Below are positions 1 to 64,000 of a stretch of DNA of 64,000 nt, one piece after another. Numbering within the stretch: position 1 is the stretch's first letter; every line of letters starts with the position of its first letter. A program made the translations under genes and the position numbers. This stretch comes from a virus, in IMG/VR virus record IMGVR_UViG_3300034072_002211, positions 186,001 through 250,000 of that record, one strand, 5' to 3'. A model generated the notes under the pieces. That model was not told where the DNA came from and did not search any database. It was given only the letters and a program-made list of their open reading frames with translations.

Positions 1-28
1 TTTGTGCGGCGATTTTGATCTTGGTCAT
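1..28 (-). CDS. Start of an unknown gene, truncated by window edge
   Basis: Only the first nine codons (MTKIKIAAQ) are inside the window. The ATG follows a GAGGACC ribosome-binding site that lies across the stop codon of the upstream gene, so translation is probably coupled to it. Nothing can be said about function. Confidence 0.5.
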
Positions 29-34
29 AGGTCC

Positions 35-316
35 TCAGTCGTTGAAGATGATGAGGCGAGGACCATCCGCCGCTCGGCCGAACCCATCGACAGGGCGGAA
101 CAACCACGCCTGGATGTCGCCGATCTCGTAGCGGGCTTTCTCCCGCTGGACATCATAGAAGCAATACCGCTTGGTCTCGCGATCGCCCACGATTTCGAAG
201 GTTTCATAGCGCAGGGCTCGATCCATATCGAACACACCACGCAGGTCACTTTCACAGGCGGAAAGATTCTGCGTTTCCTTATTGTAAGTGAAGGTGCGAA
301 CTGGGACCTGCTGCAT
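35..316 (-). CDS. Hypothetical protein, 93 aa
   Basis: I do not recognise the family. The protein is soluble, without a signal peptide or membrane segment, and rich in charged and aromatic residues (for example YCFYDV near residue 52). The ATG start is chosen because AAGGAGG precedes it at good spacing and a shared-class promoter lies about 30 bases upstream. The stop codon is followed within seven bases by the next gene, so it heads a short operon. Confidence 0.8.
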   Translation of the reverse strand: MQQVPVRTFTYNKETQNLSACESDLRGVFDMDRALRYETFEIVGDRETKRYCFYDVQREKARYEIGDIQAWLFRPVDGFGRAADGPRLIIFND

Positions 317-343
317 GAATGCCTCCTTGCTGCCTATGTCCCA

Positions 344-373
344 GTTCTAACAGAAACTGGTTAGCAGTCAACC
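344..373 (-). promoter_or_regulatory. Palindromic-class promoter
   Basis: GGTTGACT, 16-bp spacer and TGTTAGAAC (extended -10). The inverted repeat CCAGTT..AACTGG overlaps the -10. It drives the 93-aa gene at 35-316. Confidence 0.7.
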
Positions 374-727
374 AGAATTCTTCAACCTGTCGAGGAAGCT
401 GGCGCCTTTGATGACCTGGATCGGTCGAGCCACCGGTGGCGTCACCTGCAGTCCCTCGATCCAGGCGTCGGTGCCATCGCATTCCAGCGTATCACCATGG
501 GTCTGCTTGACATTTGCGATGATCTGTTGGTGCCAGTCGTCCAGTTGCTTCTTGTTGAACTTCTTCATATAGCCGTCATCCATCTTGCGATGGCCGAGGC
601 ATACGACGTCGTCATTCTCGATGCGGATGCGGAACATCACGCCTTCGAGCAACCGCTCCGCAACCCCATATCCGTCATAGAGGGCTTCTTCCACGGGCCC
701 GTTGTCAGTCATGATCTGTAGGGTCAT
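368..727 (-). CDS. Hypothetical protein, 119 aa
   Basis: Unrecognised soluble acidic protein with no transmembrane segment. The ATG at 727 overlaps the stop of the gene at 724 (ATGA), which supports this start and coupled translation. It ends inside the -35 region of the downstream promoter, showing how tightly the region is packed. Confidence 0.75.
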   Translation of the reverse strand: MTLQIMTDNGPVEEALYDGYGVAERLLEGVMFRIRIENDDVVCLGHRKMDDGYMKKFNKKQLDDWHQQIIANVKQTHGDTLECDGTDAWIEGLQVTPPVARPIQVIKGASFLDRLKNSG

Positions 728-927
728 CCCACTACTCCAAAGACAAGTTTTCGCTTGCCATCCAGAGCACTGAAACCCTCCACAGTCAAGTGAAAGGATT
801 CAGCATGTTGGGCCATCCAGCCGCGCTCTACGAGACGACCAACAATCTCGCGCTCAAACGGCGTTTCTGGAGTAAAAGAATTCTTAGAGACTTTGGCAGC
901 TAGGTCCAAGCCTAGGGTGCGCTCCAA
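724..927 (-). CDS. Hypothetical protein, about 67 aa, start uncertain
   Basis: The frame is open further upstream but there it shadows the gene at 944-1219. The likely product begins at the TTG codon at 927, just after that gene's stop. The C-terminal half (ERTLGLDLAA to the end) has a plausible compact composition resembling a winged-helix-like domain, but I do not assign a family. No clear ribosome-binding site precedes TTG, so coupling or a frameshift from the previous gene is possible. Confidence 0.5.
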   Translation of the reverse strand: MERTLGLDLAAKVSKNSFTPETPFEREIVGRLVERGWMAQHAESFHLTVEGFSALDGKRKLVFGVVG

Positions 928-943
928 GATGAATTGTTCAGGC

Positions 944-1219
944 TTATTGGGCTCCGCTGTCGAGGGTGAAGCCGATTTCCTCGGCTTCGAGAAGCCACAC
1001 GAGCGTGAGCTCTGCGTCTCCACCATGGGCATTGAGATGCTCATACAGCACGTCCTCGATCGGGTAGAAGCTGTCCCGCTCATTGATGAAGCTTCTTACT
1101 TCGCGCGGTAGCTGATCGAACGCTGCCATGTCAATCCGTCGCCCTTCCTCCCAGTGGATTGTGGGCTCGGACTGAGTAGGCTGAGCATCCAGGCTCATAA
1201 AGCGGAGAGGCTGAATCAT
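944..1219 (-). CDS. Hypothetical protein, 91 aa
   Basis: Acidic soluble protein of unknown function. It starts with an ATG overlapping the stop of the upstream gene (ATGA at 1216-1219), so it is the second gene of an operon that continues into the 724 and 368 genes. No recognisable motif or membrane segment. Confidence 0.75.
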   Translation of the reverse strand: MIQPLRFMSLDAQPTQSEPTIHWEEGRRIDMAAFDQLPREVRSFINERDSFYPIEDVLYEHLNAHGGDAELTLVWLLEAEEIGFTLDSGAQ

Positions 1220-1452
1220 CGAAACGAAAACTCCCCGATCTGTTGCTTGAGCTGTTGGATGCCCTGGCTGGTCATCTTCCAGCCGTCACCCTGCGTCTCC
1301 ACGTGGCCCTTGTCCTGAAGGCTCAGGATGAGGGGACGGTCCTTGGCCATGCGGCGCTCCCAATAGTTCTTGGTCGCCTTCATCGACGTGCCGCGCAGGC
1401 CGATGATCCGCATGGCGAGTTTGACCTCGTCGTAGGACATGCCAAAGTCCAT
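1216..1452 (-). CDS. Hypothetical small protein, possible winged-helix, 78 aa
   Basis: The sequence has alternating helical segments and ends with TSQGIQQLKQQIGEF, the look of a small winged-helix DNA-binding fold, but the match is weak. It begins three bases after the upstream gene ends and overlaps the next gene by four bases. Regulator role is inference only. Confidence 0.7.
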   Translation of the reverse strand: MDFGMSYDEVKLAMRIIGLRGTSMKATKNYWERRMAKDRPLILSLQDKGHVETQGDGWKMTSQGIQQLKQQIGEFSFR

Positions 1453-1455
1453 GGC

Positions 1456-1824
1456 TCAGGCCACCGTCTTCAGCGTGAAGTGCCGGGTGTGCTGGCGGGT
1501 GCCCTTGACATCGACCATATCGCGCGGGAGGTCATAGTAGTGCGCGACCCAGCCGCTCTCGCGAACAACCTCGCGGGTCACCTCGACCTGGCCCTTGTTC
1601 TTGCCGCGCGTGATGATGCGCTTGGTCACCTTGACCTTGCGGTTGTGCTTCTCCAGGCTGTAGAAGCGCACCTTACCCGCGTTGGGGCCACCCGGACGAC
1701 CGATCAGACCGAAACCGTAGTGGGTGGAAAAGCCGGTGCGAAAATCACCCTCGAGCTTGCGGAGGATTTCGCCCTTGGTCTTCGCCGTCATCTTGCTCGG
1801 GCGAATCTTGACCACAATTGCCAT
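1456..1824 (-). CDS. Hypothetical basic protein, 122 aa
   Basis: Lysine- and arginine-rich protein (IITRGKNKGQVEVTREVV), probably beta-rich and nucleic-acid binding by composition. Family not recognised. The start follows AGGAGATCGGAA and belongs to the leader cassette ATCGGAAACG..ACAGGAGATCGGAAATG that recurs before at least five other genes. It is the first gene of a five-gene operon running to 368. Confidence 0.8.
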   Translation of the reverse strand: MAIVVKIRPSKMTAKTKGEILRKLEGDFRTGFSTHYGFGLIGRPGGPNAGKVRFYSLEKHNRKVKVTKRIITRGKNKGQVEVTREVVRESGWVAHYYDLPRDMVDVKGTRQHTRHFTLKTVA

Positions 1825-1857
1825 TTCCGATCTCCTGTTTTCGTTTCCGATAAACCA

Positions 1858-1887
1858 GGAATAGCAGAAATAGGTGAGTCGTCAACC
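1858..1887 (-). promoter_or_regulatory. Palindromic-class promoter
   Basis: GGTTGACG, 16-bp spacer, TGCTATTCC extended -10. It drives the operon beginning at 1824. Confidence 0.7.
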
Positions 1888-1903
1888 AGAATTTCAGTCA
1901 CAG

Positions 1904-1931
1904 AAATGGGGAGGATTTCTCCTCCCCATTT
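1904..1931 (-). terminator. Rho-independent terminator
   Basis: Perfect 12-bp hairpin (AAATGGGGAGGA / TCCTCCCCATTT, 4-base loop) directly after the stop of the gene at 1936-2340, ending in three T residues on the minus strand. Confidence 0.75.
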
Positions 1932-1935
1932 GGCT

Positions 1936-2340
1936 TTACGAGCTCTTGGTCTCGTCGGTGCCGGTGGAATCCTCTCCGCCGGTATCGGTCTCTGTAGCCG
2001 TTTCGCCACCGGTGGTGTCCTCCGACGGAGTTTCCGTGGTTGGCGTTTCCGGCGCAGGCTCATCTGCCACCGGCGTATTGGCAGTCACCGCGCTTGCGAG
2101 CTGGTTGGTGCTTGCGTCGAGTTCATCGGCAAGAGCTGCGATTTCTGCCTCAGCGGCTTCGCCCGCTGCTACCTTTTCCGATAGTTCTCGAAGCTGACCG
2201 GAGATGCTCTGAACTAGCGTGAGAACAGACTGGGTCACAGTCTTATTCTCAGCGATCTCGGCTTTCAGTCGATCTAGTGCGGCACTCATGAGATACCCTC
2301 CAATGATAATGGCGACAATGGTGATGGCTACCGCCCACAT
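1936..2340 (-). CDS. Membrane-anchored coiled-coil protein with acidic tail, 134 aa
   Basis: Residues 3-20 form one hydrophobic segment (VAITIVAIIIGGYLM). Residues 22-90 are a predicted alpha-helical coiled coil (heptads around LRELSEKVAAG). The last 45 residues are a low-complexity Thr/Glu/Ser/Asp tail. I infer a single-pass membrane protein with the rest on one face of the inner membrane. It is monocistronic and followed by a strong terminator. Family unknown. Confidence 0.75.
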   Translation of the reverse strand: MWAVAITIVAIIIGGYLMSAALDRLKAEIAENKTVTQSVLTLVQSISGQLRELSEKVAAGEAAEAEIAALADELDASTNQLASAVTANTPVADEPAPETPTTETPSEDTTGGETATETDTGGEDSTGTDETKSS

Positions 2341-2438
2341 AGACTTTCCTTCTGGTTGGCGGTGGGGTTTATCCCCAAGCCAGCTATAAGCTAAGTCTAT
2401 GTGCCTATCAAATGGATCCGTTAACTATACTGAAGATT

Positions 2439-2624
2439 TCAAACAAATAGCGCAAAACCAACACAAATTGTCGCGGCTATCATTAGCCCCAACGAGACTC
2501 TGCCCCATAGCCGCTCTTCAGCATAGCCAGAGAATGGCATGTGGCCACTGGCATGATCAGCCGCCAGAAAGCTTCCCAGGAGCAGCAGTACAGCTACGAT
2601 GAACAGGATGAAGTTGATATTCAT
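2439..2624 (-). CDS. Small two-helix membrane protein, 61 aa
   Basis: Two hydrophobic segments (about residues 4-22 and 43-60) separated by a short polar loop. The ATG overlaps the stop of the upstream gene (ATGA), which fixes the start. Unknown function; small phage membrane proteins of this shape may act in lysis or superinfection exclusion, but nothing here proves it. Confidence 0.75.
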   Translation of the reverse strand: MNINFILFIVAVLLLLGSFLAADHASGHMPFSGYAEERLWGRVSLGLMIAATICVGFALFV

Positions 2625-3319
2625 CCGTTGGTCAACTTTGCCAAAGTGACTTTGTCCTTGATGTCAGTGCCGTCGATCACCACCAAATCGCTGGGGTAGA
2701 TCGTGGGCGAAATGTTCTCTTCGGTCTTGGCGTGACCCTGGCGCGTTTTGATGCTTTCCACCTTGATCGTGCCCTTGGGTGTGATGTTGGTGATGTAGCC
2801 GAAACGGGTGTGGACGTCACCCTTGCGACCCTCGGGGAAGATGACGAGCTGACCGACCTCGAGCAGCACGCCGAAATGGTCGTAGAGCTTCTTGGCCTCG
2901 ACCTCGGGCTTGGCCTTGGTGGTGTAGGCCCACGTGGTGCCCTCGAGGTCGAAGCGGAGAACCACCCCTTTGGGCCAGAAGCTCTGCCAGCCCTGATATT
3001 CGACCTTGATCACGTTGTCGCGATCGTCGAACACGATGTCCCAGACCTTTTTGGACATCTCGAGTTCTTCGCCGCGCCCGGTGCGAACCACTTGGTAGAA
3101 GTCAGTGACCTCCTCGGCCTTGATGTCGATTCGACCGATAGTGCCCTTGCGCGCACCTTGCGTGAACTCGACCCAGATCTTGTTGCCGGCCTCGAGGTAG
3201 GTCTTGAGGTGGCGCATCACATCCTTGATCTTGTAGGTATCGGACGTGCGGCTGGGGAACAGGTACGCGGGTGATTTGCCCTCGAACTTCAGGCTGTGGT
3301 AGGGGATTTCAAAGGCCAT
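2621..3319 (-). CDS. Hypothetical beta-rich protein, 232 aa, member of a phage family
   Basis: The protein consists mostly of beta strands with repeated short 'KGTI' elements (for example GARKGTIGRI and TPKGTIKVES). It resembles the product of 29799-30569 in overall plan: VGQLVIFPEG here aligns with IGDLVVVALN there, each followed by a strand ending VESI or IESV. I infer an SH3/KOW-like phage-specific family of unknown role. The start overlaps the stop of the upstream gene (3319). Confidence 0.8.
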   Translation of the reverse strand: MAFEIPYHSLKFEGKSPAYLFPSRTSDTYKIKDVMRHLKTYLEAGNKIWVEFTQGARKGTIGRIDIKAEEVTDFYQVVRTGRGEELEMSKKVWDIVFDDRDNVIKVEYQGWQSFWPKGVVLRFDLEGTTWAYTTKAKPEVEAKKLYDHFGVLLEVGQLVIFPEGRKGDVHTRFGYITNITPKGTIKVESIKTRQGHAKTEENISPTIYPSDLVVIDGTDIKDKVTLAKLTNG

Positions 3320-3831
3320 CAGGCAGGTTCTCCCAGAACTTCTTCGATCTTGGCGAGGCGGTTCTTCAGCGCCTCATAGTCTGCGCGGGTGGGTTGCCAG
3401 CTGGTGTTCTCGAGCTTGCGACGGGCGAAGAACGCGCCGTCGGCTGCGAGGATCTGAGCGTCGCTCACGGGATGCTTTGCGATCAGTCGGACGACCAGTT
3501 CGCGCAGGTCGGACATTGTCCGCAGCTTGAGGGTCTTGCCCAGCCATGCGCGCGCCTTGGTTGATGCGGTCTCCCAGGCCTTGTTCTCCTCGTCCAACTG
3601 CTCGTCGTAGGGCAGCTGGGTGGGAAAGCCTTCGACCTCCCGGCTGACATAGAAGACCTCGGTGGAATGCCGTGTCGCGATAGCTTTGACCGCACCATGG
3701 CTGACATTCTCGAGAATCTTGGCCGACCGGCTATCGGCGTTGCGGACGTAGTCTGAGAGTGCGCCGATCCATGCGGAATCCTGATCGCCGAAGCTATCAT
3801 GGGAAACGCTGATCAGTGTGTGGTAGCCCAT
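3319..3831 (-). CDS. Hypothetical protein, 170 aa
   Basis: Soluble protein with a helical C-terminus (ALKNRLAKIEEVLG). Family not recognised. First gene of a three-gene operon (3319, 2621, 2439) with overlapping ends. AAGGAGATCGGC precedes the ATG and a shared-class promoter lies upstream. Confidence 0.8.
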   Translation of the reverse strand: MGYHTLISVSHDSFGDQDSAWIGALSDYVRNADSRSAKILENVSHGAVKAIATRHSTEVFYVSREVEGFPTQLPYDEQLDEENKAWETASTKARAWLGKTLKLRTMSDLRELVVRLIAKHPVSDAQILAADGAFFARRKLENTSWQPTRADYEALKNRLAKIEEVLGEPA

Positions 3832-3856
3832 GCCGATCTCCTTGTTGCCTAGCCTC

Positions 3857-3886
3857 TTGATAACACCAAAGTGGTATCAGTCAACC
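3857..3886 (-). promoter_or_regulatory. Palindromic-class promoter variant
   Basis: GGTTGACT, 16-bp spacer, TGTTATCAA. The arms ACCAC..GTGGT are an alternative inverted repeat. It drives the operon starting at 3831. Confidence 0.65.
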
Positions 3887-3907
3887 AGGAGGTGACTGAA
3901 CAGTTCC

Positions 3908-4414
3908 TTAGTCCGACCATTCCATGCGACGCTTGTGCGAACGCTCGAGGTCAAAGTCATAGTTGCGGTTGGCGAACGTTGCGAGGTCCAGCCGATGGTT
4001 GCGGCTACCATACTGCTCCTTGATCAGAACAGTCTTCTCAGTGATCGAGAGGATCTCGCCCAGGTAGTCGAAGTTGTAGGAGTCATAGATCGCGGTGTCA
4101 CCCTCGGTGAACTTGATGTCCACATCCTTCCAGTTGCCATAACGGCCGGTCAGATGGACAACGGTCTTGCCGTCCTCGTTCTTGCTGAACTGTGCGAACA
4201 TGCCGGTGTGATCACCACCGTAGATCGTGCCGCGATGCTTGCGAACCTTGCTGGTGATCGGAACGGGCGCGCTGCGCGGCATTGCCATGAGCTCGCGAGC
4301 GCGTTCAGCCGCAGCGGTGAGAAGAACCTGCTTGCGAGCTTCCAGTGCGGCGATCTGCGCGTCGATGCTCTCGACCGTCTCGACCTTGGTGCCAAACTGA
4401 ATGACTTCACCCAT
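3908..4414 (-). CDS. Hypothetical protein with coiled-coil N-terminus, 168 aa
   Basis: Residues 14-40 (SIDAQIAALEARKQVLLTAA) form a helical hairpin-like segment; the rest is beta-rich and ends with FANRNYDFDLERSHKRR. The C-terminal strand pattern (YLGEILSITEKTVLIKEQ) resembles the small beta-barrel proteins elsewhere in this phage. The start is chosen at the ATG after AAGGAGATCGGAA; longer readings run into the promoter. Confidence 0.8.
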   Translation of the reverse strand: MGEVIQFGTKVETVESIDAQIAALEARKQVLLTAAAERARELMAMPRSAPVPITSKVRKHRGTIYGGDHTGMFAQFSKNEDGKTVVHLTGRYGNWKDVDIKFTEGDTAIYDSYNFDYLGEILSITEKTVLIKEQYGSRNHRLDLATFANRNYDFDLERSHKRRMEWSD

Positions 4415-4442
4415 TTCCGATCTCCTTGTTGCTATGTCACCA

Positions 4443-4472
4443 GTCCTACACGAAACTGGTGACACGTCAACC
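4443..4472 (-). promoter_or_regulatory. Palindromic-class promoter
   Basis: GGTTGACG, 16-bp spacer, TGTAGGACT. CACCAGTTTC..GGACTGGTG palindrome spans the -10. It drives the gene at 3908-4414. Confidence 0.7.
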
Positions 4473-4477
4473 GCTTT

Positions 4478-4687
4478 TTAGCTCAACCAGACACCGATTG
4501 CCGTGATGATGATCGCGATGAACAGTGCGTCGATGACGTTGGTCGTATGGCTGACGACCAGATTGCGAGCCAGCTTGGCGCTCTCCGGCGTAGTCACGCG
4601 GAACTTCTTCAGCATCAGGAAATCCCTGACATACTGGTAGATCAGGCCACCCACAAAGGCGCCAATGAAAAGGTAAATGAAGTTCAC
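4478..4687 (-). CDS. Small two-helix membrane protein, 69 aa
   Basis: GTG start overlapping the TGA of the upstream gene. Hydrophobic segments at about residues 3-20 (FIYLFIGAFVGGLIY) and 50-68 (VIDALFIAIIITAIGVW). Unknown role; last gene of a three-gene operon with 4684 and 5022. Confidence 0.7.
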   Translation of the reverse strand: MNFIYLFIGAFVGGLIYQYVRDFLMLKKFRVTTPESAKLARNLVVSHTTNVIDALFIAIIITAIGVWLS

Positions 4688-5022
4688 TTGCGCTTTCCCT
4701 TCAGTTTGGAGACAAGGGCCTGCTTGGCCCTCTGGCTCTGGTTGCGACGCTTCTGCCACTCAGGCAGGCCCTCGTCAGGATCCAGGAGTTCGAGATCCGT
4801 ATAGCGGAACCGTTCCCGGAAGGAATAGCTCTTGCCCACACCTGGTCCACCGAGGCCAACGACCAGCGGAGTAGTTGCCGCGAGGGCCAACGCCGCGAGG
4901 TTCACGTGGCTCTTGTGGCCAAAGGGTCCTGTCGGAATAGCATAGTTGCCGACCTTGCGGTCTTCGAGAAGCTGACGGATGCTTTCGGTGAGCTCAGGGC
5001 TTGCGCTGGGGATATTGTCCAT
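4684..5022 (-). CDS. Short P-loop protein, 112 aa
   Basis: A clear Walker A motif GGPGVGKS lies at residues 58-65 after a hydrophobic strand (TPLVVGL). The protein then runs only about 45 residues and has no visible Walker B, so it is much shorter than any complete P-loop NTPase. It may be a remnant, a nucleotide sensor, or half of a complex. The C-terminus is basic (RAKQALVSKLKGKRK). Confidence 0.7.
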   Translation of the reverse strand: MDNIPSASPELTESIRQLLEDRKVGNYAIPTGPFGHKSHVNLAALALAATTPLVVGLGGPGVGKSYSFRERFRYTDLELLDPDEGLPEWQKRRNQSQRAKQALVSKLKGKRK

Positions 5023-5285
5023 TAGCGGCGCTCCTTCTGCTCGAATTGGATATAGTCGGCGGCGTCGTAGAGGCCAAGCCGGTTTGCTATTGCGCGGAGA
5101 TCAGCGAGCTGCTCGTCGAGCGCGCGCTGGGTCTGTGCGAAGGACGGAATGCTCTTCATGTCTTCGAAGATGTTGAACGCGCGATCATTCTTAGCGAAGA
5201 GTGCGCGGGCGACCATCCGGTCCTTGATTGCGGCTTGCGCCGCTTCCGGGGAACCTGCTTCGTAGCTCGATGGGGCAGTCTGCAT
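5022..5285 (-). CDS. Hypothetical helical protein, 87 aa
   Basis: Predicted mostly alpha-helical and charged (DEQLADLRAIANRLGL). Start after AGGAGAACGGAA. First gene of the 5022-4684-4478 operon; its stop overlaps the next ATG. Family unknown. Confidence 0.75.
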   Translation of the reverse strand: MQTAPSSYEAGSPEAAQAAIKDRMVARALFAKNDRAFNIFEDMKSIPSFAQTQRALDEQLADLRAIANRLGLYDAADYIQFEQKERR

Positions 5286-5312
5286 TTCCGTTCTCCTGTT
5301 CTGTTATCCTGG

Positions 5313-5341
5313 TTGTAACACCAGTTTGAACAGGGTCAACC
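5313..5341 (-). promoter_or_regulatory. Palindromic-class promoter variant
   Basis: GGTTGACC, 15-bp spacer, TGTTACAA. It drives the operon starting at 5285. Confidence 0.6.
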
Positions 5342-5345
5342 AGAA

Positions 5346-5376
5346 TTATGGGGAGAGTGTTGCCACCCTCCCCAAT
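5346..5376 (-). terminator. Rho-independent terminator-like hairpin
   Basis: TTGGGGAGGGTGGCAACACTCTCCCCA-type stem on the minus strand, located at the end of a gene-free stretch. Confidence 0.65.
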
Positions 5377-5379
5377 GAT

Positions 5380-5575
5380 CTTTTCCTAGCTTCGCGGCAA
5401 ACCCCGTCTTCAGCACCCTTATCCGGACCGCGTTAACCTCCAAGCAAGCATGATGTCCACGTAACGACGAGACTCACTTTTTGGCAGCTAAGACCTCCAA
5501 GCCCATGATCGGCGGACTCTTATGGAACCGGGGGCACCTATCTGTTAACCGCAACGTAACACCAGCCAAGGGTGC
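5380..5575 (-). ncRNA. Candidate small RNA or long leader, about 195 nt
   Basis: This gene-free stretch lies between the stop of 5577-6026 and a terminator hairpin at 5346-5376. On the minus strand it contains GCTTGGAGGT twice (complements at 5436-5445 and 5493-5502), each a good GGA / Shine-Dalgarno-like element. Only very short frames are present. It may be a 3' UTR-derived RNA or an sRNA with two GGA motifs; no convincing own promoter is visible. Confidence 0.35.
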
Positions 5576-5576
5576 G

Positions 5577-6026
5577 TCAAGCCGCAAGTTTGAGACAAAG
5601 GTCATCAAGTGACATTCTCTCCACGACCTTTGCGAAGTCCCTGTGGTAGATGACCTGCGTCTCACCCTTTCGGACTTTGTGATGGGGCACCTCAAGCACT
5701 ACCAGCATCATGGAATCATTGTGCTTCTCTGCGAGCATCTTCATGCGCGCTAGGCCCTCGAGGGGAAACCAAGCCTCCAGCTGCTCCAGAGACTCAAAGG
5801 CGCATTGCCAGGAACGGCGACCCGCGTCGGGCCAGCGACGCATCTCTTTGACAGTGAGGTGAAAGCCAGCCCAGAATCGAGCCAGCTTGTCATCACCGTC
5901 GGGACTGGGGTGGAGATCCTTCATCTGCGGATCGTTGTCGTTGAGGCTCTGCCGGGCGCACTTGAAACCAAAGCCCCGTGCGTAGCAGCCTTCGCCTTCT
6001 TCGTTCTCGAGCCGATAAATGAGCAA
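5577..6026 (-). CDS. Hypothetical protein, 149 aa
   Basis: Soluble protein; family not recognised. The only start compatible with the ribosome-binding site GGGAGGTCAGC is a TTG. It is monocistronic and preceded by a shared-class promoter. Confidence 0.75.
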   Translation of the reverse strand: MLIYRLENEEGEGCYARGFGFKCARQSLNDNDPQMKDLHPSPDGDDKLARFWAGFHLTVKEMRRWPDAGRRSWQCAFESLEQLEAWFPLEGLARMKMLAEKHNDSMMLVVLEVPHHKVRKGETQVIYHRDFAKVVERMSLDDLCLKLAA

Positions 6027-6050
6027 GCTGACCTCCCTCGTTACCAGTCC

Positions 6051-6080
6051 TGTTTAGCAGAACTGGTGAGGGAGTCAACC
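6051..6080 (-). promoter_or_regulatory. Palindromic-class promoter
   Basis: GGTTGACT, 16-bp spacer, TGCTAAACA. ACCAGTTCTGC..GGACTGGT palindrome over the -10. Drives the gene at 5577-6026. Confidence 0.75.
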
Positions 6081-6084
6081 AGTT

Positions 6085-6489
6085 TTAGGCAGCCTGGAGG
6101 CGACCCGAGAGGTCGAGTCCGCGCCGATGCTCCTCGGAGATCAGGCCCTGCTCGACAGCCGCGTCCAGGATGATCTGATCCATGATCGGCTCGGTGACCT
6201 TGTGGATGCCGTTCCAGTCGGTGCGGCGAACACTGTGACGACCACGACCACCATACGTGAAAGCGCCGACGCTAATGCCGAAGATGCTCCGGATCAGCGG
6301 ACCGCGGTTACCGCCGCCATTGTTGTTGATGTCATAGTAGGCGTTCGAAGCCTGGCGGAACTTCTCGAGCTTCTTGTTGCGGCTGCGCGGCGACTCGACC
6401 GCACCTTCTGCGGGAATCAGCTTTTCCAGCTGGTCGGCGAGGGCCTGGTGGACGCCGTTGTTACCCCAGTAGGTCTTCATCTTTTCCAT
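6085..6489 (-). CDS. Hypothetical basic protein, 134 aa
   Basis: Basic N-terminal half followed by a glycine/asparagine run (DINNNGGGNRGP, about residues 53-64) and a C-terminal helical part. Unrecognised. The start follows AAGGAGATCGGCA. Monocistronic, with its own promoter, and directly followed by the promoter of the next unit. Confidence 0.8.
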   Translation of the reverse strand: MEKMKTYWGNNGVHQALADQLEKLIPAEGAVESPRSRNKKLEKFRQASNAYYDINNNGGGNRGPLIRSIFGISVGAFTYGGRGRHSVRRTDWNGIHKVTEPIMDQIILDAAVEQGLISEEHRRGLDLSGRLQAA

Positions 6490-6520
6490 TGCCGATCTCC
6501 TTGTTGCTTCCTATTCACCA

Positions 6521-6550
6521 GTTCTAGCAGAACTGGTGAAGGTGTCAACC
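6521..6550 (-). promoter_or_regulatory. Palindromic-class promoter, near-perfect operator
   Basis: GGTTGACA, 16-bp spacer, TGCTAGAACT. CACCAGTTCT and AGAACTGGTG form 10-bp perfect arms with a 3-base centre over the -10. Best example of the class. Confidence 0.8.
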
Positions 6551-6555
6551 AGTTT

Positions 6556-6726
6556 TTAGTAGCTTTCCCGACGCGCGTTGCGAGCACCGGCCAGATAGGC
6601 TTCCTCCAGAGCTTTCTTGATCTGCCAGACCGACAGTTCGTGGAAGTCGAGCGAGTCGCTGTTGCGCGTCTCCAGCGTATCGAGTTCCAGGTGCTTCTGC
6701 GCGATCTCTGCCAGCGTCTCGTCCAT
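6556..6726 (-). CDS. Small hypothetical protein, 56 aa
   Basis: Begins MDETLAEIAQKHLEL and ends ARRESY; helical and acidic. The ATG follows GAGGAGATCGGAAC at normal spacing and the gene has its own shared-class promoter, so I accept it despite its length. Function unknown. Confidence 0.75.
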   Translation of the reverse strand: MDETLAEIAQKHLELDTLETRNSDSLDFHELSVWQIKKALEEAYLAGARNARRESY

Positions 6727-6754
6727 GTTCCGATCTCCTCTTGCTTACCAGTCC

Positions 6755-6784
6755 TGTTTAGCAGAACTGGTGAAGCTGTCAACC
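6755..6784 (-). promoter_or_regulatory. Palindromic-class promoter
   Basis: GGTTGACA, 16-bp spacer, TGCTAAACA, with ACCAGTTCT..AGGACTGGT arms. Drives the 56-aa gene. Confidence 0.75.
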
Positions 6785-6788
6785 AGTT

Positions 6789-7145
6789 TTAGAAAGGCAC
6801 CTTGTCGCAGTTTGCGATCGGCGCGCAAAGCGGCTCGCCGTCCTCAGCCGTGCCATAGACCAGCCCGTCGTCGATCTCTTCGACCTTGACCGTCTCGACC
6901 ACGCCCTTGGCATATTCCATGAGGACCATGTCGCCGACCTTGATCCGGCGACCTTCTGCGAGGATCAGCTGATCCTCGGCGATACGCTGCTCCACAATCC
7001 CGTCGATCACCTCGTTGGGCAGGCCGCGCATGTCGTTGGGTTCCACAGTGGCCATCTTGATGTCGATGACGGAGAGACCCAGCTTCTTTGCGAACTGCTG
7101 AACCAGCTTCGACTTAGCTGCCTTGAGGCGCGTTTCCAGGTCCAT
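6789..7145 (-). CDS. Hypothetical protein with KOW-like C-terminus, 118 aa
   Basis: Helical N-terminal half (KAAKSKLVQQFAKKLG), then a beta-rich half containing KVGDMVLMEYAKGVVETVKVEEIDDG, which has the spacing of a small SH3/KOW-like barrel. The start follows GAGGAGATCGAC. Monocistronic with its own promoter. Function unknown. Confidence 0.8.
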   Translation of the reverse strand: MDLETRLKAAKSKLVQQFAKKLGLSVIDIKMATVEPNDMRGLPNEVIDGIVEQRIAEDQLILAEGRRIKVGDMVLMEYAKGVVETVKVEEIDDGLVYGTAEDGEPLCAPIANCDKVPF

Positions 7146-7171
7146 GTCGATCTCCTCGTTGTTACCAGTCC

Positions 7172-7201
7172 TGTTTAGCAGAACTGGTGAACACGTCAAC
7201 C
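7172..7201 (-). promoter_or_regulatory. Palindromic-class promoter
   Basis: GGTTGACG, 16-bp spacer, TGCTAAACA, palindromic arms as at 6755. Drives the gene at 6789-7145. Confidence 0.75.
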
Positions 7202-7204
7202 AGT

Positions 7205-7456
7205 TTATCGCTCGAAAATGTTACCACCGTTGCGATAGTAGGTCATCGTGCGGCTGCGCCGTCGCTTGTAGACATAGCAGGCTTCATAGAGCACGAGCAA
7301 GTCGCGCTGATGTTCCTTGATGCCCTTGCCCCTGGGGTAGCGGGCCATGAAGTCGTTGACCGCATGGTCGGTGCCATAGCCCGGACCCATATAGCCGGAG
7401 AAGCCCCGACGGCGTAGCACCGTCAAGGCTTCCTCCATGGTCATGTTGGTCTTCAC
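7205..7456 (-). CDS. Hypothetical protein, 83 aa
   Basis: Basic, tyrosine-rich (YEACYVYKRRRSRTMTYYR). Start overlaps the stop of the upstream gene (ATGA). Unrecognised. Confidence 0.75.
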   Translation of the reverse strand: MKTNMTMEEALTVLRRRGFSGYMGPGYGTDHAVNDFMARYPRGKGIKEHQRDLLVLYEACYVYKRRRSRTMTYYRNGGNIFER

Positions 7457-7896
7457 CGGCGACGCTTTCCGGCGCCGAGGAAGCTGCCCAGCTCGCTCAT
7501 AAACACCTTGCTGGCATTCTGAGGGTCGTTCTTGATGGCGTCCTTGACCCGCCGCTCCATGGCGTCGGCCTCAGCCTGAATGTCGTCCCGATACATCTTC
7601 GCGTAGAAGTCCTTGTCCTCCTGGGACATTGCTTCTGCGGGGATGGGCTTTGCGCCGACCTCGACGTAACGGGTGCGCTTGCCGTGCGGGATGATCTTGA
7701 GGAAGCCGAACGCCGCAGTGGCTTCGATCAGCCGGACCGCGTTGGGGTTGCCGGTGCCGCTCGTGCCCCAGATCGCCGTGGTCGCTTCGGTCATCGTGAG
7801 CTGCTTCTTGCCGCGAATCTCCATGTAGTTCTCGACATGGGCTGCGGTGGAGGCCGCCTTCTGCGCTGCCTTGCTCATCTCGTTCCAGTTAGCCAT
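7453..7896 (-). CDS. Hypothetical protein, possible HTH, 147 aa
   Basis: N-terminal half has KQLTMTEATTAIWGTSGTGNPNAVRLIEATAAFGFLKII, which reads like a small winged-helix domain; the rest is helical and charged. Only suggestive of DNA binding. Start after GGAGATCGACAG within the ATCGGAAACG leader cassette. Operon with 7205. Confidence 0.75.
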   Translation of the reverse strand: MANWNEMSKAAQKAASTAAHVENYMEIRGKKQLTMTEATTAIWGTSGTGNPNAVRLIEATAAFGFLKIIPHGKRTRYVEVGAKPIPAEAMSQEDKDFYAKMYRDDIQAEADAMERRVKDAIKNDPQNASKVFMSELGSFLGAGKRRR

Positions 7897-7929
7897 CTGT
7901 CGATCTCCGTCTTCGTTTCCGATAAACTG

Positions 7930-7959
7930 GTGATAGCATCACACCAGAGTTCGTCAACC
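7930..7959 (-). promoter_or_regulatory. Palindromic-class promoter variant
   Basis: GGTTGACG, 16-bp spacer, TGCTATCACC. TCTGGTGTGA..TCACCAG is an inverted repeat. Drives 7896. Confidence 0.65.
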
Positions 7960-7963
7960 AGAA

Positions 7964-8059
7964 TTATGAACAAAAGATCAGAACATAGAGCATGATCGCC
8001 AGGGTGCCCAGGGAGAGCACCAGTCCCACGCAACCTGAGAATTCATCCTTGCGTTTCAC
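7964..8059 (-). CDS. Tiny single-helix membrane protein, 31 aa
   Basis: GTG start overlapping the stop of the upstream gene (GTGA). Starts VKRKDEFSGC and then is hydrophobic (VGLVLSLGTLAIMLYVLIF). Too short for family assignment. Overlap with the neighbouring membrane gene supports it being real. Confidence 0.5.
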   Translation of the reverse strand: MKRKDEFSGCVGLVLSLGTLAIMLYVLIFCS

Positions 8060-8217
8060 AGGTTGGGCGCGTTGGGATCTTCGATGACGCAGATGGTCTT
8101 CTGCGCCCACGCGCATTCAGTCTTGGTCATCATCTTGGAAATGGAGGAGCCGATGGCACTGATACCCAGCACCGCCATCAGGGCCACACAAGCGAGCAGT
8201 AAAGCCTTCTCAATCAT
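8056..8217 (-). CDS. Small membrane protein, 53 aa
   Basis: Starts MIEKALLLACVALMAVLGISAIGSSI with one hydrophobic helix, then a short polar tail with two cysteines. The plan resembles small Flp-type pilin-like or leader peptides, but no processing site is evident. GAGGAACCC precedes the ATG. Confidence 0.65.
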   Translation of the reverse strand: MIEKALLLACVALMAVLGISAIGSSISKMMTKTECAWAQKTICVIEDPNAPNL

Positions 8218-8243
8218 GGGTTCCTCCTCTTCCGTTAATAGAA

Positions 8244-8272
8244 AGGTAACACCAGAAAAGGCTGAGTCAACC
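8244..8272 (-). promoter_or_regulatory. Palindromic-class promoter variant
   Basis: GGTTGACT, 15-bp spacer, TGTTACCT. Drives 8217 and 8059. Confidence 0.6.
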
Positions 8273-8275
8273 AGT

Positions 8276-8536
8276 TTATTCCTTGGGTTCTTCGCCCGGC
8301 TCAGGAGGAGTATTGATGTCCTTGAGGAGTTCGTCATAATCCTCAATGCCCAGAAACTTGTTTAGCGCGATGAGGTTCTCCACAAACTTGTGGAGATCAA
8401 CGTCTGTCGGGGAAGATTCCCTTGCCCACTCTAGGCAGCGAAGAAATAGAGGAATGGTCATCTCAACACGATCAGGCCCTTTGTTAGGCTGATCGGCCTC
8501 GAAGAGTTTCTTAATCGCGTCGATATGCTGTCTCAT
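8276..8536 (-). CDS. Hypothetical acidic helical protein, 86 aa
   Basis: Acidic, helical (FVENLIALNKFLGIEDYDELL) with a Pro/Glu-rich end. No known family. Eight bases after the stop of the upstream gene. Confidence 0.7.
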   Translation of the reverse strand: MRQHIDAIKKLFEADQPNKGPDRVEMTIPLFLRCLEWARESSPTDVDLHKFVENLIALNKFLGIEDYDELLKDINTPPEPGEEPKE

Positions 8537-8544
8537 GCCCCTAT

Positions 8545-8868
8545 TTAGTGGGCAATGTATTCAGTTTCTGGTTTGCCGTCGATGCGACGCCGTCCACTCT
8601 TGGGATGACGATGCCAATGATCGGGCTCGCCCTCAAAGCCCCTCTCCTTCCACTCAAGGAAGGCGTGCTCCACGAGTAGCTTGTCGTCCACGAAGCGCTC
8701 GTCGAAGCACCAGCGATCATCATAGCCCCAGGGACAATCCATGTGGCCCCTGATCATCGTCCAGTGGAACATGAGCCGATAGTAGGCGACATATTCCTCA
8801 CCGTCACAGATGAGCTCAACGTGCTTGTAATCACGCTTCAGCATCTCAAGGTGTTCTTGGCGGTTCAT
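8545..8868 (-). CDS. Hypothetical protein rich in Trp/His/Tyr, 107 aa
   Basis: Contains many aromatic and histidine residues (DHWHRHPKSGRRR near residue 85). Possibly metal binding, but no family is recognised. Start preceded by AGAACACC only, so translation initiation may depend on coupling to the HTH gene upstream. Confidence 0.7.
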   Translation of the reverse strand: MNRQEHLEMLKRDYKHVELICDGEEYVAYYRLMFHWTMIRGHMDCPWGYDDRWCFDERFVDDKLLVEHAFLEWKERGFEGEPDHWHRHPKSGRRRIDGKPETEYIAH

Positions 8869-8907
8869 GCCCGTCCACTTAAATCCAAAGTGGACGGGCG
8901 TCTAGCG

Positions 8908-9444
8908 TTACTTCTTACCCTGAGCTTTACGGACCGTGCCAATGCTCACATCGAATTCTCTGGCGATCTTTTCATCGCTGAGACCGCTTTCCAGCTTGCG
9001 CTTGCGAATTCGCCGGTAACGCTCTTCCTTCGCATATTGCTTAGGAGTGAGCTTCTTAGCTTTGGGTGAAGTAGAAGGCGTAGGGGCTGGAGTCGCTCGA
9101 CTGTCGATATCTGCCTGCGTGATCTCCCCTCCCGCGAACAAAGTGTCGAGAAGCTTTTGACCAGAAGTTTTGGAGGTCTTGGTGGGGATTGGCTTTGCGA
9201 TCACCGCTTGACTGGTCTTTGGGGCATGAGCGGCTTTGCTCAACATCCAGGGAGTCGTCCCTTCGGCTTTGTGCTGAACCCAGCGGGCCTTCAGGTAAGA
9301 CCCTTTGCCTCGCAAAGGGCGGTTGTGTTCCTTTACGATCTTGTAGATTCGAGAGCTGTTGAGACCAGTTGCGTCAGTAATTTCGCGGACAGGCTTATTT
9401 TCGTCCCACAGCTTAAGAACAAGAGTCTCAATTGAATTGTTCAC
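8908..9444 (-). CDS. Helix-turn-helix DNA-binding protein, 178 aa
   Basis: Two predicted HTH motifs: residues 13-40 (KPVREITDATGLNSSRIYKIV) and near the C-terminus (LSDEKIAREFDVSIGTVRKA), separated by a Pro/Thr/Lys linker. Likely binds DNA as a regulator. The GTG start is chosen because GAGGAG precedes it by 8 bases. The gene lies next to a 12-bp direct-repeat array and its leader is complementary to a small RNA, so it is a good candidate for a regulated phage repressor or replication protein. Confidence 0.75.
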   Translation of the reverse strand: MNNSIETLVLKLWDENKPVREITDATGLNSSRIYKIVKEHNRPLRGKGSYLKARWVQHKAEGTTPWMLSKAAHAPKTSQAVIAKPIPTKTSKTSGQKLLDTLFAGGEITQADIDSRATPAPTPSTSPKAKKLTPKQYAKEERYRRIRKRKLESGLSDEKIAREFDVSIGTVRKAQGKK

Positions 9445-9499
9445 AGTTGGTCTCCTCAAAAAGCGCGCTGTTTAGCGCATTGTGCATGTTTAAGGGATG

Positions 9500-9513
9500 C
9501 TTGGTCGGGCGCC
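9500..9513 (-). promoter_or_regulatory. Complement of sRNA loop in HTH-gene leader
   Basis: Minus-strand GGCGCCCGACCAAG, close to the predicted 5' end of the HTH mRNA, is the exact reverse complement of 9613-9626. It is a candidate target site for the small RNA or one arm of an attenuator. Confidence 0.55.
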
Positions 9514-9524
9514 CCTGTGACACC

Positions 9525-9554
9525 TTTCTGCGCTCAGGTTTTACCCTCGTCAAC
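9525..9554 (-). promoter_or_regulatory. Putative promoter of the HTH gene
   Basis: GGTTGACG followed after 17 bp by CAGAAA. The -10 is weak; the -35 matches the common phage pattern. Confidence 0.4.
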
Positions 9555-9556
9555 CG

Positions 9557-9641
9557 AAAAAATCACAGGAAAGGCGGGACCGCAAAAGCAATCCCGCCTT
9601 TTGTTTGGTATCGGCGCCCGACCAAGGACAATACCAACTGT
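9557..9641 (-). ncRNA. Candidate antisense-type small RNA, about 85 nt
   Basis: A promoter is visible at 9648-9676. The transcript would start with a hairpin whose stem is TTGGTAT/ATACCAA (9631-9637 with 9605-9611). Its loop carries CTTGGTCGGGCGCC (9613-9626), complementary over 14 bases to the leader of the downstream HTH gene. A 10-bp terminator stem (AAAGGCGGGA/TCCCGCCTTT) with a run of six T follows. This is the layout of a cis-adjacent antisense RNA or of a transcription attenuator. Confidence 0.6.
9570..9601 (-). terminator. Rho-independent terminator of the small RNA
   Basis: 10-bp stem AAAGGCGGGA / TCCCGCCTTT, followed on the minus strand by CCTGTGATTTTTT. Confidence 0.7.
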
Positions 9642-9647
9642 CCTTTC

Positions 9648-9676
9648 TAACTAACTCCAATTGGTAGTTTGTCAAC
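9648..9676 (-). promoter_or_regulatory. Promoter for the small RNA
   Basis: TTGACA, 16-bp spacer, TAGTTA on the minus strand, placing the start near 9641. Confidence 0.55.
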
Positions 9677-9722
9677 AAGTTTGTGTGCGTTACTTTGTGG
9701 TTCTAACTATGCCTAGAACTGT

Positions 9723-9794
9723 GGTTAGAAGTATGGTTAGAAGTATGGTTAGAAGTATGGTTAGAAGTATGGTTAGAAGTATGGTTAGAAGTGT
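9723..9794. repeat. Six tandem 12-bp repeats (iteron-like)
   Basis: GGTTAGAAGTAT is repeated head to tail five times without error and a sixth time as GGTTAGAAGTGT. The array sits in an AT-rich, gene-free region beside an HTH gene. Arrays like this often bind a replication initiator or repressor; function here is inferred. Confidence 0.85.
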
Positions 9795-10091
9795 GTTTCT
9801 ACCTACTAGTCTATGGAGTGTAATAGGTAGGACAAGTTAGTAGTCTGCAACAGTGTGCCCACTACAGGCCCATGAAAGGCTTGGATTTTTCGGTGACTAG
9901 TTGTTCTCTAACTACCAAAGGTAGGGGCAGTCTTGTAGTGTTTTCTACCTAGTACACTTGTGTATTAGTTTGATAACACACAACTTCAATCTACAATGCT
10001 TTTTTGTGAAGTAGCAGTTGGACTCTTACCAAAGAAATCTCGAAGTCAGACTGCTAAGGTAGTCTGACTTGATGTAGTGTCTGAAGTGTAG
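9795..10091. other. AT-rich gene-free stretch
   Basis: No credible open frame on either strand. It holds scattered TAGTTAG/CTAACTA and CTACCTA words related to the repeat unit, and a hairpin (GTCAGACTGC taag GTAGTCTGAC region near 10045-10070) just after the stop of the beta-barrel gene that could be its terminator. Confidence 0.5.
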
Positions 10092-10802
10092 TTAGAACCG
10101 CTTGGTAACTCCAAGAACAAGTTCAAGAGTAGGCGTGTCGCGAGTCAGACCCACGTTGGCATTGAGGTCGATTTCTACGTTTCGCGAGGCAGTCCACACG
10201 GTTGTGAAGTCTAGGCTGGCTTGTGTTTGCCCCGCGCTATGCTGCGCGAACACTTCAATGGTCCCGCCTATGGGTCCGTAGAGGGTCTGATTCACACCCA
10301 CAGCGCCACTGATCAAGGGAGTGGGCAACACGAATACCGTTGGGCTTGCGTAGAGCTGTGTAGAGGGCGACACATCATAGGTTGCGCCCAGCGCAACGCC
10401 TGCGCCCAAGCGGCCCTGAGAAGCGTTCTGAGAACCCGTAGGCAGCACAAGCATGGGCTGAACTGCTAGGCTCAGCTGATCATCCTTGATGTTGCGACGC
10501 AGGGCCAAACGCAGGTCGCCTTGCCCCACACGCGAACCCTTGCGGACCCAAGGGCTCAAGCCAACTTGGACTTCGGTGTTCTCGTTGAGACCAAGGCGAA
10601 CCACTGTGTCGCCAAGTAAGAGAGTGGAATCAGCATCGTCGAACCAATCAGTCAGGCTGACTTCAACTTGGACATGACCGGGATCAACAACACACGGTTG
10701 GATCGCACCACGATCAGGACAGAGCGGCTTGAGGTCCTGAGCCACGGCAGGACTGGAAAGCATCAAGGCAAGAAGGGCGAGCCTACTTACCAAAACGCTC
10801 AC
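10092..10802 (-). CDS. Outer-membrane beta-barrel protein (Phenol_MetA_deg-like), 236 aa
   Basis: Residues 1-22 are a typical signal peptide ending AVAQ. The mature part is built of alternating strands (TEVQVGLSPWV, DLRLALRRNI, LSLAVQPMLVLPTGS, GAGVALGATYDV) with the LPTG turn seen in the Phenol_MetA_deg / MetA transporter-like family, and ends in VTKRF with C-terminal Phe, the BAM recognition signature. A phage-encoded outer-membrane protein could alter receptors or permeability; that role is inference. Start GTG at 10802; the tiny upstream gene overlaps it. Confidence 0.75.
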   Translation of the reverse strand: MSVLVSRLALLALMLSSPAVAQDLKPLCPDRGAIQPCVVDPGHVQVEVSLTDWFDDADSTLLLGDTVVRLGLNENTEVQVGLSPWVRKGSRVGQGDLRLALRRNIKDDQLSLAVQPMLVLPTGSQNASQGRLGAGVALGATYDVSPSTQLYASPTVFVLPTPLISGAVGVNQTLYGPIGGTIEVFAQHSAGQTQASLDFTTVWTASRNVEIDLNANVGLTRDTPTLELVLGVTKRF

Positions 10803-10869
10803 GCTTGGTAGGAGGCCTCGGTTTCTTCATAGCCATGATCAGAGTATCACTGGGAAACTCAAAGGTCAT
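10783..10869 (-). CDS. Tiny basic protein or leader peptide, 28 aa
   Basis: ATG after TTGAGGTAGTC encodes MTFEFPSDTLIM followed by a Lys/Pro/Arg-rich end. Its stop lies 20 bases inside the beta-barrel gene, so it may couple or regulate translation of that gene. Confidence 0.4.
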   Translation of the reverse strand: MTFEFPSDTLIMAMKKPRPPTKRERFGK

Positions 10870-10903
10870 GACTACCTCAAGCCAGATGCCGAAGTCGCTT
10901 AAA

Positions 10904-11395
10904 TTATCGGTTTGGGTGGTTGTTTTCACGATCTACCAGTCCACGGAGCCTCTCGATGATTCGATCTGTCTCCGGATGCGGCTGGGCCTTGTTGTCCCGC
11001 TTGCCGCTGCCGAGATCGTAAAGCTCTCCCTCGGGAGCCAGACGTCTGAACTCGTATTGCATCCTGCGGCCCAGATTGTCATCTAAAATGAACACCAGGA
11101 TCTTGACATAGCCCCAGCGGTTCTCCTCCAGATAGCGGAGGTCGCTGCGGGGTAGGTAACCTTCCGGCGCATCAGCGAACGCGCTCGCGACATACTGATC
11201 GCGGGAATAGAACCGGTCGTCGAATTGGATGTGGGTGAGTTCTCGGTCTGGCGTAGCTGGAAGGGAAACCTTACCCGTCAGCCAGTTGCGCTTTTCCTTC
11301 CGCCCGGGAATGGTCTTGGTGAAGACCATTATCCCTTGGTTGATCGGCTCGCAATACGCTACGCCGCGGAAGTCCTTGAAGACTGCCCAACACAT
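10904..11395 (-). CDS. Hypothetical protein, 163 aa
   Basis: Soluble mixed alpha/beta protein, unrecognised. Its own ATG is preceded by GGGAGGTTGAACG. It is followed by the tiny gene and the beta-barrel gene, probably one operon. Confidence 0.7.
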   Translation of the reverse strand: MCWAVFKDFRGVAYCEPINQGIMVFTKTIPGRKEKRNWLTGKVSLPATPDRELTHIQFDDRFYSRDQYVASAFADAPEGYLPRSDLRYLEENRWGYVKILVFILDDNLGRRMQYEFRRLAPEGELYDLGSGKRDNKAQPHPETDRIIERLRGLVDRENNHPNR

Positions 11396-11455
11396 CGTTC
11401 AACCTCCCGAATTGTTGATACTATTGCCTAACACCAGAACCGTGTTAGTCTACCA

Positions 11456-12202
11456 TTATGCGGGGTAAACATAAAAGGAAAATCGCCCGCTGCCGCCACC
11501 GACCGTCCAAGTCTCGCCGAGGATTGCTTGCACCTGGTCGAGGATTGCCGTCTTTTCCTCGAAGAACTTAATCAAAGCATGGCGAGATTCCTCCAGCAAA
11601 GCCGGCGGAATATGGCGCGAGCTGTCGAAACCATTTGACTTGAGGAATTCATCCATTTCCTCGCAAGCTTCCTTATACTTGTCCAGAAACTTGAACCCAG
11701 GAACTCCGAGTACCTCAATTGCCAAGCGCTTAGTACCCGACTTGGCATTATGGACATCAAACGTCCAGCCCTGCTTCGCCGCGATCACCTCGAATTCCGA
11801 AAGCTTTTCCTCATTGCGGAGGCGCTTTGCAACGCGGGCGCGCTTGAAATAATTGGGGTCGGTAAGGACCGCATCCTGCTTCTCCTCGGGCCAGGCGAGG
11901 AAATCGGTGAGCTTGTGCTTGACACCGTGCAGCATCACCCAGTTCTGACCAGCACCATGGGAGCCGCTCTCATACTTGTGCCAGACCAGACCTTCCGCAT
12001 ACGCCTTAAAGGTCACGAACTTGCGACCACGGGCGCGGCCGATACCGTCCAGGGTGGTCAGTTCCATCTTCTGGAAAAAGAGCTTATTGCGCTTCAGGAT
12101 CTTGTAGAGCGCGCGGTGGTTGTCGGTCTGGCGTTCGAACTCGTGGTGAAGGATGTCACCAGCGCTGAGGATCTGCCCGTCGAACTTGCTGAACTTGCCC
12201 AT
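11456..12202 (-). CDS. Hypothetical protein, 248 aa
   Basis: Charged, mainly helical protein (EACEEMDEFLKSNG; EKTAILDQVQAIL). Family not recognised. The ATG at 12202 is chosen because AAAGGAGATCGTA precedes it; the longer reading extends into the promoter. Monocistronic. Confidence 0.8.
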   Translation of the reverse strand: MGKFSKFDGQILSAGDILHHEFERQTDNHRALYKILKRNKLFFQKMELTTLDGIGRARGRKFVTFKAYAEGLVWHKYESGSHGAGQNWVMLHGVKHKLTDFLAWPEEKQDAVLTDPNYFKRARVAKRLRNEEKLSEFEVIAAKQGWTFDVHNAKSGTKRLAIEVLGVPGFKFLDKYKEACEEMDEFLKSNGFDSSRHIPPALLEESRHALIKFFEEKTAILDQVQAILGETWTVGGGSGRFSFYVYPA

Positions 12203-12227
12203 TACGATCTCCTTTGCTGTTATGAAC

Positions 12228-12257
12228 AACATAGCAGAACAGGTGAGGTAGTCAACC
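12228..12257 (-). promoter_or_regulatory. Palindromic-class promoter
   Basis: GGTTGACT, 16-bp spacer, TGCTATGTT. CACCTGTTCT replaces the usual left arm. Drives 12202. Confidence 0.65.
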
Positions 12258-12324
12258 AGTTTCAAAAGGATAACACCAGAATCCTTTCGGACCCTGGTGT
12301 TATATTTCCATCGAGGATGAGCGC

Positions 12325-12486
12325 TTATTCTTCGATGCGCCAGTTGACCACTCGCCCCGCGATGCCGGCCGACTTCGCCGAGATAGCAGCCGCTCGCTTC
12401 ACGGGATCATGGGCGGTCATGGCGTCGATCTCGAAGCTGGTCTCCTTGCGGTGGCGACCATTCTTGTGGGCGATGATGAGCTTCAT
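12325..12486 (-). CDS. Small hypothetical protein, 53 aa
   Basis: Starts MKLIIAHKNGRHRKE, ends NWRIEE. Start follows CAGGAGATCAGC. It lies directly downstream of the KYGWF-family gene, separated by a hairpin. Unknown. Confidence 0.7.
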   Translation of the reverse strand: MKLIIAHKNGRHRKETSFEIDAMTAHDPVKRAAAISAKSAGIAGRVVNWRIEE

Positions 12487-12505
12487 GCTGATCTCCTGAA
12501 GCAGC

Positions 12506-12528
12506 ATACGGGGGCAGAGCCCCCGTAT
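12506..12528 (-). terminator. GC-rich hairpin between two genes
   Basis: Perfect 10-bp arms ATACGGGGGC / GCCCCCGTAT with a 3-base loop, directly after the stop at 12533. No T run follows, so it may be a partial terminator or an mRNA stabiliser. Confidence 0.5.
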
Positions 12529-12532
12529 CTTG

Positions 12533-12853
12533 TTACGCCGAAACCGAAGCCGCCTTGGTCGCGCCGTCGGTCAGAGCCGCCAGGGTGAACCAGCCATACT
12601 TGCCGGGGACCAGCGCCAGCGCCGTGCCGGCTTCCGGCAGGTTCGAAGCGATCTCCGACGGGAGGCCGAGCCGACGACCCGAACCCTTGACGCCGAGGTT
12701 GCGAAGCTGCTCGGTCTTCGGCATGTTGACGGTCGAGGTCCGATCCGTGAAGCGCACCTGCACCGAGCCGTCCTGGACGCGGACGCGCGCCTTGGTCGCC
12801 GAACCGATCACCGAAGCGGCAGTCGCCGCGAGAAAGTTGACGTTCTTATACAT
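12533..12853 (-). CDS. KYGWF-family protein, copy 1, 106 aa
   Basis: One of three paralogues in this window (others at 47478 and 50838). Shared features: an N-terminal strand, then KARVRVQDGSVQVRFTDR (family pattern K-R-V-DG-R-TDR), and near the C-terminus LVPGKYGWFTL (pattern KYGWFAL). Small, soluble, probably a compact beta fold. It starts after GGAGATCGGC and is the least conserved copy. Function unknown; strong promoters and terminators around all three suggest abundant products. Confidence 0.8.
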   Translation of the reverse strand: MYKNVNFLAATAASVIGSATKARVRVQDGSVQVRFTDRTSTVNMPKTEQLRNLGVKGSGRRLGLPSEIASNLPEAGTALALVPGKYGWFTLAALTDGATKAASVSA

Positions 12854-12903
12854 GCCGATCTCCTTTGTTGCCTCTGGGCACCATTGCCCTTCGTCATATC
12901 CTG

Positions 12904-12933
12904 GTTCTATACTCTGGTTGCTAGTCGTCAACC
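12904..12933 (-). promoter_or_regulatory. Palindromic-class promoter variant
   Basis: GGTTGACG, 16-bp spacer, TATAGAACC. The palindrome is degenerate. Drives the first KYGWF copy. Confidence 0.65.
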
Positions 12934-13001
12934 GCTTTTTCTACTTTTCTACCAATCTTTTTGATTAAGAGAGTTAAACAAACCAGGTGCGTCAGAGACA
13001 G

Positions 13002-13027
13002 ATGAAGCGGGCCAAGGTCCGCTTCAT
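13002..13027 (-). terminator. Terminator-like hairpin
   Basis: ATGAAGCGG / CCGCTTCAT arms around an 8-base loop after the stop of 13041-13385. Confidence 0.55.
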
Positions 13028-13040
13028 TGGTGTTGATCTT

Positions 13041-13385
13041 TTAGGCTGCGAAATCGTAGGCTTCGCGGTCTTCGCGCGAATCCGGAATCATCAGCTTGCT
13101 GAGCGCGTGGAGGTAACCGTGGCGTGCTGCCTCACGCCACGCATCGCCAACGCAGGTCTTGACCTTGAATACCTTGGCCGCCTCGCTGATGTCGAGGTCA
13201 TTGTCGTCCTCGTCCAGGCCGGTGCCGTTGAACACGACGAACTGATTGGGAATCGAAGGACCGGCCGGCGCGCACACCGTAACCAGGATCTCATCGCCGC
13301 ACGAAATCTGAAGGAAGTTTTCCACATCGAAAGTGTTCACCGTCAGCGCATAGTTGCGGCGGGCGATCTCGGTATCGATGGTCAC
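13041..13385 (-). CDS. Hypothetical acidic protein, 114 aa
   Basis: GTG start after AGGAGACCAACACA. Contains DEDDNDLDISEAA, an acidic stretch near residue 60. Unrecognised; monocistronic with its own terminator hairpin. Confidence 0.75.
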   Translation of the reverse strand: MTIDTEIARRNYALTVNTFDVENFLQISCGDEILVTVCAPAGPSIPNQFVVFNGTGLDEDDNDLDISEAAKVFKVKTCVGDAWREAARHGYLHALSKLMIPDSREDREAYDFAA

Positions 13386-13453
13386 TGTGTTGGTCTCCTG
13401 TTTGTGTTGTGCCCTCACCTATAATAGAAAACAGGTGAGGGTCAACATCAGAA

Positions 13454-13687
13454 TCAGAACTTTTTCAGAATCTGATCCATTTCAGTGATCTTGGCTCGGA
13501 GATCATCGAGTAGCGCCTGGTTGCGCCGATCGATCTCTTCACAGGCTTTGCCGAACGCCGGTGCCTGAGTGAAGATAGTCAGCTCAGCCTTGGTCAGCAT
13601 CTGCGCGAACTCATTACGGAGGGTGAGCGCCATCTTCTCATTGAGTTGATGGCGGTTCTCCCACCACTTCTGAACCGGAACGGTCAT
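13454..13687 (-). CDS. Hypothetical helical protein, 77 aa
   Basis: Mainly alpha-helical with coiled-coil-like C-terminus (LDDLRAKITEMDQILKKF). The ATG overlaps the stop of the upstream gene (ATGA). Unknown. Confidence 0.75.
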   Translation of the reverse strand: MTVPVQKWWENRHQLNEKMALTLRNEFAQMLTKAELTIFTQAPAFGKACEEIDRRNQALLDDLRAKITEMDQILKKF

Positions 13688-14028
13688 GCTGCTCGCGCGG
13701 CTCCCTGCTTCGCCCAATCCAGATACTGCTCGTAGACGCGCTCCACGAGCCGCCGCGCCGCCTGCTGCGGAGTGTAGGTGTCACCTTCGAAGCCCAGCAC
13801 GTCCATGACGAACTGTTCCTGGCAGGCCTTGCTCAGCGCCTGGAAGTCGCCGTCGGTGCGCGACGTCTTGTCGCCGTATAAGATCTTTGCGTTCTCGTTG
13901 GCGTCGCTGGCGACCGCCATGACGAGGGTGCGAGCCGACGGCCCGAGGCCGCGAAAGTCCTTGCCCGAGATGAGGTCGTTGACGATATATTCCTGCGCCA
14001 TGAGGACGCTGTCTTCCATACCGGCCAT
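13684..14028 (-). CDS. Hypothetical protein, 114 aa
   Basis: Helical protein, start after AAGGAGATCGAAG. Unrecognised. Forms a two-gene operon with 13454. Confidence 0.75.
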   Translation of the reverse strand: MAGMEDSVLMAQEYIVNDLISGKDFRGLGPSARTLVMAVASDANENAKILYGDKTSRTDGDFQALSKACQEQFVMDVLGFEGDTYTPQQAARRLVERVYEQYLDWAKQGAARAA

Positions 14029-14056
14029 CTTCGATCTCCTTGTTGCCTATGTTCTG

Positions 14057-14086
14057 GTGATAACACCAGAATTAGTCGTGTCAACC
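14057..14086 (-). promoter_or_regulatory. Palindromic-class promoter variant
   Basis: GGTTGACA, 16-bp spacer, TGTTATCACC. TTCTGGTG..CACCAGAA is the palindrome. Drives 14028. Confidence 0.65.
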
Positions 14087-14089
14087 AGT

Positions 14090-15637
14090 TCAGCGATACT
14101 GCTTCATCCGCATCATCTTTTCGGCGAATCGCTTCTGCGATTCCATTTCCTGAACCATCGTCTTGCGGTGTTCCAGCTCACGCTGCTCATGTTCCTTTTT
14201 GATCTGGGCTTCCGTGGCTTTGCGCTGGCTCTCAAGCCGCTGCTCATAGAGCCACTGCTCTGCTTCTTCCTTGGTCGGGAAACCCCGCACGGTGTTGCCG
14301 TGCTCGACCATGAAGAAGTCACCCTGTTGTGAAGGACTGCGGCGGCACTTTACGCCGACTTTGGGTTTGCTACGCGGTGCTGGGACGCCCTTCTTCTGCT
14401 GGTAGGTTTCATAGTCGTCGGCGCTGTTGCTGAACTCCTCGAGCTCTGCGAGGATCTCATCCAGGATCATCTCCTTGGTCTTCTCGATATACTTGCGCCC
14501 AACCTCCTCAGGAAGCGCCGGGACGATCTCACCCTGCGTCACGTAGGCCGTGTAGAGCTCCTCATAAGCGGAGGAATCTCGTCGTGCCACAGTATAGCCC
14601 TGATTGCTATACTTGCGAGCACCGATGAACGAGTCCACCTCCTGCTGGGTGTGGAGGCCATAGACCACGCCGGTGTCCTTGAACAGTGCCAACCATTCGG
14701 GACGATTGCCACCCGGAGGACCCTGGAGTCCTTTGGTCGGCGGCGCCAGCAGGCTCTTGCCCACAACGTCTTCGTCCTGAATGCGCTGAAGCTGCGCCAT
14801 GATCTTGGGCTGGTAGTCTGCGGGCGGCGACCACCATTCCGGAGCCGGAGTGGGATCAGCAGTTGCGCCCATGGGGTTGAGCCAGAATGCTGTCCCGCCG
14901 CTCATCCAGTAGAGGTCGTTCTGTGCCCGCTGCATCTCCTCGGTCCAGAAGCTCTTAAGAGGAGCCGGCGGACCCTGCTCGATCAGCATCCGCGACACGC
15001 GCTGCTCCGAGGAGAGGATCATCTGAAGGGCGTTGTCGATTTCCTCTTCGCCCTTGCGGAACTCTTCGACGAACTTGGCCATTTTGTAGGACTTGATGGT
15101 GTCACCGTTGGTCCACGTCCAGACCAGCTTGCTCACAGTGGTCATCAGACCATCACGACCCAAGTTGATGTCCAGTTTCTCTTCGACAGTGGGCCGCATA
15201 TTATAGGCCGGGCTGGCCAGCTTCAGAGCAACGAGTTTCTCGCCTGCTCCCTTACAAGCCCTCAACTGCTCCAGCAGCTTCATTCCATTTTCGGTCAGCC
15301 AGTAGGTCCCACCGCCGTCAATATCGATGAGCTTGAGCTTGTGGCGAAGGTTCTTGATGGCCTCAATCTCATGGTTGGGCCAGTGAGAATCGCCCTCATA
15401 GTTGAGTTCCTGACGCGTCCGATGATCATTGTTGAGACGTGTCATCCTCGAGTCGAGGATCAGGTGGATCTGATACTGCGTCATGCCGCGCCCTTCAAGG
15501 GCCTTGACAGCCTTGTCCCAGCGTAGTCCACGAATCAGTTCGTGAAGGGGGCGGATGGTGTCAAGCTCACGCTTCAGTGAATCGGCGACTCCGAACAAAC
15601 CTTCCTCCTGGACCTGCTTGAGGTATTTGATTGCCAT
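14090..15637 (-). CDS. Large hypothetical protein, 515 aa
   Basis: No family recognised. Residues 35-125 have a wHTH-like pattern (TQYQIHLILDSR..YWLTENGMKLLEQL). The centre carries a Pro/Trp-rich segment (PEWWSPPADYQP near 265). The last 70 residues are a long charged coiled coil (RKATEAQIKKEHEQRELEH) ending basic. It could be a structural or scaffold-like protein with a DNA-contacting head; this is inference. Own promoter, monocistronic. Confidence 0.8.
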   Translation of the reverse strand: MAIKYLKQVQEEGLFGVADSLKRELDTIRPLHELIRGLRWDKAVKALEGRGMTQYQIHLILDSRMTRLNNDHRTRQELNYEGDSHWPNHEIEAIKNLRHKLKLIDIDGGGTYWLTENGMKLLEQLRACKGAGEKLVALKLASPAYNMRPTVEEKLDINLGRDGLMTTVSKLVWTWTNGDTIKSYKMAKFVEEFRKGEEEIDNALQMILSSEQRVSRMLIEQGPPAPLKSFWTEEMQRAQNDLYWMSGGTAFWLNPMGATADPTPAPEWWSPPADYQPKIMAQLQRIQDEDVVGKSLLAPPTKGLQGPPGGNRPEWLALFKDTGVVYGLHTQQEVDSFIGARKYSNQGYTVARRDSSAYEELYTAYVTQGEIVPALPEEVGRKYIEKTKEMILDEILAELEEFSNSADDYETYQQKKGVPAPRSKPKVGVKCRRSPSQQGDFFMVEHGNTVRGFPTKEEAEQWLYEQRLESQRKATEAQIKKEHEQRELEHRKTMVQEMESQKRFAEKMMRMKQYR

Positions 15638-15643
15638 TCACCA

Positions 15644-15673
15644 GTCCTAGCAGAAACTGGTGTTACGTCAACC
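15644..15673 (-). promoter_or_regulatory. Palindromic-class promoter
   Basis: GGTTGACG, 16-bp spacer, TGCTAGGAC. ACACCAGTTTC..GGACTGGTG arms. Drives 15637. Confidence 0.75.
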
Positions 15674-16330
15674 GAAAAACACCAGATCCAATCGGGGAAC
15701 CAAATCTTCATGCCCAATCGCGCGAATGAGCTCGATGACCTTGGCTTCAACGCCCTCATACTTGCTATGGAGGACGCTTACAACTTTTTCGCCGGTCACT
15801 GGTGCTTCTGTGAGACGCACAATGGCTTCTTCGGGAAACTCACAGACACCCGCTCGGCAGAGACTCCACGCTGCGCTGAGTAGCGCGCAGGTATGCTCCT
15901 CGCGGTCCTCGTAGACGTTCTTAAGCCCGATACGCTGTCCCTGTGGGGTCACATAGCTGAGAACTCGCTTGCCAGCCTTGCGAAAGGTATCCCAGGTCAG
16001 ACTGTCAGCGGGAAGACTGTGGATGATTGTTTCGGCTACTGGACCCAGCTTGCCTTCGAAGACCACATGATCGGGAGCCAGACCTCGCCGCAGAATACAG
16101 CGGATGAACTCTGTGACGTCGAGGGTGTTGGCCTCTACGTGGAGGTCGTCGATCAGAATAGCAGCCACGACCAATGAGTCGGCGGTGCTCCCACGATCCA
16201 GATACTCCTTCATGACGTTCAGGCTCTCGTCCTGTTCGTCACCGAAGATGCTATCAGCGTAGATGTGCGCGAATTCCACGAACATCGCGGGCCGAGGCAA
16301 GTTGGCGTTATCTGGTAGGTGACTTCCCAT
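15668..16330 (-). CDS. Hypothetical protein, possible HD/RSH-like remnant, 220 aa
   Basis: The order VVAAILIDDLHVEANTLDVTEFIRCI..EDREEHTCALLSAAWSLCRAG..HSKYEGVEAKVIELIRAIGHEDL is reminiscent of HD-domain hydrolases of the RelA/SpoT type, but the HD pair appears as 'IDD' and catalytic histidines are not in place. If related, it is probably inactive. Start preceded by AGCGT only; own promoter upstream. Confidence 0.6.
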   Translation of the reverse strand: MGSHLPDNANLPRPAMFVEFAHIYADSIFGDEQDESLNVMKEYLDRGSTADSLVVAAILIDDLHVEANTLDVTEFIRCILRRGLAPDHVVFEGKLGPVAETIIHSLPADSLTWDTFRKAGKRVLSYVTPQGQRIGLKNVYEDREEHTCALLSAAWSLCRAGVCEFPEEAIVRLTEAPVTGEKVVSVLHSKYEGVEAKVIELIRAIGHEDLVPRLDLVFFG

Positions 16331-16336
16331 ACGCTC

Positions 16337-16366
16337 TAGATAGCAAGATCTTGGTGAGCGTCAACC
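16337..16366 (-). promoter_or_regulatory. Palindromic-class promoter variant
   Basis: GGTTGACG, 16-bp spacer, TGCTATCTA. AAGATCTT at its centre. Drives 16330 and overlaps the end of the upstream gene. Confidence 0.6.
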
Positions 16367-16627
16367 AGTTTGTGCGCCGCCCCAGGCAAGCTTGAACAAC
16401 ATGGCGTCATTGTCATCCTTGATGTAGAAGATCACGTTGCCAAAGTCAGGCTGAAACGTCCAGCTTCCTTTGATCATCTCGTTACACCAACGACCCGCAA
16501 GTCCACCATTGGGACTCTTGACACGGAAGGTGTGCCAGTCCTTGAAGCCAAGGGTGCTCTTGTTGCTGACTGGAAGGTTGCGCTTCAGCAACGTCTCCAG
16601 AGGACCAATGGGATCAGGTTGACTCAT
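16361..16627 (-). CDS. Hypothetical protein, tandem paralogue B, 88 aa
   Basis: Shares with its neighbour (16624-16872) the order WH-F-R-K, WC-EMIKG-W--QP, FYI-D-NDAMLFKL-W. The pair is a tandem duplication. Start ATG overlaps the stop of the upstream copy. Function unknown. Confidence 0.8.
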   Translation of the reverse strand: MSQPDPIGPLETLLKRNLPVSNKSTLGFKDWHTFRVKSPNGGLAGRWCNEMIKGSWTFQPDFGNVIFYIKDDNDAMLFKLAWGGAQTG

Positions 16628-16872
16628 CGGAACTCCGGCTTGTCGGTGAACCATGTCAGCTTGAACAGCATGGCATCGTTCTTGTCCTCGATGTAGAAGG
16701 AGTGAAAGGTCATTGAGAGTGGTGGCTGATGTGCCCAACGACCCTTTATCATCTCCTCACACCAATCCAAGACATCCTGTCTGATGGGCACCTTGTGACC
16801 AGTACCCATGGTCTTGAAGCGGAAGATGTGCCACCCGATGACCTTCCCATCGGGATTAACCTTTGTGCCCAT
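16624..16872 (-). CDS. Hypothetical protein, tandem paralogue A, 82 aa
   Basis: First of the duplicated pair: WHIFRFKTMG, DWCEEMIKGRWAHQP, FYIEDKNDAMLFKLTW. About half of the residues are shared with copy B over the aligned part. Start at TGATG overlap with the upstream gene. Confidence 0.8.
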   Translation of the reverse strand: MGTKVNPDGKVIGWHIFRFKTMGTGHKVPIRQDVLDWCEEMIKGRWAHQPPLSMTFHSFYIEDKNDAMLFKLTWFTDKPEFR

Positions 16873-17282
16873 CAGATTGCGCCATGCTCCCAGGCTTCGA
16901 TGGTGGGGAGGGGCGAACCCCGGCGATTGAACTCGGCCACGTGGGCGGCGGCTTCCTGCCGCTTGGCCTCTTCGGCCTGCCACTCCGCGTAGTCGCGCTT
17001 TTCTTTCTCGTCATAGTAGTGCATCCAGTTGCGATACTGGATACCGTCACGCTCCGAAACGCGGGCGAGAGCAGCGGCTTCCTCAGCTTCATTTTCCTCG
17101 AACGCTGCCTCGTAGGTGTCGAAGAAGCGGAGCATGTCCTCGGGCGAAGTGTTGAGGCTCGGACGGAAGCCGTGAAGCCCCTTGAAGAGGTCGCTGTAGG
17201 CGGACTGGAAGTCCTGCGTCAGCATGTCCGCGACAGTGAGGGTGCGCTCAGTGCCGGTTCCATCCACATACTGCAGGCCCAT
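16872..17282 (-). CDS. Hypothetical helical protein, 136 aa
   Basis: Glu/Ala-rich helical protein (AFEENEAEEAAALARVSERD; YAEWQAEEAKRQEAAAHVAEF), probably a coiled coil. Start after GAGGAGATCGAAG. First gene of an operon with the tandem paralogues. Confidence 0.8.
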   Translation of the reverse strand: MGLQYVDGTGTERTLTVADMLTQDFQSAYSDLFKGLHGFRPSLNTSPEDMLRFFDTYEAAFEENEAEEAAALARVSERDGIQYRNWMHYYDEKEKRDYAEWQAEEAKRQEAAAHVAEFNRRGSPLPTIEAWEHGAI

Positions 17283-17311
17283 CTTCGATCTCCTCGTTGC
17301 GTTACTTGTCC

Positions 17312-17341
17312 TGTTTAGCAGAACTGGTGAGGGTGTCAACC
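17312..17341 (-). promoter_or_regulatory. Palindromic-class promoter
   Basis: GGTTGACA, 16-bp spacer, TGCTAAACA; left arm CACCAGTTCT intact, right arm shortened. Drives 17282. Confidence 0.7.
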
Positions 17342-17345
17342 AGTT

Positions 17346-19070
17346 TTAGGAGAAAAGATGCGGCTCCAAGAGGCATCCAACATGCCAGTGGCAGAACTCC
17401 TCCATGAGGGTGTCCTTCTCAAATCCCAGGTAGCTTGCGAACTCCTGGAAGCCCAGGTCGCAATGCCGGATCTTGATGTCAGTGTTCTTGAAGAAGCGCA
17501 CGTTGGCTTGCCAGATGATCCGGCTGATCTCAAGCTCTGCGGCCGCTGGGATCTTTGCGCGAGCGCGCAGGCTCACGTAGGGCGCAGCATAGGGAACGCG
17601 GGCCTTGGCTCCACTACCCAGGATAACGCTGAGCCCGCCATAGTCGGAGCCAACAATGAAGTCCCGGAGGTCCACCACGTCATAGTATTCAGTGCCCGCA
17701 TAGTCACCGAAGTCGCTGAGGATGACCTGATCGACGATCTTCACGCCTTGGGGCAAGAGATCCAAAGCTGAACGGATAGTACCGCCGGTCACCGTGTCAT
17801 CTTCGACCAGCACATATTCACCATCAGGAATGTTCTGCGCCTGCTCCTCGAGAAAAGGAAAACCCACGCGCTCAGCACGGAACTGTGGCTTCCGTTGGGC
17901 TTCACTGACTGCGAAGTAACGGGTGCTCTGAAACATCTCATCACCGGGGAAGAACGGATCCAGGCTGAGAGTTAGGCGGTCACCAACGACCTTCTCAGCT
18001 TGTGCGAGCTGTTCGCTCACTGGAATGAGGTGGACCTTGTTCTGATGGCCGAGACTTTTGAACACCTGTGCGATACCAAGTCGAACCGTGCTCTGGAGTT
18101 GGATCCTGCGCTTCTCGAGTTCGCTTTCATCAATGATGCTGTGCCAGCGACGAATCGCGAGGTTCTCTTCATTGCGGATCAGGTAGGGCAGTTCGCCCGT
18201 GTCCTGCTTGTCCCAGGTCAACAGGTAGTCGCGGACCTTGGTGTTCAGATGGTCATGATTGCCTTCGCGCGCCAACTTGCTCGAGATGTCGCTCCGCGGG
18301 ATCATGATCGACTGGCCGGGAAGAGCCTCACCAAAGCCTTCGTTATCGGAACCGTAGACGTAGAAGACCCGCAGATATTGACCAACATGGAACTTGAGGT
18401 ATTCCTGGAGCCGCATGACCACATCGGTGAAGTTGATCTCGGCGGGCATGTAACGGGCCGCCCAGGGGTCACAGTCCAGCCAGTTGCTCTCTTGCGTGGC
18501 CAGCTCAACCATCGAGCAACGATGCTCTGCGGGGATGGCAGCGGTGCCACCATACTTCTGCCCCACATAGCTGTCGTGACCGGGCGCAAAGTATCCACCC
18601 AGAACGCTGTAACCCTGATCTTCTGCGATCTTGCGCGCCTCGTCCATCATTGCGATGTGGCCGTTGTGGATGGGAGCCATGCCGCCCGTGGTCACTAGCA
18701 CAATGGGCTCACGGCTGCGATCGGACTTCAGCCATGCGATGAAATGCTTGCGGACCTTCTCCAGTGGAGTGGTCATGAAGACAGGATCCCAAGCCTTGTG
18801 CGACATCGCGAGCTGGGGCAAGCCGTCGTCGAAGAAGCCCGCGCGGTAGAGATCCTTGCTGTCCTGAGTCTTCTCATAAACCCGACGGTAGCAGGGATCC
18901 GCGAGAGCTTTCCAGGCATACCGCTGGGCGGTGCTCATGCCCTCCTCCAAAAGCCTACGGCCTGCGAGGTGGATGTCATTGTGTCCACTCAACGGTTCAA
19001 GCCCGAGGAGCTCATAGAGATTCTCCTTGGGACGATCCATTGTGATACCGCAGGCGTAGGTGTCTGTCAT
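17346..19070 (-). CDS. J-like / NMN-adenylyltransferase-like / phosphoribosyltransferase-like fusion, 574 aa
   Basis: Three parts are visible. Residues 17-70 resemble a DnaJ domain (NLYELLGLEP..AWKALADPCYRRVYEKTQ) but lack the HPD loop. Residues 123-300 look like a nucleotidyltransferase of the NMNAT type: TTGGMAPIHNGH at 127-138 is the (H/T)xGH motif and ISSKLAR at 262-268 matches its ISSTxxR motif. Residues 340-520 contain VLVEDDTVTGGT at 420-431, the PRPP-binding loop of type I phosphoribosyltransferases or PRPP synthetases. Known NMNATs transfer AMP to (nicotinate) mononucleotide in NAD synthesis; with NadE at 28.5 kb it suggests phage NAD salvage. Substrates of the third domain are unknown. 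The ATG follows AGAGGTGAC. Confidence 0.75.
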   Translation of the reverse strand: MTDTYACGITMDRPKENLYELLGLEPLSGHNDIHLAGRRLLEEGMSTAQRYAWKALADPCYRRVYEKTQDSKDLYRAGFFDDGLPQLAMSHKAWDPVFMTTPLEKVRKHFIAWLKSDRSREPIVLVTTGGMAPIHNGHIAMMDEARKIAEDQGYSVLGGYFAPGHDSYVGQKYGGTAAIPAEHRCSMVELATQESNWLDCDPWAARYMPAEINFTDVVMRLQEYLKFHVGQYLRVFYVYGSDNEGFGEALPGQSIMIPRSDISSKLAREGNHDHLNTKVRDYLLTWDKQDTGELPYLIRNEENLAIRRWHSIIDESELEKRRIQLQSTVRLGIAQVFKSLGHQNKVHLIPVSEQLAQAEKVVGDRLTLSLDPFFPGDEMFQSTRYFAVSEAQRKPQFRAERVGFPFLEEQAQNIPDGEYVLVEDDTVTGGTIRSALDLLPQGVKIVDQVILSDFGDYAGTEYYDVVDLRDFIVGSDYGGLSVILGSGAKARVPYAAPYVSLRARAKIPAAAELEISRIIWQANVRFFKNTDIKIRHCDLGFQEFASYLGFEKDTLMEEFCHWHVGCLLEPHLFS

Positions 19071-19079
19071 GTCACCTCT

Positions 19080-19107
19080 TTGCTACCAAATTGGTGACGC
19101 GTCAACC
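19080..19107 (-). promoter_or_regulatory. Weak palindromic-class promoter
   Basis: GGTTGACG and CACCAATTTGGTAGCAAAG: the -35 is standard, the -10 (TAGCAA) is poor and only 14 bp away. Upstream of the NAD-related fusion gene. Confidence 0.4.
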
Positions 19108-19108
19108 G

Positions 19109-19507
19109 TTAAAGGTCGAACAGACTCCTGCCGTAGGGGCACTCGATCATGGGTTCTGTGGGACGGACGCCGGCGCTCTGGAGCGCAGCATTCTTGTTCC
19201 TCGCGGCCTCTGCTCGTTCGGCGAGTTCATACGCCTTGCTGTTGAGCTCATGGACCTCACGCGCCGTCAGCCGCCCGTCATTGAGCGCCTTAGCCACGTC
19301 CATTTTGAGGGCCGGACACTTGCCCGAGTCGTAGTCGCTCGTTGGACCGACCTTGGCAGCATCCTCGTATTGGTTGGGGGTAGCTTCTGCGTTTGGACGC
19401 ACGATCCAGTTGGGCAGCGCATACCAGACGCAATAGAGGATGCCGAGGATCAGCACGAGCGTGGTCAGCCACTTGATGGCGTGCCAGCGATTGTAGGGCT
19501 TGCTCAT
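19109..19507 (-). CDS. Membrane-anchored hypothetical protein, 132 aa
   Basis: One membrane segment (residues 13-31, LTTLVLILGILYCVWYALP) near the N-terminus, then a polar helical domain with two cysteines. Probably exposed to the periplasm. Start overlaps the stop of 19504 (ATGA). Unknown. Confidence 0.75.
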   Translation of the reverse strand: MSKPYNRWHAIKWLTTLVLILGILYCVWYALPNWIVRPNAEATPNQYEDAAKVGPTSDYDSGKCPALKMDVAKALNDGRLTAREVHELNSKAYELAERAEAARNKNAALQSAGVRPTEPMIECPYGRSLFDL

Positions 19508-19743
19508 TGGATCGCCTTGATCATCAGCTCGTAGATGCGAGCCTGTGGAGTGTTGGGATACTGGCCGGGAACGAACAGACCGCAGCGACCAGTGGTATGG
19601 CACATCGCAGCCCAGAGAGCTTCATTGAGGCGCTCATTGGATTCCTGCCGCTCCTCGGCCGTTGGGTTCCAGCCTGCCCCACCGGCGCGCATCTGAGCGT
19701 AGATGGTCGCGAGTTCTTCGCGCTCTTGTGGGGTCAGGCTCAT
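19504..19743 (-). CDS. Hypothetical protein, 79 aa
   Basis: Helical, two cysteines (MCHTTGRCG). ATG overlaps the stop of the upstream gene. Unknown. Confidence 0.75.
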   Translation of the reverse strand: MSLTPQEREELATIYAQMRAGGAGWNPTAEERQESNERLNEALWAAMCHTTGRCGLFVPGQYPNTPQARIYELMIKAIQ

Positions 19744-19937
19744 CGTTTACCTTTCAGACGACCGATCTCGCGACGAATACGCCGCTTGCTGGGCCGCGCG
19801 CCATAGTTGAAATCACGCTGGGCCCAATAGAGGATCCAGCCCATAGTCTCGCGACGACTGGGCCGACGAACGAGGACAACCCGTGGTTTGTTTCGCACAC
19901 CCTTGGGTCTACGATATTGCCACCACCAGATATTCAC
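19740..19937 (-). CDS. Small basic protein, 65 aa
   Basis: GTG start in a GTGA overlap. Very basic (RPSKRRIRREIGRLKGKR) with several tryptophans at the N-terminus (NIWWWQYRR). Probably binds nucleic acid. Unknown family. Confidence 0.7.
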   Translation of the reverse strand: MNIWWWQYRRPKGVRNKPRVVLVRRPSRRETMGWILYWAQRDFNYGARPSKRRIRREIGRLKGKR

Positions 19938-20200
19938 GCCTTGCTCCTCACGATCTTGCCCTTGGGGGTGAGAGTCAGGCGAAGGCCCATGTGCCGCTGG
20001 ACGCATTGTGTGATGCCGATGTCGTCCAACATGCGAATCTTGCTCCGACCAGGATAGTTGCTATCCGTGCCCCAATGGATGAGGCCCGCACGATATAGCC
20101 TGTCGATCCTGTTCGCAAGATCAGGACCCCAGCGACGGATGTGGAGACCCTTCCGGAGAGAAACCCTCCGGAAGAGCGCCATGTCACGCGGGCTGATCAC
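19934..20200 (-). CDS. Hypothetical wHTH-like protein, 88 aa
   Basis: Reads like a small winged helix (RIDRLYRAGLIHWGTD..LTLTPKGKIV), typical of phage transcription or DNA-binding proteins. GTG start overlapping the stop of the upstream gene is preferred over the internal ATG. Confidence 0.65.
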   Translation of the reverse strand: MISPRDMALFRRVSLRKGLHIRRWGPDLANRIDRLYRAGLIHWGTDSNYPGRSKIRMLDDIGITQCVQRHMGLRLTLTPKGKIVRSKA

Positions 20201-20487
20201 CCGATCACCTTGCGGCCATCGTTGTAGGTCCACAGCGGCGCGACCGCCTTGCGGATCTCCATGATGCGATCGGCGAACTCGATCGGGAGGCCGGTGTTGC
20301 CCACGATGTCGTGGACATCACAGCCGTCGGTCAGATCGCAGAGAGCGTTGATGAGTTCCTGGACGGACACGCCGGTGCCGCCGGCTGCGAGCGTGTCAGC
20401 GGTCATGACTTCGTGACGGTTGGCCAGGCTGGCAGCAACCTTGATATCGAGACCGTATGTCTCGTTGCGCGCGTCGAGCGTCAGCAT
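20197..20487 (-). CDS. Hypothetical protein, 96 aa
   Basis: Start after AAAGGAGACAGAAA. Soluble; no known family. First gene of an operon of five overlapping genes down to 19109. Confidence 0.75.
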   Translation of the reverse strand: MLTLDARNETYGLDIKVAASLANRHEVMTADTLAAGGTGVSVQELINALCDLTDGCDVHDIVGNTGLPIEFADRIMEIRKAVAPLWTYNDGRKVIG

Positions 20488-20518
20488 TTTCTGTCTCCTT
20501 TTCCTGTTTACCAACTCT

Positions 20519-20547
20519 GGATAACAGAAAATAGGATAGCGTCAACC
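20519..20547 (-). promoter_or_regulatory. Palindromic-class promoter variant
   Basis: GGTTGACG, 15-bp spacer, TGTTATCC. Drives 20487. Confidence 0.6.
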
Positions 20548-20550
20548 AGT

Positions 20551-20736
20551 TTATAGGCCCACAGGTATCACCGCGTGGCTGCGACACTTGCGGCAGAGAC
20601 GGCCTTCCCTCGGCTTGTTGAGCCAGCCTTCAGGAGGCGGCTTCCACTCGGGAACCCAGCCACATTCCTGACACTTCCACGACGGTGGGACCGTGTCAAA
20701 TTCCCAGTCGTCATCCTCGGGCGTCGATGATCTCAC
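20551..20736 (-). CDS. Zinc-ribbon protein, 61 aa
   Basis: Two CxxC knuckles (WKCQECGW and RLCRKCRSH) 27 residues apart make a small zinc ribbon. The frame is open further upstream, but that part shadows the acetyltransferase gene; I choose the GTG at 20736, which overlaps it by 26 bases. Role unknown, perhaps nucleic-acid binding. Confidence 0.65.
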   Translation of the reverse strand: MRSSTPEDDDWEFDTVPPSWKCQECGWVPEWKPPPEGWLNKPREGRLCRKCRSHAVIPVGL

Positions 20737-21058
20737 AGGCTTTCTCGTTATACATATGGACGTCTCCCCATATCTCAACGCTTCGCCAGCCAAGACGTTG
20801 CAGGAACGCCTTAAGGTGCGGGTTGTGGGGATGCTCGACCTCGAGCGGAAGCTTGGGCGACCACTCTTTGAGGAAGCGAGTCAGATAACCTTTGCGCTCA
20901 GTTGACGCCTTGATATTGGCGAGCACAATGACGCCCGGATAGCGCACGGAGCGCCTACAGTAGATCACGAGCCCGTAGGCGCGCACATACTCGGACCGCA
21001 TACGAGCGGCGCCCTCAGGGCTTTCGAGGGCATATTCCTCAAACTTCCGATAGCACAT
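20711..21058 (-). CDS. GNAT-like acetyltransferase, 115 aa
   Basis: The segment VIVLANIKASTERKGYLTRFLKEW followed by PLEVEHPHNPHLKAFLQRLGW has the GNAT order (strand 4, acyl-CoA loop, helix 3, strand 5, helix 4). Compared with complete GNATs it lacks part of the N-terminal half. Substrate unknown. Starts 20 bases inside the previous gene. Confidence 0.6.
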   Translation of the reverse strand: MCYRKFEEYALESPEGAARMRSEYVRAYGLVIYCRRSVRYPGVIVLANIKASTERKGYLTRFLKEWSPKLPLEVEHPHNPHLKAFLQRLGWRSVEIWGDVHMYNEKACEIIDARG

Positions 21059-21443
21059 CTCGTTCCTTACGCCAGATCAGTTCCTTGGGGTTCCAGTAGG
21101 CGGGTTCAAAGAACCCTTCCTCTGGGCCGAGACCGTAGAAGCCGCGCGCATGAAGCGTGGCGAGCTCGAGGTCTGCGATGCTCGTGCGATAGTCGGGTGC
21201 CTCGTTCATGGTGAACACGAACTCATGGGCTGTGACGAAAAGACCCTCGGGAATATCGACACCGCCGATGGAGATGCGCTGACCCAGCTCGTTGCGGGCA
21301 TTGAGGGAGAAGCCGGTCCCGCCCATTTCCACACGATCAGCGATCATGCGAAGCATACGGACGATGTGACCCAGCTGATCCCCGCCAACCGCGTCCACGA
21401 GCTCGCTGCGGACCGTGAAGTCGATCCTGACTTGTTCAACCAT
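21039..21443 (-). CDS. Hypothetical protein, 134 aa
   Basis: Soluble, mixed alpha/beta. Not recognised. Start shares a base with the stop of the upstream gene. Confidence 0.75.
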   Translation of the reverse strand: MVEQVRIDFTVRSELVDAVGGDQLGHIVRMLRMIADRVEMGGTGFSLNARNELGQRISIGGVDIPEGLFVTAHEFVFTMNEAPDYRTSIADLELATLHARGFYGLGPEEGFFEPAYWNPKELIWRKERDVLSEV

Positions 21444-21886
21444 CAGCCGATCTCCACGATCACTTCGAAGCGTTCACGACCGTCAGGAACCTCGCCGACC
21501 TTGGCCGCGTCCCACCAGTCCTCGGTATCACTAAAGCAATACTTTTTGGACGCATGGGTGTCAACGTCTTTGGCACCAGGATCCTGCATACGCCGCCGGA
21601 GGACCCGCTCCAGCAGACCGTCAACGTAGTTGAGTTCCCAGCCGTTGATCTTGTCGAGGAGCTCAGTGTCAAGCAGGATGTGGAAGTCGCGCAGGACAAC
21701 GGGTTTGTCAAAGTCCTCGTCCATGTACTCCCACTTCTCGCTGATATCAAGGATGGGATAGTGGCCGAAGACTTCGAGGAACTTGGCCTTGATCGCGGCG
21801 CCCAGAACCTCGTCCTCAACATCCTCGAACATGGGCTTCTTGCCGATGACCATGAAGCCACCCTTGCTACGATACGTTGCGAACAT
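21443..21886 (-). CDS. Hypothetical acidic protein, 147 aa
   Basis: Acidic protein with several aromatic residues (WEYMDEDFDKP; TEDWWDAAKVGEVPDG). Unrecognised. It follows the 60-aa gene with a one-base overlap. Confidence 0.75.
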   Translation of the reverse strand: MFATYRSKGGFMVIGKKPMFEDVEDEVLGAAIKAKFLEVFGHYPILDISEKWEYMDEDFDKPVVLRDFHILLDTELLDKINGWELNYVDGLLERVLRRRMQDPGAKDVDTHASKKYCFSDTEDWWDAAKVGEVPDGRERFEVIVEIG

Positions 21887-22068
21887 TAGCCAAACACCAG
21901 TTCGCGAATACTGACAATACCGTCGAGTTCCTCGTCGGTTTCGTTGCCCGTCAGGTCATCCGAGGAGAGGATCACGCGCTTGCTCGCATATTCAGGCTTC
22001 GAGAGCTGATTGATCAGCCATTGCTTGTTGGTGTTCTCCAACAGTTCGAGGACCTTTTCGACCTGCAT
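21886..22068 (-). CDS. Small hypothetical protein, 60 aa
   Basis: Helical acidic protein after AAAGGAGATCGAG. First gene of an operon (21886, 21443, 21039, 20711, 20551). Unknown. Confidence 0.75.
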   Translation of the reverse strand: MQVEKVLELLENTNKQWLINQLSKPEYASKRVILSSDDLTGNETDEELDGIVSIRELVFG

Positions 22069-22096
22069 CTCGATCTCCTTTGTTGCCTACTAATCA

Positions 22097-22126
22097 GGTG
22101 TAGCAGAGACAGGAAAGGCGTCAACC
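22097..22126 (-). promoter_or_regulatory. Palindromic-class promoter variant
   Basis: GGTTGACG, 16-bp spacer, TGCTACACC. Drives 22068. Confidence 0.65.
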
Positions 22127-22150
22127 AGTTTCTGGTCAACGCCCTTGCTG

Positions 22151-22339
22151 TTAGTGGTTGCTGACGTCGTCGACTGCCACGTAGCTGGGATTGCTCAGCA
22201 TCGCTTGGCACTGGTATGCCTTGTGGCCGTCGGCCCGACATTCCTGGTAGAGCGTGTAGTTCCAGATCGCGCCGGCGATCATGAGGAGCGGAACGATGAT
22301 GAACATGCCGCCGACGAAATACTTGATGAGCTTGTGCAT
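22151..22339 (-). CDS. Small single-pass membrane protein, 62 aa
   Basis: One hydrophobic segment at about residues 7-28 (YFVGGMFIIVPLLMIAGAIW), then a polar tail with two cysteines (YQECRADGHKAYQCQ), probably periplasmic and disulfide linked. AAGGAGGCCCC precedes the ATG. Confidence 0.75.
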   Translation of the reverse strand: MHKLIKYFVGGMFIIVPLLMIAGAIWNYTLYQECRADGHKAYQCQAMLSNPSYVAVDDVSNH

Positions 22340-22348
22340 GGGGCCTCC

Positions 22349-22684
22349 TTAGTGGCGGGTGTTGAGCTTGCCGCGCGACATTGCGCTGTAATAGTGCGAA
22401 GAGAGGTCCGACATCAGCGTCGGGCAGAGCTCTGCGGTCGTGCGCGGGCCCATCTCGTCATAGCCCTTCGCGGTCTTCTCGCTCAGGGTGTTGAGCAGCG
22501 GGCGGAGACCGCCGATCTCGGTCTTGAACTTCAGGCCACCGTTGCGCCGGCCCCAGAAGCGAACCAGGGTTCCCTGAACGCGGGCGATGCCCCAGATCTT
22601 GTCGTTCTGCGCTGCGCCACCGCGCATGCCGCGCGAACCTTCGTTGAAAAAGCGGGCTGCTGCGATGAGTTCGATCTGTGCCAT
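22349..22684 (-). CDS. WGR-domain-like protein, 111 aa
   Basis: KIWGIARVQGTLVRFWGRRNGGLKFKTE near residue 28-56 matches the WGR pattern (strand, W-G-R, then basic strand), a small nucleic-acid-binding module. The rest is helical. Start after AGGAGATCGGAAAC in the ATCGGAAACG leader cassette. Confidence 0.6.
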   Translation of the reverse strand: MAQIELIAAARFFNEGSRGMRGGAAQNDKIWGIARVQGTLVRFWGRRNGGLKFKTEIGGLRPLLNTLSEKTAKGYDEMGPRTTAELCPTLMSDLSSHYYSAMSRGKLNTRH

Positions 22685-22719
22685 GTTTCCGATCTCCTGT
22701 TTGCGTTTCCGATAACCTG

Positions 22720-22749
22720 TTTCTACACTCTGGTGAGAAAGCGTCAACC
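22720..22749 (-). promoter_or_regulatory. Palindromic-class promoter variant
   Basis: GGTTGACG, 16-bp spacer, TGTAGAAAC. Drives 22684. Confidence 0.65.
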
Positions 22750-22771
22750 ACTTTCTCACCAGAATTTCGCC

Positions 22772-22900
22772 TTAGACACCGCAGTAGCGTCCCTGGGCGC
22801 AGTCGATTTCGTGCTGCTTCTTCATACCCGTGTCGAAGGCCCAGAGGACCACCGCAGCGAGAACAATCCAGAACGCATACTTGAGGACTTTGTCGCGCAT
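22772..22900 (-). CDS. Tiny membrane protein, 42 aa
   Basis: MRDKVLKYAFW then a hydrophobic helix (IVLAAVVLWAF) and a polar tail with two cysteines (IDCAQGRYC). The tail pattern recalls the 22151 product. CAGGAGAAGCGC precedes the ATG. Confidence 0.6.
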   Translation of the reverse strand: MRDKVLKYAFWIVLAAVVLWAFDTGMKKQHEIDCAQGRYCGV

Positions 22901-22914
22901 TGCGCTTCTCCTGT

Positions 22915-22938
22915 TGGGGGAGGGGTTTCCCCCTCCCT
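22915..22938 (-). terminator. Terminator-like hairpin
   Basis: GGGAGGGGG aaa CCCCTCCCCC on the minus strand, just after the stop of 22944-23255. Confidence 0.6.
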
Positions 22939-22943
22939 GTTCC

Positions 22944-23255
22944 TTACATCGACCAGTAGGTCTCGCTGTCCACGCGGCAGCAATGCGGGGTGTCGATCGC
23001 CTGCTCGACGGGCTTGCCGCTCATCAGGTTCATCACGATCTCGTGACCCTCGCGGGCAACCGGCATCTTCTGCGCCGACTTGATGAACTGGTGTGCGCCC
23101 TTCGCGGTGCGGAAAGTGCCGCGACCGCCGCGGTTGCCTTCGACGTAGAAGCCGTCCGCCAGGATGATCGTGACCTGCTCGTTGTCCGAGGTCAGGTTCA
23201 GCTGGGCAACGCGCTTGTCGTTTGCGAGCTTTGCGAGGACCTTACCGTTCTTCAT
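22944..23255 (-). CDS. Hypothetical basic protein, 103 aa
   Basis: Beta-rich N-terminus (QLNLTSDNEQVTIILADGFYVEG), a Gly/Arg stretch, then helices. Unrecognised. Starts after AGGAGATCGGAA in the ATCGGAAACG leader cassette. Terminator hairpin follows. Confidence 0.75.
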   Translation of the reverse strand: MKNGKVLAKLANDKRVAQLNLTSDNEQVTIILADGFYVEGNRGGRGTFRTAKGAHQFIKSAQKMPVAREGHEIVMNLMSGKPVEQAIDTPHCCRVDSETYWSM

Positions 23256-23288
23256 TTCCGATCTCCTGTGTGCGTTTCCGATGTCACA

Positions 23289-23318
23289 GAGATAGCAGAA
23301 ACTGGTGACGCGTCAACC
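23289..23318 (-). promoter_or_regulatory. Palindromic-class promoter
   Basis: GGTTGACG, 16-bp spacer, TGCTATCTC; left arm CACCAGTTTC. Drives 23255. Confidence 0.7.
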
Positions 23319-23403
23319 AGAAATCTCACCAGAGTTCAGAAAAAGGTGAGCTGGGAATTCACCTAAACCTTCAGCCTAACATCACCTGAATTGGTGTCAA
23401 GTC

Positions 23404-23769
23404 CTAGAGTTCGCCTGCTTCTTCGGCTCGCACATACTCTGCCCAGGGATCTTCGAAGAGAGCAGCAGGGCAGATATCGTCCTCGCCATACTTACAGGCA
23501 TACCGCTCGGTGGGCTTTCCCGGACCATCGTGGAAGTCATAGTTGAGACCATAACAATGGCGCATGTGGGCGCCATAGGACTGGTCGCCAGGCTTGAGTC
23601 GATTGTCCTTGGTCGCCTGCGCGTTCTCGACCCGAAGCTTGTTCGAGAGCTCGTCTTTACGCCCCTTGAGATAGCTTCTCAGGGTCATGACAGCTTCCAG
23701 CTGATCGCTAGTGCTGCCCACTGCCCCGAAGGCTTTCAGGGCAATGTGGAAGAGTTCGCGGTCGTTCAA
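23404..23769 (-). CDS. Hypothetical protein, 121 aa
   Basis: Soluble, helical N-terminus. Four cysteine/histidine residues in the second half (HMRHCYGL..YACKYGEDDICP) could bind metal. ATG overlaps the stop of 23766. Confidence 0.75.
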   Translation of the reverse strand: MNDRELFHIALKAFGAVGSTSDQLEAVMTLRSYLKGRKDELSNKLRVENAQATKDNRLKPGDQSYGAHMRHCYGLNYDFHDGPGKPTERYACKYGEDDICPAALFEDPWAEYVRAEEAGEL

Positions 23770-24311
23770 CGTAGGCGCTCCTCGTGGTATTCCTTGTAGC
23801 GGCGCTCGAACTCATCCATATCATCCCGATGGATGCGGACACTGTGATAGTCGCTGGTGTCGAGTTCTCGGGTTTCGCCCCGATAGCCTTTGCCGTTGTT
23901 GAACCGCAGGCCCTCGCCCAGATTGGGATAGCCCTCGAGCCGCCCGTCGATGTAGCGTGAGCCGTATTGGCACTGTTGGCCGAGCCGCGACCGGCAGAAG
24001 TCCCCGAAGGGGCTGAAGCCGTCGTCGTTGAACTCGGGATGGACGATGTCACAGAGTGTGGCGTAGCCGACCTCACTCTCGTCGGTGTTCCAGCCCTCGC
24101 TGGTGACTTCGACGATCTCCGCGCCGGTGAAGATGTCCAGGAACTCGTTGAGGATCCAGACCTTATTGGGGCCCATGTCGGGTGCGCGGCGTGCCGAGCA
24201 ATACGCCTCGATCTCACCCTCGCGGTGCTTCCGTGTGGATTCGAGAGTGAACATATTGCCGTTCTCGTTGAAGCCGACAGTGACCGTCTCGCCGTCGTAT
24301 TGGACTTTCAT
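23766..24311 (-). CDS. Hypothetical protein, 181 aa
   Basis: Mixed alpha/beta with several cysteines, ending in a helical charged tail (DDMDEFERRYKEYHEERLR). Unrecognised. GAGGAGATCGACA precedes the ATG. Operon with 23404. Confidence 0.8.
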   Translation of the reverse strand: MKVQYDGETVTVGFNENGNMFTLESTRKHREGEIEAYCSARRAPDMGPNKVWILNEFLDIFTGAEIVEVTSEGWNTDESEVGYATLCDIVHPEFNDDGFSPFGDFCRSRLGQQCQYGSRYIDGRLEGYPNLGEGLRFNNGKGYRGETRELDTSDYHSVRIHRDDMDEFERRYKEYHEERLR

Positions 24312-24339
24312 TGTCGATCTCCTCGTTGCCTATACACCA

Positions 24340-24369
24340 GTCCTAGCATGAACTGGTGACCTGTCAACC
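24340..24369 (-). promoter_or_regulatory. Palindromic-class promoter
   Basis: GGTTGACA, 16-bp spacer, TGCTAGGAC; CACCAGTTCA..GGACTGGTG arms. Drives 24311 and overlaps the end of the upstream gene. Confidence 0.75.
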
Positions 24370-24525
24370 AGATTCACGCTCCAGTTCACGGATCTCTTCC
24401 TCGAGCGCGTGGATGTCGCTTTCATAGTTGGCGATCGTCTCGTCGTCGAGATCTTCGTAATTGATCGCGTTCTGTTTCTCGTCGATCTCCTGCCGCATCT
24501 CGCGGATTTGCTCCTCGACGCTCAC
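24364..24525 (-). CDS. Small coiled-coil protein, 53 aa
   Basis: GTG start in a GTGA overlap with the upstream gene. Almost entirely charged helix (EEQIREMRQEIDEK and ALEEEIRELERESG). Likely a short coiled coil. Unknown. Confidence 0.65.
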   Translation of the reverse strand: MSVEEQIREMRQEIDEKQNAINYEDLDDETIANYESDIHALEEEIRELERESG

Positions 24526-24764
24526 GAACAGATCTCCATCTTGCGCTCGTAGAGCCAGCCCATGATGAGCTCAATGTCGGCGCCGCGGAAGCCCTCCATC
24601 TCAAGGCAGTTCTTGAGGTAAGCGAGGAAGCGGACTTCGTCGTCGAAGATCCCGGAATCCTTGCTCAGCTGCCAGAGGATGCTGTTGGCCTTCCAGGACT
24701 TGAGGTAGCCCTGGCCAAAGGAGTTGCTGTAGTTCTGAAAGTCCTGAACCAGCTGACCGTTCAT
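24522..24764 (-). CDS. Hypothetical protein, 80 aa
   Basis: Helical; ATG overlaps the stop of 24761. No family recognised. Confidence 0.75.
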   Translation of the reverse strand: MNGQLVQDFQNYSNSFGQGYLKSWKANSILWQLSKDSGIFDDEVRFLAYLKNCLEMEGFRGADIELIMGWLYERKMEICS

Positions 24765-24910
24765 CGGTTGTCCTCCTTCAAAAGGTTTTCGTAGAATGCC
24801 GCAGTCTTAGGCATGCCGCGCTCACGGGCTGACTCTGCTGCTTGACGCCATCCCTTACGCTGTCGTGAGCGTCTGAGGGCGCTACAGAAGCCTTGATAGT
24901 AGGCGCTCAT
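24761..24910 (-). CDS. Small basic protein, 49 aa
   Basis: Starts MSAYYQGFCSALRRSRQRKG. Basic and helical. ATG overlaps the stop of the upstream gene. Unknown. Confidence 0.65.
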   Translation of the reverse strand: MSAYYQGFCSALRRSRQRKGWRQAAESARERGMPKTAAFYENLLKEDNR

Positions 24911-25212
24911 GCGAGCACCTCTGCGACCGGGCAGGGGTTGGTCCAAATGCCGCGGGCGAGATGCTTCACGCGCTCATCGTCGCCCAGTAGGTAGCAGGCG
25001 ATCAGACGCACCATTGCGTGGTAGTTGGAGTGATGGAAAGCCGTGCGGTTGAAGTCGCTCCAGGCTTCATTGCGATTGCGGATGATCTGGACATTCCAGC
25101 GCCGATCTGCTCCCTTGCTGAACGTGCCGACCTTCACACCATCCCGCAGGATGTCATAGTGCCGGTAAGCCGAAACCGGGGAGTCCTTGGTGACCTTGAG
25201 CGCAATGTCCAT
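24907..25212 (-). CDS. Hypothetical protein, 101 aa
   Basis: Beta-strand N-terminus, helical C-terminus. First gene of a four-gene operon with overlapping ends. GAGGAGATCGGTCG precedes the ATG. The leader is unusually long and can fold. Confidence 0.75.
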   Translation of the reverse strand: MDIALKVTKDSPVSAYRHYDILRDGVKVGTFSKGADRRWNVQIIRNRNEAWSDFNRTAFHHSNYHAMVRLIACYLLGDDERVKHLARGIWTNPCPVAEVLA

Positions 25213-25235
25213 CGACCGATCTCCTCTAAAAGCTC

Positions 25236-25311
25236 TAACAAGACCACGCCGCCCTCTTCCAGTTTCGGGCTCTTTATGCCGGGCTTCAAACCATCACCGA
25301 GCGTCTTGTTA
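25236..25311 (-). promoter_or_regulatory. Structured leader of the 25212 operon
   Basis: The roughly 100-base leader has the 9-bp arms TAACAAGAC (25236-25244) and GTCTTGTTA (25303-25311) at its two ends. This may be a regulatory fold; no known riboswitch is recognised. Confidence 0.45.
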
Positions 25312-25316
25312 TCACC

Positions 25317-25346
25317 TGTTTAGCGGATTCTGGTGAGGCGTCAACC
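25317..25346 (-). promoter_or_regulatory. Palindromic-class promoter
   Basis: GGTTGACG, 16-bp spacer, CGCTAAACA; CACCAG..CAGGTG arms. Drives the 25212 operon. Confidence 0.7.
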
Positions 25347-25353
25347 AGAAATT

Positions 25354-25710
25354 TCAGTCTTCCGAATGTTCACCAAAATAGCGGTCCTCAATGGACTCGT
25401 TAGTGTCCTTGCAGTAGAGCCTGCGAGCCTTGACCATCTCTTCCCAAGCGGGCCAGGTCAGGCTGAGCTCGAGGTAATCCCCGAGCCCGTCTTTGTCTGT
25501 GGTGCTGCGGGTCATGATGTGATCGTCGTCACACTCTATGACCTTCATGTCGTGATTGGGTCCGCTGAACCCTGCCTCGCGCCATAGCTGACCCACTGCG
25601 GGCTCAACTTCCTTAGCCTTGCGCCATTCGTAGAGGCGCACTGGGACCCGCCAGAATTTCCAGACGAGTCCGCCGATTGTCGCAATAGCGCCAGAGGTGA
25701 TTAGAGCCAT
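25354..25710 (-). CDS. Membrane-anchored hypothetical protein, 118 aa
   Basis: Short hydrophobic segment at residues 2-18 (ALITSGAIATIGGLVWKF) that could be an uncleaved anchor, followed by a soluble acidic domain. Unrecognised. Confidence 0.7.
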   Translation of the reverse strand: MALITSGAIATIGGLVWKFWRVPVRLYEWRKAKEVEPAVGQLWREAGFSGPNHDMKVIECDDDHIMTRSTTDKDGLGDYLELSLTWPAWEEMVKARRLYCKDTNESIEDRYFGEHSED

Positions 25711-25757
25711 TCCCGTGGCCTAACGTGGAATGGCTATCTAATCAATCACTTTACGGA

Positions 25758-26456
25758 TCAGTTGTTAGCTGAACCCTCGGCTACCGGCTGACCATTGTGG
25801 GTCTGCTGGATTGTGGGCTTTGGCTGCGCTGCCGCGAGAGTCTGAGACTGTTGCGCGGGAGCCATAGCCGTTGGCCGCTGGGGCGGCTGGGGAGGTTGCT
25901 GCGGACGATACTGCGGGAGAGAAGCGCCAGCAGGGCCGCTGTTGTAGAGCACGGCCTCGGGAGCAAGCTCGCCGCTTGCGAGCTTGTAGCGACCCGTTCC
26001 GCGCGTTCCAGGGCAGGCAAAGCCGGTGGATGAGAAGAAGGCATCTGCGTTCTTCTGATCCTGGCACATACGCGCCACTGCGATGTTGCTGAAGCCAAGG
26101 GCATGCCATGCCGCTGCGTCACTGCGACGTGTGCAGGCCTCGTCGGATCGGCCAAGGTTGAGTGAGAAGCCAATTGGACCGCCCGCTGCGCCGCCGCCCG
26201 TGCCCACAAGGCAAGGGTTGGTGCCGCCAAAGTAGCTGCCGCCCACAGATGGTGTGGTCCACGTGTGGCCACTGTAGTCGACATCATTCCGTTGCGGGCC
26301 TGTGGGTCCTTGTGCGACTGCCGTGACATTCACAGTATTGGCCGCTTGGGCTTCCGAGGACTGTGTGCCAGTGGCACCAGTCGTATCCTGCGCGAAAACA
26401 GGATGAGCCAAGACCAAGCACAAAACCGAAGCCGAAGCGATTGCGATCTTTTTCAT
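25758..26456 (-). CDS. Exported protein with Cys-rich core and Pro/Gln tail, 232 aa
   Basis: Residues 1-22 are a Sec signal peptide (MKKIAIASASVLCLVLAHPVFA). The core (about 75-150) has the glycine-rich GTGGGAAGGPIGFSLNLGRSDEAC and two further cysteines. The last 70 residues are low complexity in Pro, Gln, Ala and Thr. It may be secreted or periplasmic. I do not recognise a named family; it sits beside a second exported protein. Confidence 0.75.
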   Translation of the reverse strand: MKKIAIASASVLCLVLAHPVFAQDTTGATGTQSSEAQAANTVNVTAVAQGPTGPQRNDVDYSGHTWTTPSVGGSYFGGTNPCLVGTGGGAAGGPIGFSLNLGRSDEACTRRSDAAAWHALGFSNIAVARMCQDQKNADAFFSSTGFACPGTRGTGRYKLASGELAPEAVLYNSGPAGASLPQYRPQQPPQPPQRPTAMAPAQQSQTLAAAQPKPTIQQTHNGQPVAEGSANN

Positions 26457-26484
26457 TATTTCCCCCTTTTGGTTTTCGTTATGA

Positions 26485-26511
26485 ACTGGGAGGGCTGTTC
26501 ACCCTCCCAGT
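26485..26511 (-). terminator. Terminator-like hairpin
   Basis: ACTGGGAGGG / CCCTCCCAGT, 10-bp arms, between the two exported-protein genes and downstream of the first. Confidence 0.65.
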
Positions 26512-26518
26512 CATTGGA

Positions 26519-27040
26519 TCACCAGCTGAAGGCGCCGAAAATCGCCTGGGCGTTGAAGTTGATGTTCGAGCTCTGGAACGACGCAGCGTCGAAGTTGACC
26601 TCCGAGTCTGCCTCATAGTCGAGCGTGAACGAGTTGGTGAACTGGCTCTGGCCGAAGTTGACCACCTGCCCGGTCAGCGATCCGTTGCCCTGGACCGCCG
26701 CGTTCAGATCGGCGGTGTTGCCGCTGAGGCTGTAGGCGTTGCCTGCGATCTGGCCGGCCACCGAACCGGCGAGGCCGTCCATGTGGAACTGAGCCGCCGA
26801 CGCGCCGTTGCCGAGCGTCAGGTTGCCAACGAAGCCGCTGCCGGATTCTGCCGAAAGCGTGTTGTCGATGTTGATATCGATGCTCTGCGACTGCGACGTG
26901 TCGAAGGACGTGCTGGCACCCGACTGCAGATTGCCGTTGACATTGCCAGCGCCAATCACGCCACCGGCGCTCTGAGCTGAAGCCTGTCCCGCGACTGCAA
27001 GCGTCAGAGCCGCAGCGGCCCCCATCAACAGTTTCTTCAT
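26519..27040 (-). CDS. Exported Asn/Ser/Gly-rich protein, 173 aa
   Basis: Signal peptide (MKKLLMGAAAALTLAVAGQASA) followed by a repetitive N/S/G/Q-rich beta sequence, for example FDTSQSQSIDINIDNT, LGNGASAAQFHMDGLAG and VNFDAASFQSSNINFNAQ, much like curlin- or adhesin-type secreted proteins. Aromatic residues are spaced. It is probably exported by the host Sec route; role in phage biology unknown. Terminator-flanked, so expressed separately. Confidence 0.7.
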   Translation of the reverse strand: MKKLLMGAAAALTLAVAGQASAQSAGGVIGAGNVNGNLQSGASTSFDTSQSQSIDINIDNTLSAESGSGFVGNLTLGNGASAAQFHMDGLAGSVAGQIAGNAYSLSGNTADLNAAVQGNGSLTGQVVNFGQSQFTNSFTLDYEADSEVNFDAASFQSSNINFNAQAIFGAFSW

Positions 27041-27251
27041 TGTCGATCTCCTCTATTGCCTAACAAGTCGTTAAGCAAGCGTTAAGCTGTAACGCCTTTG
27101 GGAGGATGTCAACAGGATTCGCAACTAAAACTTGAATTAATCGTTACATTATCTTTGCGGTCGCAGCAAAGGTGTAATAAAGTTGCTTTATCGCTCTTGC
27201 GTAATGGCTACCCTGTTAAGGAAGGTTAACAGTTCCTAATTTCACCAGCAT
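27041..27251. other. Gene-free stretch
   Basis: About 210 AT-rich bases upstream of the exported-protein gene. On the minus strand TTGACA (near 27110) and TTACAG/TTAACG words suggest a promoter, but spacing is unclear. No open frame is credible. Confidence 0.4.
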
Positions 27252-27530
27252 TTACGGCTTGGTGAGGAACTGGAGTATGATTTCGGCCTTTTCTTGCTCC
27301 TCAGGCTCAACATAGATAACGAATTCCGCCGATTCATCCGTTAGCAGGGCCTCGTCCCCCAGCAGAATTTCGAACATACCAGTCAGCCGTTCGTTGAACA
27401 CTTGAAGCAGCTGATAACGCAAAGCCTGCCAGCCGTCCGTGAACTTCAGCACGAACGTGAGCCGCTTGGCCGTAGCCATGAACTCGATAGGCGCGAGAGG
27501 ATCACGGCCGGGATAGAGAAGGTGGTCCAT
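27252..27530 (-). CDS. Hypothetical protein, 92 aa
   Basis: Mixed alpha/beta; ends with PEEQEKAEIILQFLTKP. Start shares a base with the stop of the upstream gene (TGATG). Unknown. Confidence 0.7.
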   Translation of the reverse strand: MDHLLYPGRDPLAPIEFMATAKRLTFVLKFTDGWQALRYQLLQVFNERLTGMFEILLGDEALLTDESAEFVIYVEPEEQEKAEIILQFLTKP

Positions 27531-27724
27531 CAGTCGAATAGACAGCAGAAATCAAGGTCTCCGCCGGTCCAGACCAGTAGGCCGAGAACCACGCCGATGA
27601 TGGCCGGAAGCCAATACCAGAAGCTGGCAGTTCCAAGCGTGACGCTGGCGCTGATGCCGATAGCAATCAGCGAGATCATGATACCGACTACCATACAGAA
27701 TAGTCCGCCGAGAAACTGTCCCAT
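27530..27724 (-). CDS. Small two-helix membrane protein, 64 aa
   Basis: Hydrophobic segments at about 4-25 (FLGGLFCMVVGIMISLIAIG) and 35-55 (FWYWLPAIIGVVLGLLVW). Start ATG immediately precedes the oxygenase stop. Unknown. Confidence 0.7.
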   Translation of the reverse strand: MGQFLGGLFCMVVGIMISLIAIGISASVTLGTASFWYWLPAIIGVVLGLLVWTGGDLDFCCLFD

Positions 27725-27725
27725 G

Positions 27726-28505
27726 TTATGCCCTCTCGAATACGATATCAGTGCGGATGATGATCTTCTCCTTGTCCCACTCCTGAGAGCCCTGCTGGAA
27801 GGGCTCCCCATCGTGAAGCAGCCGATGGTCGAACAATAGCGCATGACCAGCGCGTGGCTTGTTGGCGAAGATGACTTCGTCATCGTGACCTGCTCGGTCC
27901 CAATCACTGAAGTCCATTTCGTCCATACGCTTGCCGACTTGTGGATCCCTGAGGAAGCGTGTGGCCCCATACTCGTTGGTCGTCAGGTAGATGACCAGGC
28001 TCATGAGGGTCCGCTGGGTCTCTGTCTTGGCATAGGTGCCATCATAGTGGGCGACCAGCTGTCCGCCATCCTCATAGCGGATAAAGCGCATCAGCGGATT
28101 GACGCCAATAGGCCGCCAGAGGCTGTGGTTGTCGTGGTCCGTGGGCGTGAATGGGTCACAGACTCGCACGTCGGGAAGGAAGGGCTTGAGGCGCCGCCAG
28201 AGGACGTCTGCGAAGGCTTCGTTGAAATTGCTCAGACGGAAGTTGCCGATCTGCTCATAGGGCTTGTTCGCGTAACCGTCCAGTCCTACCGCCTGCCATG
28301 CGTTGCGACGGAGCCCGTCGAGCAGAACGCTGACGATGCTCGGTGGGAGCAAGTTGCTCGCTGTGAAAGCCTTGGCACCATTCTCGAGGTCATGAGCCTT
28401 GTACGACCACACGGGATCGCAGAGGTAGTCGCCGCCGAAATACCCAGCAGAGATAATCTTGTTGGCGTAGTCCGAATAGTCGAAAGAGTTGACGAATCCG
28501 CTCAT
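27726..28505 (-). CDS. 2-oxoglutarate/Fe(II) oxygenase, prolyl-hydroxylase-like, 259 aa
   Basis: The facial triad is visible: H153-x-D155 in HYDGTY and distal H231 in LLHDGEP, with R251 positioned to bind 2-oxoglutarate. The strands RFIRYEDGGQLVAHYDG and LMSLVIYLTTN match the P4H/PKHD double-stranded helix order. Such enzymes hydroxylate protein or small-molecule substrates; the target here is unknown. Overlaps NAD synthetase by four bases. Confidence 0.8.
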   Translation of the reverse strand: MSGFVNSFDYSDYANKIISAGYFGGDYLCDPVWSYKAHDLENGAKAFTASNLLPPSIVSVLLDGLRRNAWQAVGLDGYANKPYEQIGNFRLSNFNEAFADVLWRRLKPFLPDVRVCDPFTPTDHDNHSLWRPIGVNPLMRFIRYEDGGQLVAHYDGTYAKTETQRTLMSLVIYLTTNEYGATRFLRDPQVGKRMDEMDFSDWDRAGHDDEVIFANKPRAGHALLFDHRLLHDGEPFQQGSQEWDKEKIIIRTDIVFERA

Positions 28506-29500
28506 GCTGCCCTCCAGGCCGGGTTATCCCAACCACCCTTAACACCAGCTTGCATGACGTCAAGATGGACAGCGGGCGACCGCCCCAGATACTTGTGCGC
28601 GTTGTAGCGATGCATCCGCTCCAAGTTGCCCACGTATTCGTCATATTGACGATAGTCATCCTCGCTGCCCTTTTCGTCGAGGATTTGATCGACCATGATG
28701 CGGGCATTGGTATGCCACTTCATGTGCGTGAACAACTCCACGAAATCGTAGGGCGCACCGAAGACGACCTCATCCGTGGTCGCGTCGAACATATCACCCG
28801 TGGGCGCACGTTCCAGCACCTCGCGCGGCACGCCGAGGAACTCGCCGATCGCATAGACCTCGGACTTGAACATATCGCTGATCAGCTGGAGATCGACCAT
28901 ACCGTCGCTGGCCTTGCCGAAATAACCCAGGTAACCACCCTCGCTGAGGTTGGTCGTGCCGATGACCAGGCCGGGCTGACCCTGACCGGCCAGGACGCTG
29001 GTGATGTAATAATAGGTCGGAGTGCGGGCGTAGCTGGTGACCTGTCCGCGGCACCAGTAATACTTCTCCTCGACCGCCGATCCCAGCACGGCCTCCACGC
29101 TGTTGATGATTGCCTCGCTGATCGGGGAGATGTCGATCTCCAGCGGGTTGACTGCGAATGCCTCGCAGACTTGCTTGGCCAGATTGGCCGCCTTGGTCTG
29201 CCCCGTTACGCCGAGGTTGGTGTGATCAGGCATGGTGACTGCCACGATACGCTCGATAGGCGAACCCGGTTCCTGCTGAGCCCGTGCGACCAGACCGAGA
29301 ACCACAGCACTGTCGATGCCGCCGGAAACCGCGACCACTGCGCTCTTGAGCCCGCTCTGTCTGTAATAGTCGTTGAGCAGCTTGACCTTGGCCTCAACGA
29401 CTCGCTCTACGTTGAAGCCTCGCTGAAGCCGACACATCTCAAGGGCCTCCTTGAGTGGCTGAGACATCTGCATGTTCGTTGCGTGATTACGAATTTCCAT
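28502..29500 (-). CDS. nadE: NAD synthetase, 332 aa
   Basis: SGGIDS at residues 59-64 is the ATP-pyrophosphatase P-loop; GTTNLSEGGYLGYFGKASDGMVDLQLISDMFKSEVYAIGEFLG, then PTGDMFDATTDE, reproduce the NadE signature. There is no glutaminase domain, so it would use ammonia directly. It converts nicotinate adenine dinucleotide to NAD. The ATG at 29500 is chosen because AAGGAATAGCAAC precedes it. Together with the 17.3-kb fusion this suggests a phage NAD-supply pathway, which in other phages counters NAD-depleting defences; that role is inferred here. Confidence 0.85.
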   Translation of the reverse strand: MEIRNHATNMQMSQPLKEALEMCRLQRGFNVERVVEAKVKLLNDYYRQSGLKSAVVAVSGGIDSAVVLGLVARAQQEPGSPIERIVAVTMPDHTNLGVTGQTKAANLAKQVCEAFAVNPLEIDISPISEAIINSVEAVLGSAVEEKYYWCRGQVTSYARTPTYYYITSVLAGQGQPGLVIGTTNLSEGGYLGYFGKASDGMVDLQLISDMFKSEVYAIGEFLGVPREVLERAPTGDMFDATTDEVVFGAPYDFVELFTHMKWHTNARIMVDQILDEKGSEDDYRQYDEYVGNLERMHRYNAHKYLGRSPAVHLDVMQAGVKGGWDNPAWRAA

Positions 29501-29511
29501 GTTGCTATTCC

Positions 29512-29718
29512 TTAGCAGGTGGACTGGAGGACGACCGAACCATCTGCCCGTTCGCAAAGGACGACGCTGACCATGTGAGCCTGGCTCTTGCGCGGCTTGA
29601 AATGCTCGGTAGCCTTGACCTTGGCCTGGTAAAGCGATGAAGCGTAGAGCTCAATCTGCTTGCCGTTGAAAAAACCCATGTAACCGCAGTCGCCGGGGGT
29701 CTTTTCGTTAATTGTCAT
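29512..29718 (-). CDS. Small hypothetical protein, 68 aa
   Basis: Compact, mixed composition (GYMGFFNGKQIELYASSLYQAKVKA). Starts after AAAGGAGATCGGAC, ten bases before nadE. It resembles small PF-domain-like phage proteins but no family is assigned. Likely same operon as nadE. Confidence 0.75.
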   Translation of the reverse strand: MTINEKTPGDCGYMGFFNGKQIELYASSLYQAKVKATEHFKPRKSQAHMVSVVLCERADGSVVLQSTC

Positions 29719-29747
29719 GTCCGATCTCCTTTGTGCCTATGTCCTGG

Positions 29748-29776
29748 TTGTAACACCTAACTTGTGGGCGTCAACC
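29748..29776 (-). promoter_or_regulatory. Palindromic-class promoter variant
   Basis: GGTTGACG, 15-bp spacer, TGTTACAA. Drives the NAD synthetase operon. Confidence 0.65.
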
Positions 29777-29798
29777 AGTTTGGAACACAGGATTCAGA

Positions 29799-30569
29799 TT
29801 AGCGGCTCAGCTTCATGAGCATTGCGGTGTCTCGGAGGCTGTTGGGCATCCGCATGATCTTCTTGGTTGCGTTGTTCTCAAGCGGGATGCGGTCCCGCTC
29901 ACCGGTGTCCACGCTCTCGATGACCACGCGGCGTTCGTCCGCAAAGCCCTTGACCATACAGATGTCCAGCCCTGCCCCATAGTTCAGGGCCACCACGACC
30001 AGATCACCGATTGTGACTTCCTGATCCAAACGGTCGGTGAAAGTCAGCGGACGCTTCGCTTCATTGATCTGGAAGACACGATCGCCCTGATAGTCGAGCA
30101 GAACGCTCAGATTGTTGTCCACCTCATTGCCGAAGAACTCAGGGTAGATGGTGGCTTCCTTAAACACGATCGGCTTGGTCCCGCTCAGGGTATAAATCCA
30201 TGCTGCTCGTTTGGACCATGCCCAGCCCTTGTTCTTGTCAAAGTCCTTGACGAAGAAGCTCAGGGGAGTGCCACCGCCCTTGGTCAGACGCACATCGTTC
30301 TTGGGCTCGACCGTTGCCGCGAAGCTTGGACCATAGTCACCAAAGTTGGAACGCGGACCCTCTACCATTGCGGGAAAGATGCTGCCGCGGAAGATGCCGT
30401 TGTTGATCTTGATCCAGACCTCGCCCTTGAGAGTAGCCAGGCGATCCAGCAAAGCATCACGCTCTGCGATCTGCTTGACTTCCTTGGCTGTGAGGTTCTG
30501 AGTGGGCACGAAGTTAGAACTCACATGCCACCAGTGATCCATGTTGGTCTGGCGACGAAGCTCAATCAT
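29799..30569 (-). CDS. Hypothetical beta-rich protein, 256 aa, family of 2621
   Basis: Shares its plan with the 2621-3319 product: WIKINNGIFRGSIF here and WVEFTQGARKGTIG there, then IGDLVVVALNYG aligning with VGQLVIFPEG. Mostly beta. ATG overlaps the stop of the upstream gene (ATGA). Unknown function; probably a duplicated phage-specific module. Confidence 0.75.
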   Translation of the reverse strand: MIELRRQTNMDHWWHVSSNFVPTQNLTAKEVKQIAERDALLDRLATLKGEVWIKINNGIFRGSIFPAMVEGPRSNFGDYGPSFAATVEPKNDVRLTKGGGTPLSFFVKDFDKNKGWAWSKRAAWIYTLSGTKPIVFKEATIYPEFFGNEVDNNLSVLLDYQGDRVFQINEAKRPLTFTDRLDQEVTIGDLVVVALNYGAGLDICMVKGFADERRVVIESVDTGERDRIPLENNATKKIMRMPNSLRDTAMLMKLSR

Positions 30570-30745
30570 ACAAAGAACTCCACATTGGGATACATAGCCC
30601 GACGATACGCGATTGCCTCGCCGTTGAGCCAGGGTGCGTGACTGGTCAACGCGGGAGCCAAATCAGGTCTCCTAAACGCCCGAGCCCAGCTGTATTGGAC
30701 GTGGGGTTGATCTTCATAGAAGGCGATAAAGCGGCGATCACGCAC
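30566..30745 (-). CDS. Hypothetical protein, 59 aa, start uncertain
   Basis: Starts VRDRRFIAFYEDQPHVQY and ends NVEFFV. The frame is open to 30874 with an ATG there (102 aa), but that part overlaps the upstream gene by 137 bases. I prefer the GTG at 30745. Not recognised. Confidence 0.5.
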   Translation of the reverse strand: MRDRRFIAFYEDQPHVQYSWARAFRRPDLAPALTSHAPWLNGEAIAYRRAMYPNVEFFV

Positions 30746-31214
30746 CTGCTTCGAAAACGATTTGGACCAGCTCTTCCTCGCATGGAGGATCACCAGCGGG
30801 TGAACGTGTGGACTGGCATTCCGGCGCATCGCTGCGACCAGTCCCAAGCTTTGCCCTCTTAGCTGTTTCCTCATTGAACTTCCGTAGCATCACTGAGTCC
30901 TGTGTCAAACCCAGATAGTTGCGAATTGATTGGTTCCCGGCCAGAGCCTTCTCCAACTTGCTTGTGGGAAGACAGCTCAGGAACCCGTTGACTTTGGAGC
31001 AATATAGGGCGAGGATCTTTGCGTTCTTCCAGCGCACGATCCACCATGTCTTGGTATTGGATTTGCGGCCCACATAGTTGCTCTTGTGGCCGTTCTTTAT
31101 CTGATCACGCAGGGCTAGCCACTCATGGTGTTCCATATTGTGGATGCCATATCGTTCACCCAAGCGAGCGCGGAAGTGTCTCCAAGCGCCGCGCTGGGTT
31201 TTCTGAAAGTTCAT
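30738..31214 (-). CDS. Hypothetical basic protein, 158 aa
   Basis: Basic N-terminal two thirds (KSNYVGRKSNTKTWWIVRWKNAKIL). Unrecognised; probably nucleic-acid binding by composition. Ends with an acidic EEELVQIVFEAGA. Confidence 0.7.
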   Translation of the reverse strand: MNFQKTQRGAWRHFRARLGERYGIHNMEHHEWLALRDQIKNGHKSNYVGRKSNTKTWWIVRWKNAKILALYCSKVNGFLSCLPTSKLEKALAGNQSIRNYLGLTQDSVMLRKFNEETAKRAKLGTGRSDAPECQSTRSPAGDPPCEEELVQIVFEAGA

Positions 31215-31287
31215 TCCTTAGCTCTGGTATAACGATATCGCGGATCGCTATAAAGCCAAATGCCAAAGTGAGCAATGTGCCGACCAT
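31156..31287 (-). CDS. Tiny membrane protein, 43 aa
   Basis: MVGTLLTLAFGFIAIRDIV then polar. GGGGTGAAAC precedes the ATG. It overlaps the next gene by 59 bases, so it is tentative. Confidence 0.35.
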   Translation of the reverse strand: MVGTLLTLAFGFIAIRDIVIPELRNELSENPARRLETLPRSLG

Positions 31288-31303
31288 GTTTCACCCCAGA
31301 AAA

Positions 31304-31333
31304 GTGACAGAACAGGTGTCTTTCCAGTAAACT
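31304..31333 (+). promoter_or_regulatory. Rightward promoter giving a leaderless mRNA
   Basis: GTGACA, 18-bp spacer, TAAACT; the -10 ends seven bases before the ATG at 31340, so transcription should start at or within a base of the start codon. Confidence 0.55.
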
Positions 31334-31339
31334 GACATC

Positions 31340-31900
31340 ATGGCCAACTGGGAATATATTCTGTTCGATCTGGAGTGTAATGGGTTCAAACCTGACAAGA
31401 TCTGGGTGATCTCGATGGTTGATCTCATTTCACGCGAGAAGGCAAGCTTCGTCGGTGCTGAGGCCATAGCAGAAGCCATCCTGCGACTGCAAGACGCAAA
31501 GCTGCTCGTGGGTCACAATATCAAGACCTTTGATATCAGGGTGATTGAGAAGATCATGGAGGGTGCCGTGACGTTCGATCGCAATCGTGTCCTTGATACT
31601 CTCCACATGAGCAAGGCGCTTGTGAAGATGGACAATCACAAGCTTGAGGGCTGGGGTGAACTGCTGGGCAAACCCAAGCTGGACACACCATTCAGCTTCT
31701 ACAGGTATGACCCCAGGATGGTTCCCTACTGTGAGCGGGACGTGGAACTCAACTTGGATGTGTTCTTGGCTCTCTGGAGCATCATGGAGCAACGCCACGG
31801 AGAGAAGATTCCTCCCAAGTGGCAGATGCTCACTGAGTATAGGCAAAGCCTGCCTAGCGCGACACCAAGCCCAGACCTCCCTGGATCCGGCCATCTTTGA
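31340..31900 (+). CDS. DnaQ-like 3'-5' exonuclease, 186 aa
   Basis: Exo I (FDLECNG, D10 and E12), Exo II (LLVGHNIKTFD, H58/N59 and D63) and Exo III (YCERDVELN, Y139 and D143) of the DEDDy exonuclease family are all in order. It resembles the proofreading domain of family A polymerases as a stand-alone protein. Predicted to degrade or trim single strands. No Shine-Dalgarno; the promoter points to a leaderless mRNA. It is one of few rightward genes and converges with the 31854 gene. Confidence 0.8.
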   Translation: MANWEYILFDLECNGFKPDKIWVISMVDLISREKASFVGAEAIAEAILRLQDAKLLVGHNIKTFDIRVIEKIMEGAVTFDRNRVLDTLHMSKALVKMDNHKLEGWGELLGKPKLDTPFSFYRYDPRMVPYCERDVELNLDVFLALWSIMEQRHGEKIPPKWQMLTEYRQSLPSATPSPDLPGSGHL

Positions 31901-32252
31901 TGTTGAGGTCCTGGAGGCGCGCATTGCGCCATTTGTTCGCCTGGTAAGCGCCATCGCATACTTGTAGAACCAGACACCAACCAAATAGTTTACGGCGGGG
32001 TTTGAAGCAAGTCGGCAGGGCATCACTGTCACGAGGACTGATAAGGCTCTGAAGACTCATATTGGTCAGATCCTGTAGTGTGACATCACACCATTCAGAG
32101 CCTTTGAACACCCACCGAGGACTCACGTATCCTTTTACTACTTCAATCCGCATTTCCATTTGCAGGACGATCAACGGATCTCGGAACAGACGACCCTGCA
32201 GTCTGAAACGAAACTGATCCGTTCGAATACGGCGGATATCGCCCTCTTGCAT
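31854..32252 (-). CDS. Hypothetical protein, 132 aa
   Basis: Starts at TGATG with the upstream gene. Beta-rich N-terminus (RFRLQGRLFRDPLIVLQMEMRIEVV). Its 3' end overlaps the exonuclease gene by 47 bases on the other strand. Unrecognised. Confidence 0.6.
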   Translation of the reverse strand: MQEGDIRRIRTDQFRFRLQGRLFRDPLIVLQMEMRIEVVKGYVSPRWVFKGSEWCDVTLQDLTNMSLQSLISPRDSDALPTCFKPRRKLFGWCLVLQVCDGAYQANKWRNARLQDLNIKDGRIQGGLGLVSR

Positions 32253-32797
32253 TAGGGAATAATCTCCACAAAGGCCCGCTTCTTCTTGGGACCCAGTTCG
32301 TGACGGCCGAGCTCAAGAGGCTTGTCCCAGCCGTTCTTACGTGCTTGGCTCACGCTGGGGAAGAAGCCCAGATCCACCATCAGGTGGGCCATGAGGGGCT
32401 TGTTCTCGGCTTCCATTTCAGACTTGCTGATCTTCTGCGCGGGCTTTTGTGGATTGCCGTCGGGACCAATGTCCCACCAGCCCATAGCAGCGCCACGCTG
32501 GATACCTTCCTCATTGCGCCGCTTCAGATCCTCGAGGAACTCTGCCTTGGTCTGTCCACCCCAGAACTCCAGGTCATCGTCACGAACAATCGTGAACTCA
32601 TGATCACCGAAGAAGAATGTGCCACGAAAGCCTTCGCCGGGCATGGGAACGTCCACCCCATGAGTTTCGTGGATCTGATGGATCTTGGTCTCGATGAGGT
32701 TGCCCATCCACCAGATCTCTTCCTCTTCCTCGCGAACCGTCTGAATGGTCTGGAAGCCGGGGCCTATGAAACGGCCAGTTGGGAAAAGAACTTTCAT
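32252..32797 (-). CDS. Hypothetical protein with S4-like C-terminus, 181 aa
   Basis: The last 55 residues (HLMVDLGFFPSVSQARKNGW..ELGPKKKRAFVEIIP) resemble an S4 RNA-binding fold as at the end of TyrRS. The N-terminal part is not recognised. TAGGAGCGGTGAC precedes the ATG. RNA binding is only suggested. Confidence 0.7.
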   Translation of the reverse strand: MKVLFPTGRFIGPGFQTIQTVREEEEEIWWMGNLIETKIHQIHETHGVDVPMPGEGFRGTFFFGDHEFTIVRDDDLEFWGGQTKAEFLEDLKRRNEEGIQRGAAMGWWDIGPDGNPQKPAQKISKSEMEAENKPLMAHLMVDLGFFPSVSQARKNGWDKPLELGRHELGPKKKRAFVEIIP

Positions 32798-32806
32798 GTC
32801 ACCGCT

Positions 32807-32835
32807 CCTAAGCGAGGACTGGTGAGTTGTCAACC
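32807..32835 (-). promoter_or_regulatory. Palindromic-class promoter variant
   Basis: GGTTGACA, 15-bp spacer, CGCTTAGG; left arm CACCAGTCCT. Drives 32797. Confidence 0.55.
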
Positions 32836-33222
32836 AGAAACTTCATCGCTCACCATAAGTTCCATCAGCTTGGTGCGCTCCTCGGCGGACATCGTGTTGT
32901 CACGGACCAACTTGGTCATCCGATCCCAGATGTCGCGCTGGACTGCCGAGACGCCGTTGACGAACCGACCCTTGTCATCGTGGATGATGGTCTTCCACCA
33001 CAGGTAGTCGGTCACGGTGAGCTCAAGCCGATAACCGTCGGCGAGCTTGCCCTTGATCAGCGTGGGCACCTCGATGGAACCAAACTCTTTGGCCGTCTCA
33101 TCGTCGATGATCTTGACAAGAGCCTGGTAGAACTGAAGGAAGACATCATGCTCCCGTGCTTCGCGTTCACGCGAGCCGGTGATGATGGAAGTAAGCGTCT
33201 CGAATGCGCGGAAAGAAATCAT
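32830..33222 (-). CDS. Hypothetical protein, 130 aa
   Basis: Helical protein, AAAGGAGCAAACC before the ATG. Unknown. Its stop lies in the downstream promoter's -35. Confidence 0.75.
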   Translation of the reverse strand: MISFRAFETLTSIITGSREREAREHDVFLQFYQALVKIIDDETAKEFGSIEVPTLIKGKLADGYRLELTVTDYLWWKTIIHDDKGRFVNGVSAVQRDIWDRMTKLVRDNTMSAEERTKLMELMVSDEVSG

Positions 33223-33267
33223 GGTTTGCTCCTTTGAGCCACCATATATGCGGTGATTGGTGAGAGA

Positions 33268-33561
33268 TCAACTCTCCAGGCTGCGGCGAATGATGTTCTT
33301 GCCGGCCTGGCGCTGCTTGCGCTGGGGTTCCTTGACCTGGCTCTTGCGGTAGATATAATCGTGACCGTTGAGCTTGAAGCCGCCCTCGTTGTCGATGGTC
33401 GCAGTCTGGCACTTGTCCATCTGGATGGCACCGTCCTGACCGCGGAGGATCGCGTCGTCCTTGCGACCGCGCCAGGCCCAAAGACCGGCCGCATCGCGCT
33501 GACGGTTGCGGTGAATGGCCTTGATGAGACCAGCGTCACGGTTGCGGTAGGTGCGAGCCAT
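33268..33561 (-). CDS. Small basic protein, 97 aa
   Basis: Strongly basic throughout (NRQRDAAGLWAWRGRKDD; KSQVKEPQRKQRQAGKN). Probably binds DNA or RNA. Starts after AGGAGATCGACG. The leader is about 95 bases and GC-rich. Unknown family. Confidence 0.75.
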   Translation of the reverse strand: MARTYRNRDAGLIKAIHRNRQRDAAGLWAWRGRKDDAILRGQDGAIQMDKCQTATIDNEGGFKLNGHDYIYRKSQVKEPQRKQRQAGKNIIRRSLES

Positions 33562-33654
33562 CGTCGATCTCCTAAAAGAGGTTGGGGAATGGCGGATGCT
33601 TAACTCAGCTCTTCGAGCCTATTTCAACACCCGGGCTCCACGCCCCGTATCACC

Positions 33655-33684
33655 TAATTAGCAGAACTGGTGACTCTGTCAACC
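33655..33684 (-). promoter_or_regulatory. Palindromic-class promoter
   Basis: GGTTGACA, 16-bp spacer, TGCTAATTA; CACCAGTTCT left arm. Drives 33561. Confidence 0.7.
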
Positions 33685-34185
33685 AGAAAGTTTGTCCAGT
33701 TTGTCACAAAGTGTCTGGAAACGTTCTGAGGTCAATTCCCACTCTTCCCCGGTGGGCTTCAGAGATAGAACGGTGCGGACCGCGTGTTCGCGTTCTTCAT
33801 CCACGATAGCGCCGCGCTTCTCTTGGATGATGCGCGATGTCTCGTTCTTCTTGTTATAACCGCTGCGAAGCTCGTCATAGAGCCCCTCGCCTCGCCAGAG
33901 GTTGATCATCTCGCGCATCAGCGTCTGATAGATTCCAAGGCGCCGCCAAGACGGAAGCGTATAGGCTCCTGTGATGTAGACTTTTCGATGGGCTTCGATA
34001 GGTGCGAAGATCACCATAGAAATCGGTTGGCCATTATAATAGATGGCTGCGAAATGGTATAGTTCGGTGTTGGGCCAGTTGCTGGCCATTCCCCGCCGTG
34101 CCATTTCATTCTTATACCAGAGGTTCATCTCCGCGATCTCGGGAGCATTGCCTATCTGGCTCATTCGGAACATGATTTCACCCAT
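33679..34185 (-). CDS. GNAT acetyltransferase, 168 aa
   Basis: VYITGAYTLPSWRRLGIYQTLMREMIN matches GNAT motif A (acetyl-CoA loop RRLGIY), and GYNKKNETSRIIQEKRGAI matches motif B. Likely transfers an acetyl group to an unknown protein or small molecule. GNATs in phages may modify host proteins; here inferred only. First gene after a promoter-less gap. Confidence 0.75.
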   Translation of the reverse strand: MGEIMFRMSQIGNAPEIAEMNLWYKNEMARRGMASNWPNTELYHFAAIYYNGQPISMVIFAPIEAHRKVYITGAYTLPSWRRLGIYQTLMREMINLWRGEGLYDELRSGYNKKNETSRIIQEKRGAIVDEEREHAVRTVLSLKPTGEEWELTSERFQTLCDKLDKLSG

Positions 34186-34223
34186 GTGCCTACTCTAACA
34201 TAGACACATGGGAGGTCAACACC

Positions 34224-34316
34224 TTACTTGAGTTTGCTGAGTAGGTCCAGCATGTCCGAGGGGATGGTTTCCTGGACCCGGAAGCGAGACTGAAGGGTTT
34301 CACCGATCATGGCCAT
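34224..34316 (-). CDS. Tiny protein, 30 aa
   Basis: MAMIGETLQSRFRVQETIPSDML..LKLK, helical. GAGGAGCAGCAA precedes the ATG at good spacing and the stop is well placed. Plausible small gene; unknown. Confidence 0.5.
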   Translation of the reverse strand: MAMIGETLQSRFRVQETIPSDMLDLLSKLK

Positions 34317-34357
34317 TTGCTGCTCCTCTTTTGTCTTTGGAGCCAGTTTAACGCACC

Positions 34358-34729
34358 TCATATGGAATCGTTGCGAGTTTTCACCACAAACCTCTCCGGC
34401 TCTGAATCTCCCAACTTGACCAGCGCCGCTATGTCAGATGGGACGATCACATAAAACTCAACACGTCGGAGCGAATCATCGTCCGATCCTGCCACCCTCA
34501 TCATAGGACCAACCGGTCTCCATTCAAAGCCCAGAATGGCATTGTGCTTAAGGAATTCTCCTAACCTAAGTAAGGCAATTCCCGTGGCTCCTCCCTCAAC
34601 GAGCCAGCGCAAATGCCGGTGCTCTGTCTCCCAGTCGCTCGTGTCCGTGTAGATGCCGCTGTAACACACTGTAGTCGCACACAAGTGGACCCGCGTGTGA
34701 CCCTCTGAGAGCTCTGCCAGGGTGCTCAT
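34358..34729 (-). CDS. Hypothetical protein, 123 aa
   Basis: Mixed alpha/beta. ATG overlaps the stop of the Pth2-like gene (ATGA). Not recognised. Confidence 0.7.
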   Translation of the reverse strand: MSTLAELSEGHTRVHLCATTVCYSGIYTDTSDWETEHRHLRWLVEGGATGIALLRLGEFLKHNAILGFEWRPVGPMMRVAGSDDDSLRRVEFYVIVPSDIAALVKLGDSEPERFVVKTRNDSI

Positions 34730-35094
34730 ATCCACGGACGCAGACCCTTGAGGATCTCTTCGCGTTCGTTGACGTCAATGGGCCCAATGCCAAGAGCCGT
34801 GATCATAGGACGCGGGAACACGGTCTTGCCTGCATCCTTGATCAGAGCCGTGCCGCACTTTCCCTTGTAGAGACGGCTCAGCTGATGGAGCGTCTCCTCG
34901 CTGGCGTGTAGGCAAACCTTGCCCACGATACCAGTGTCGCGATAGGCTTTGACCTGCTCTGGATGGTTGTCCATTGCGTCGAAGATAGCCTCGGTGAATG
35001 CGTGACCGATCTGGGCACCCATCTTTCCGCGGTTACCGCCTGCGGCTTTCACTGCTTCGTCGCTCACGATACAGTAGAGTTTGATATCAGGCAC
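34726..35094 (-). CDS. pth2: Peptidyl-tRNA hydrolase 2-like, 122 aa
   Basis: KLYCIVSDEAVKAAGGNRGKMGAQIGHA at the N-terminus, KGKCGTALIKDAGKTVFPRPMITALGIGPI at the C-terminus reproduce the Pth2 fold signature (K-G--AQ--HA, DAG-T, T-G-GP). Pth2 releases peptides from peptidyl-tRNA. Together with LysRS and YqeY-like proteins it suggests the phage protects or boosts translation. Start overlaps the end of 35087. Confidence 0.75.
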   Translation of the reverse strand: MPDIKLYCIVSDEAVKAAGGNRGKMGAQIGHAFTEAIFDAMDNHPEQVKAYRDTGIVGKVCLHASEETLHQLSRLYKGKCGTALIKDAGKTVFPRPMITALGIGPIDVNEREEILKGLRPWI

Positions 35095-35467
35095 TGTTCA
35101 GTCTTTCCCACATGAGTTCTTGTTTAATACGAGGATTCTTTGCTCCATAGTAGGCAACGCCTGCCCTAAAGAGCTTGATTTCCAATGCATGCCTGGGTTC
35201 TGGATCAAAAGGCCTCATGCCTTTGTCGCAGGCTTGCTTGTAGATCTTTGCTAAGTTCCAGAGTTGTCGCATATTGATTCTCTGGTAGATTTTGAGGACT
35301 TCAAGCGAAGAGGATAATCGCACCACATCACCCAACTGTAGGGCGGTGTTCACCGCAAGCTTTTGCTTGGTGACTAGATGATTCTTAAGGGCGAGGAAAT
35401 GGACCGCTGCTTCGGCTCGCAGGTCCTTGATCTTTTTAGATCGCTGGTGGGTTTCCTCGAATGTCAC
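35087..35467 (-). CDS. Hypothetical helical protein, 126 aa, paralogue of 35702
   Basis: NMRQLWNLAKIYKQACDKG followed by EIKLFRAGVAYYGAK matches NMRQAWEETASTLEAFIVAG and LLQFYREGEIYYHAKK of the 35702 product, so these are related. First gene of a three-gene operon with the Pth2 gene. Unknown. Confidence 0.7.
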   Translation of the reverse strand: MTFEETHQRSKKIKDLRAEAAVHFLALKNHLVTKQKLAVNTALQLGDVVRLSSSLEVLKIYQRINMRQLWNLAKIYKQACDKGMRPFDPEPRHALEIKLFRAGVAYYGAKNPRIKQELMWERLNSA

Positions 35468-35497
35468 TCCTCAGAGTAACAGGAGGTTGATCCTAGA

Positions 35498-35653
35498 TCA
35501 ACCCTTTAGGATGACGCAAGCTTCCTTGCAGCAGGTGCCGCACTTGACCGCGCAGCCTAGGAACTGGTAAGCTTGGTGGGGAGATTTCGCGCCGGCCTGC
35601 TTGGCCTTAAGGATCTTTCCCTCGTTCAGGTTGTTACAAACACAGATGACCAT
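35498..35653 (-). CDS. BFD-like [2Fe-2S] protein, 51 aa
   Basis: MVICVCNN gives C4 and C6; KCGTCC gives C38 and C41, so the spacing CxC-x31-CxxC is that of bacterioferritin-associated ferredoxin (Fer2_BFD). Predicted to carry a [2Fe-2S] cluster. Known BFDs release iron from bacterioferritin; a phage version may steer iron, which is inference. GGAGGGTTT precedes the ATG. Confidence 0.75.
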   Translation of the reverse strand: MVICVCNNLNEGKILKAKQAGAKSPHQAYQFLGCAVKCGTCCKEACVILKG

Positions 35654-35701
35654 AAACCCTCCACCAGTATCGCACCTATTTAAGCGATCAGGTGAGAGTT
35701 G

Positions 35702-35980
35702 TCAAATGCGTTGTAGCTTGAGCATCATGGCGCTCGCCATGCCGTGCTTCTTGGCGTGATAGTAGATCTCGCCTTCTCGATAGAACTGGAGGAGAGGGCT
35801 GGGGATAACCTTTGTGGCATCAGCGCCAGCTACGATAAAGGCTTCAAGAGTTGAAGCCGTTTCCTCCCATGCTTGTCGCATGTTGAGACCTTCGAACCGC
35901 CGCTTCCCAGGGCTGATATAGACTTGGCGGGCCTCGTGACAGGCCCGCTTTGTCCGTTCCCTGAGGTCTTTGAGAGTCAC
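35702..35980 (-). CDS. Hypothetical helical protein, 92 aa, paralogue of 35087
   Basis: Shares NMRQ-W and YY-AKK with 35087. ATG overlaps the stop of 35977. Unknown. Confidence 0.75.
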   Translation of the reverse strand: MTLKDLRERTKRACHEARQVYISPGKRRFEGLNMRQAWEETASTLEAFIVAGADATKVIPSPLLQFYREGEIYYHAKKHGMASAMMLKLQRI

Positions 35981-36258
35981 GCCTTGCCGAAGGTCTTGTC
36001 GAGCAGGCCGGTCAGCACCGCGCGCGGCTCATCGTCGGTCGCGCCGGTGTCGCTGAACTGGACCATCACATCGACCACAGCCGTTTCCACGGTGTCCCGG
36101 TCCATGCCGGCGTTGACGCAGTCGGTGAACTTCTCGTTCAGGCGGAATGCCGCACGAGCGAGCCGCGTTTCGGATTTGCGGTCGGCAGCAACGAGCTCCC
36201 AGTCATCCGCCGAGAGGTTCGGGTTCTCGATTTTCGTGCTTGCGGTCAGTGCGGGCAT
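35977..36258 (-). CDS. Hypothetical protein, 93 aa
   Basis: Start after GAGGGGAGACACAAA. Helical, acidic. Not recognised. Confidence 0.75.
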   Translation of the reverse strand: MPALTASTKIENPNLSADDWELVAADRKSETRLARAAFRLNEKFTDCVNAGMDRDTVETAVVDVMVQFSDTGATDDEPRAVLTGLLDKTFGKA

Positions 36259-36276
36259 TTTGTGTCTCCCCTCGGG

Positions 36277-36570
36277 TTATGCGGTTTGGTTAGCAGGTTG
36301 TGACTTTGCGTCAACCGCTTCGTTGAGAACAGCGCGGAACTTCATGAAGTCCTCGCCGATGTTGTCACCGAGCAACCCCTTAGCGATCTCCGCCAAGTTG
36401 CTGCCCTGAACGTTGGGAGCAAGAGTGAGCACCTTGCTCATGCGGCCCCACTGGATCGGCGCAACGCTGGCAAAGTGACCCCGATATTTGAGGTAGCCGA
36501 GGACGCTGGGGTCCAGTTGCTCCCTGAGGGCCCACTCGAACCACTCGTTGAAGTCTGCTTCGATACGCAT
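36277..36570 (-). CDS. Hypothetical protein, 97 aa
   Basis: Helical with several tryptophans at the N-terminus (ADFNEWFEWAL). GGGAGGCTCC precedes the ATG. Upstream extension in this frame is not coding. Unknown. Confidence 0.7.
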   Translation of the reverse strand: MRIEADFNEWFEWALREQLDPSVLGYLKYRGHFASVAPIQWGRMSKVLTLAPNVQGSNLAEIAKGLLGDNIGEDFMKFRAVLNEAVDAKSQPANQTA

Positions 36571-36580
36571 GGAGCCTCCC

Positions 36581-37042
36581 TTATTCCGAAACCCAGCCGC
36601 CGGCCACAAAGCGCGTCTTCGTTGCCTTTGCTGCCTGGGCGGCCTCGATCTTCTTGACCTTCTCGGCTGCGCGGTCACGGCGCGCCGTCAGGGTGCGGAT
36701 AACGCTGGGAGCCTTCTTCTCGCGCTGCGCTGCCCAGAGGATGTTACCGGCCTCACGGACCTTCTCGCGCGCTGCGAGCAGTGGCTTCGTTTCGCGAATG
36801 ACCTTGACCTGGGCCAAGTAGCCGTCATTCTTTTCCTTGTTCTCGAGGAACTTCTCGAAATCTTCGACCGAGTTGAACACGGTGTTGACGAAACGCAGGC
36901 TACCCAGCATCCCGTAGGAGCCGCTGTAGGAGTGGCCGTTCTCATAACGGTCCTGCTCGGCGCGCTTGTCGAAGTCCTTGCGGGCCTGCTCGACCGTCTT
37001 GATCGAGTCCTTGAAGCCGATGATCTGGAGGTTAGCGCCCAT
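36581..37042 (-). CDS. Hypothetical protein with coiled-coil end, 153 aa
   Basis: N-terminal half has a Gly/Ser/Tyr-rich loop (ENGHSYSGSYGML); C-terminal half is an Ala/Lys/Arg coiled coil (RRDRAAEKVKKIEAAQAAKATK). Start in the ATCGGAAACG-type leader, AGGAGATCGGAA. Operon with 36277. Confidence 0.8.
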   Translation of the reverse strand: MGANLQIIGFKDSIKTVEQARKDFDKRAEQDRYENGHSYSGSYGMLGSLRFVNTVFNSVEDFEKFLENKEKNDGYLAQVKVIRETKPLLAAREKVREAGNILWAAQREKKAPSVIRTLTARRDRAAEKVKKIEAAQAAKATKTRFVAGGWVSE

Positions 37043-37075
37043 TTCCGATCTCCTGTCTGCGTTTCCGTATCACCA

Positions 37076-37105
37076 GTTCTATAGCAAACTGGTGAGCAGT
37101 CAACC
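37076..37105 (-). promoter_or_regulatory. Palindromic-class promoter
   Basis: GGTTGACT, 16-bp spacer, TATAGAACT; CACCAGTT..AACTGGTG arms. Drives 37042. Confidence 0.75.
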
Positions 37106-37114
37106 AGAATCTGG

Positions 37115-37399
37115 TTAGGCGGCCAACTTTTCTGGGGCGAAGATCATCCATTCAGGGGATCTGACCATTTCACCCTTGATGGGCTCGAACACGATTTCCC
37201 GCAGCACGTCGTCGAAGCGCACATTGAAGCGCCGATCCTTGCTGTCGCTGTCCCTGATGATCTCGAGGGTTTTGCGGGCGCGTTCGATGTTGGCGAGGTT
37301 GCGCGCATTGAGACGCAATTCGATCCCACAGGAGCCGTAGACGAGAGCCAGATTGGACTCGAGAAAATAGATGTCACCTGCGGCGGTGCTAACGTCCAT
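37115..37399 (-). CDS. Hypothetical protein, 94 aa
   Basis: Beta-rich (IYFLESNLALVYGSCGIELRL). Start after AGGAGATCGGCA. Monocistronic. Unknown. Confidence 0.75.
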   Translation of the reverse strand: MDVSTAAGDIYFLESNLALVYGSCGIELRLNARNLANIERARKTLEIIRDSDSKDRRFNVRFDDVLREIVFEPIKGEMVRSPEWMIFAPEKLAA

Positions 37400-37426
37400 T
37401 GCCGATCTCCTAGTTATTGCCCACCA

Positions 37427-37455
37427 ATTTAATACAAAGAGGTGAGGTGTCAACC
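37427..37455 (-). promoter_or_regulatory. Palindromic-class promoter variant
   Basis: GGTTGACA, 15-bp spacer, TTAAAT; degenerate arms. Drives 37399. Confidence 0.5.
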
Positions 37456-37460
37456 AGAAA

Positions 37461-37700
37461 TCAATCCTCTATGGGACGAAGCGCGTTGGCTTGTTCGGCG
37501 AGGTTCTCAGCGCCCCGCTGGGTCCAGAGAGCAAGCTTGAGCAGCTTGTCGAACGGTTCCCCGCCCATGCTGTCTATGACGCCGGGCGGCATGTCTCGCA
37601 AGCGCGCAAGCACCGAGCCATCAGGCTCAAGGAACAGGTCGATTGATGCCGCGAACTTACCCTGCGGTTGAGGAAATTGAATGATTTTTGCCACGCTCAC
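37461..37700 (-). CDS. Hypothetical protein, 79 aa
   Basis: GTG start inside the end of the upstream gene (44-base overlap). Contains LFLEPDGSVLARLRD. Unknown. Confidence 0.65.
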   Translation of the reverse strand: MSVAKIIQFPQPQGKFAASIDLFLEPDGSVLARLRDMPPGVIDSMGGEPFDKLLKLALWTQRGAENLAEQANALRPIED

Positions 37701-37950
37701 GTGCCTTCTGATCTTCTTCGACTGCGATCACGATAGCGTGGTAGAGAAACTTCTCCAAGCCCTCGCGTGGAGCATCTTGGAAGCCAGTGCTGATCGCGTC
37801 TTTGACTTCCTGCGGGATACCATCCTCGCCGAACTTGGCGCCCTTTGCGACCCAAGCCCCATAGTCGATCTGAGCGATAGCAGCTTCGATCAGCTCACTG
37901 TCAGGCTTGTCTCGGAAGCCCTCGAGGAGAGGATGGTCTCGGTAGTTCAC
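37657..37950 (-). CDS. Hypothetical acidic protein, 97 aa
   Basis: Helical, start overlapping the stop of 37947 (ATGA). Unrecognised. Middle gene of a three-gene operon. Confidence 0.7.
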   Translation of the reverse strand: MNYRDHPLLEGFRDKPDSELIEAAIAQIDYGAWVAKGAKFGEDGIPQEVKDAISTGFQDAPREGLEKFLYHAIVIAVEEDQKARERGKNHSISSTAG

Positions 37951-38219
37951 TCTTCTTCCTCGTCCTCGTCGTCAGCATCGACGCTGAACTCGATATCGCG
38001 GTTGAGGTCCTCGAGCTGCTGGTGGATGTCGCCCGCTGCCGAGAACTCCCGATCATGCTCCGAGGATTCACCCTCAAACTCAAGGTCGCGCATTTCACCC
38101 GAGACGCCGCCGCTGCCGCACATATCGTAGCCGGCCTCGTTCATGATCTTCTCGATCGCGTCTTCCAGGACTTCGTCGGGTTCCTGTCCTTCGGTGAGCG
38201 GATACTGGATCAGAATCAT
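37947..38219 (-). CDS. Very acidic protein, 90 aa
   Basis: Ends with DADDEDEEEE and is acidic throughout; mid-part SGGVSGEMRDLEFEGE. Such acidic proteins may mimic DNA or be a chaperone; not shown here. AAAGGAGGCACCA precedes the ATG. Confidence 0.7.
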   Translation of the reverse strand: MILIQYPLTEGQEPDEVLEDAIEKIMNEAGYDMCGSGGVSGEMRDLEFEGESSEHDREFSAAGDIHQQLEDLNRDIEFSVDADDEDEEEE

Positions 38220-38241
38220 TGGTGCCTCCTTTGTTAAACTC

Positions 38242-38271
38242 TGGATAGCACCAATGTTCTAAGCGTCAACC
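38242..38271 (-). promoter_or_regulatory. Palindromic-class promoter variant
   Basis: GGTTGACG, 16-bp spacer, TGCTATCCA. Drives 38219. Confidence 0.6.
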
Positions 38272-38275
38272 GCTA

Positions 38276-38908
38276 TCAGACTAGATCCCAGTCGGGATCC
38301 TTGACGTCCTGACGGGCATCGAAACGTGCGAACATGGCGCGCATGTCCTCGTAGAGCTTGGGATCGCCCTTGGTGAAGCCGACCCACTGCTCCTTCTTCT
38401 CCTGGACCCACTTGACCGCGAAGCCAGGATCCTGCGCGACGATGCTGGGCATGTTGGACTTCATATCCGCCAGCTTGACCGTCTGCTGCTCAGGTTCAGC
38501 GAGCCAGGAATGCTCCTTGTCCATGTTCTTTCGGAACTTGCGGTTGCCATCCTCGGGCTTCGAGACGTCAGTGACCTGATAGACGCCGGCGACGACCTTC
38601 TGGGCCACTTCGCTGCCGAATTCTGCGAATGCCGCACCCACATCGCTGAGCGTCTTGTGAGTGTCCTCGACCACATCGTGGCAGATGGCGACTGCCACCG
38701 TGATCGCATCACCGTGGATCGACCGTGCGACCATCTTGGCCACCTGGATCGGGTGAACCATGTAGGGCGCCTTGCTATACTTGCGGCGCTGCCCACCCAG
38801 CACAGGGTCAGGCTTCAGCGCATGGTTCTCATGCGCGTCTGTGGCGAACTCGATTGCCCGCAGGACAATCGGATCCTTCATCACGTCATAGGTTGCTTCT
38901 TCTGTCAT
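38276..38908 (-). CDS. (p)ppGpp-hydrolase-like HD protein (SpoT/MESH1 type), 210 aa
   Basis: The RSH hydrolase order is present: FATDAH near 22-26, YMVHPIQVAKMV (H52), AICHDVVEDT (H77, D78, E81-D82) and VKLADMKSNM (D148). Length fits MESH1-like small alarmone hydrolases without a synthetase domain. It would remove 3'-pyrophosphate from (p)ppGpp and relieve the stringent response. Catalytic residues look intact. Function in infection is inferred. No standard promoter directly upstream; the region 38909-38950 is short. Confidence 0.8.
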   Translation of the reverse strand: MTEEATYDVMKDPIVLRAIEFATDAHENHALKPDPVLGGQRRKYSKAPYMVHPIQVAKMVARSIHGDAITVAVAICHDVVEDTHKTLSDVGAAFAEFGSEVAQKVVAGVYQVTDVSKPEDGNRKFRKNMDKEHSWLAEPEQQTVKLADMKSNMPSIVAQDPGFAVKWVQEKKEQWVGFTKGDPKLYEDMRAMFARFDARQDVKDPDWDLV

Positions 38909-38948
38909 ACCCGTGCTCTAACACAGGCAAACCAGAAGTCAACACCAA

Positions 38949-39611
38949 TTAGATTGTGACGAGGATACGCTCGGGATCAGTCTCGAGGATGGTGCGTTCC
39001 AGATCCAAGTTCGCACGGGCATGATGAACCAGCGCCTTGGCCTGGTGCGTGTAGAACATCGTGTCCGGGTCTACCGTGCTCAGGAAGTGTAGACGACCCG
39101 TCAAGTAGGCGTCACGTCCAAAGCTATGGTATTCACGCCAGATGTTGCGCGCATACTCAAGATAATGTTCGTCCGGACAAAGGAAGATGCTCATGTCCGC
39201 GTCGCTCATGATCCTGAAGCTGAGCGTAGCATTCTCCTCGACCTTGTGCTTGGCCGTCATGCGGATCAGCTCTGCGACTTCTTTGACCTTGAGGCTCTTG
39301 TGTCGGTGGAGACTGCGGGTCATCGCGTAGGTTTCCCACACGATTGCGCTCTCTTCCTCGTTGAGCTTGCTCTTCACATTGTAGATGACGTCATGGTAGA
39401 TCAGCGCCAGAATAACAAGCGGCTGAAATCCATAATGTCGGCGCACGAACAGGCACGTTTCGTAGATGTGCTGCCACGTATGATAGTGGCGATCGGGACC
39501 CTTGTAGATGGTCCTGATACGCTTGAATTCACGCCAGTCAGGCCAAAGGCCTAGCGCACGGTGCGCTAGGAACCATTCCTTGGCAAGAAAGATGTCGTGT
39601 TTCAGGCTCAT
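38949..39611 (-). CDS. HD-superfamily phosphohydrolase (COG4339-like), 220 aa
   Basis: RHYHTWQHIYE (H44, H48), LIYHDVIYN (H73, D74), NEEESA and SDADMSIFLCPDEHYLEYARNIWREY reproduce the predicted metal-dependent HD phosphohydrolases with YHxxxHI, FHDxVY and NEE-S motifs. Substrate of this family is unknown. Lies just before the (p)ppGpp-hydrolase-like gene. Confidence 0.75.
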   Translation of the reverse strand: MSLKHDIFLAKEWFLAHRALGLWPDWREFKRIRTIYKGPDRHYHTWQHIYETCLFVRRHYGFQPLVILALIYHDVIYNVKSKLNEEESAIVWETYAMTRSLHRHKSLKVKEVAELIRMTAKHKVEENATLSFRIMSDADMSIFLCPDEHYLEYARNIWREYHSFGRDAYLTGRLHFLSTVDPDTMFYTHQAKALVHHARANLDLERTILETDPERILVTI

Positions 39612-39634
39612 TACATCATCGTAAAGCTTTTTGT

Positions 39635-41323
39635 CTAAGCGTCAACCTGTTCGTATTGACGTAACAGCGCAATGGTGTTTCTGAGCCCGTAAGCCACTGT
39701 GAAAGCACCGAAACGTGGCCCATCGCTTGAACCCAAGAGACATTCGTAGAGAGCTTGGAACCATGACCGCAACGGCTCAAACTCATGCTTCTTGCCGACC
39801 TCATAGACCTGATACTGATAATGCTCGGCGGTCATGTTTTCGAGCATCAGAGAGAAACGGGTCGCAAGCTCACTGAATGCTGCCCGCTCCTTCTCGGTGG
39901 GTTCTCGGCGAGAACGCTCAAACAGCCCCTTGTCGGTTGCGTAGGCGATGACCTTGGGAGCCATTTCCCGCGCATAAGCCGCGGTCGCGTCGGCGAACTC
40001 ACGACCCTGCATCAAGTAAGCGAGCAGGTTCTCTGGCTGCTTGGCCTGAGCCACAACAGCCAAGTTGAGCATGAGTCCATGGGAGATGTCAGAGCTCAGT
40101 GGCTCAGGCAATTCCACGCGGAAGTGCCACGTGGCGTCATCGGGCGTCGTCTCAGCCTTCTGCCGCAACTTGACATACTGGTCTTCCAGCTGGGGCACGA
40201 TCTCTCTGTAGAGCTTCTTTGCCGCGCGTGGGTTCTGAAACATGAACAGCATCAGGGAGCCAGTCGACCCATAGGTCAACCACTGCTCGACCGTAAAGCC
40301 GTTGCCCTTGCTCTTGCTGATCTTTGCGCCGTTTTCGTCCAGGAACAGTTCATAGGTCAGGTTGAGCGGAGGGGTTCCGCCGAGGATCCGACAGATCTGG
40401 TTGGAAGCCTTGACGCTGTCAATGAGGTCCTTGCCAGACATCTCATAGTCCACGTCAAAGTAGACCCAGCGCATCGCCCAGTCGACCTTCCACTGAAGCT
40501 TGGCATTGCCGTTGTGGCTCATCTGGCCACAGTGCTCACCGTCGTCCGTGACCCAGCCGATGTATCCACGTGCGCCAGTTGCCTCGGCCTTGACCTGCAG
40601 AACAGGGCCCTTGCCACACCAACGCGGCATAAACGGACTGTAGGTCGCCTTGCGATCATCCCCCAGCGTGGCGAGCATGATCTCCTGAATCTTGTCGAAG
40701 TTGTCCCAGACGCGGTTCAGCATCTCGTTGAACTTGCCGGACTTGTAATAGCGCGAGGAGCTCACAAAGCTCACAGTGCTGCGGTCGGGCGATGCTCCCA
40801 CTTGGCCGCCATTGTAGTCCTTGAGGATGCGATCCACAAACTCGCAGAGCTTGTCGTTGTTGGCTTCGGCAAAGGTCATGGGATCAACCATGACTTGCGT
40901 GACACCCGGATCGTTGGAATAGGGCGAAGGAACCTCACTGAGCGGCAGGCCCAGATACTCGTTCATCCACTCGGGCATGTCGTCAGGGACCTTACGCATT
41001 GCGTCATAGTCATCCGAGAACATGATCAGACGGGTCTTGTAGGCGTTCTGCGTGAGCTCATTGAAAGCGCGCATCACCCAGAGGGTGCGGACCACCTCAC
41101 CAAAGGTGCCGATATGCGGAGCGCCCGAGGGACCATAGCCGGTCTCAAAGGTCACCACATCACCAGGCTTCTTGCCCTTCTTCTCGATATGAGCGAGAAG
41201 GCTGCGGGCCTCCTGGAAGGGCCAAGACTTTGCCTGGTCGAAAATGGTAGCCTCCTTTGCCTGCTCTGCTTTGATGGCACGGATCCGCTCGATGAGGGCT
41301 TCCTCTTCCCAGCGGTTCATCAT
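39635..41323 (-). CDS. lysS: Class I lysyl-tRNA synthetase, about 562 aa
   Basis: ETGYGPSGAPHIGTFGEVVRT near residue 61-80 holds the HIGH-equivalent motif and KISKSKGNG near 334-342 the KMSKS loop. The overall length and the central RYYKSGKF and WCGKGPVLQVKAEA segments fit class I LysRS, the form used by alphaproteobacteria. It charges tRNA-Lys with lysine. An ATG at 41329 touches the ribosome-binding site, so the ATG at 41323 is preferred. A phage copy probably secures lysyl-tRNA in infection. Confidence 0.85.
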   Translation of the reverse strand: MMNRWEEEALIERIRAIKAEQAKEATIFDQAKSWPFQEARSLLAHIEKKGKKPGDVVTFETGYGPSGAPHIGTFGEVVRTLWVMRAFNELTQNAYKTRLIMFSDDYDAMRKVPDDMPEWMNEYLGLPLSEVPSPYSNDPGVTQVMVDPMTFAEANNDKLCEFVDRILKDYNGGQVGASPDRSTVSFVSSSRYYKSGKFNEMLNRVWDNFDKIQEIMLATLGDDRKATYSPFMPRWCGKGPVLQVKAEATGARGYIGWVTDDGEHCGQMSHNGNAKLQWKVDWAMRWVYFDVDYEMSGKDLIDSVKASNQICRILGGTPPLNLTYELFLDENGAKISKSKGNGFTVEQWLTYGSTGSLMLFMFQNPRAAKKLYREIVPQLEDQYVKLRQKAETTPDDATWHFRVELPEPLSSDISHGLMLNLAVVAQAKQPENLLAYLMQGREFADATAAYAREMAPKVIAYATDKGLFERSRREPTEKERAAFSELATRFSLMLENMTAEHYQYQVYEVGKKHEFEPLRSWFQALYECLLGSSDGPRFGAFTVAYGLRNTIALLRQYEQVDA

Positions 41324-41337
41324 AGCCATCCTCCTTT

Positions 41338-41361
41338 GGGGCTAGACTACAGCCTAGCCCC
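41338..41361. promoter_or_regulatory. Unique palindrome over the lysS promoter
   Basis: GGGGCTAG (41338-41345) and CTAGCCCC (41354-41361) form 8-bp arms over the -10, unlike the CACCAGTT palindrome of other promoters. Candidate operator or leader hairpin. Confidence 0.5.
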
Positions 41362-41373
41362 ACGGAGTCAACC
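41344..41373 (-). promoter_or_regulatory. lysS promoter
   Basis: GGTTGACT, 16-bp spacer, TGTAGTCT. Confidence 0.65.
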
Positions 41374-41375
41374 AA

Positions 41376-41801
41376 TTAGAAGATCTCGCCGGCGAAGATG
41401 CTGCGCGGGTTCGTGGGGTTGGGCTTGGGCTCTTCCCACTTCGTGAAGGGAAGGTGGACTCCGCGCTCCTTGAGGTAAACGCAGAAGTCGAAATCACAGT
41501 ATTGCGGATAGAGCCGCTTGTTGGGAACCAGCTCGTCGAGCGACTCGATACCGTCGCCTGAAACGTCCGCCTTGCGGATGCTCGTTTCCGGCTTGTCCAG
41601 GTTGTTCCGGTAGACGTAGATGTAGATGTGACCGTAGTGGTCCTGGAAGACGTGGTGCGTCTCACGGTCGCAGGTGTAACCGTAAAGGAGCGTCTTGGGA
41701 TCGCGAGTCGCGTTCGATGTGTAGTCCTTGGCCTGGAGATAGATGGCCGTGCGGACCGTTTCCTCATGCCGCGTCAGCGCCTCGAGCTGCTTCTGATCCA
41801 T
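41376..41801 (-). CDS. Hypothetical protein, 141 aa
   Basis: Mixed alpha/beta, many aromatic residues and three histidines near the centre (HHVFQDHYGHIYIYVYR), possibly metal binding. Unrecognised. Start in the ATCGGAAACG leader, AGGAGATCGAAA. Confidence 0.75.
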   Translation of the reverse strand: MDQKQLEALTRHEETVRTAIYLQAKDYTSNATRDPKTLLYGYTCDRETHHVFQDHYGHIYIYVYRNNLDKPETSIRKADVSGDGIESLDELVPNKRLYPQYCDFDFCVYLKERGVHLPFTKWEEPKPNPTNPRSIFAGEIF

Positions 41802-41834
41802 TTTCGATCTCCTGTTTTCGTTTCCGATAACCAG

Positions 41835-41864
41835 GTGATAGCAGAAACTGGTGAGGCGTCAACC
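41835..41864 (-). promoter_or_regulatory. Palindromic-class promoter
   Basis: GGTTGACG, 16-bp spacer, TGCTATCAC; CACCAGTTTC left arm. Drives 41801. Confidence 0.7.
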
Positions 41865-42314
41865 TAAAACCTGAACTCTTTTCTTGCCCCGCTTCATGCG
41901 CTTCTTGAGCACCTTGTTGACCAGCTCATGGTCAGGCTTTTGGCGCAGCGCCTTGGGGTCGAGGTTCAGGTCAGGCCACTTGTCCACCTTGCGCTCCATC
42001 TGTCGAGCGGTGCGCTTCAAATAGCCACGAGCCACGATGATGGTGCGATTATATTCCGCAATGCTCTTATAGTTGCGGCGAACATTCTCGGGATCGGGCT
42101 TTGCGTTGGGGAAACGAAGCCGCCTTTCCTCTGACTGATGAGTGTAGGTGCGATCCTTCTCCAAGCGGTCAAAATACCGCTTCATGGAAAAGTGCTCAGC
42201 AAGCTTCTGCATCATGGCCATGACCTTGGCCTGAGCATTCTCAACGCCAGCTTCGTTTAGCGCCTCGATGATCAGAAGTGGATTGCAGTAAATCTGGTGT
42301 AGCGTGGGGCGCAT
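41859..42314 (-). CDS. Hypothetical basic protein, 151 aa
   Basis: Helical and basic, ends KKRMKRGKKRVQVLG. Likely binds nucleic acid. Start shares a base with the stop of the upstream gene. Unknown. Confidence 0.7.
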   Translation of the reverse strand: MRPTLHQIYCNPLLIIEALNEAGVENAQAKVMAMMQKLAEHFSMKRYFDRLEKDRTYTHQSEERRLRFPNAKPDPENVRRNYKSIAEYNRTIIVARGYLKRTARQMERKVDKWPDLNLDPKALRQKPDHELVNKVLKKRMKRGKKRVQVLG

Positions 42315-42610
42315 TACTCAACTCGGGTCAGGATGCCAAAGACATTCTTTCGAGGAGTCCACCCATTCACATGACCATGGTTGTTGGAGATCTGATATTG
42401 ATCAGGCCTCACACCGGTCACGAGATGTAGGTATTGAGCACCGCGCACCTTACAGAGCACGATGTCACCCTTCTGTGGATCTCGATCTAGTGGTGCGATA
42501 GTGCAGAGTTGGCCTGACGAGATCCTTCCCGTCATGCTATTGCCCTTGGGCCGACACTGGACCGTCTTGCCTTCTTGAAGTTCTTTGATAAGATGTGTGG
42601 CCCAACTCAT
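42314..42610 (-). CDS. S24/LexA-type peptidase-fold protein, 98 aa
   Basis: CRPKGNSMTGRISSGQLCTIAPL, then GDIVLCKVRGAQYLHLVTG and HVNGWTPRKNVFGILTRV match the S24 (LexA/signal peptidase-like) fold, with the serine in GNSM. The general-base Lys expected in the VKRL segment is not seen (LHLV), so catalysis is doubtful. No HTH domain is attached. The promoter region of the rightward tail module lies beyond. Confidence 0.7.
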   Translation of the reverse strand: MSWATHLIKELQEGKTVQCRPKGNSMTGRISSGQLCTIAPLDRDPQKGDIVLCKVRGAQYLHLVTGVRPDQYQISNNHGHVNGWTPRKNVFGILTRVE

Positions 42611-42691
42611 AGATCCACGTTACAGATCCTTGTCTGTCTTGTCAACTTTGGATCGGGAGACATCTTTGGCTCTCACCTGTAATCCTTTTTA

Positions 42692-42721
42692 TTGAGGAAC
42701 CGTAACCAGATTCTGTATAAA
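42692..42721 (+). promoter_or_regulatory. Rightward promoter of the tail module
   Basis: TTGAGG, 18-bp spacer, TG-TATAAA extended -10, 30 bases before the ATG at 42751. Confidence 0.6.
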
Positions 42722-42750
42722 GGTGGTTAGATATCACAGACGGAAACCAT

Positions 42751-43683
42751 ATGCTCGTTGCACCAAAGCAACTCGACACTAGCAAAGACATAAAGATGAA
42801 AGGAGGAAAGATCCTCCTGGTTTCTGGTGATGTCTTGACCCCTAGTCTAAGCTTCACGGATGATCCGTCGACTGGCTTCTACAAAACGTCGTCTGTTGCT
42901 TTGGGATATGCTTATCAAGGGAACAGCATTCTAAGCATTGGAACCAACGGGGTCACCAGTGGTTCGTTCAGCGGCTCACTGAGTGGTAATGCTTCCACTT
43001 CAACCAAGTTGGCCACTCCTCGGACCCTAACTTGGTCTGGTGATGCGAGTGGATCACTGACCTTCGATGGTTCAGCAAATGCTACCGCTACCCTTACTTT
43101 GGCTAATTCTGGCGTGGCCGCTGGCACATATTCTACCGTCACTGTAGATGCTAAGGGACGGGTCACTGGCGGCTCAAAGTCTGCCTATCGTTCCTCAATT
43201 TTATTTGCTGGTAACTTCTTCTCTCCCAACAATACAGATTGGGTTTGTCCCAATCTGGCTCCTGCTAGTGCGGATCCGGCCTCTCCTTCTTTGAACGTGA
43301 GAGCATTTGATGACACCATGGAGACAGGTGTTGGATTCTACCAATATATCCCACCACTGGCTACCACGCTGACGTTGGTCATCAAGGCTCGTCCTACAAC
43401 CAATCCTAGTAGTTCTACCAAGTCAGTTATGCGCCTCTATCATAGAGCAATTCCGGATGGCACGGCCATGCCAGCGTGGTCTGCTCCTATTCAGCTAACT
43501 GACTTGAGCTTCCCGTCTGGCGTGAATTATTATAAGACCTTCACCCAGACAATATCATTGGCTTCAGGCGGATGGGCCCCAGGGAACACCTATTTGTTTG
43601 AACTAACTCGTTTTGGCAGTTCAACAGCTGATACTTTGCTGGGAGATCTTTTGATCATTGAAGTTCAGGCTATTTGGTCATGA
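42751..43683 (+). CDS. Tail-fibre-like protein, 310 aa
   Basis: Contains the tail-fibre repeat SVTVDAKGRVTGG-type element (YSTVTVDAKGRVTG, about 130-143) and the preceding Ser/Gly/Asn-rich stretch GSFSGSLSGNASTSTKL. The FTDDPSTGFYKTSSVALGY near the N-terminus is typical of phage fibres. Likely recognises or lines up on the host surface. The start has CGGAAACC upstream. Base composition is less GC-rich than the neighbouring genes. Confidence 0.75.
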   Translation: MLVAPKQLDTSKDIKMKGGKILLVSGDVLTPSLSFTDDPSTGFYKTSSVALGYAYQGNSILSIGTNGVTSGSFSGSLSGNASTSTKLATPRTLTWSGDASGSLTFDGSANATATLTLANSGVAAGTYSTVTVDAKGRVTGGSKSAYRSSILFAGNFFSPNNTDWVCPNLAPASADPASPSLNVRAFDDTMETGVGFYQYIPPLATTLTLVIKARPTTNPSSSTKSVMRLYHRAIPDGTAMPAWSAPIQLTDLSFPSGVNYYKTFTQTISLASGGWAPGNTYLFELTRFGSSTADTLLGDLLIIEVQAIWS

Positions 43684-44384
43684 CGGTTCTTTTCAATGGC
43701 AGCAATCAATATCTAACTCTGGATACCTCTAGTATTCTAGACTTGAGAGATTTCACGCTGACTTGTTGGATTAATCAAGCCACTGTCACATCGAGCACTA
43801 GGGTTGTTTTTGCCAGCAATTCAGCAGAAAACAACTATCAAGCGCCAATAGCTTTTTACATCCAGAACGGTCGACTAGGCCTCCAGATTACCAGGACTAG
43901 AACTATCCTTTGGTTTTGGACTATTACAGAAACGGATACTCTTCTGGGTAATGCTACGATCCCTGTGAATCACTGGACCCATGTTGCTGCGTCATATGAC
44001 GGTAATACGATGAGAGTTTTCGTAGATGGTGTGCCTGACGGAAGTCTGGTATCTGGTTACCAGCCAATAACAGGCAACATCAATGCTACCGTGGGGGCAG
44101 ACTTGACAGGGTCTTCTTCGGCGCAGGGTTTTTGGAGTGGCCAGCTGGCTGACTTCCGTCTTTATAATCGAGAGCTACATCCTGGGGAGATCAAGACCAT
44201 TGCCACTTTGGGTGGGGCTGATGAGATCCTCTATGGACTCCGGGGACGCTGGGGAATGAATGAAGGGGTAGCTAACTCTACGGTGTCTTCTGGCGTTCTA
44301 GATTACAGTATCAACAGAAACAAGGCAAACGCAAGAAACAATCCCAAGTTTCTTCCTGGTGTCTACGCGAATGGTGAGGACTAA
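43674..44384 (+). CDS. LamG/concanavalin-like lectin-domain protein, 236 aa
   Basis: FNGSNQYLTLD, FTLTCWINQA, VNHWTHVAASYDGNTMRVFVDGV and FWSGQLADFRLYNREL follow the laminin-G/concanavalin-like lectin fold. Probably a carbohydrate-binding tip. Overlaps the end of the fibre gene by ten bases (GTG start region). Confidence 0.75.
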   Translation: MVMTVLFNGSNQYLTLDTSSILDLRDFTLTCWINQATVTSSTRVVFASNSAENNYQAPIAFYIQNGRLGLQITRTRTILWFWTITETDTLLGNATIPVNHWTHVAASYDGNTMRVFVDGVPDGSLVSGYQPITGNINATVGADLTGSSSAQGFWSGQLADFRLYNRELHPGEIKTIATLGGADEILYGLRGRWGMNEGVANSTVSSGVLDYSINRNKANARNNPKFLPGVYANGED

Positions 44385-44962
44385 TGGCTGCAGTATTCAA
44401 CCGAACGACAAAACAATACCTGATATCAGTTAACACTCCAGATTATAGCCCAAGTGAGTGGTTGATTAACCCTGACATCACTCCAGTTCGAGGCCATGAT
44501 CCTCGAGTCTGGGTCATCAATCCGGATGACACTTTGCGGCTCATGACCGATGCTGAAATGGATGCTGAGTTCCTAGAGGGATATAAGCTCACATGGTCTA
44601 ACAAGGTCAATGAACACCGGGAACGAGTTATTGGTAATGGTATGTGGTATATGGGTTATCTCTTTGATACTGATAATACTGCTCGAGACAATATCGTGGC
44701 AACAGTGAGCGCAATCAATGCGGGCATGGTGTTGCCTCCTGATTTTGTGTGGCGTGATGGATCAAATCACAACGTGCCTATGACTGCCCAGCAGGTAACA
44801 ACTATGGGTATTATGATGCTAGGTTACATCAATCAGATTTATGCTCATTCCTGGACTCTGAAGGCTCAGATCTCTGCTTGCGCTACTCGTGCGGAAGTCA
44901 GGGCTATTGACGTCACACTGGGCTGGCCTTCCAACAACGTAGACGGTTCGCAACCTACTTGA
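44384..44962 (+). CDS. DUF4376-like tail protein, 192 aa
   Basis: The C-terminal part (DNTARDNIVATVSAINAG..LPPDFVWRDGSNHNVPMTAQQVTTMGIMMLGYINQIYAHSWTLKAQI) matches the DUF4376 pattern common in phage tail fibres. Start ATG overlaps the previous stop by one base. Member of the same tail cassette. Confidence 0.7.
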   Translation: MAAVFNRTTKQYLISVNTPDYSPSEWLINPDITPVRGHDPRVWVINPDDTLRLMTDAEMDAEFLEGYKLTWSNKVNEHRERVIGNGMWYMGYLFDTDNTARDNIVATVSAINAGMVLPPDFVWRDGSNHNVPMTAQQVTTMGIMMLGYINQIYAHSWTLKAQISACATRAEVRAIDVTLGWPSNNVDGSQPT

Positions 44963-44990
44963 CTGTCAATAAATATGGCTGGATCCTAAT
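44959..44990 (+). promoter_or_regulatory. Possible promoter before the hydrolase gene
   Basis: TTGACT and the word TCAATAAATA (44966-44975), like a T4-type late promoter core, lie before the gene at 45002. Weak. Confidence 0.3.
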
Positions 44991-45001
44991 GGAGAACAGC
45001 C

Positions 45002-45538
45002 ATGGCGTATGTCGTTTTTCGTTTTGTAAAACCAAACAGCTTGACTGGAAAGTTGATCTGCTGGAGACTGGGAGAACCATGGAGTCATGTTGTGGTCCTC
45101 TTCGATGAAGCCGCGTTTAGCTCTGAAATTCCAAAGGTTGTAGAAAGGCCACTGATCCATAAATCAGTAGCAATGCCACCCCGCGAAGGGAGAGATGTTA
45201 TCCTTGAAGTCACTACTTCCGATTATGAAAAGATGAAAGATTGGTGTGAGTCCCAGCTTGGAAAGACCTACGACTTTGCAAGCATTCTCGGATGGCTTTT
45301 TGGATGGTCTTGGCTACAATGTCGCAAGAACACCTATTGTTTTGAATATGTGAGAGAATGTCTAGAGCACATGGGTTGGCTCAAGCCCAATGACGCTTTG
45401 ATCAAAGGCAATCGTCTAATTCAAGACATTGAAGCTCTTATTGAAACCCATGTGACCTCACAGGCCCAATCTCAGATTATGGGCATTGGCTCAACTGTTG
45501 ATACCCGTGACGATGATCAGACAGACAAGGCAGGATAA
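45002..45538 (+). CDS. NlpC/P60-like (YiiX-type) papain-fold hydrolase, 178 aa
   Basis: SHVVVLFD near residue 27-34 gives the histidine, and CFEYVRECLEHMGW near 118-131 supplies the cysteine, with KTYDFASILGWLFGWSW between, the permuted papain order of YiiX/YebB-like amidases. It may cut cell-wall peptide or serve as an endolysin or tail enzyme. GGAGAACAGCC precedes the ATG. Confidence 0.65.
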   Translation: MAYVVFRFVKPNSLTGKLICWRLGEPWSHVVVLFDEAAFSSEIPKVVERPLIHKSVAMPPREGRDVILEVTTSDYEKMKDWCESQLGKTYDFASILGWLFGWSWLQCRKNTYCFEYVRECLEHMGWLKPNDALIKGNRLIQDIEALIETHVTSQAQSQIMGIGSTVDTRDDDQTDKAG

Positions 45539-45587
45539 GAGAAACAGCTTCTCCCATCCCGCCAGTTTTTCTATGGGCTCAGGAAGT

Positions 45588-45621
45588 CTCATGCTGCGAA
45601 GTTTTGCGACGCAGCATGAGG
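45588..45621. terminator. Bidirectional terminator between convergent genes
   Basis: 11-bp arms CTCATGCTGCG / CGCAGCATGAG between the tail module and the 45627 gene. Confidence 0.65.
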
Positions 45622-45626
45622 TCCAG

Positions 45627-45899
45627 TCAAATGGTTATTGTGATGTCCCGCTTGATGGGATCTTTGACCATGTATGAGACGGAGTGAATCTCGATCTCCC
45701 GATGGAAGTTCTCTTCCAAGCGGTGGAGATTCTCTTGCGCCATCTCACATGCCAGCGACGTGGTAACGCCGCCGCGGGTGCGAATGCCCTTGTAGCTGGA
45801 TCCCTTGGTCACAGTCTTGGTCCAGCGACCCAGCCGAAAGTTCCAGACTTCGTTGTTCCTGACGTCAATGACGACGTAGCGGGGAATAGGCTGGGTCAT
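45627..45899 (-). CDS. Hypothetical protein, 90 aa
   Basis: Beta-rich N-terminus (YVVIDVRNNEVWNFRLGRW), helical end. Starts one base after the upstream gene. Unknown. Confidence 0.75.
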   Translation of the reverse strand: MTQPIPRYVVIDVRNNEVWNFRLGRWTKTVTKGSSYKGIRTRGGVTTSLACEMAQENLHRLEENFHREIEIHSVSYMVKDPIKRDITITI

Positions 45900-46313
45900 T
45901 CAGGCCTCCGCGCTCTCAGATGCGCTCTCAGGGAGCATGGGCTTGTGGACGAGTGCGACATACACGAACTTGATATAGGGACTCTCGAGGGCCCGCAGGG
46001 CTTCAGCGAGTCCTTCGAAGCGGTCCAGCTGATCTGCTTCGTCGACGATCACGATGCCGCCATTGTTGAGCTCGATCTGGACCGCTTCCTTGCCGCTGTC
46101 CAGGCAGGCCAGTCGAATATCCGTCACGGGGAAGGGATACTTGGCTTCCTTGCTGGTTTCTTCGAGGCGCGCGGTGGTATAGGTGACCACGCCGTTACCG
46201 ACCGAACGATTGATGAACACCGAGGTCTCGTCGCCGTAGAGTAGCGCCAAGAGAGCCTGGTCGATAGCTTCGAAGCGCGAGTCCTGATATCCGGTTGCGT
46301 CAACGAGCAGCAT
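45900..46313 (-). CDS. Hypothetical protein, 137 aa
   Basis: Acidic, ends in PESASESAEA. IVIVDEADQ resembles a Walker B-like strand, but there is no Walker A. Start after AGGAGATCGGAAAT. Unknown. Confidence 0.75.
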   Translation of the reverse strand: MLLVDATGYQDSRFEAIDQALLALLYGDETSVFINRSVGNGVVTYTTARLEETSKEAKYPFPVTDIRLACLDSGKEAVQIELNNGGIVIVDEADQLDRFEGLAEALRALESPYIKFVYVALVHKPMLPESASESAEA

Positions 46314-46342
46314 ATTTCCGATCTCCTGTTGTTGTGCCACCA

Positions 46343-46371
46343 GTCCTAGCAGAAACTGGTGGCATGTCAAC
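46343..46371 (-). promoter_or_regulatory. Palindromic-class promoter
   Basis: TGTTGACA, 16-bp spacer, TGCTAGGAC; CCACCAGTTTC..GGACTGGTGG arms. Drives 46313. Confidence 0.75.
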
Positions 46372-46376
46372 ACCAA

Positions 46377-46895
46377 TTAATATTCGCGGTCGCTGTCTGC
46401 GATCACATCCGAGGCCCAAATGCGAGCACGGTAGATGCCGGCCTTGCGGGTGGGGTTCGTGAACGTGATCCGGTCGGCCGCAGAGTAGCGACGGCCCGCG
46501 GGCAAGCTGATTACCACGCGATGGTTGAAACGGCTCACGTAGTCGCACGAGCTGAGCGGCTGGCCCAGCGTGTCGCAGCGGTAGAGCTCGCCGTTGAGCT
46601 GGAAGGTTTGGATAAATTCACGGCTCTTGTTCTCGAACGTCCAGTTCATGTCGAACATAGGGCTGAACTCTGCGGGGCGATCGCCGCTCATTTCGTTGAG
46701 GATCGGTTCATCGACCGAGAACTCGTATTGGCTCTCAGGAAGAGTCGATTGGCTGATTACCTTGTCCCAGAGGAACATGGCCAGGCTCACGCCGATAATG
46801 AGAACCATGAGGAGCCGGAAAGTCCGGAACATCGACAGGATTCCAACAATAGCGCCGACCGCGATGGGCGTCGCCCAATCCGACTTGTGTGCCAT
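46377..46895 (-). CDS. Membrane-anchored periplasmic protein, 172 aa
   Basis: Residues 10-47 carry two hydrophobic stretches (AVGAIVGILSM and LLMVLIIGVSLAMFLW). The remaining 120 residues form a beta-sandwich-like domain with two cysteines (YRCDTLGQPLSSCDY). Probably anchored in the inner membrane with the domain outside. GAGGAGATCGGTC precedes the ATG. Confidence 0.75.
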   Translation of the reverse strand: MAHKSDWATPIAVGAIVGILSMFRTFRLLMVLIIGVSLAMFLWDKVISQSTLPESQYEFSVDEPILNEMSGDRPAEFSPMFDMNWTFENKSREFIQTFQLNGELYRCDTLGQPLSSCDYVSRFNHRVVISLPAGRRYSAADRITFTNPTRKAGIYRARIWASDVIADSDREY

Positions 46896-46931
46896 GACCG
46901 ATCTCCTCTGTTGTCACCTCCAATAAACTGA

Positions 46932-46960
46932 CCTTAACACCAGTTTGGGAGACGTCAACC
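46932..46960 (-). promoter_or_regulatory. Palindromic-class promoter variant
   Basis: GGTTGACG, 15-bp spacer, TGTTAAGG. Drives 46895. Confidence 0.6.
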
Positions 46961-46971
46961 AGGATTTCGAC

Positions 46972-47346
46972 TTAGAGGAGTTTGAAGGAAACTGTGATAA
47001 AGAGATCAGCAGATCCCTGGATCTGTAGATCTGAGCCGATGCTGTTCTTCGCAAGAGCATTCGCAAAGTGTAGGAGGTGCGACAGTGGCATACCCGAACC
47101 CGTGTCGATCTTGACCTCACAATCATCCCCGTCGATGTAGACAGGATAATTGTCCCAAAGCTCAACGCCAGTCTGGCGAGCAATGAGCTGAATGTTCTTT
47201 TCAATGCCACGCTCACGAGTCCAGCGGGCTTCCTCTTCGGCATCACGAGCATCATCGGCATCCTGCTGTTCACGCTCAGCCACGATCTGTTCGATCATTT
47301 CCTCTGCGATTCCTGCGAGCTTTAGCATCCTGCGATAATCCGTCAT
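46972..47346 (-). CDS. Hypothetical protein, 124 aa
   Basis: N-terminal charged helix (EREQQDADDARDAEEEARW) and a C-terminal beta domain. Unknown. Start preceded by AAGGACAACACT. Confidence 0.7.
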   Translation of the reverse strand: MTDYRRMLKLAGIAEEMIEQIVAEREQQDADDARDAEEEARWTRERGIEKNIQLIARQTGVELWDNYPVYIDGDDCEVKIDTGSGMPLSHLLHFANALAKNSIGSDLQIQGSADLFITVSFKLL

Positions 47347-47424
47347 AGTGTTGTCCTTGTCACCAGTTTCTTCTACTTATCTGGCTACTAGAGTCAACAC
47401 CAGTTTTGGATTTTAGTCAAAAAG

Positions 47425-47450
47425 AAAGCGGGCCGTTTCCAGCCCGCTTT
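47425..47450 (-). terminator. Strong rho-independent terminator
   Basis: AAAGCGGGC / GCCCGCTTT stem, then CTTTTTG on the minus strand, after the second KYGWF copy. Confidence 0.8.
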
Positions 47451-47477
47451 CCCTTACCCCTCTAGGGTATGTAGCGA

Positions 47478-47831
47478 TTACTCGCTCTTTTCGGCGACCG
47501 TGACCTCGGCACCTTCGACGGCCAGCTTGTCGTCGGCCGACGCTTCACCGGTGGTCAGGGCGAACCAGCCATACTTGTCGGCGCGCAGGCCGAACTGAGC
47601 GGTCGCGCCGAGGATGCCGGCCGCGCCCAGCTTCTCGAGCTGCTTGTCGGTGATCTCGACCTGGACGCCATTCTTGCCCTTGGTCTGGAGCTCGCTCAGG
47701 ACGTGAGGGCCGGCCTTGCGGTCGGTCGGACGAACCATCAGGGTCCCGTCCTTGACGTCCATACGAAGCTTGGCGCCGTTGCGCCCGTGAATTGCCGAAG
47801 TTGCCTGGGTGTTGAAAGTCAGAATACGCAT
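47478..47831 (-). CDS. KYGWF-family protein, copy 2, 117 aa
   Basis: Carries AKLRMDVKDGTLMVRPTDRKA near residue 19-39 and RADKYGWFALTTG near 86-98, as in the copy at 50838. C-terminal acidic tail (AVEGAEVTVAEKSE). The gene has tandem promoters upstream and a strong terminator, so the product is probably abundant. Function unknown. Confidence 0.8.
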   Translation of the reverse strand: MRILTFNTQATSAIHGRNGAKLRMDVKDGTLMVRPTDRKAGPHVLSELQTKGKNGVQVEITDKQLEKLGAAGILGATAQFGLRADKYGWFALTTGEASADDKLAVEGAEVTVAEKSE

Positions 47832-47859
47832 TTCGATCTCCGTGTTACACAACATAGCC

Positions 47860-47985
47860 GCCGCCGTGCTGTTGTGGACACATTTAGCGGTCCTGTCCTA
47901 AACGTCAACACCTCTGGAAAGGATTTATCGAAGTTTTTCAAACAGGTGTCACCAAAGTCAAGCAAAAATTGCTGTTTCCTGCGGC
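47860..47985 (-). promoter_or_regulatory. Tandem promoters of KYGWF copy 2
   Basis: On the minus strand TTGACG-16-TAAATG (near 47880-47905) and a farther TTGACT-18-AAAACT. The sequence GTTGACGTTT also starts the promoter of copy 3. Confidence 0.5.
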
Positions 47986-48087
47986 AAATGTGCTACTTCA
48001 TAGGTAGCAAGAAAGGACCAAAAAGTTGGCTCTGGTGGACAGCCTATTGAACCAAAGGTAAGTGGATTATGTAGCCAGGACCTAAGT

Positions 48088-48528
48088 TTAGGCGGGCTGG
48101 AGGGCGCAGTGCTCTGGCCACGGTAGAACGCGGTAGCCTTCCTCGAAGTCACCGACGCGGAAGATGTTGCTGTTGGGAAACGGTCCGCGGGAATTGCCGT
48201 AGACATCCACGAACTCCGTGCGATAGAACGAATCCTCGCTGGGAATCTGGCACTCGAAATCACTGTAGATGATCAGAGTGTCGTGATGCGAAATGAAGCG
48301 ATTGTCCATCCACCGGAACACCTCCATGAGGTCGGTGCCGCCGAAGACATTCTGAAACAGAGCTTCATGGCCCGCCGCCTTGACATCACGCCAGCGCCGT
48401 GGCTTGCTGACTTCTGTGCCAAACATGATGATCATATCATCATCCTTGGCGTAGGTCCTGAGCGCGCAAAAGACCTTCTGCCTGACCACGTAGAAGCTGC
48501 CACTGTTGTCGATCGCATGGATTCTCAT
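48088..48528 (-). CDS. VWA-like protein, 146 aa
   Basis: IDNSGS (residues 6-11) is a DxSxS MIDAS-like motif; GGTDLMEVFRWMD and DTLIIYSDFECQIP complete the order seen in the VWA-like C-terminal domain of DUF2201-type proteins. Probably binds a metal ion and a protein partner. ATG overlaps the end of 48525. Confidence 0.65.
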   Translation of the reverse strand: MRIHAIDNSGSFYVVRQKVFCALRTYAKDDDMIIMFGTEVSKPRRWRDVKAAGHEALFQNVFGGTDLMEVFRWMDNRFISHHDTLIIYSDFECQIPSEDSFYRTEFVDVYGNSRGPFPNSNIFRVGDFEEGYRVLPWPEHCALQPA

Positions 48529-48755
48529 CGACTATACTCCAGTGACTTGTCGGCTATCCACAGGACCAATCGGTCCCATTCAAAGGACTTGTTCGGGCGA
48601 TAGCGATCCACCCATGTCTTGTCGATGGTCACTTGGTCCACTGCCCTGCTGAGCAGCTGGTTGTCCGTGGGATCTATGACAGAACCCCAAGGAACCATAA
48701 AGCTGTAGACTTTCTCTTCGCCAAGAAAGACCTCTACTGGAAAGCGGACGCTCAC
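48525..48755 (-). CDS. Hypothetical protein, 76 aa
   Basis: Start preceded by AAGGAGATCGATG. Small beta-rich protein with several tryptophans. Operon with the VWA-like gene. Unknown. Confidence 0.75.
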   Translation of the reverse strand: MSVRFPVEVFLGEEKVYSFMVPWGSVIDPTDNQLLSRAVDQVTIDKTWVDRYRPNKSFEWDRLVLWIADKSLEYSR

Positions 48756-48804
48756 ATCGATCTCCTTCTAATACTACCCAGAGTTAGCACTAGAAGGAAA
48801 TCTG

Positions 48805-49290
48805 TCAACTAGGATGTGCTTCAGCTTCTCCATTACCCTGCGCCTTGGGTTCGAGGTCAGGGCGAGTCACACCCTCGTCGAAACGCTTCTTGACCAGATA
48901 GGCATGGACCCCGGCGGCCATGATGTGCTGTTCACCCGGAGCGAGATTCACGGCGCCTTCCCTGAGCTGTTCCTGGCAGCGTGGATCATAGTAAGGAAGC
49001 GGAATGTCGTCGGAGGTCCCACGACCCTCTTCCTGCATATCGAACCCGTCATCGAGTATCACGTAGGTAGCATTGACTTCATCATCGCCCGGATGGGCGA
49101 GAGCCATCCCTACCTTACACCCCATATTGGCGGGATTCCAGTCGCCGTTGAGGGCTTCGTCAATCGCAGCGCGCAGAGCCAGAAGACCCTTGCGCCCGCC
49201 GATGATATAGGCATTGTGGTGGTAACGCTGCTGGGGAAAGACCGCCAGGAGACGATCTTCAGCACCCTCGTAGAATTCTTCCTTGTCCAT
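48805..49290 (-). CDS. Hypothetical protein, 161 aa
   Basis: Compact alpha/beta (RYHHNAYIIGGRKGLLALRAAIDEAL; NATYVILDDGFDM). Not recognised; FYEGAEDRLLAVF at the start. GAGGCATT precedes the ATG. Head of a leftward unit opposite to the RNA promoter at 49304. Confidence 0.7.
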   Translation of the reverse strand: MDKEEFYEGAEDRLLAVFPQQRYHHNAYIIGGRKGLLALRAAIDEALNGDWNPANMGCKVGMALAHPGDDEVNATYVILDDGFDMQEEGRGTSDDIPLPYYDPRCQEQLREGAVNLAPGEQHIMAAGVHAYLVKKRFDEGVTRPDLEPKAQGNGEAEAHPS

Positions 49291-49303
49291 AATGCCTCGA
49301 ATA

Positions 49304-49332
49304 TTGATCTGGTATCCAAGTCCGTATATAAC
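49304..49332 (+). promoter_or_regulatory. Rightward promoter of a structured RNA
   Basis: TTGATC, exactly 17 bp, TATAAC: a textbook sigma-70 promoter with no gene behind it. Confidence 0.7.
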
Positions 49333-49338
49333 GAGAAC

Positions 49339-49751
49339 AGTTGGGCAGCAATGCCTAACTTGACTAGCTTCCCTGCTCAGTGGGTCCCTCACTTCCTGGG
49401 GTTACGCGGAAGAGCTGGGTGCCGGGAATGACGGAGGCGCAGTAGGGTTGGCCGACTACACTGGAGCCAAGGGACTGCGGGGAACCTGACAGAACCGTGG
49501 GAATACGAGAGCCCGCCCGATAGGGGCTTCTGTGGTTGCTGGACCACGTAAAACTTGGAACCAGCGCGGGGTAATCCGCCGAGGGCAACGCACCCTCAAG
49601 AGCCGGGCAATGGTCTAGTCAACCGTGCGCCCGGCTCAATACCCTCGCTAAATAGGAATGGAGGAGACGCCTAATGGGTATGGGCATTCTCGCATATGGG
49701 CAGGCGTAACCAGCGAGAAATGGGAAGCGGGTTCAAATCCCCGCCCCTCCA
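49339..49751 (+). ncRNA. Structured non-coding RNA with tRNA-like 3' end, about 410 nt
   Basis: No credible frame. Strong helices: GAGCCGGGC/GCCCGGCTC (49600-49608 with 49629-49637), GAGGG/CCCTC (49581-49597), CGCAGT/ACTGCG. The last 92 bases resemble a tRNA: acceptor GGAGGAG/CCCCTCC (one mismatch), D arm GCCT AATGGGTAT GGGC (49669-49685), anticodon-like stem TTCTC/GAGAA with an enlarged 23-base loop, and a T-arm-like GCGGGTTCAAATCCCCGC. The T stem is imperfect and no normal anticodon is present. Family not recognised. Confidence 0.55.
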
Positions 49752-50090
49752 CTATACCGAGAAGTCCTCGGTCGGCACATAGCCACTGCCAGGCGATTCC
49801 TGTGCCACAGTAATCATCACCAGCGGATCACGATCCACGGGCTGACCCATGCGCTCAGGCAGCGCAAGGGACCACGTGATGTCCTTGATCCGATACTGCG
49901 AACCGTTGAGGAACACATAGGATCCCTCGGCAGGCAGGGTGACCAGCATTGTGTCGCCCATGATGTGCCAGCGATCCACGTCCTTGGGATCGAGACGCTC
50001 GCCCTTCTCCATGGCCTTCTCGACTTCCTGCTGGACTTCGAGATAGTTCTTTTCGCGCCGGAAGATGACTCCCGTGAAAGCCTCGATCAC
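49752..50090 (-). CDS. Hypothetical protein, 112 aa
   Basis: N-terminal helix (KNYLEVQQEVEKAMEKG) then a beta domain ending TEDFSV. The stop codon is adjacent to the tRNA-like end on the other strand. Start overlaps the end of 50087. Unknown. Confidence 0.7.
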   Translation of the reverse strand: MIEAFTGVIFRREKNYLEVQQEVEKAMEKGERLDPKDVDRWHIMGDTMLVTLPAEGSYVFLNGSQYRIKDITWSLALPERMGQPVDRDPLVMITVAQESPGSGYVPTEDFSV

Positions 50091-50287
50091 GACGCGAAGT
50101 CCGGATCCAGAACGCTCGGAGCCTCGCGACTGGCATCGAACCCCATGCGGTAGTCCGCTGTGCCAGTTTCATATTTGGTATAGAGTTCCATGTGACCCTG
50201 ACCGTAAAAGCGCGTTCCATCGCGCAGTCCGGTCTGGTATTCAGCCTGATTGGTAGGCTGGGCGATCTGGGCGAGAAGCTGTGTCAT
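50087..50287 (-). CDS. Small hypothetical protein, 66 aa
   Basis: ATG preceded by AAAGGAAACATC at long spacing. Contains YGQGHMELYTKYETG. Unknown. Overlaps the next gene (ATGA). Confidence 0.7.
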   Translation of the reverse strand: MTQLLAQIAQPTNQAEYQTGLRDGTRFYGQGHMELYTKYETGTADYRMGFDASREAPSVLDPDFAS

Positions 50288-50318
50288 ACGCTTATGATGT
50301 TTCCTTTATTGGAGTTCG

Positions 50319-50648
50319 TCAAGCGACCAAGCGAATGTCCGCTCGGTTCTCGGTAATGCGCTCGCCGCGGACATTGCCGCGCCAGAGGGAAGCGCAACCC
50401 CAGATCTCGAAAGTGTCCCAGTGGCCTTCCTTGGGATCGCTGTTGCGGCGGTTCAGGCCAGAATTCTGCATCTGCTGGATCTTGGCAAAAGCAATCCGGA
50501 AAAGATCGTCGTCCTTGACGAAGCGCGGATCAGCAGCAGGAAAGGAGAAGTGGCCTACCTGCTCACCCTTGAGGAAGAGTCGGACCACGTGCGGTGGGAG
50601 ACTGGGCCCACGACCGATGTTGCGAAAAACGGGATAATCATGTGCCAT
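50319..50648 (-). CDS. Hypothetical protein, 109 aa
   Basis: Basic, one FLKGEQVGHFSF strand pair, ends RADIRLVA. AGGAGGACAAT precedes the ATG. Unknown. Confidence 0.75.
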   Translation of the reverse strand: MAHDYPVFRNIGRGPSLPPHVVRLFLKGEQVGHFSFPAADPRFVKDDDLFRIAFAKIQQMQNSGLNRRNSDPKEGHWDTFEIWGCASLWRGNVRGERITENRADIRLVA

Positions 50649-50784
50649 ATTGTCCTCCTACCGGGCACCAGCGCATTGTGCTTCTGGTTTCTGCCCCGCT
50701 GTCTACTTCACCTGGTTCTATATTCAGGCTGTTAACAGTCAATCGCTGAGTAGGGTTAATGTAATTCTTTTCTTCCAGAGACTG

Positions 50785-50810
50785 GAACGGCGCCCCGCAG
50801 GGCGCCGTTC
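50785..50810 (-). terminator. Terminator-like hairpin
   Basis: 11-bp perfect arms GAACGGCGCCC / GGGCGCCGTTC with a four-base loop after the third KYGWF copy. Confidence 0.65.
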
Positions 50811-50837
50811 TCTATCGGCCTAGCCGACGATCGAGCG

Positions 50838-51131
50838 TTACGCGCTGATCTTGACCGAGGCGCCGCGGCCCTTGTGGTCGGGGGTCAGGGCGAACCAGCC
50901 ATACTTGTCGGCGCGCAGGCCGTAGTTGCCGGCCGGATGCTCCATGCCCTCGATCGAGACCTTGCCGCCGACGACGTCGACGAGCTGCTCGTCCTTCTTG
51001 AGGTTGACGCGCGCCTTGCGCTCGGTCGGGCGGATGAACATGATGCCGTCGCGAACCTGGGCACGAATCTTGGAAGCACCCGAGAAACGGTCGAGACCAC
51101 GGGCTGCGGTATTCAGCGTGAGAGTTGCCAT
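50838..51131 (-). CDS. KYGWF-family protein, copy 3, 97 aa
   Basis: KIRAQVRDGIMFIRPTERKARVNL near residue 21-44 and LRADKYGWFALTPD near 72-85 align closely with copy 2. Starts after GTAGATCGACA. Long leader (about 95 bases) with possible hairpins and two upstream promoters. Function unknown. Confidence 0.8.
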   Translation of the reverse strand: MATLTLNTAARGLDRFSGASKIRAQVRDGIMFIRPTERKARVNLKKDEQLVDVVGGKVSIEGMEHPAGNYGLRADKYGWFALTPDHKGRGASVKISA

Positions 51132-51420
51132 TGTCGATCTACCTTCTATTGCTGTTCACTTCGAAGGACGTTAGTTGCCTACCGCCCTGGGTTGTGAACA
51201 GCGGGATTGCCGTCCACAGCTCAGAACATAAGTATGCGAAACCAAACGTCAACCGTAAAAACACGCTTTTCTGCGGTTTTCTCCTTGGAATTGGGTGTGT
51301 CAAGCACTTTTTCCGCAGATTTGCGTGGTTTATGACACCAAAAAAATTCACATTTTTCTTGTCCTATACAACAGATGTAGTACGCTGTCCTTTGTATTTG
51401 AGCTGGTTGAAAGCAGGTTA
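51132..51420. promoter_or_regulatory. Promoter region between divergent genes
   Basis: On the minus strand TTGACG-16-TATGTT (near 51230-51258) and TTGACA farther out serve KYGWF copy 3. AT-rich stretch towards 51420 would serve the rightward gene. No frame within. Confidence 0.5.
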
Positions 51421-51939
51421 ATGACCAAAGATCGATCCGAATCGGACAGCACTTCTCCAGTGAAACCAACCCTTCCGGGTCTCATGGGGAATTACTCAGA
51501 CGAGGAACTCAACGCTCATGTGGTAAAGCACGCCAAGTATTTTACGGTGGTGCAGGTTACCCGAGGTGGGTTCGTGGGTGGCGGTAAGAACTATGATCGC
51601 CATCAAGTCGACACGCTCGAGGATGCCCGAGCAAAGGCCAAAGAGCTCTATGATACAGATCCCTCAAAGCGCGGCATTCTGATCTATGCGGTCGCCGACT
51701 TCGCAGGAGCGAATGGTTTCAGCCGACCGGTGGAGAACTATCCACCGACCACGTATATGACAAAGGGCGACAAGGCCAAGCTTGAGAAGAAGCAGAAAGC
51801 CGAAGCTCGTCAGCGACTGCGCGATGCGCGAATGAACCTCGGGGAAGGACGCATCAACAAGCGCCCAGCGAAGCCCGCTGAGATGTCAGACGATGAGTTT
51901 ATGAACAACCCCGAGCCCATGGTGCGGGTGGAGCCTTAG
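51421..51939 (+). CDS. Hypothetical protein, 172 aa
   Basis: Soluble, C-terminal basic helix (KAKLEKKQKAEARQRLRDAR). The central VVQVTRGGFVGGGKNYDRHQVDTLEDARAKAKELY is a compact alpha/beta unit seen in no family I know. The ATG at 51421 is preferred; earlier starts lie in the promoter region. One of few rightward genes. Confidence 0.7.
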   Translation: MTKDRSESDSTSPVKPTLPGLMGNYSDEELNAHVVKHAKYFTVVQVTRGGFVGGGKNYDRHQVDTLEDARAKAKELYDTDPSKRGILIYAVADFAGANGFSRPVENYPPTTYMTKGDKAKLEKKQKAEARQRLRDARMNLGEGRINKRPAKPAEMSDDEFMNNPEPMVRVEP

Positions 51940-52310
51940 GGCTTAGAGAGCTTCTTAGCCGTGTCGTAATCGCGCTTCAGCTTGAGCATTGCCTGCGTAT
52001 CCTCCGCCGTGAGCTTACCCTCGCGGTCGAGTTCCATACACTGGTGCTCAGCATCCTGCCAACGAGTGTGGAGAGCATGGAGGAGAGTTTCTTCCTCCGT
52101 GGGCTGAGCTTCAAGCTTGAGCCCAGAGCTACAAATAACTTCATACCAAGGAACGCCTTTGAGCTCCTCGCCCAAGAGTCCCTGGTCGATGATGTGCTGG
52201 AAACCCTTGTCCAAGCGCATATCTGCAGCCGCTCCAAGCTGCTTGAGCGTGAACGCCTTGTCACCAATGTAGATGAACAGATGATCCAACAGTGGGTCGC
52301 GCTTTGCCAT
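51936..52310 (-). CDS. Hypothetical protein, 124 aa
   Basis: Helical; ends KRDYDTAKKLSKP. Start weak. Its stop overlaps the end of the convergent gene. Unknown. Confidence 0.7.
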   Translation of the reverse strand: MAKRDPLLDHLFIYIGDKAFTLKQLGAAADMRLDKGFQHIIDQGLLGEELKGVPWYEVICSSGLKLEAQPTEEETLLHALHTRWQDAEHQCMELDREGKLTAEDTQAMLKLKRDYDTAKKLSKP

Positions 52311-52322
52311 GATTCACCTAAA

Positions 52323-52350
52323 TTGACTGATAAGCCATATTGAGCATACC
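52323..52350 (+). promoter_or_regulatory. Rightward promoter giving a near-leaderless mRNA
   Basis: TTGACT, 16-bp spacer, CATACC; the -10 ends eight bases before the ATG at 52359. Confidence 0.45.
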
Positions 52351-52358
52351 GTTCTGGT

Positions 52359-52691
52359 ATGTCAAATGAGAACAGCCTCACCAGTATTTACGTCATTGGA
52401 CCTGAGGGTGGTCCCTACAAGATTGGTTATGCCCAGGACCCCAAGGCTCGTCTGAGCAATCTACAGGTGGGGCAGGCTGTTGAGCTCAAGCTTCACTATG
52501 AGGAAGCCACGGAGACAGCGACCGCCAAGGTTATTGAAAAGCTGATCCACAAGCAGATAGCCCATAAGCGAGTGCGTGGCGAATGGTTTGATGTTTCGCT
52601 TGAGGAAGCCATAGGTGAGGTCAGGTTCGCATTCATCCGTTGGGAGGACGAACCGAACCTGACCTTTAGGTATAAGAGGAAGTTGCTTTAG
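52359..52691 (+). CDS. T5orf172/MUG113-like (GIY-YIG fold) protein, 110 aa
   Basis: SIYVIGPEGGPYKIGYAQDPKARLSNLQVG and RVRGEWFDVS match the T5orf172 / MUG113 domain, a GIY-YIG-like nuclease relative found in phages. The catalytic Tyr/Arg positions (Y11, K17-I-G, R27) are recognisable. Might cleave DNA or be inactive. No Shine-Dalgarno, so leaderless initiation is likely. Confidence 0.7.
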   Translation: MSNENSLTSIYVIGPEGGPYKIGYAQDPKARLSNLQVGQAVELKLHYEEATETATAKVIEKLIHKQIAHKRVRGEWFDVSLEEAIGEVRFAFIRWEDEPNLTFRYKRKLL

Positions 52692-53140
52692 GCGCTGAGC
52701 AGCGCCTTCACAACACCGCTGGCCTTGCCCTTGTCGAGCGAGGTGCCGAACGTCGCAGCCAGGTGCGCCATGACGCCGCCCATCTGCTTCATGTTGCGCT
52801 CCGGCAGAGTTGCGATGAAGCTCTCGGCCTCGCCGCGAATCTCATCCTCGCTGGCCATCTGCGGCAGCAGACCCTCGAGGATCTCGAGCTCGCGCAGGCT
52901 GTCGGCGTGGTCGGGCTTGTGGCTCAGGGTGTCCTGGACCTGCTTGATGCCCTTCTGGATGGCGCGCAGAGCGTCCTCGTCGTCGGCCTTGACCGTCGAC
53001 AGATCCTGCTTGGCCTTGACCGCGCGCTCCTTGGCGTTTGCGGTCGCTGCGCTCTGAACACTCAGGAGGGCACCGGCCAGCGGGTCACGCGACTTCCGCA
53101 GTTCGAGGGTTTTCGCGTTCAACTCGGCGAGCACACTCAC
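52688..53140 (-). CDS. YqeY/GatB-C-domain-like protein, 150 aa
   Basis: Order: RDPLAGALLSVQSAATANAKER, AIQKGIKQVQDTL, ELEILEGLLPQMASEDEI, then MKQMGGVMAHLAATFGTSLDKGKASGVVKALL. This is the helical plan of YqeY, which resembles the tRNA-binding tail of GatB. Role not well known; may bind tRNA. Ends near the T5orf172 gene on the other strand. Confidence 0.75.
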   Translation of the reverse strand: MSVLAELNAKTLELRKSRDPLAGALLSVQSAATANAKERAVKAKQDLSTVKADDEDALRAIQKGIKQVQDTLSHKPDHADSLRELEILEGLLPQMASEDEIRGEAESFIATLPERNMKQMGGVMAHLAATFGTSLDKGKASGVVKALLSA

Positions 53141-53616
53141 AAGGATTCTCCCTTCACATATCCGACGCTAACCTTGACGTCCAGTCCCTCATAGCAGGTT
53201 CTGAGTCGTTCGCAAGCGGAGTCTACCCTATCTCGACGCCTGAATTGCTTGGCCAGTTTGAGCTCATCCACAAGCTTGGGCGACTTGCGTCCGGTGAGCT
53301 CGTTCTTGATCGTCTTCTCAGGGCGCGGCCTTGGCTTCATATAGGTGGGAACCGTGCCTTTGCGATGATCTCGCGCTGAACGATTACCACGGCGCCAAGA
53401 ATTTGAAAAGTATCCATCCCGGTAGAGCCGGGCATTGTAGCCCGGCTTCTTGGAACCGTCCTTGTTGAAGAAACCCAGGAAGGGCTCTTCATTGGAGACC
53501 TCGACCTCTATGGTTTCGGCGACTTCGCCCGCATAAAAGCGATGCCCTACCTGGATGTAGAAGTAGGAACCCCTTGGTAGCTTTTCATCGCTGCGAAGGA
53601 CTGGTAATTGTGACAT
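53137..53616 (-). CDS. Hypothetical basic protein, 159 aa
   Basis: Basic C-terminal half (RPRPEKTIKNELTGRKSPK; FRRRDRVDSACERLR). Start unclear; operon with the YqeY-like gene, which it overlaps by four bases. Unknown. Confidence 0.7.
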   Translation of the reverse strand: MSQLPVLRSDEKLPRGSYFYIQVGHRFYAGEVAETIEVEVSNEEPFLGFFNKDGSKKPGYNARLYRDGYFSNSWRRGNRSARDHRKGTVPTYMKPRPRPEKTIKNELTGRKSPKLVDELKLAKQFRRRDRVDSACERLRTCYEGLDVKVSVGYVKGESL

Positions 53617-53647
53617 GGCGCCAGCTTAGAACACTGGCGCCAATATG

Positions 53648-53860
53648 TCAAATCAGGGCCCAGGGCGTTCCGTTCTCATCACGGATGCGGGGAAGAGATC
53701 GGTCCCAGATCTTTTCCGCATAGACCGTTGCGTAGGGGTCGCCGAGGTCGATCAGTAATTCGAGGTGCTGGGTTTCAGGATCTTTGCTGGCCTGCCACTG
53801 ATAACCAGCGACGATGACCCAAGCAATGAACGTGAGCCAGATACCAAACGCTATCAACAT
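53648..53860 (-). CDS. Single-pass membrane protein, 70 aa
   Basis: Residues 2-20 (LIAFGIWLTFIAWVIVAGY) are a hydrophobic segment; the rest is a polar domain outside. The ATG after GGGGAAGTCT is chosen. Unknown. Confidence 0.7.
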   Translation of the reverse strand: MLIAFGIWLTFIAWVIVAGYQWQASKDPETQHLELLIDLGDPYATVYAEKIWDRSLPRIRDENGTPWALI

Positions 53861-53915
53861 AGACTTCCCCTTTTTACCTTCGATAAAATCTAGATATAGC
53901 ACAACGCCTTGCTAA

Positions 53916-54224
53916 TCAAGACTCCAGATTATCGACATAAGTGAGCTTTGTCAACAACATATCCCGGCCACAATCCAACCAGCATTGAAGCATAGCCATG
54001 AAATCCTTAGAGAGAAGGATCTTCACGACCTCATCTCCTACGACGTCCTCGTTGTCGTTGGCCGCTTTGCGCGCGAAGAGTATGTCCTCGAACAGCTCGT
54101 TATAGCTCTTGCCCGCTAATCTCAGGGCCGCAAGCTCACGAGCCTCATCGCTGAGTGCTTGAAAATCCTTGAAGCTGTCGCGGGCTCTCTGGGGTTCTCC
54201 CGCGGACCAACCAAAGGGAAACAT
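53916..54224 (-). CDS. Hypothetical protein, 102 aa, paralogue of 54224
   Basis: GEPQRARDSFKDFQALSDEARELAA and MLQCWLDCGRDMLLTKLTY match GEPRGESFKVFQDLPDLVRRALVY and MVRCYVDHGCNMLAAKLAW of the neighbouring gene, so a tandem duplication. Start shares a base with the upstream stop. Confidence 0.75.
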   Translation of the reverse strand: MFPFGWSAGEPQRARDSFKDFQALSDEARELAALRLAGKSYNELFEDILFARKAANDNEDVVGDEVVKILLSKDFMAMLQCWLDCGRDMLLTKLTYVDNLES

Positions 54225-54562
54225 CAGTAATCCTCATGCCATGCAAGCTTTGCGGCCAGCATATTACACCCGTGATCCACATAGCAGCGAACCATCTGAC
54301 AACGCACAGGACTATCAATGAAGCGCGATAGTCTCAATGAGAGCTCACCAATGCTAAGAGTCTGGTCCACATCGTAGCGATTGACCATGAATTGGGTGGC
54401 GGTAGTCTCGTCGGGCCAACGGCCGCCCTCCACCCAAGCATCCTGTTGCTTGGTCACATAGACCAGAGCCCTCCGAACTAGGTCCGGAAGGTCCTGGAAT
54501 ACTTTGAAGGACTCACCACGCGGTTCACCCACTTGTGAGATGAAGCCGCTGACGCAAGGCAT
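54224..54562 (-). CDS. Hypothetical protein, 112 aa, paralogue of 53916
   Basis: Second member of the pair; MPCVSGF starts at the TAATG overlap with the 2H gene. C-terminal DHGCNMLAAKL. Unknown. Confidence 0.75.
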   Translation of the reverse strand: MPCVSGFISQVGEPRGESFKVFQDLPDLVRRALVYVTKQQDAWVEGGRWPDETTATQFMVNRYDVDQTLSIGELSLRLSRFIDSPVRCQMVRCYVDHGCNMLAAKLAWHEDY

Positions 54563-55113
54563 TACTTGCCATACCAGTGAGGGGTGCGGAGCCGCGGGTC
54601 GAACTGGCCAACCCAATGGTCCCTGAACTTTGCCACCGTCAAGTGGAGACCAAAGTTGTAGGGCAGGTTGAACTCTTCGGCGCGGAGATCAAGAAGCCAG
54701 GGGCACTTGACGTCCACAAAGAAGAACTCACCCTTGGCGCACTGAACATGCGGGCTGTAGAGGAAATCAACCTCACGGCCCTGATACTTGCCCCACAGGG
54801 CCTGCCGGTGGTGCTTGGGCACATTGCGGAGATCACCCTCGCCGCGCAAGATGCTGATGTGCGCGTCGTAGCTGGGCTGAAGAACACCGTGGCCCTCAAC
54901 GCCAGTCATGTTGATGAGCTCACGGTCGATGAACCAGCGGAACAGCCGCGTGATCTCGCGGTCCACTTCCAGAACCAACCAACCTGTGGTGTTGCTCTTG
55001 TTGGCCCGCTTGGGATCATAGACCAAGCGACCCCGTGACTTGAGCCAGCCGGGCTCGCTCATCATGAGCTTGGGGCGCTGAATCTCGCGCCGAGCGGGAG
55101 AAAGAATCGTCAT
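54562..55113 (-). CDS. 2H-phosphoesterase-like protein, 183 aa
   Basis: Two Hx(S/T) motifs at YDAHISILRG (H85, S87) and FGLHLTVAKF (H157, T159), about 70 residues apart, define the 2H superfamily (LigT, CPDase, Acb1). Strands around them fit. Members open cyclic or 2',5'-linked nucleotides; T4 Acb1 of this superfamily degrades CBASS signals. Specific substrate here is unknown. Start after a shared-class promoter. Confidence 0.7.
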   Translation of the reverse strand: MTILSPARREIQRPKLMMSEPGWLKSRGRLVYDPKRANKSNTTGWLVLEVDREITRLFRWFIDRELINMTGVEGHGVLQPSYDAHISILRGEGDLRNVPKHHRQALWGKYQGREVDFLYSPHVQCAKGEFFFVDVKCPWLLDLRAEEFNLPYNFGLHLTVAKFRDHWVGQFDPRLRTPHWYGK

Positions 55114-55119
55114 GTCACC

Positions 55120-55149
55120 TGTTTAGCACAGGACTGGTGTGAGTCAACC
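55120..55149 (-). promoter_or_regulatory. Palindromic-class promoter
   Basis: GGTTGACT, 16-bp spacer, TGCTAAACA; ACACCAGTCCT..AGGTGAC arms. Drives 55113. Confidence 0.7.
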
Positions 55150-55158
55150 AAAGAAAAA

Positions 55159-55183
55159 GGAGAGCGGGACAAGCCCGCTCTCC
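55159..55183 (-). terminator. Strong rho-independent terminator
   Basis: GGAGAGCGGG / CCCGCTCTCC stem followed by TTTTTCTTT on the minus strand, after 55209-55583. Confidence 0.8.
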
Positions 55184-55208
55184 ACCCTGGTGCGACCCTC
55201 AGGGTAAC

Positions 55209-55583
55209 TTATGCGGCTTCGACAAACTTGCGCTTGCCATGATCCCAGTCGTAGGACTTGCCGCCCATACGGAGCGCCACGAGCGCCTCGAGGTTGATGT
55301 TGCGGAACGCGCCCTTCTCGAGCTCATCCTCGCTCTTGCCGGCGTTGTGAGGCGCCTTGGGATCCAGCTTCTGCATATCGAACACAGTGAGCAGGTTGTG
55401 CTTCGCGGGATCGTAGCTCTGACCGACTCCCTTGACACCCTTCTTCACGCCCCGGCGGCAGTTCATCGTGCGGAGGCTGGGCTCACCGGGCTTTGCGGTG
55501 CGCTTGACGAAGTCCACGGTGAAGAGCTGACCGCCCTTGGTGTTCTCGAGGAACTGATCCAGCGTCATTTCGGCGCGTGCCAT
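55209..55583 (-). CDS. SH3-beta-barrel-like phage protein, 124 aa
   Basis: FTVDFVKRTAKPGEPSLRTMNCRRGVKKGVKG and FRNINLEALVALRMGGKSY match a small beta-barrel fold protein widely seen in phages as 'SH3 fold-containing'. Function unknown. GGGAGATCGCACA precedes the ATG; own terminator shows it is monocistronic and perhaps highly expressed. Confidence 0.7.
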   Translation of the reverse strand: MARAEMTLDQFLENTKGGQLFTVDFVKRTAKPGEPSLRTMNCRRGVKKGVKGVGQSYDPAKHNLLTVFDMQKLDPKAPHNAGKSEDELEKGAFRNINLEALVALRMGGKSYDWDHGKRKFVEAA

Positions 55584-55650
55584 TGTGCGATCTCCCTAAA
55601 GTTGATACAGATCAAATAACAGGGAAATCGCACCTTGTCAACCGCGCATC

Positions 55651-56076
55651 TTACTTCGATCTGCGAGCAGCCTTGCGAGCCGCTGCTCTTGCCCCTGCTC
55701 CCTTGATCATCGCTGCGGGCCGCTGAGCCCTCAAGAGGCGGGAAATGCGAGGAGTTGTGCCTGACGTGCTTGTTTCCTTGGGAGGCATTGAGACGTGCTC
55801 TGCGCCCTCGGGATTGATCCGCTTGATGCGGTCGGAACCCTTGGGAGCAATGGTGAGCTCATGGTCACAAGCCTTCAGCATAGCTCGCACGGTAGCAAGC
55901 TGCGGGAACATCGTTTCCCTGTAGAGCCACTTGCTGATCGTCTGTGGGGTTGGACCCCCGCGTTCATGAACCCGCTTGAAGGAGTGGCCCGAGTTGAGGA
56001 CCACCGCCACACAGTCGTCCCTCAGATCCTCGAGGTCCGTCAAAGGTTCACGCTTCATTGGTACTTTTCGTGCCAC
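55651..56076 (-). CDS. HTH (Xre-like) DNA-binding protein, 141 aa
   Basis: RVHERGGPTPQTISKWLYRETMFPQLATVRAMLKACDHEL (about residues 37-76) is an Xre-type HTH. The tail is Arg/Ala-rich (GARAAARKAARRSK). GTG start after AGGAGATCGACCG. Likely a repressor or replication-linked regulator. Follows the ParB-like gene. Confidence 0.75.
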   Translation of the reverse strand: MARKVPMKREPLTDLEDLRDDCVAVVLNSGHSFKRVHERGGPTPQTISKWLYRETMFPQLATVRAMLKACDHELTIAPKGSDRIKRINPEGAEHVSMPPKETSTSGTTPRISRLLRAQRPAAMIKGAGARAAARKAARRSK

Positions 56077-56087
56077 CGGTCGATCTC

Positions 56088-57422
56088 CTAGAGTTGCGGC
56101 AATTCCCACTTGACCTTGATCGTGCCGCCCTTTGTGGGCTTACGCTTGCGGAAAGCAAGGAAGCCCCTAAAGAGCAATTCGATCTTCTGTTCCCTCACAA
56201 TACCACTGAGGTCCATCAGCTTCTCGCGAGTAATGTAGGCCGCGCTGTCAGCTGCGATGTTCACGCCAGTGATGACCTGCTCCAGGAATTCCTTGGCGTC
56301 CTTCTCGTCCACCTTCATGAATTCATAATAGCAGAATCCCACCACACTCGGCGGAGCGAGACGCTTGGCCTTGTTTCCAAACTTGTAGGGAAACTGAGCG
56401 GCTTCGTCGATCAACCGATCGTCTTTGGCCCGCTCATAAACATCTGGTCCCGAGATGCGATTGAGGTTCGCAAATCCTCGTCCCTCGTTGCGCTCATAAG
56501 AGAGCACAAAGCGGCTGATAGCTGCCATCGTGGTGGGCTGAGTGAATCCATCTGCGCTCAACTGATCGTGTGGACCACGGTTGGCACCAGTGTCCACGGT
56601 CTTGCGCGTTTGCCGCTCAACACCAAAGACGAACAGCACGGGAATGCCAATGCCAGTTTCGAGGACCGCATAGCTGCGATGCTGGCCATTGTTCATCAGC
56701 CCTTCCTTGCTGATGATGATCGTCTCGCCGTTGAACTCCCAGCGGTTGTTCGCAATGTCGTCCACATATTGAGCCAACTTTGCGATGCGGATCGGCCGGT
56801 TGCCCTCATTGTTGTCGATGAGCACCTGAGCCAGAGCCGGCGTGAGAATTGCCTGCTCAGTGTGGACTTGCCGATTGCCCATCTTGACGCGAGTGTTGAA
56901 CCACGCCGTTGCGACCTCGGGATCGTTGAGGTCTCCTGCGTCAGCAGTCTGTTCCTCGAGAATGTCTTCCTGGAAGTGGGTGGCGGGGAAGTGATGCTCA
57001 GGATCAGCTTCTCGCTTCAACGCTTCCACATCCATGAACGCGTCGGTCACATTGTCGGGAAGATCTCCCTTGAATGCGATCCGATTGTGCTCAGGATCAT
57101 ATTCACCCATGAGCTTTTGCGCCGTCATCTCTGTCTCTGGCGTCTTGATGCCAGAGAGATGATGCTCGCCCAGGCTTGATGCCCAGGCAAAATTACCCCG
57201 CACCGCATGGCTAAGCTTGACGCCCTCTTGCCCCAGCTGAGCGGTCAGGACACCCGACTGCTGACTGAGCCGGACCTTCTGGTAATCCTCAGGAACGTGC
57301 TCGAGGAACTCTTTGCTAACGCCCAGGCTCCAGACCAGTCGGGGCGTTGCTTTGCTGCCCATTCGCAATGCGCTCAAGCGCATGTCAACTGGGATTGTTC
57401 GTTCTGCCGTGATGCTAGTCAC
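56088..57422 (-). CDS. ParB/DGQHR-domain-like protein, 444 aa
   Basis: NRPIRIAKLAQYVDDIANNRWEFNGETIIISKEG, then MNNGQHRSYAVLETGIGIPVLFVFGVERQTRKTVDTGANRG (about 225-300), matches the ParB-like/DGQHR group common in phages and mobile elements. Expected to bind or hydrolyse nucleotide and DNA. The 440-aa length includes N- and C-terminal parts I cannot name. Overlaps the RHH gene by eight bases. Confidence 0.7.
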   Translation of the reverse strand: MTSITAERTIPVDMRLSALRMGSKATPRLVWSLGVSKEFLEHVPEDYQKVRLSQQSGVLTAQLGQEGVKLSHAVRGNFAWASSLGEHHLSGIKTPETEMTAQKLMGEYDPEHNRIAFKGDLPDNVTDAFMDVEALKREADPEHHFPATHFQEDILEEQTADAGDLNDPEVATAWFNTRVKMGNRQVHTEQAILTPALAQVLIDNNEGNRPIRIAKLAQYVDDIANNRWEFNGETIIISKEGLMNNGQHRSYAVLETGIGIPVLFVFGVERQTRKTVDTGANRGPHDQLSADGFTQPTTMAAISRFVLSYERNEGRGFANLNRISGPDVYERAKDDRLIDEAAQFPYKFGNKAKRLAPPSVVGFCYYEFMKVDEKDAKEFLEQVITGVNIAADSAAYITREKLMDLSGIVREQKIELLFRGFLAFRKRKPTKGGTIKVKWELPQL

Positions 57423-57663
57423 GAGTCTTCTCCGATCTCACAAATGCGACCATGCGGTCGGTAAAAGACTTCTCCACGGATTCACGCTCCGTGGTGAAGT
57501 GTTCAAGGGCTTCAGCGAGGTTGGGGTTCAGTTCTGGGTCAAAGAAAAGCAGAATTGCTCGACTTGCCAGAACTTGCTTCGTCATCCCCGTTCGCTTGCT
57601 CACCACATCGAGGGCACTACTGGCCTCTCTGGTGATGGCTACACTGGTATGGGTTGACGTCAT
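57415..57663 (-). CDS. Ribbon-helix-helix regulator, 82 aa
   Basis: SVAITREASSALDVVSKRTGMTKQVLASRAILLFF has the RHH order (beta strand, helix, turn, helix). Probably autoregulates through the palindrome TATAGagctgCTATA at 57692-57706. The start codon is next to a hairpin (57664-57685) that holds GAGAGG, the likely ribosome-binding site. Confidence 0.75.
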   Translation of the reverse strand: MTSTHTSVAITREASSALDVVSKRTGMTKQVLASRAILLFFDPELNPNLAEALEHFTTERESVEKSFTDRMVAFVRSEKTRD

Positions 57664-57685
57664 GTGGGCCTCTCGTTTGGCCCAC
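57664..57685 (-). promoter_or_regulatory. Leader hairpin hiding the ribosome-binding site
   Basis: GTGGGCC/GGCCCAC stem with GAGAGG in its 8-base loop, immediately before the ATG at 57663. Confidence 0.55.
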
Positions 57686-57691
57686 AGAACT

Positions 57692-57706
57692 TATAGAGCT
57701 GCTATA
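57692..57706. promoter_or_regulatory. Candidate operator palindrome
   Basis: TATAG-AGCTG-CTATA, upstream of the RHH gene; a second CTATAG word lies at about 57723-57728. Confidence 0.55.
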
Positions 57707-57718
57707 ACGTGTCAATAG

Positions 57719-58156
57719 TCAAGCTATAGACGAAATCTCGCGCTCCAAAATGTCATCAGCAACTGAGAAAAGTTGTGCTTTTTGAACGAGTTGTAGAGCT
57801 ATCGGTGTGGAACGGGTAGGATGATTGAGTTCAAGACTGATGAGGCAGGTCCTATAACTGAACAAGTCAGTAGCCTCAACATTACCGAGGTTTATCAGCA
57901 AATGAAAGTGCCTGAACTCGGCTTTGCGAGCCTCAAGAACATCCTTGAACCGCTGTATAAACCACGGTCCACCAGCCCTCGCGATCATGCCTTTGTCAGC
58001 AAAGAAGCGACCCTTGGGCTCATGCTTCATGAGTTCAAAACCCAACATGGGTGTGGTGAGGCAGATGCTTGTGTGATTGTTGGAGAACCTGCCCAGGAAC
58101 TCCTGTCCCCTGAATATGCGGGCAGTATCAACGACGTTAGGAACTAGCTTGCTCAT
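57719..58156 (-). CDS. Hypothetical protein, 145 aa
   Basis: Soluble, mixed composition (GGPWFIQRFKDVLEARKAEF). Unrecognised. Upstream there is no strong Shine-Dalgarno; it may be served from the 58.2-kb promoter region. Confidence 0.65.
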   Translation of the reverse strand: MSKLVPNVVDTARIFRGQEFLGRFSNNHTSICLTTPMLGFELMKHEPKGRFFADKGMIARAGGPWFIQRFKDVLEARKAEFRHFHLLINLGNVEATDLFSYRTCLISLELNHPTRSTPIALQLVQKAQLFSVADDILEREISSIA

Positions 58157-58176
58157 GCGCCTAAGCTACAGATAAT

Positions 58177-58212
58177 GACGGGGAGGACAAGCCTGAGCCT
58201 CTCCTCCCCGTC
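58177..58212. other. Long GC-rich hairpin
   Basis: Perfect 11-bp arms GACGGGGAGGA / TCCTCCCCGTC with a 14-base loop between the RNA region and the 58156 start. No clear T tract; either a terminator or leader element. Confidence 0.5.
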
Positions 58213-58424
58213 ACCGTTAGCCTGTTTACCTAGCACGTCTATGTCGGGTCGCAAGTCAACATAGACGCTACTATCCCGCACTCCTCTGCGCCAGGCCAAG
58301 AAACTCTAGAGCCCCCGACGCTGGCCTGTTCGTTCACTGTGGCAAACGACACCCTCAACAGGCCACAAGGACACCGTAGAGCAAGATCCACAGATTTCAA
58401 GCGGTAATTGGCGAAATGCTTTGG
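58213..58424 (-). ncRNA. Candidate structured RNA, about 210 nt
   Basis: Gene-free between 58156 and 58425. Inverted repeats GGCCTGTT/AACAGGCC (58323-58330 with 58357-58364) and GTCTATGT/ACATAGAC (58237-58244 with 58259-58266) could form hairpins on either strand. No convincing frame. No clear -10 at the upstream side. Confidence 0.4.
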
Positions 58425-58919
58425 TTATTGCGACGAGTCGTGCACTTTGGCAGATGAGTGTGTGATAATTGCGACACACGTGAGCACAAAGCCCAGGGGC
58501 AAAAACGACCACAATCCGACTCGGACAGCAAGGCTTCCTACCGCCTCGAGGTCTCGGAAAGTCAGATAGCCGGCCATGTGGAACACGAACGCGACAATGA
58601 ATGCCACGAACACTAGCGCCACTGGAATCAGCAGAGCACCCAGCCAGGCTTCGCCGATCTTGCCCATGAGAGTCGTGGGAGCCGGCGGTGCCTGTTCGAG
58701 CACCTTCCAGCCCAACTTCGACGCGGCTTCATCGGCGTAGCGGTCAGCTGATACCTTGTTGCTTGTGAAATATGTGAGGCGCACGTGGACCCCTTCAGGG
58801 GTCTCTAAGTGGCTTTCATAGGACTCTGGCTGCTCCGGCGCGCTGGGCGTCGGAATGAACATCGTGGTCATCTGAGGCCCGTTGGGCCCTTGCGTCACGC
58901 CGAAAGCAATCTGTGTCAT
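58425..58919 (-). CDS. Two-helix membrane protein, 164 aa
   Basis: Hydrophobic segments at about 95-118 (LIPVALVFVAFIVAFVFHMAG) and 130-152 (VGLWSFLPLGFVLTCVAII). The N-terminal 80 residues are soluble with beta strands. Unknown role; possibly placed at the inner membrane. Confidence 0.7.
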   Translation of the reverse strand: MTQIAFGVTQGPNGPQMTTMFIPTPSAPEQPESYESHLETPEGVHVRLTYFTSNKVSADRYADEAASKLGWKVLEQAPPAPTTLMGKIGEAWLGALLIPVALVFVAFIVAFVFHMAGYLTFRDLEAVGSLAVRVGLWSFLPLGFVLTCVAIITHSSAKVHDSSQ

Positions 58920-58954
58920 GTGCCCAAAGATAAACCCTGGGCTCAGAATGTCAA

Positions 58955-59254
58955 CTACATGAAGGTGACACGGAGGTAGGTTGTTTCTTCGGCACGTCTC
59001 GGACCCTGATCTACCACGGGACCCGTGATAGTCTCGAGGTAAGCGAACTCATAGGTGCCGTCCTTGTCCTTGACGGTAGAGAAGAGAAGCTCACGCATCT
59101 GCTTCTTGTTGAGTTCGTTGTCGATGATCATGCGGAAGATTCGCCTACCGTCGTGATCCACAAAGTGGGCGACATTGACATAGATGCCTAGCTTCTCAGC
59201 CACGGCTTCAGTGAGGAGGTGACCAACGGGATAGTCACGCGCGTCTAGGTGCAT
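58955..59254 (-). CDS. Hypothetical protein, 99 aa
   Basis: Mixed alpha/beta (GIYVNVAHFVDHDGRRIFRMIIDNELNKK). No family. Monocistronic-looking, ends before the 58919 gene. Confidence 0.7.
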   Translation of the reverse strand: MHLDARDYPVGHLLTEAVAEKLGIYVNVAHFVDHDGRRIFRMIIDNELNKKQMRELLFSTVKDKDGTYEFAYLETITGPVVDQGPRRAEETTYLRVTFM

Positions 59255-59294
59255 AGAGACCTCGTAGGAGAGGGGTTGCTCTCCTACTTAGTCC

Positions 59295-60827
59295 TCATGC
59301 GGCGTAACTGACCTGCCCTTCCCAGTTGCCAACATACTTGTTACCAACCCGCTTCTTGCTGGTCTCGTAAACTGCCAGGACGTCCGGAAGGATGCTGTAG
59401 AGGACATTGATCTGTCCGTCCTGGAAGATCTGCTTACCCGTCTGCCGGTTGACCATTGCGTGAAGGCTGGGGTTGTCAATGGCCATGCGAATCTTGGGAG
59501 CCATGACCTCGAACTCCTTAGCGCCCATCCCGAACCATTCAAAGACCATAGTGGAGATCGTAGCGTTGACCATCACGCCGTGGCCCTTACGGCAAAGTGG
59601 GCAGGTGCTGTTCTGCTTGATGTTGTAAACGTGACCGCAAGGATCGGAGCAGCGAGTCCAGACGTTGTCCTGCTTTGCGTAGGTCTTTGCGCTGATCTCA
59701 CGGTCCTCGCCCTCGAGGACCAAGCCCTTGGCCGCGCGGGGCCACTCGATGGCTTCCACGTAGCCATGCTCCTTGAGGTTGCCCTCGAAGTCGTAGATAA
59801 AGCCTTCGGGCTTGCCCTCACACTTGCGAAGCACTCGGCCGCACATTTGCTGGTAGAACGCAATGTTGCCGACCTTGCGAGTGAGGAAGCAGAACTTGGC
59901 CAGCTTCTCGTCAAAGCCCTCGCAAAGAGCGTCAACGCTGATCAGCACCTCAGTCTCGCCCCGGTGGAAGCGCGCGAAGATTTCCTCACGGACCTTAGCA
60001 GCCTGACGGGGCACATAGTCGACATCACCAACCACACCCTTGCCTGCCGTGACCACCTCGCACTTGATGCCCTCACCCAGGAACTGCGCTTCCAGCATCT
60101 TGCTATGGTTGGTGTCGTCGGTGAAAACAATCGTGCGCTTGTTGGAATGACCAGCAGTGGCGAGCAGCCAGGTCTTCGCCACGTGGGCACCGGGGGTTTC
60201 AAAGTAGCGGGGACGGGCAAGATCACCGCGCGCGATCAGCTCGCTCATTGTGGCCGCGATCACAATGCGATCACCATACCATTCCTCGAGGCTCTCACCC
60301 GGATCGTTCTTCTCACGGTAAGGAGTTGCGGTGAAGCCGACCACCTTTGCGTTGGGCCAGTTCTTGCGAATCTTCTGGAACTCAGCAGCCGTTGCCTTGT
60401 GGGCTTCGTCGAAGAGGATCATTGTGGGAACAAACGAGGGGTCAAAATAGAGATCGTTCGTGACGTTGATGTCCAGGGTGTTGGTCATCGTCTTGGGGAG
60501 AGTCACAAGCAGGTTGCGCTTATAATCACACACAAGCGGATGGCTTTCTGCGCCAACGAGGTAGCTCTCAATTTTGTCGTGGAGGGCGGAGGTCTCAACT
60601 CCAAAGCCATGCTCCATGGTTGCGACCGTCTGGCCCAGGAGGACCTGAAGGTTCACAATAACCAGCACCCGGCCGCCGCGCTGAATTTCCTCATGCGCGA
60701 CATCGCCCATGACCACAGTCTTGCCATAGCCCGTTGGAGCCACCACCAGAGCAGACGGATTTTTCTCTAGCAAGCTAAACACTTGCTTAGTTACGTTGCG
60801 CTGTTCCTCGCGGGGCTTGATTCGCAT
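59295..60827 (-). CDS. SF2 DNA/RNA helicase with zinc-binding tail, 510 aa
   Basis: Walker A APTGYGKT (30-37), DEAH (140-143), TATP (165-168), then the second RecA domain with VLISVDALCEGFDE and QMCGRVLRK (motif V/VI). Near residue 395-418 are cysteine pairs (CSDPCGH and CPLCRKG) that suit a zinc ribbon. Unwinds or translocates on duplexes; probably DNA replication or repair. Well-formed promoter upstream. Confidence 0.8.
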   Translation of the reverse strand: MRIKPREEQRNVTKQVFSLLEKNPSALVVAPTGYGKTVVMGDVAHEEIQRGGRVLVIVNLQVLLGQTVATMEHGFGVETSALHDKIESYLVGAESHPLVCDYKRNLLVTLPKTMTNTLDINVTNDLYFDPSFVPTMILFDEAHKATAAEFQKIRKNWPNAKVVGFTATPYREKNDPGESLEEWYGDRIVIAATMSELIARGDLARPRYFETPGAHVAKTWLLATAGHSNKRTIVFTDDTNHSKMLEAQFLGEGIKCEVVTAGKGVVGDVDYVPRQAAKVREEIFARFHRGETEVLISVDALCEGFDEKLAKFCFLTRKVGNIAFYQQMCGRVLRKCEGKPEGFIYDFEGNLKEHGYVEAIEWPRAAKGLVLEGEDREISAKTYAKQDNVWTRCSDPCGHVYNIKQNSTCPLCRKGHGVMVNATISTMVFEWFGMGAKEFEVMAPKIRMAIDNPSLHAMVNRQTGKQIFQDGQINVLYSILPDVLAVYETSKKRVGNKYVGNWEGQVSYAA

Positions 60828-60862
60828 TTGTTGACTCCGGTTATATCCGATCTCTTGCCACC

Positions 60863-60892
60863 TGTATAAAGAGGTGAGGCAAGCGAGTCAAC
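60863..60892 (-). promoter_or_regulatory. Helicase promoter
   Basis: TTGACT, 17-bp spacer, TATACA on the minus strand. Not of the palindromic class. Confidence 0.65.
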
Positions 60893-61200
60893 TCTGGTTT
60901 TCACCTTTTTTTGCTCGATCTAGATTCACCGGTGACTCTATCCCAGCCGAGCCACACCATCCTCCACGAGATCCCGAACCAACCGGGGTACCGCTTCATC
61001 GGACCTCACCGCGCCAGACTACTTTGCTTGGGTCTCGAGCCCCGCCCGTTTCATCTCAGTGAATCGATCTCTGCTGGAGGGGGTCCTCATTCCCTCACCG
61101 AACGGAAGCACCCATGAAAGCAGGATAGGCCGTAGCTAAAGCCGCCGTTCAAAGCACCAAGAACCTGCGGGCTTTCCCCACCTGTTCCTCAGCAGTTATG
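60893..61200 (-). ncRNA. Candidate structured RNA, about 300 nt
   Basis: No credible frame between the helicase promoter and 61205. It has its own promoter at 61205-61233. Contains helices such as CTATCC/GGATAG and short GC-rich hairpins (GGGAAAGCCC). Family not recognised; second of two adjacent RNA-like regions. Confidence 0.45.
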
Positions 61201-61204
61201 GTGA

Positions 61205-61233
61205 TGTTAAGGTGAAACTGCGGTGCTTGTCAA
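61205..61233 (-). promoter_or_regulatory. Leftward promoter before the second RNA region
   Basis: TTGACA, 17-bp spacer, TTAACA. Confidence 0.55.
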
Positions 61234-61234
61234 G

Positions 61235-61699
61235 CTGCCAAACAGAAAAGTTTTGGGTTGCAAGACCGGTTTCCCCTCAATCCCGGCACCGCCCCGTCCC
61301 AGGGCCTCACTGATGCGTCCTTGTTGTCGGGCTCAGGCTTTGTCATCATCCCATTTGGCCTAACACGGAAAGCCCTAAGGCTATACCGATGCCGCTGGGC
61401 GTCTTCCTTCCATCTCGCCAGACCACTCATTAGAAAAACACCTGAGCAGTCCCAACGGGGTACGATCCCGTTGCACAACTTGCAACCCAAAACTCCCGAT
61501 TCAATGTCTGGCGTCCACACTACCAGCACCGGCTTGACAGGGCTATTCAAGAACCCCTGGGGACTCCATCCCCTTGCCTAAAGCACCATAGGTGAGCACA
61601 CACTCAACAGGGAATTGAACCCCGCGCCGCTTGAGGATCTGCTTCCACGTCCGGCCGGACCGCTTCCACAGGGCCACGGCCCCATCATCGAATCGTCCT
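61235..61699 (-). ncRNA. Structured non-coding RNA with pseudoknot, about 465 nt
   Basis: Gene-free with a strong promoter at 61701-61729. A 16-bp helix joins 61249-61264 and 61479-61494 (AGTTTTGGGTTGCAAG and complement). An 8-bp helix CGCCAGAC/GTCTGGCG (61416-61423 with 61506-61513) interleaves with it, giving a pseudoknot. Also AACGGG/CCCGTT (61454-61472), the palindrome GTCCGGCCGGAC (61649-61660), and a T-arm-like CGGGGTTCAATTCCCTG on the minus strand (61608-61624). Not a tRNA, RNase P or tmRNA that I can recognise. Confidence 0.6.
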
Positions 61700-61700
61700 C

Positions 61701-61729
61701 TTTCTAAAAGAAAGCCGCGTTCAAGTCAA
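61701..61729 (-). promoter_or_regulatory. Promoter of the structured RNA
   Basis: TTGACT, 17-bp spacer, TAGAAA; its -35 overlaps the terminator of the gene at 61761. Confidence 0.7.
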
Positions 61730-61758
61730 GAAGGGTGGCTAGAAGCCACCCTTCTTGA
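61726..61758 (-). terminator. Strong hairpin terminator
   Basis: 15-bp arms TCAAGAAGGGTGGCT / AGCCACCCTTCTTGA with a three-base loop, right after the stop of 61761-62357. Confidence 0.75.
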
Positions 61759-61760
61759 TA

Positions 61761-62357
61761 TCAGCCGACCTTGACGGTGAGCTGGGCTTCGAGGTAAATC
61801 TTCTCGCTATGGCCGAGCGAGACGCCATCGGAACCACCGCCCTTGGACGTGCTCTCCAGCATCATTGCGGATGCTGCATAGCTGGCACCACGCGCGTTGC
61901 TCATGATGTCGCGAGCGATTGCCTCACCGAACTCGATGCGCGTCACAGTGCCGCTCAGCTTCTCGGCTTCGGCCTTGGCCTTCTCGATGAGTGCAACACG
62001 GAGATCGCTCTCGGCCTTGCGCTTCTCATGGAGCGGGATGCTGGCGTCGATGTTGTTGATTGCGATGGTCAGCTTGCCCTGCTCGCTCAGCTGGTCGCAC
62101 TTCAGTGCCAGCTGGTCGTTCTGCGTGGCGTCGATGCGGGTCGAAGCCTGAACACGGAACGTGAAGCCATCGGGCTGGTAGGTGAAGTTGCTGAAAGCCC
62201 AGCTGACTTCCGGGAAGAGCTTCTTGGCCAGTTCGAGGGCCGCAGCTTCGAGGGCCGGACGATCCTGGCCATTGACGACGCCCTGGATCCAGGCGCTGAT
62301 CTTCACGGTGGTATTGGTGATCGTGACCTCGTCGGTCATGTTGAATTTGATCTTCAT
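61761..62357 (-). CDS. SIMPL (DUF541)-like protein, 198 aa
   Basis: Alternating strands and a helix KRKAESDLRVALIEKAKAEAEKLSGTVTRIEFGE near 115-150 resemble the SIMPL/DUF541 fold. No signal peptide, unlike bacterial relatives. Function unknown. The ATG at 62357 is chosen because GGAGCAATCC precedes it; own terminator. Confidence 0.65.
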   Translation of the reverse strand: MKIKFNMTDEVTITNTTVKISAWIQGVVNGQDRPALEAAALELAKKLFPEVSWAFSNFTYQPDGFTFRVQASTRIDATQNDQLALKCDQLSEQGKLTIAINNIDASIPLHEKRKAESDLRVALIEKAKAEAEKLSGTVTRIEFGEAIARDIMSNARGASYAASAMMLESTSKGGGSDGVSLGHSEKIYLEAQLTVKVG

Positions 62358-62420
62358 GGATTGCTCCCGCGCGTGATTGCGACTTCGTCTATGCGCGAGC
62401 TCATGCCGAAAAGTCAAGGA

Positions 62421-62444
62421 AATGGCGGCGTTTCCGCCGCCATT
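62421..62444 (-). terminator. Rho-independent-like terminator
   Basis: AATGGCGGCG / CGCCGCCATT arms after the spanin operon. Confidence 0.7.
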
Positions 62445-62450
62445 ACCGTC

Positions 62451-62747
62451 TTACTTTTTGATCTTGCCGCCGCAACCAATGATGCCAGCTTCCAGGGCAA
62501 TGATGTATGCCTGTTGCTGAGCAATGGTTTCCCTCATAGCAGCCGTCTGTTCTTCCAAGGGCTTACCCTGCTCCATGGAATCCAGTTTGACCTTTGCGCG
62601 TTCGATTTCGACCGTGCAGAGAACTGGGACGGGAATGTTCTGAGTTACGACTTCGGTGTTCTTTGGTGGATTAGGGAGCCTTATGTCTTCCTTCTGACCA
62701 CAAGCTGCCAAGGACATCAGGACAGCGATAGCTAGAATCTTCTTCAC
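62451..62747 (-). CDS. Rz1: o-spanin (Rz1-like) lipoprotein, 98 aa
   Basis: VKKILAIAVLMSLAAC: a lipoprotein signal with lipobox LAAC at 13-16, so a lipid-anchored outer-membrane protein; the rest is Pro-rich then helical. Located directly after and overlapping the i-spanin gene (GTGA), the usual Rz/Rz1 arrangement, with Rz1 in its own frame. Together they fuse inner and outer membrane in lysis. Confidence 0.75.
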   Translation of the reverse strand: MKKILAIAVLMSLAACGQKEDIRLPNPPKNTEVVTQNIPVPVLCTVEIERAKVKLDSMEQGKPLEEQTAAMRETIAQQQAYIIALEAGIIGCGGKIKK

Positions 62748-63274
62748 TTTGCTTTCCTCCAATCCTTGATGAACTCGTCGTTCGTAGCCTGCTCACGATC
62801 AATACGTTCCTGTGCGGGCTTTGTGTGATCGTTGGCGCGACCATAATCGCGACCCAGCTGCTCGAACTTTGCTTTGTCCTTCTCAGCCCTGCGACCCGCA
62901 GCTTGTGCGTTTGCGAGGGCACGATCAGCGGCCTTCTTCAGATCTGCCACTGCTTCGTTGGACCTCTTGATTGAGGTCTGGTGGTTCTTCTTCTCGGTGT
63001 CAAGGGCCTGAACGTATTCCTTGAGGATCTTATCCTGGCCCTTGATGAAGAGGATCTTCTCTTCAACAATCTTGCGCGTTTCTACGAGCTCCTGGTTTGT
63101 GCCGTAAGCATACCAACCAGCGTAGATGAGAGCGAGGGACAGGACGATCGTCAGAAACTGGAATGGCTTAGCAACGGCAAACTTGAAGATGCCCTTGATA
63201 ACGTCCCAGGCAAAGCCCAGAAGCATCTTACCAAATCCCAGACCCTTGAGCAGAATGCTTAGAGCAATGCCCAT
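62744..63274 (-). CDS. Rz: i-spanin (Rz-like), 176 aa
   Basis: N-terminal membrane segment at about 39-58 (FLTIVLSLALIYAGWYAYG) then a long charged coiled coil (EEKILFIKGQDKILKEYVQAL; RALANAQAAGRRAEKDKAKFEQ). Inner-membrane spanin anchored in the membrane and spanning the periplasm. AGGAGATCACC precedes the ATG. The N-terminal helix before the TM (residues 1-35) is longer than usual. Confidence 0.75.
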   Translation of the reverse strand: MGIALSILLKGLGFGKMLLGFAWDVIKGIFKFAVAKPFQFLTIVLSLALIYAGWYAYGTNQELVETRKIVEEKILFIKGQDKILKEYVQALDTEKKNHQTSIKRSNEAVADLKKAADRALANAQAAGRRAEKDKAKFEQLGRDYGRANDHTKPAQERIDREQATNDEFIKDWRKAK

Positions 63275-63333
63275 GGTGATCTCCTAAATAGAGGTGTGTA
63301 GTGTGTCCCCTATTTACCGAGAAGTCATGGAAA

Positions 63334-63357
63334 TGGGGAGAGGTTTCCCTCTCCCCA
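63334..63357 (-). terminator. Terminator-like hairpin
   Basis: TGGGGAGAG / CTCTCCCCA arms just after the stop of the AAA+ gene. Confidence 0.65.
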
Positions 63358-63367
63358 CCTTTAACGA

Positions 63368-64000
63368 TTAGCGGCCAGTGTCGCCGGCCTGCTCCTCGTT
63401 CGTGAAGTTGCTCGTGCGAGCAATCACGTTGTCGACCAGCGCGTTGTCGACCTGGTTGCCCTTGGCGCGGGCCAGCTTGATCGCCAGCTTGATCACGTTC
63501 TTGATCTGGCGACCGTTGAGGTCGTGCTCTGCGAGCTTGTCCAGATCCAGGCCAGTGACGCCAGCCGCCGAGGTCAGGTTGGTCCAGATCGCACGGCGTT
63601 TGTCCACCGTCGCGTCGCCGAAGCGCAGACCAATGCTGATACGCGAGTAGAACGCCTTGTCGATGTTCTTCACGCGGTTGGTGGTCAGGAACAGAACACC
63701 CTGGTGGTATTCCAGCAAGCGCAGGAACACGCCGACCATTGCGTTGCGGACGATGTCCTTCTCGTCGCGCTCCTCGAGGAAGATGTCTGCCTCGTCGAGC
63801 AGCAGAACCGCATTCCAGACCGTAGCAACGTCCAGGATCTCGCGCAGAGTATCCTCGAGCGAGTCTGGCGAAGTGCCCAGCTCACCGACCGAGATGCTGT
63901 AGAGCGGACGCTGAAGCTCTTCCGCGATTGCTTCCGCGGTCAGCGTCTTACCCTGACCCGGCGGGCCATGGAGCAGGAAGATCGAGCCGCCGCCCTTGCC
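63368..64000 (-). CDS. AAA+ ATPase, partial (C-terminal 210 aa in window)
   Basis: Walker A GPPGQGKT, Walker B LLLDEADIF, sensor 1 LTTNRV and the arginine-finger region SRISIGLRF are in order, then a helical lid. The upstream part lies outside the window. It belongs to the AAA+ group of unfoldase/chaperone-like ATPases. Partner unknown; terminator follows, and the spanins start next. Confidence 0.8.
   Translation of the reverse strand, partial: GKGGGSIFLLHGPPGQGKTLTAEAIAEELQRPLYSISVGELGTSPDSLEDTLREILDVATVWNAVLLLDEADIFLEERDEKDIVRNAMVGVFLRLLEYHQGVLFLTTNRVKNIDKAFYSRISIGLRFGDATVDKRRAIWTNLTSAAGVTGLDLDKLAEHDLNGRQIKNVIKLAIKLARAKGNQVDNALVDNVIARTSNFTNEEQAGDTGR

Follow-up and report, generated by a model that had tools for sequence, protein, structure and literature searches.

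A candidate C4-like antisense RNA with conserved loop–leader pairing upstream of an HTH gene in a T4-like jumbo phage

Upstream of a gene for an HTH protein in a large phage genome, the loop of a hairpin is complementary to a site in the leader of that gene, and comparison of the sequence with that of a second phage indicates that this pairing is a conserved RNA feature, on the evidence of two genomes rather than a phylogeny. The element has the appearance of a genuine RNA switch; switches of this kind are known in a few other phages. We consider the chances about even that it encodes a predicted antisense RNA which shares a strand with its downstream target and represses translation in a C4-like mode.

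The locus lies in IMG/VR record IMGVR_UViG_3300034072_002211 (277,444 bases; here G000), of which positions 186001-250000, a stretch of 64,000 nucleotides, were analyzed as the window; unprefixed coordinates refer to it. The record carries genes for a baseplate wedge protein, a phage DNA polymerase and an NAD-dependent ligase, and a helicase is encoded within the window. The DNA polymerase shares 58% identity with its counterpart in Sinorhizobium phage Phosso and 52% with the one in Agrobacterium phage Atu_ph07. Several IMG/VR contigs are 80-85% identical to the record, including G004 (435,856 bp) and G005 (416,714 bp). By its sequence G000 is a T4-like jumbo phage, and its relatives suggest that the host is probably an alphaproteobacterium. 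The set of relatives used for comparison, G000 to G006, totals approximately 2.04 Mb; the G000 and G005 records are both metagenomic assemblies.

All features of the cassette lie on the minus strand, upstream of the HTH gene. Read 5′ to 3′ they are a repeat array, a TTGACA-N16-TAGTTA promoter, a display hairpin, a terminator-type hairpin, a spacer with a TTGACG box, the target arm, a small hairpin, GAGGAG and GTG. The features and their immediate neighbors are as follows:

10092..10802, minus strand: upstream neighbor, a signal-peptide protein of the Phenol_MetA_deg (outer-membrane type) family (Pfam E 1.6e-6)
9696..9795, no strand assigned: 12-bp direct-repeat array, TAGAAGTATGGT, about 6.6 near-perfect copies in 9714-9792 (Tandem Repeats Finder)
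9648..9675, minus strand: promoter, TTGACA (9675-9670), 16-nt spacer, TAGTTA (9653-9648)
9565..9641, minus strand: putative antisense RNA (about 77 nt) that would run from the expected start to a point just beyond the terminator stem, supported by alignment with G005 and by a covariance model
9605..9637, minus strand: display hairpin, stem 9637-9631/9611-9605, 19-nt loop 9630-9612 (UGUCCUUGGUCGGGCGCCG)
9613..9626, minus strand: putative antisense segment of the loop, CUUGGUCGGGCGCC
9570..9601, minus strand: terminator-type hairpin whose U tract is broken (UUUCC), with a run of six U about 8 nt farther on
9500..9513, minus strand: predicted target site in the leader, complementary to the loop, GGCGCCCGACCAAG
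9452..9457, minus strand: Shine-Dalgarno sequence GAGGAG, recognized by sequence
9443..9451, minus strand: second complementary site, ACCAACUGU, over the spacer between Shine-Dalgarno and start and the GTG start
8908..9444, minus strand: predicted target gene, a 178-aa protein with an N-terminal HTH_23 domain (Pfam E 2e-7, above cut-off)

The two arms, 9500-9513 and 9613-9626, form a perfect 14-nt inverted repeat and lie 99 nt apart, so the perfect complementarity claimed in a preliminary description of this DNA was exact. Complementarity also goes beyond these 14 bases: ACAGUUGGU (9641-9633) pairs with ACCAACUGU (9451-9443), covering the spacer and the beginning of the GTG codon at 9444. The promoter and the hairpin displaying the 14 bases were likewise found as first described, the hairpin having a 19-nt loop and the promoter being of the phage's own type. 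The cassette promoter did not pass a strict sigma-70 scan and carries T-A at +22/+23 counted from the -35 box, a mark of G000's own promoters. The array ends about 20 bp upstream of its -35 box. The RNA start expected from the promoter, at approximately 9641, coincides with the first pairing base; a transcript starting at GGACAG or earlier would form an alternative hairpin (GGACAGU../..UGUCC) that hides part of the loop. The description of a terminator with six T held for the hairpin but not for the position of the T tract, which begins about 8 nt past it (CCTTTCCTGTGATTTTTT). Because of this displacement termination is probably leaky in G000, and a separate short RNA may therefore be scarce. 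The presence of a promoter and a terminator-type hairpin before the target site nevertheless points to a diffusible RNA. A TTGACG box in the spacer between terminator and target site is conserved in G005; a second promoter at this box was rejected, as its -10 misfits the phage pattern, and no other good independent promoter for the message was found.

Elsewhere in G000, promoters of the TTGAC type before genes often contain inverted repeats with arms of 6-12 bases (21 of 73, vs about 2.6 in shuffles), located between the -35 box and the start and mostly over the -10 (e.g., TCACCAGTTCT GCT AGAACTGGTGA). Sites include window 6548, 46370, 4470, 37103 and 24367 (minus) and L132:2671 (minus), among others. 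These repeats could be operators for a single phage regulator, or else the promoters may fold into hairpins; the repeats probably also cause the recurring 'SPVLLNRTG' reading frames.

The evidence for pairing comes mainly from G005, where the whole cassette directly follows a homologue of the same upstream gene (10092..10802). Its order is a 12-bp array, promoter, hairpin, U6 terminator, TTGACG box, loop-complementary site, hairpin and start region. The promoter is conserved between the two genomes as TTGTTGACAA....C.AATT..AGTTAGTT, and the G005 RNA aligned at L163:8955-9028. Its display-hairpin loop is UGACCUUGGUUGGCCACUG, to which the leader site GUGGCCAACCAA is complementary, and its start region is partly complementary to the 5′ part of the RNA, as in G000. 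In a plain alignment of the two genomes, made without structure and with both arms in register, 10 of 35 pairs across three helices had changed on both sides with pairing kept, while controls in which the partners were slid by 1-3 columns gave 0-2 double changes and none of 500 shuffles reached the observed value. All 7 pairs of the display stem are kept in G005, two by double change and one by change to G-U, and the terminator stem contributes five double changes. The preliminary description had proposed looking for compensatory changes in the 14-base arms, and its suggestion of antisense-type pairing was strengthened by the outcome: the long-range helix between loop and leader retains 13 of 14 pairs, with three double changes and one change to G-U. 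At each of the four loop positions within this helix that changed, the partner kept the pair. Conservation is higher in the loop core, CCUUGGUYGG, than around it. The excess of doubly compensated pairs over the 0-2 in controls is our reason for regarding the pairing as conserved at the RNA level; such agreement in three helices, in this comparison of two sequences, would be hard to obtain without selection for pairing. A coding explanation of the conserved block was discarded by eye, given a 2-nt gap in the alignment and a G005 stop in the frame that is open in G000.

These changes also bear on whether the inverted repeat is a chance occurrence near an ordinary terminator. Inverted repeats of 12 nt with 40-160 nt spacing number 43 in the 2.04 Mb of these phages vs 14 in shuffles, about one per 47 kb, and an inverted repeat alone is therefore no proof. 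Compensatory changes in all three helices, together with an identical layout in G005, speak against coincidence, which we regard as scarcely credible and, on the sequences compared, as refuted, barring an assembly artefact at the G005 locus.

Folding energies were consistent with extensive pairing. For the RNA-leader duplex the energy in G000 is -48.8 kcal/mol, a value that none of 1000 shuffled leaders attained; the value for the G005 duplex was reached by 12 of 1000. For the duplex between the RNA 5′ part and the start region the figures were 2 of 1000 shuffles in G000 and 50 of 1000 in G005, where this contact is weak, comprising 11 pairs, 3 of them G-U; nor is the contact carried by a separate loop. 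Swaps of RNAs and leaders between genomes gave no discrimination and were uninformative because GC content dominates the energies. The fold of the whole leader, another check raised at the outset, was -101.1 kcal/mol against a shuffle mean of -66.6 (z = -8.0), and the minimum-energy structure holds all helices together, the terminator included.

That last result favors a cis-acting leader, in which the RNA would work only within the read-through message: its 5′ domain would fold back and close the start codon, the long-range helix would enclose the terminator and the second hairpin, and translation would depend on folding, processing or a bound protein. Coexistence of all helices at z = -8.0 is what such a leader would show, cis pairing is faster than trans pairing, termination looks leaky in G000 where no clear second promoter was seen, and the conservation of base pairs fits equally well. 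However, with U6 directly after its hairpin G005 has a better terminator than G000, and most transcripts should stop there without reaching the leader; an element acting purely by folding in cis has no use for a terminator placed between the two arms; and compensatory change has also preserved the display hairpin, which a diffusible RNA needs. We judge a cis-acting leader rather unlikely, but a serious rival, given its very stable fold and the apparent weakness of termination in G000. The same fold bears on the attenuator considered in the preliminary description, in which the 14-bp long-range helix would compete with the terminator. A terminator-type hairpin does sit between the arms, but the arm at 9500-9513 is transcribed after the terminator (9601-9570), overlaps none of its bases and coexists with it in the fold; the anti-terminator arm of an attenuator would instead share bases with the terminator stem and be transcribed ahead of it. 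As a 3′ arm made later cannot prevent termination of the same transcript, that proposal fell away, and we consider attenuation very improbable.

In the mechanism we favor, that of a same-strand antisense RNA, a short RNA of approximately 77 nt would be made from the cassette's own phage promoter, with the 12-bp array as the probable binding platform that sets when it is made. Most transcription would end at the terminator hairpin; the message for the gene that follows would arise from some read-through or from a start elsewhere. The 19-nt loop would pair in trans with the leader site just downstream, the 5′ end of the RNA would then zip onto the Shine-Dalgarno and start-codon region, and translation of the downstream gene (the HTH protein in G000) would be blocked. 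The loop helix and the start-region contact point to translational repression, as a potential for pairing rather than an observed event. The G005 array shares the 12-bp period but has another sequence (CACTTACAAGGG x10.4), and lies 11 bp before its -35 box. As period and place are conserved and sequence is not, the simplest view of the array is that of a platform bound by a different regulator in each phage. Between the array and the upstream gene (window 9797-10090), about 290 bp are gene-free and contain many CTAG and TAGGTAG/CTACCTA motifs; G005 has no counterpart of these motifs.

Plasmid copy control commonly involves paired antisense RNAs, and an iteron-like 12-bp array in a long gene-free stretch, with a promoter and paired RNAs, could conceivably mark an origin with a regulatory RNA. 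Array-bearing gene-free DNA is also present in G004, where another 12-bp direct repeat array (ACTATGGGAGTC; L222:1029-1068, G004:196029-196068) occupies a gene-free stretch of about 530 bp without the RNA cassette. Such a replication or copy-control region nonetheless seems quite improbable: there is no clear turn in GC skew here and no adjacent replication gene, the array sequence is not conserved, and in both genomes the target site is part of a gene leader.

C4 RNA is encoded on the same strand as its target and upstream of it. In phages P1 and P7 it is 77 nt long and has loops complementary to sequences around the ribosome-binding site of the ant mRNA (PMC12197685). The predicted G000 RNA resembles C4 (Rfam RF01695) in its length of about 77 nt and its position upstream of the target on the same strand (9641-9565 vs leader 9513-9443, minus; also in G005), as well as in recognition through a loop, and possibly in making a second contact, near the ribosome-binding site of a phage regulatory gene. 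In contrast to C4, which is processed out of its target transcript, the G000 element has its own promoter and terminator-type hairpin; the C4 target is the antirepressor (ant) operon, whereas here it would be an HTH protein (G000) or an unknown 200-aa protein (G005); a 12-bp array is part of the cassette; and G000 is a T4-like jumbo phage unrelated to P1. With the Rfam C4 model nothing in the window reached the gathering score, and the locus itself gave no match up to E = 10 in either G000 or G005. The best reading of this comparison is that the element would work like C4 without being a member of the Rfam family.

Other phage RNAs are less similar. In phage P22, the small antisense sar RNA prevents translation of a regulatory gene by pairing with a leader (PMC12197685). 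The likeness lies in a small phage antisense RNA directed against the leader of a regulatory gene. The sar RNA is encoded on the strand opposite its target, while the G000 RNA would lie on the same strand and use 14 loop bases for the match. The OOP antisense RNA of lambda, with its promoter and terminator, acts on the regulatory gene cII (PMC12197685). In being a phage antisense RNA with promoter, terminator and a regulatory-gene target it is comparable, but OOP is encoded opposite its target and acts via RNase III on a long duplex. In trans-acting terminated leader RNAs and plasmid copy-control RNAs, a terminated 5′ RNA acts on a message and pairing starts at the loop; unlike in those systems, there is no riboswitch or replication gene at the G000 locus. 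The conserved pairing with a target message expected of a phage antisense RNA was found, in two genomes.

No third copy of the cassette was found. A covariance model run over the approximately 2.04 Mb of G000 to G006 recovered the cassette in G000 and G005 only, five relatives being without it, and weaker matches were terminator-like and dismissed. Loop and promoter patterns over viral contigs returned G005 alone, an exact 14-mer scan of viral contigs gave 120 chance matches, none with the second arm, and at the DNA level no close copies turned up in the collections. The covariance model also drew attention to a strong terminator-type hairpin at window 61723-61784 (minus; AAGAAGGGUGGC .. GCCACCCUUCUU).

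The RNA might instead act mainly against other messages, of host or phage, with the leader site as a sponge or a feedback element. The conservation of the loop core above its surroundings would fit such a role. So would a match in bacterial genomes, where 26 of 27 matches to the RNA were antisense to one conserved glycosidase-like gene; window 9614-9640 (minus) matches the antisense strand of this arabinofuranosidase-like gene (motif RPTKVNTNWGG) in Sphingomonas and Janthinobacterium at 26 of 27 nt. We judged this match to be chance, as it is expected in a collection of this size (our estimate, E ~0.6), and G000 has no second site of at least 13 complementary bases, the 12-mers found sitting inside genes. 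An RNA directed mainly at other messages is thus improbable. The match would be worth a look if the host were Sphingomonas.

The genes around the cassette differ in how far they are shared. The HTH protein has a possible second HTH of resolvase or sigma type at its C-terminus (weak), and its PHROGs matches are weak. Its homologue in G004 (31%) has a plain short leader and no cassette, and no useful relatives other than this were found among viral contigs, phages and plasmids. The upstream neighbor is 52-67% identical in G005, G003 and G006 (53% in G005), and in G003 and G006 it is followed by an ordinary promoter. The proximity to an HTH regulator noted initially thus holds in G000 but does not extend to G005, where the cassette precedes a gene for a 200-aa protein of unknown function, unrelated to the HTH gene and without a homologue elsewhere. 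Because an unrelated gene follows the cassette there, the module, as far as the two sequences tell, is not tied to HTH genes.

The pairing structure persists through changes in sequence, and the gene under its presumed control is not the same in the two phages; this suggests a control module that can be exchanged. Tentatively, and with appreciable doubt, we propose a new portable family of phage riboregulators, of an origin independent of C4, consisting of an array, a promoter, a loop-displaying terminated RNA and a target site, with loop and target co-evolving, and placed before different genes in different jumbo phages after an outer-membrane-type gene. Regulation by base pairing is barely explored in large lytic T4-like phages, and this element is directly testable because it adjoins its target. 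If the proposal is true, the C4-type layout would have arisen, or spread, well outside temperate phages.
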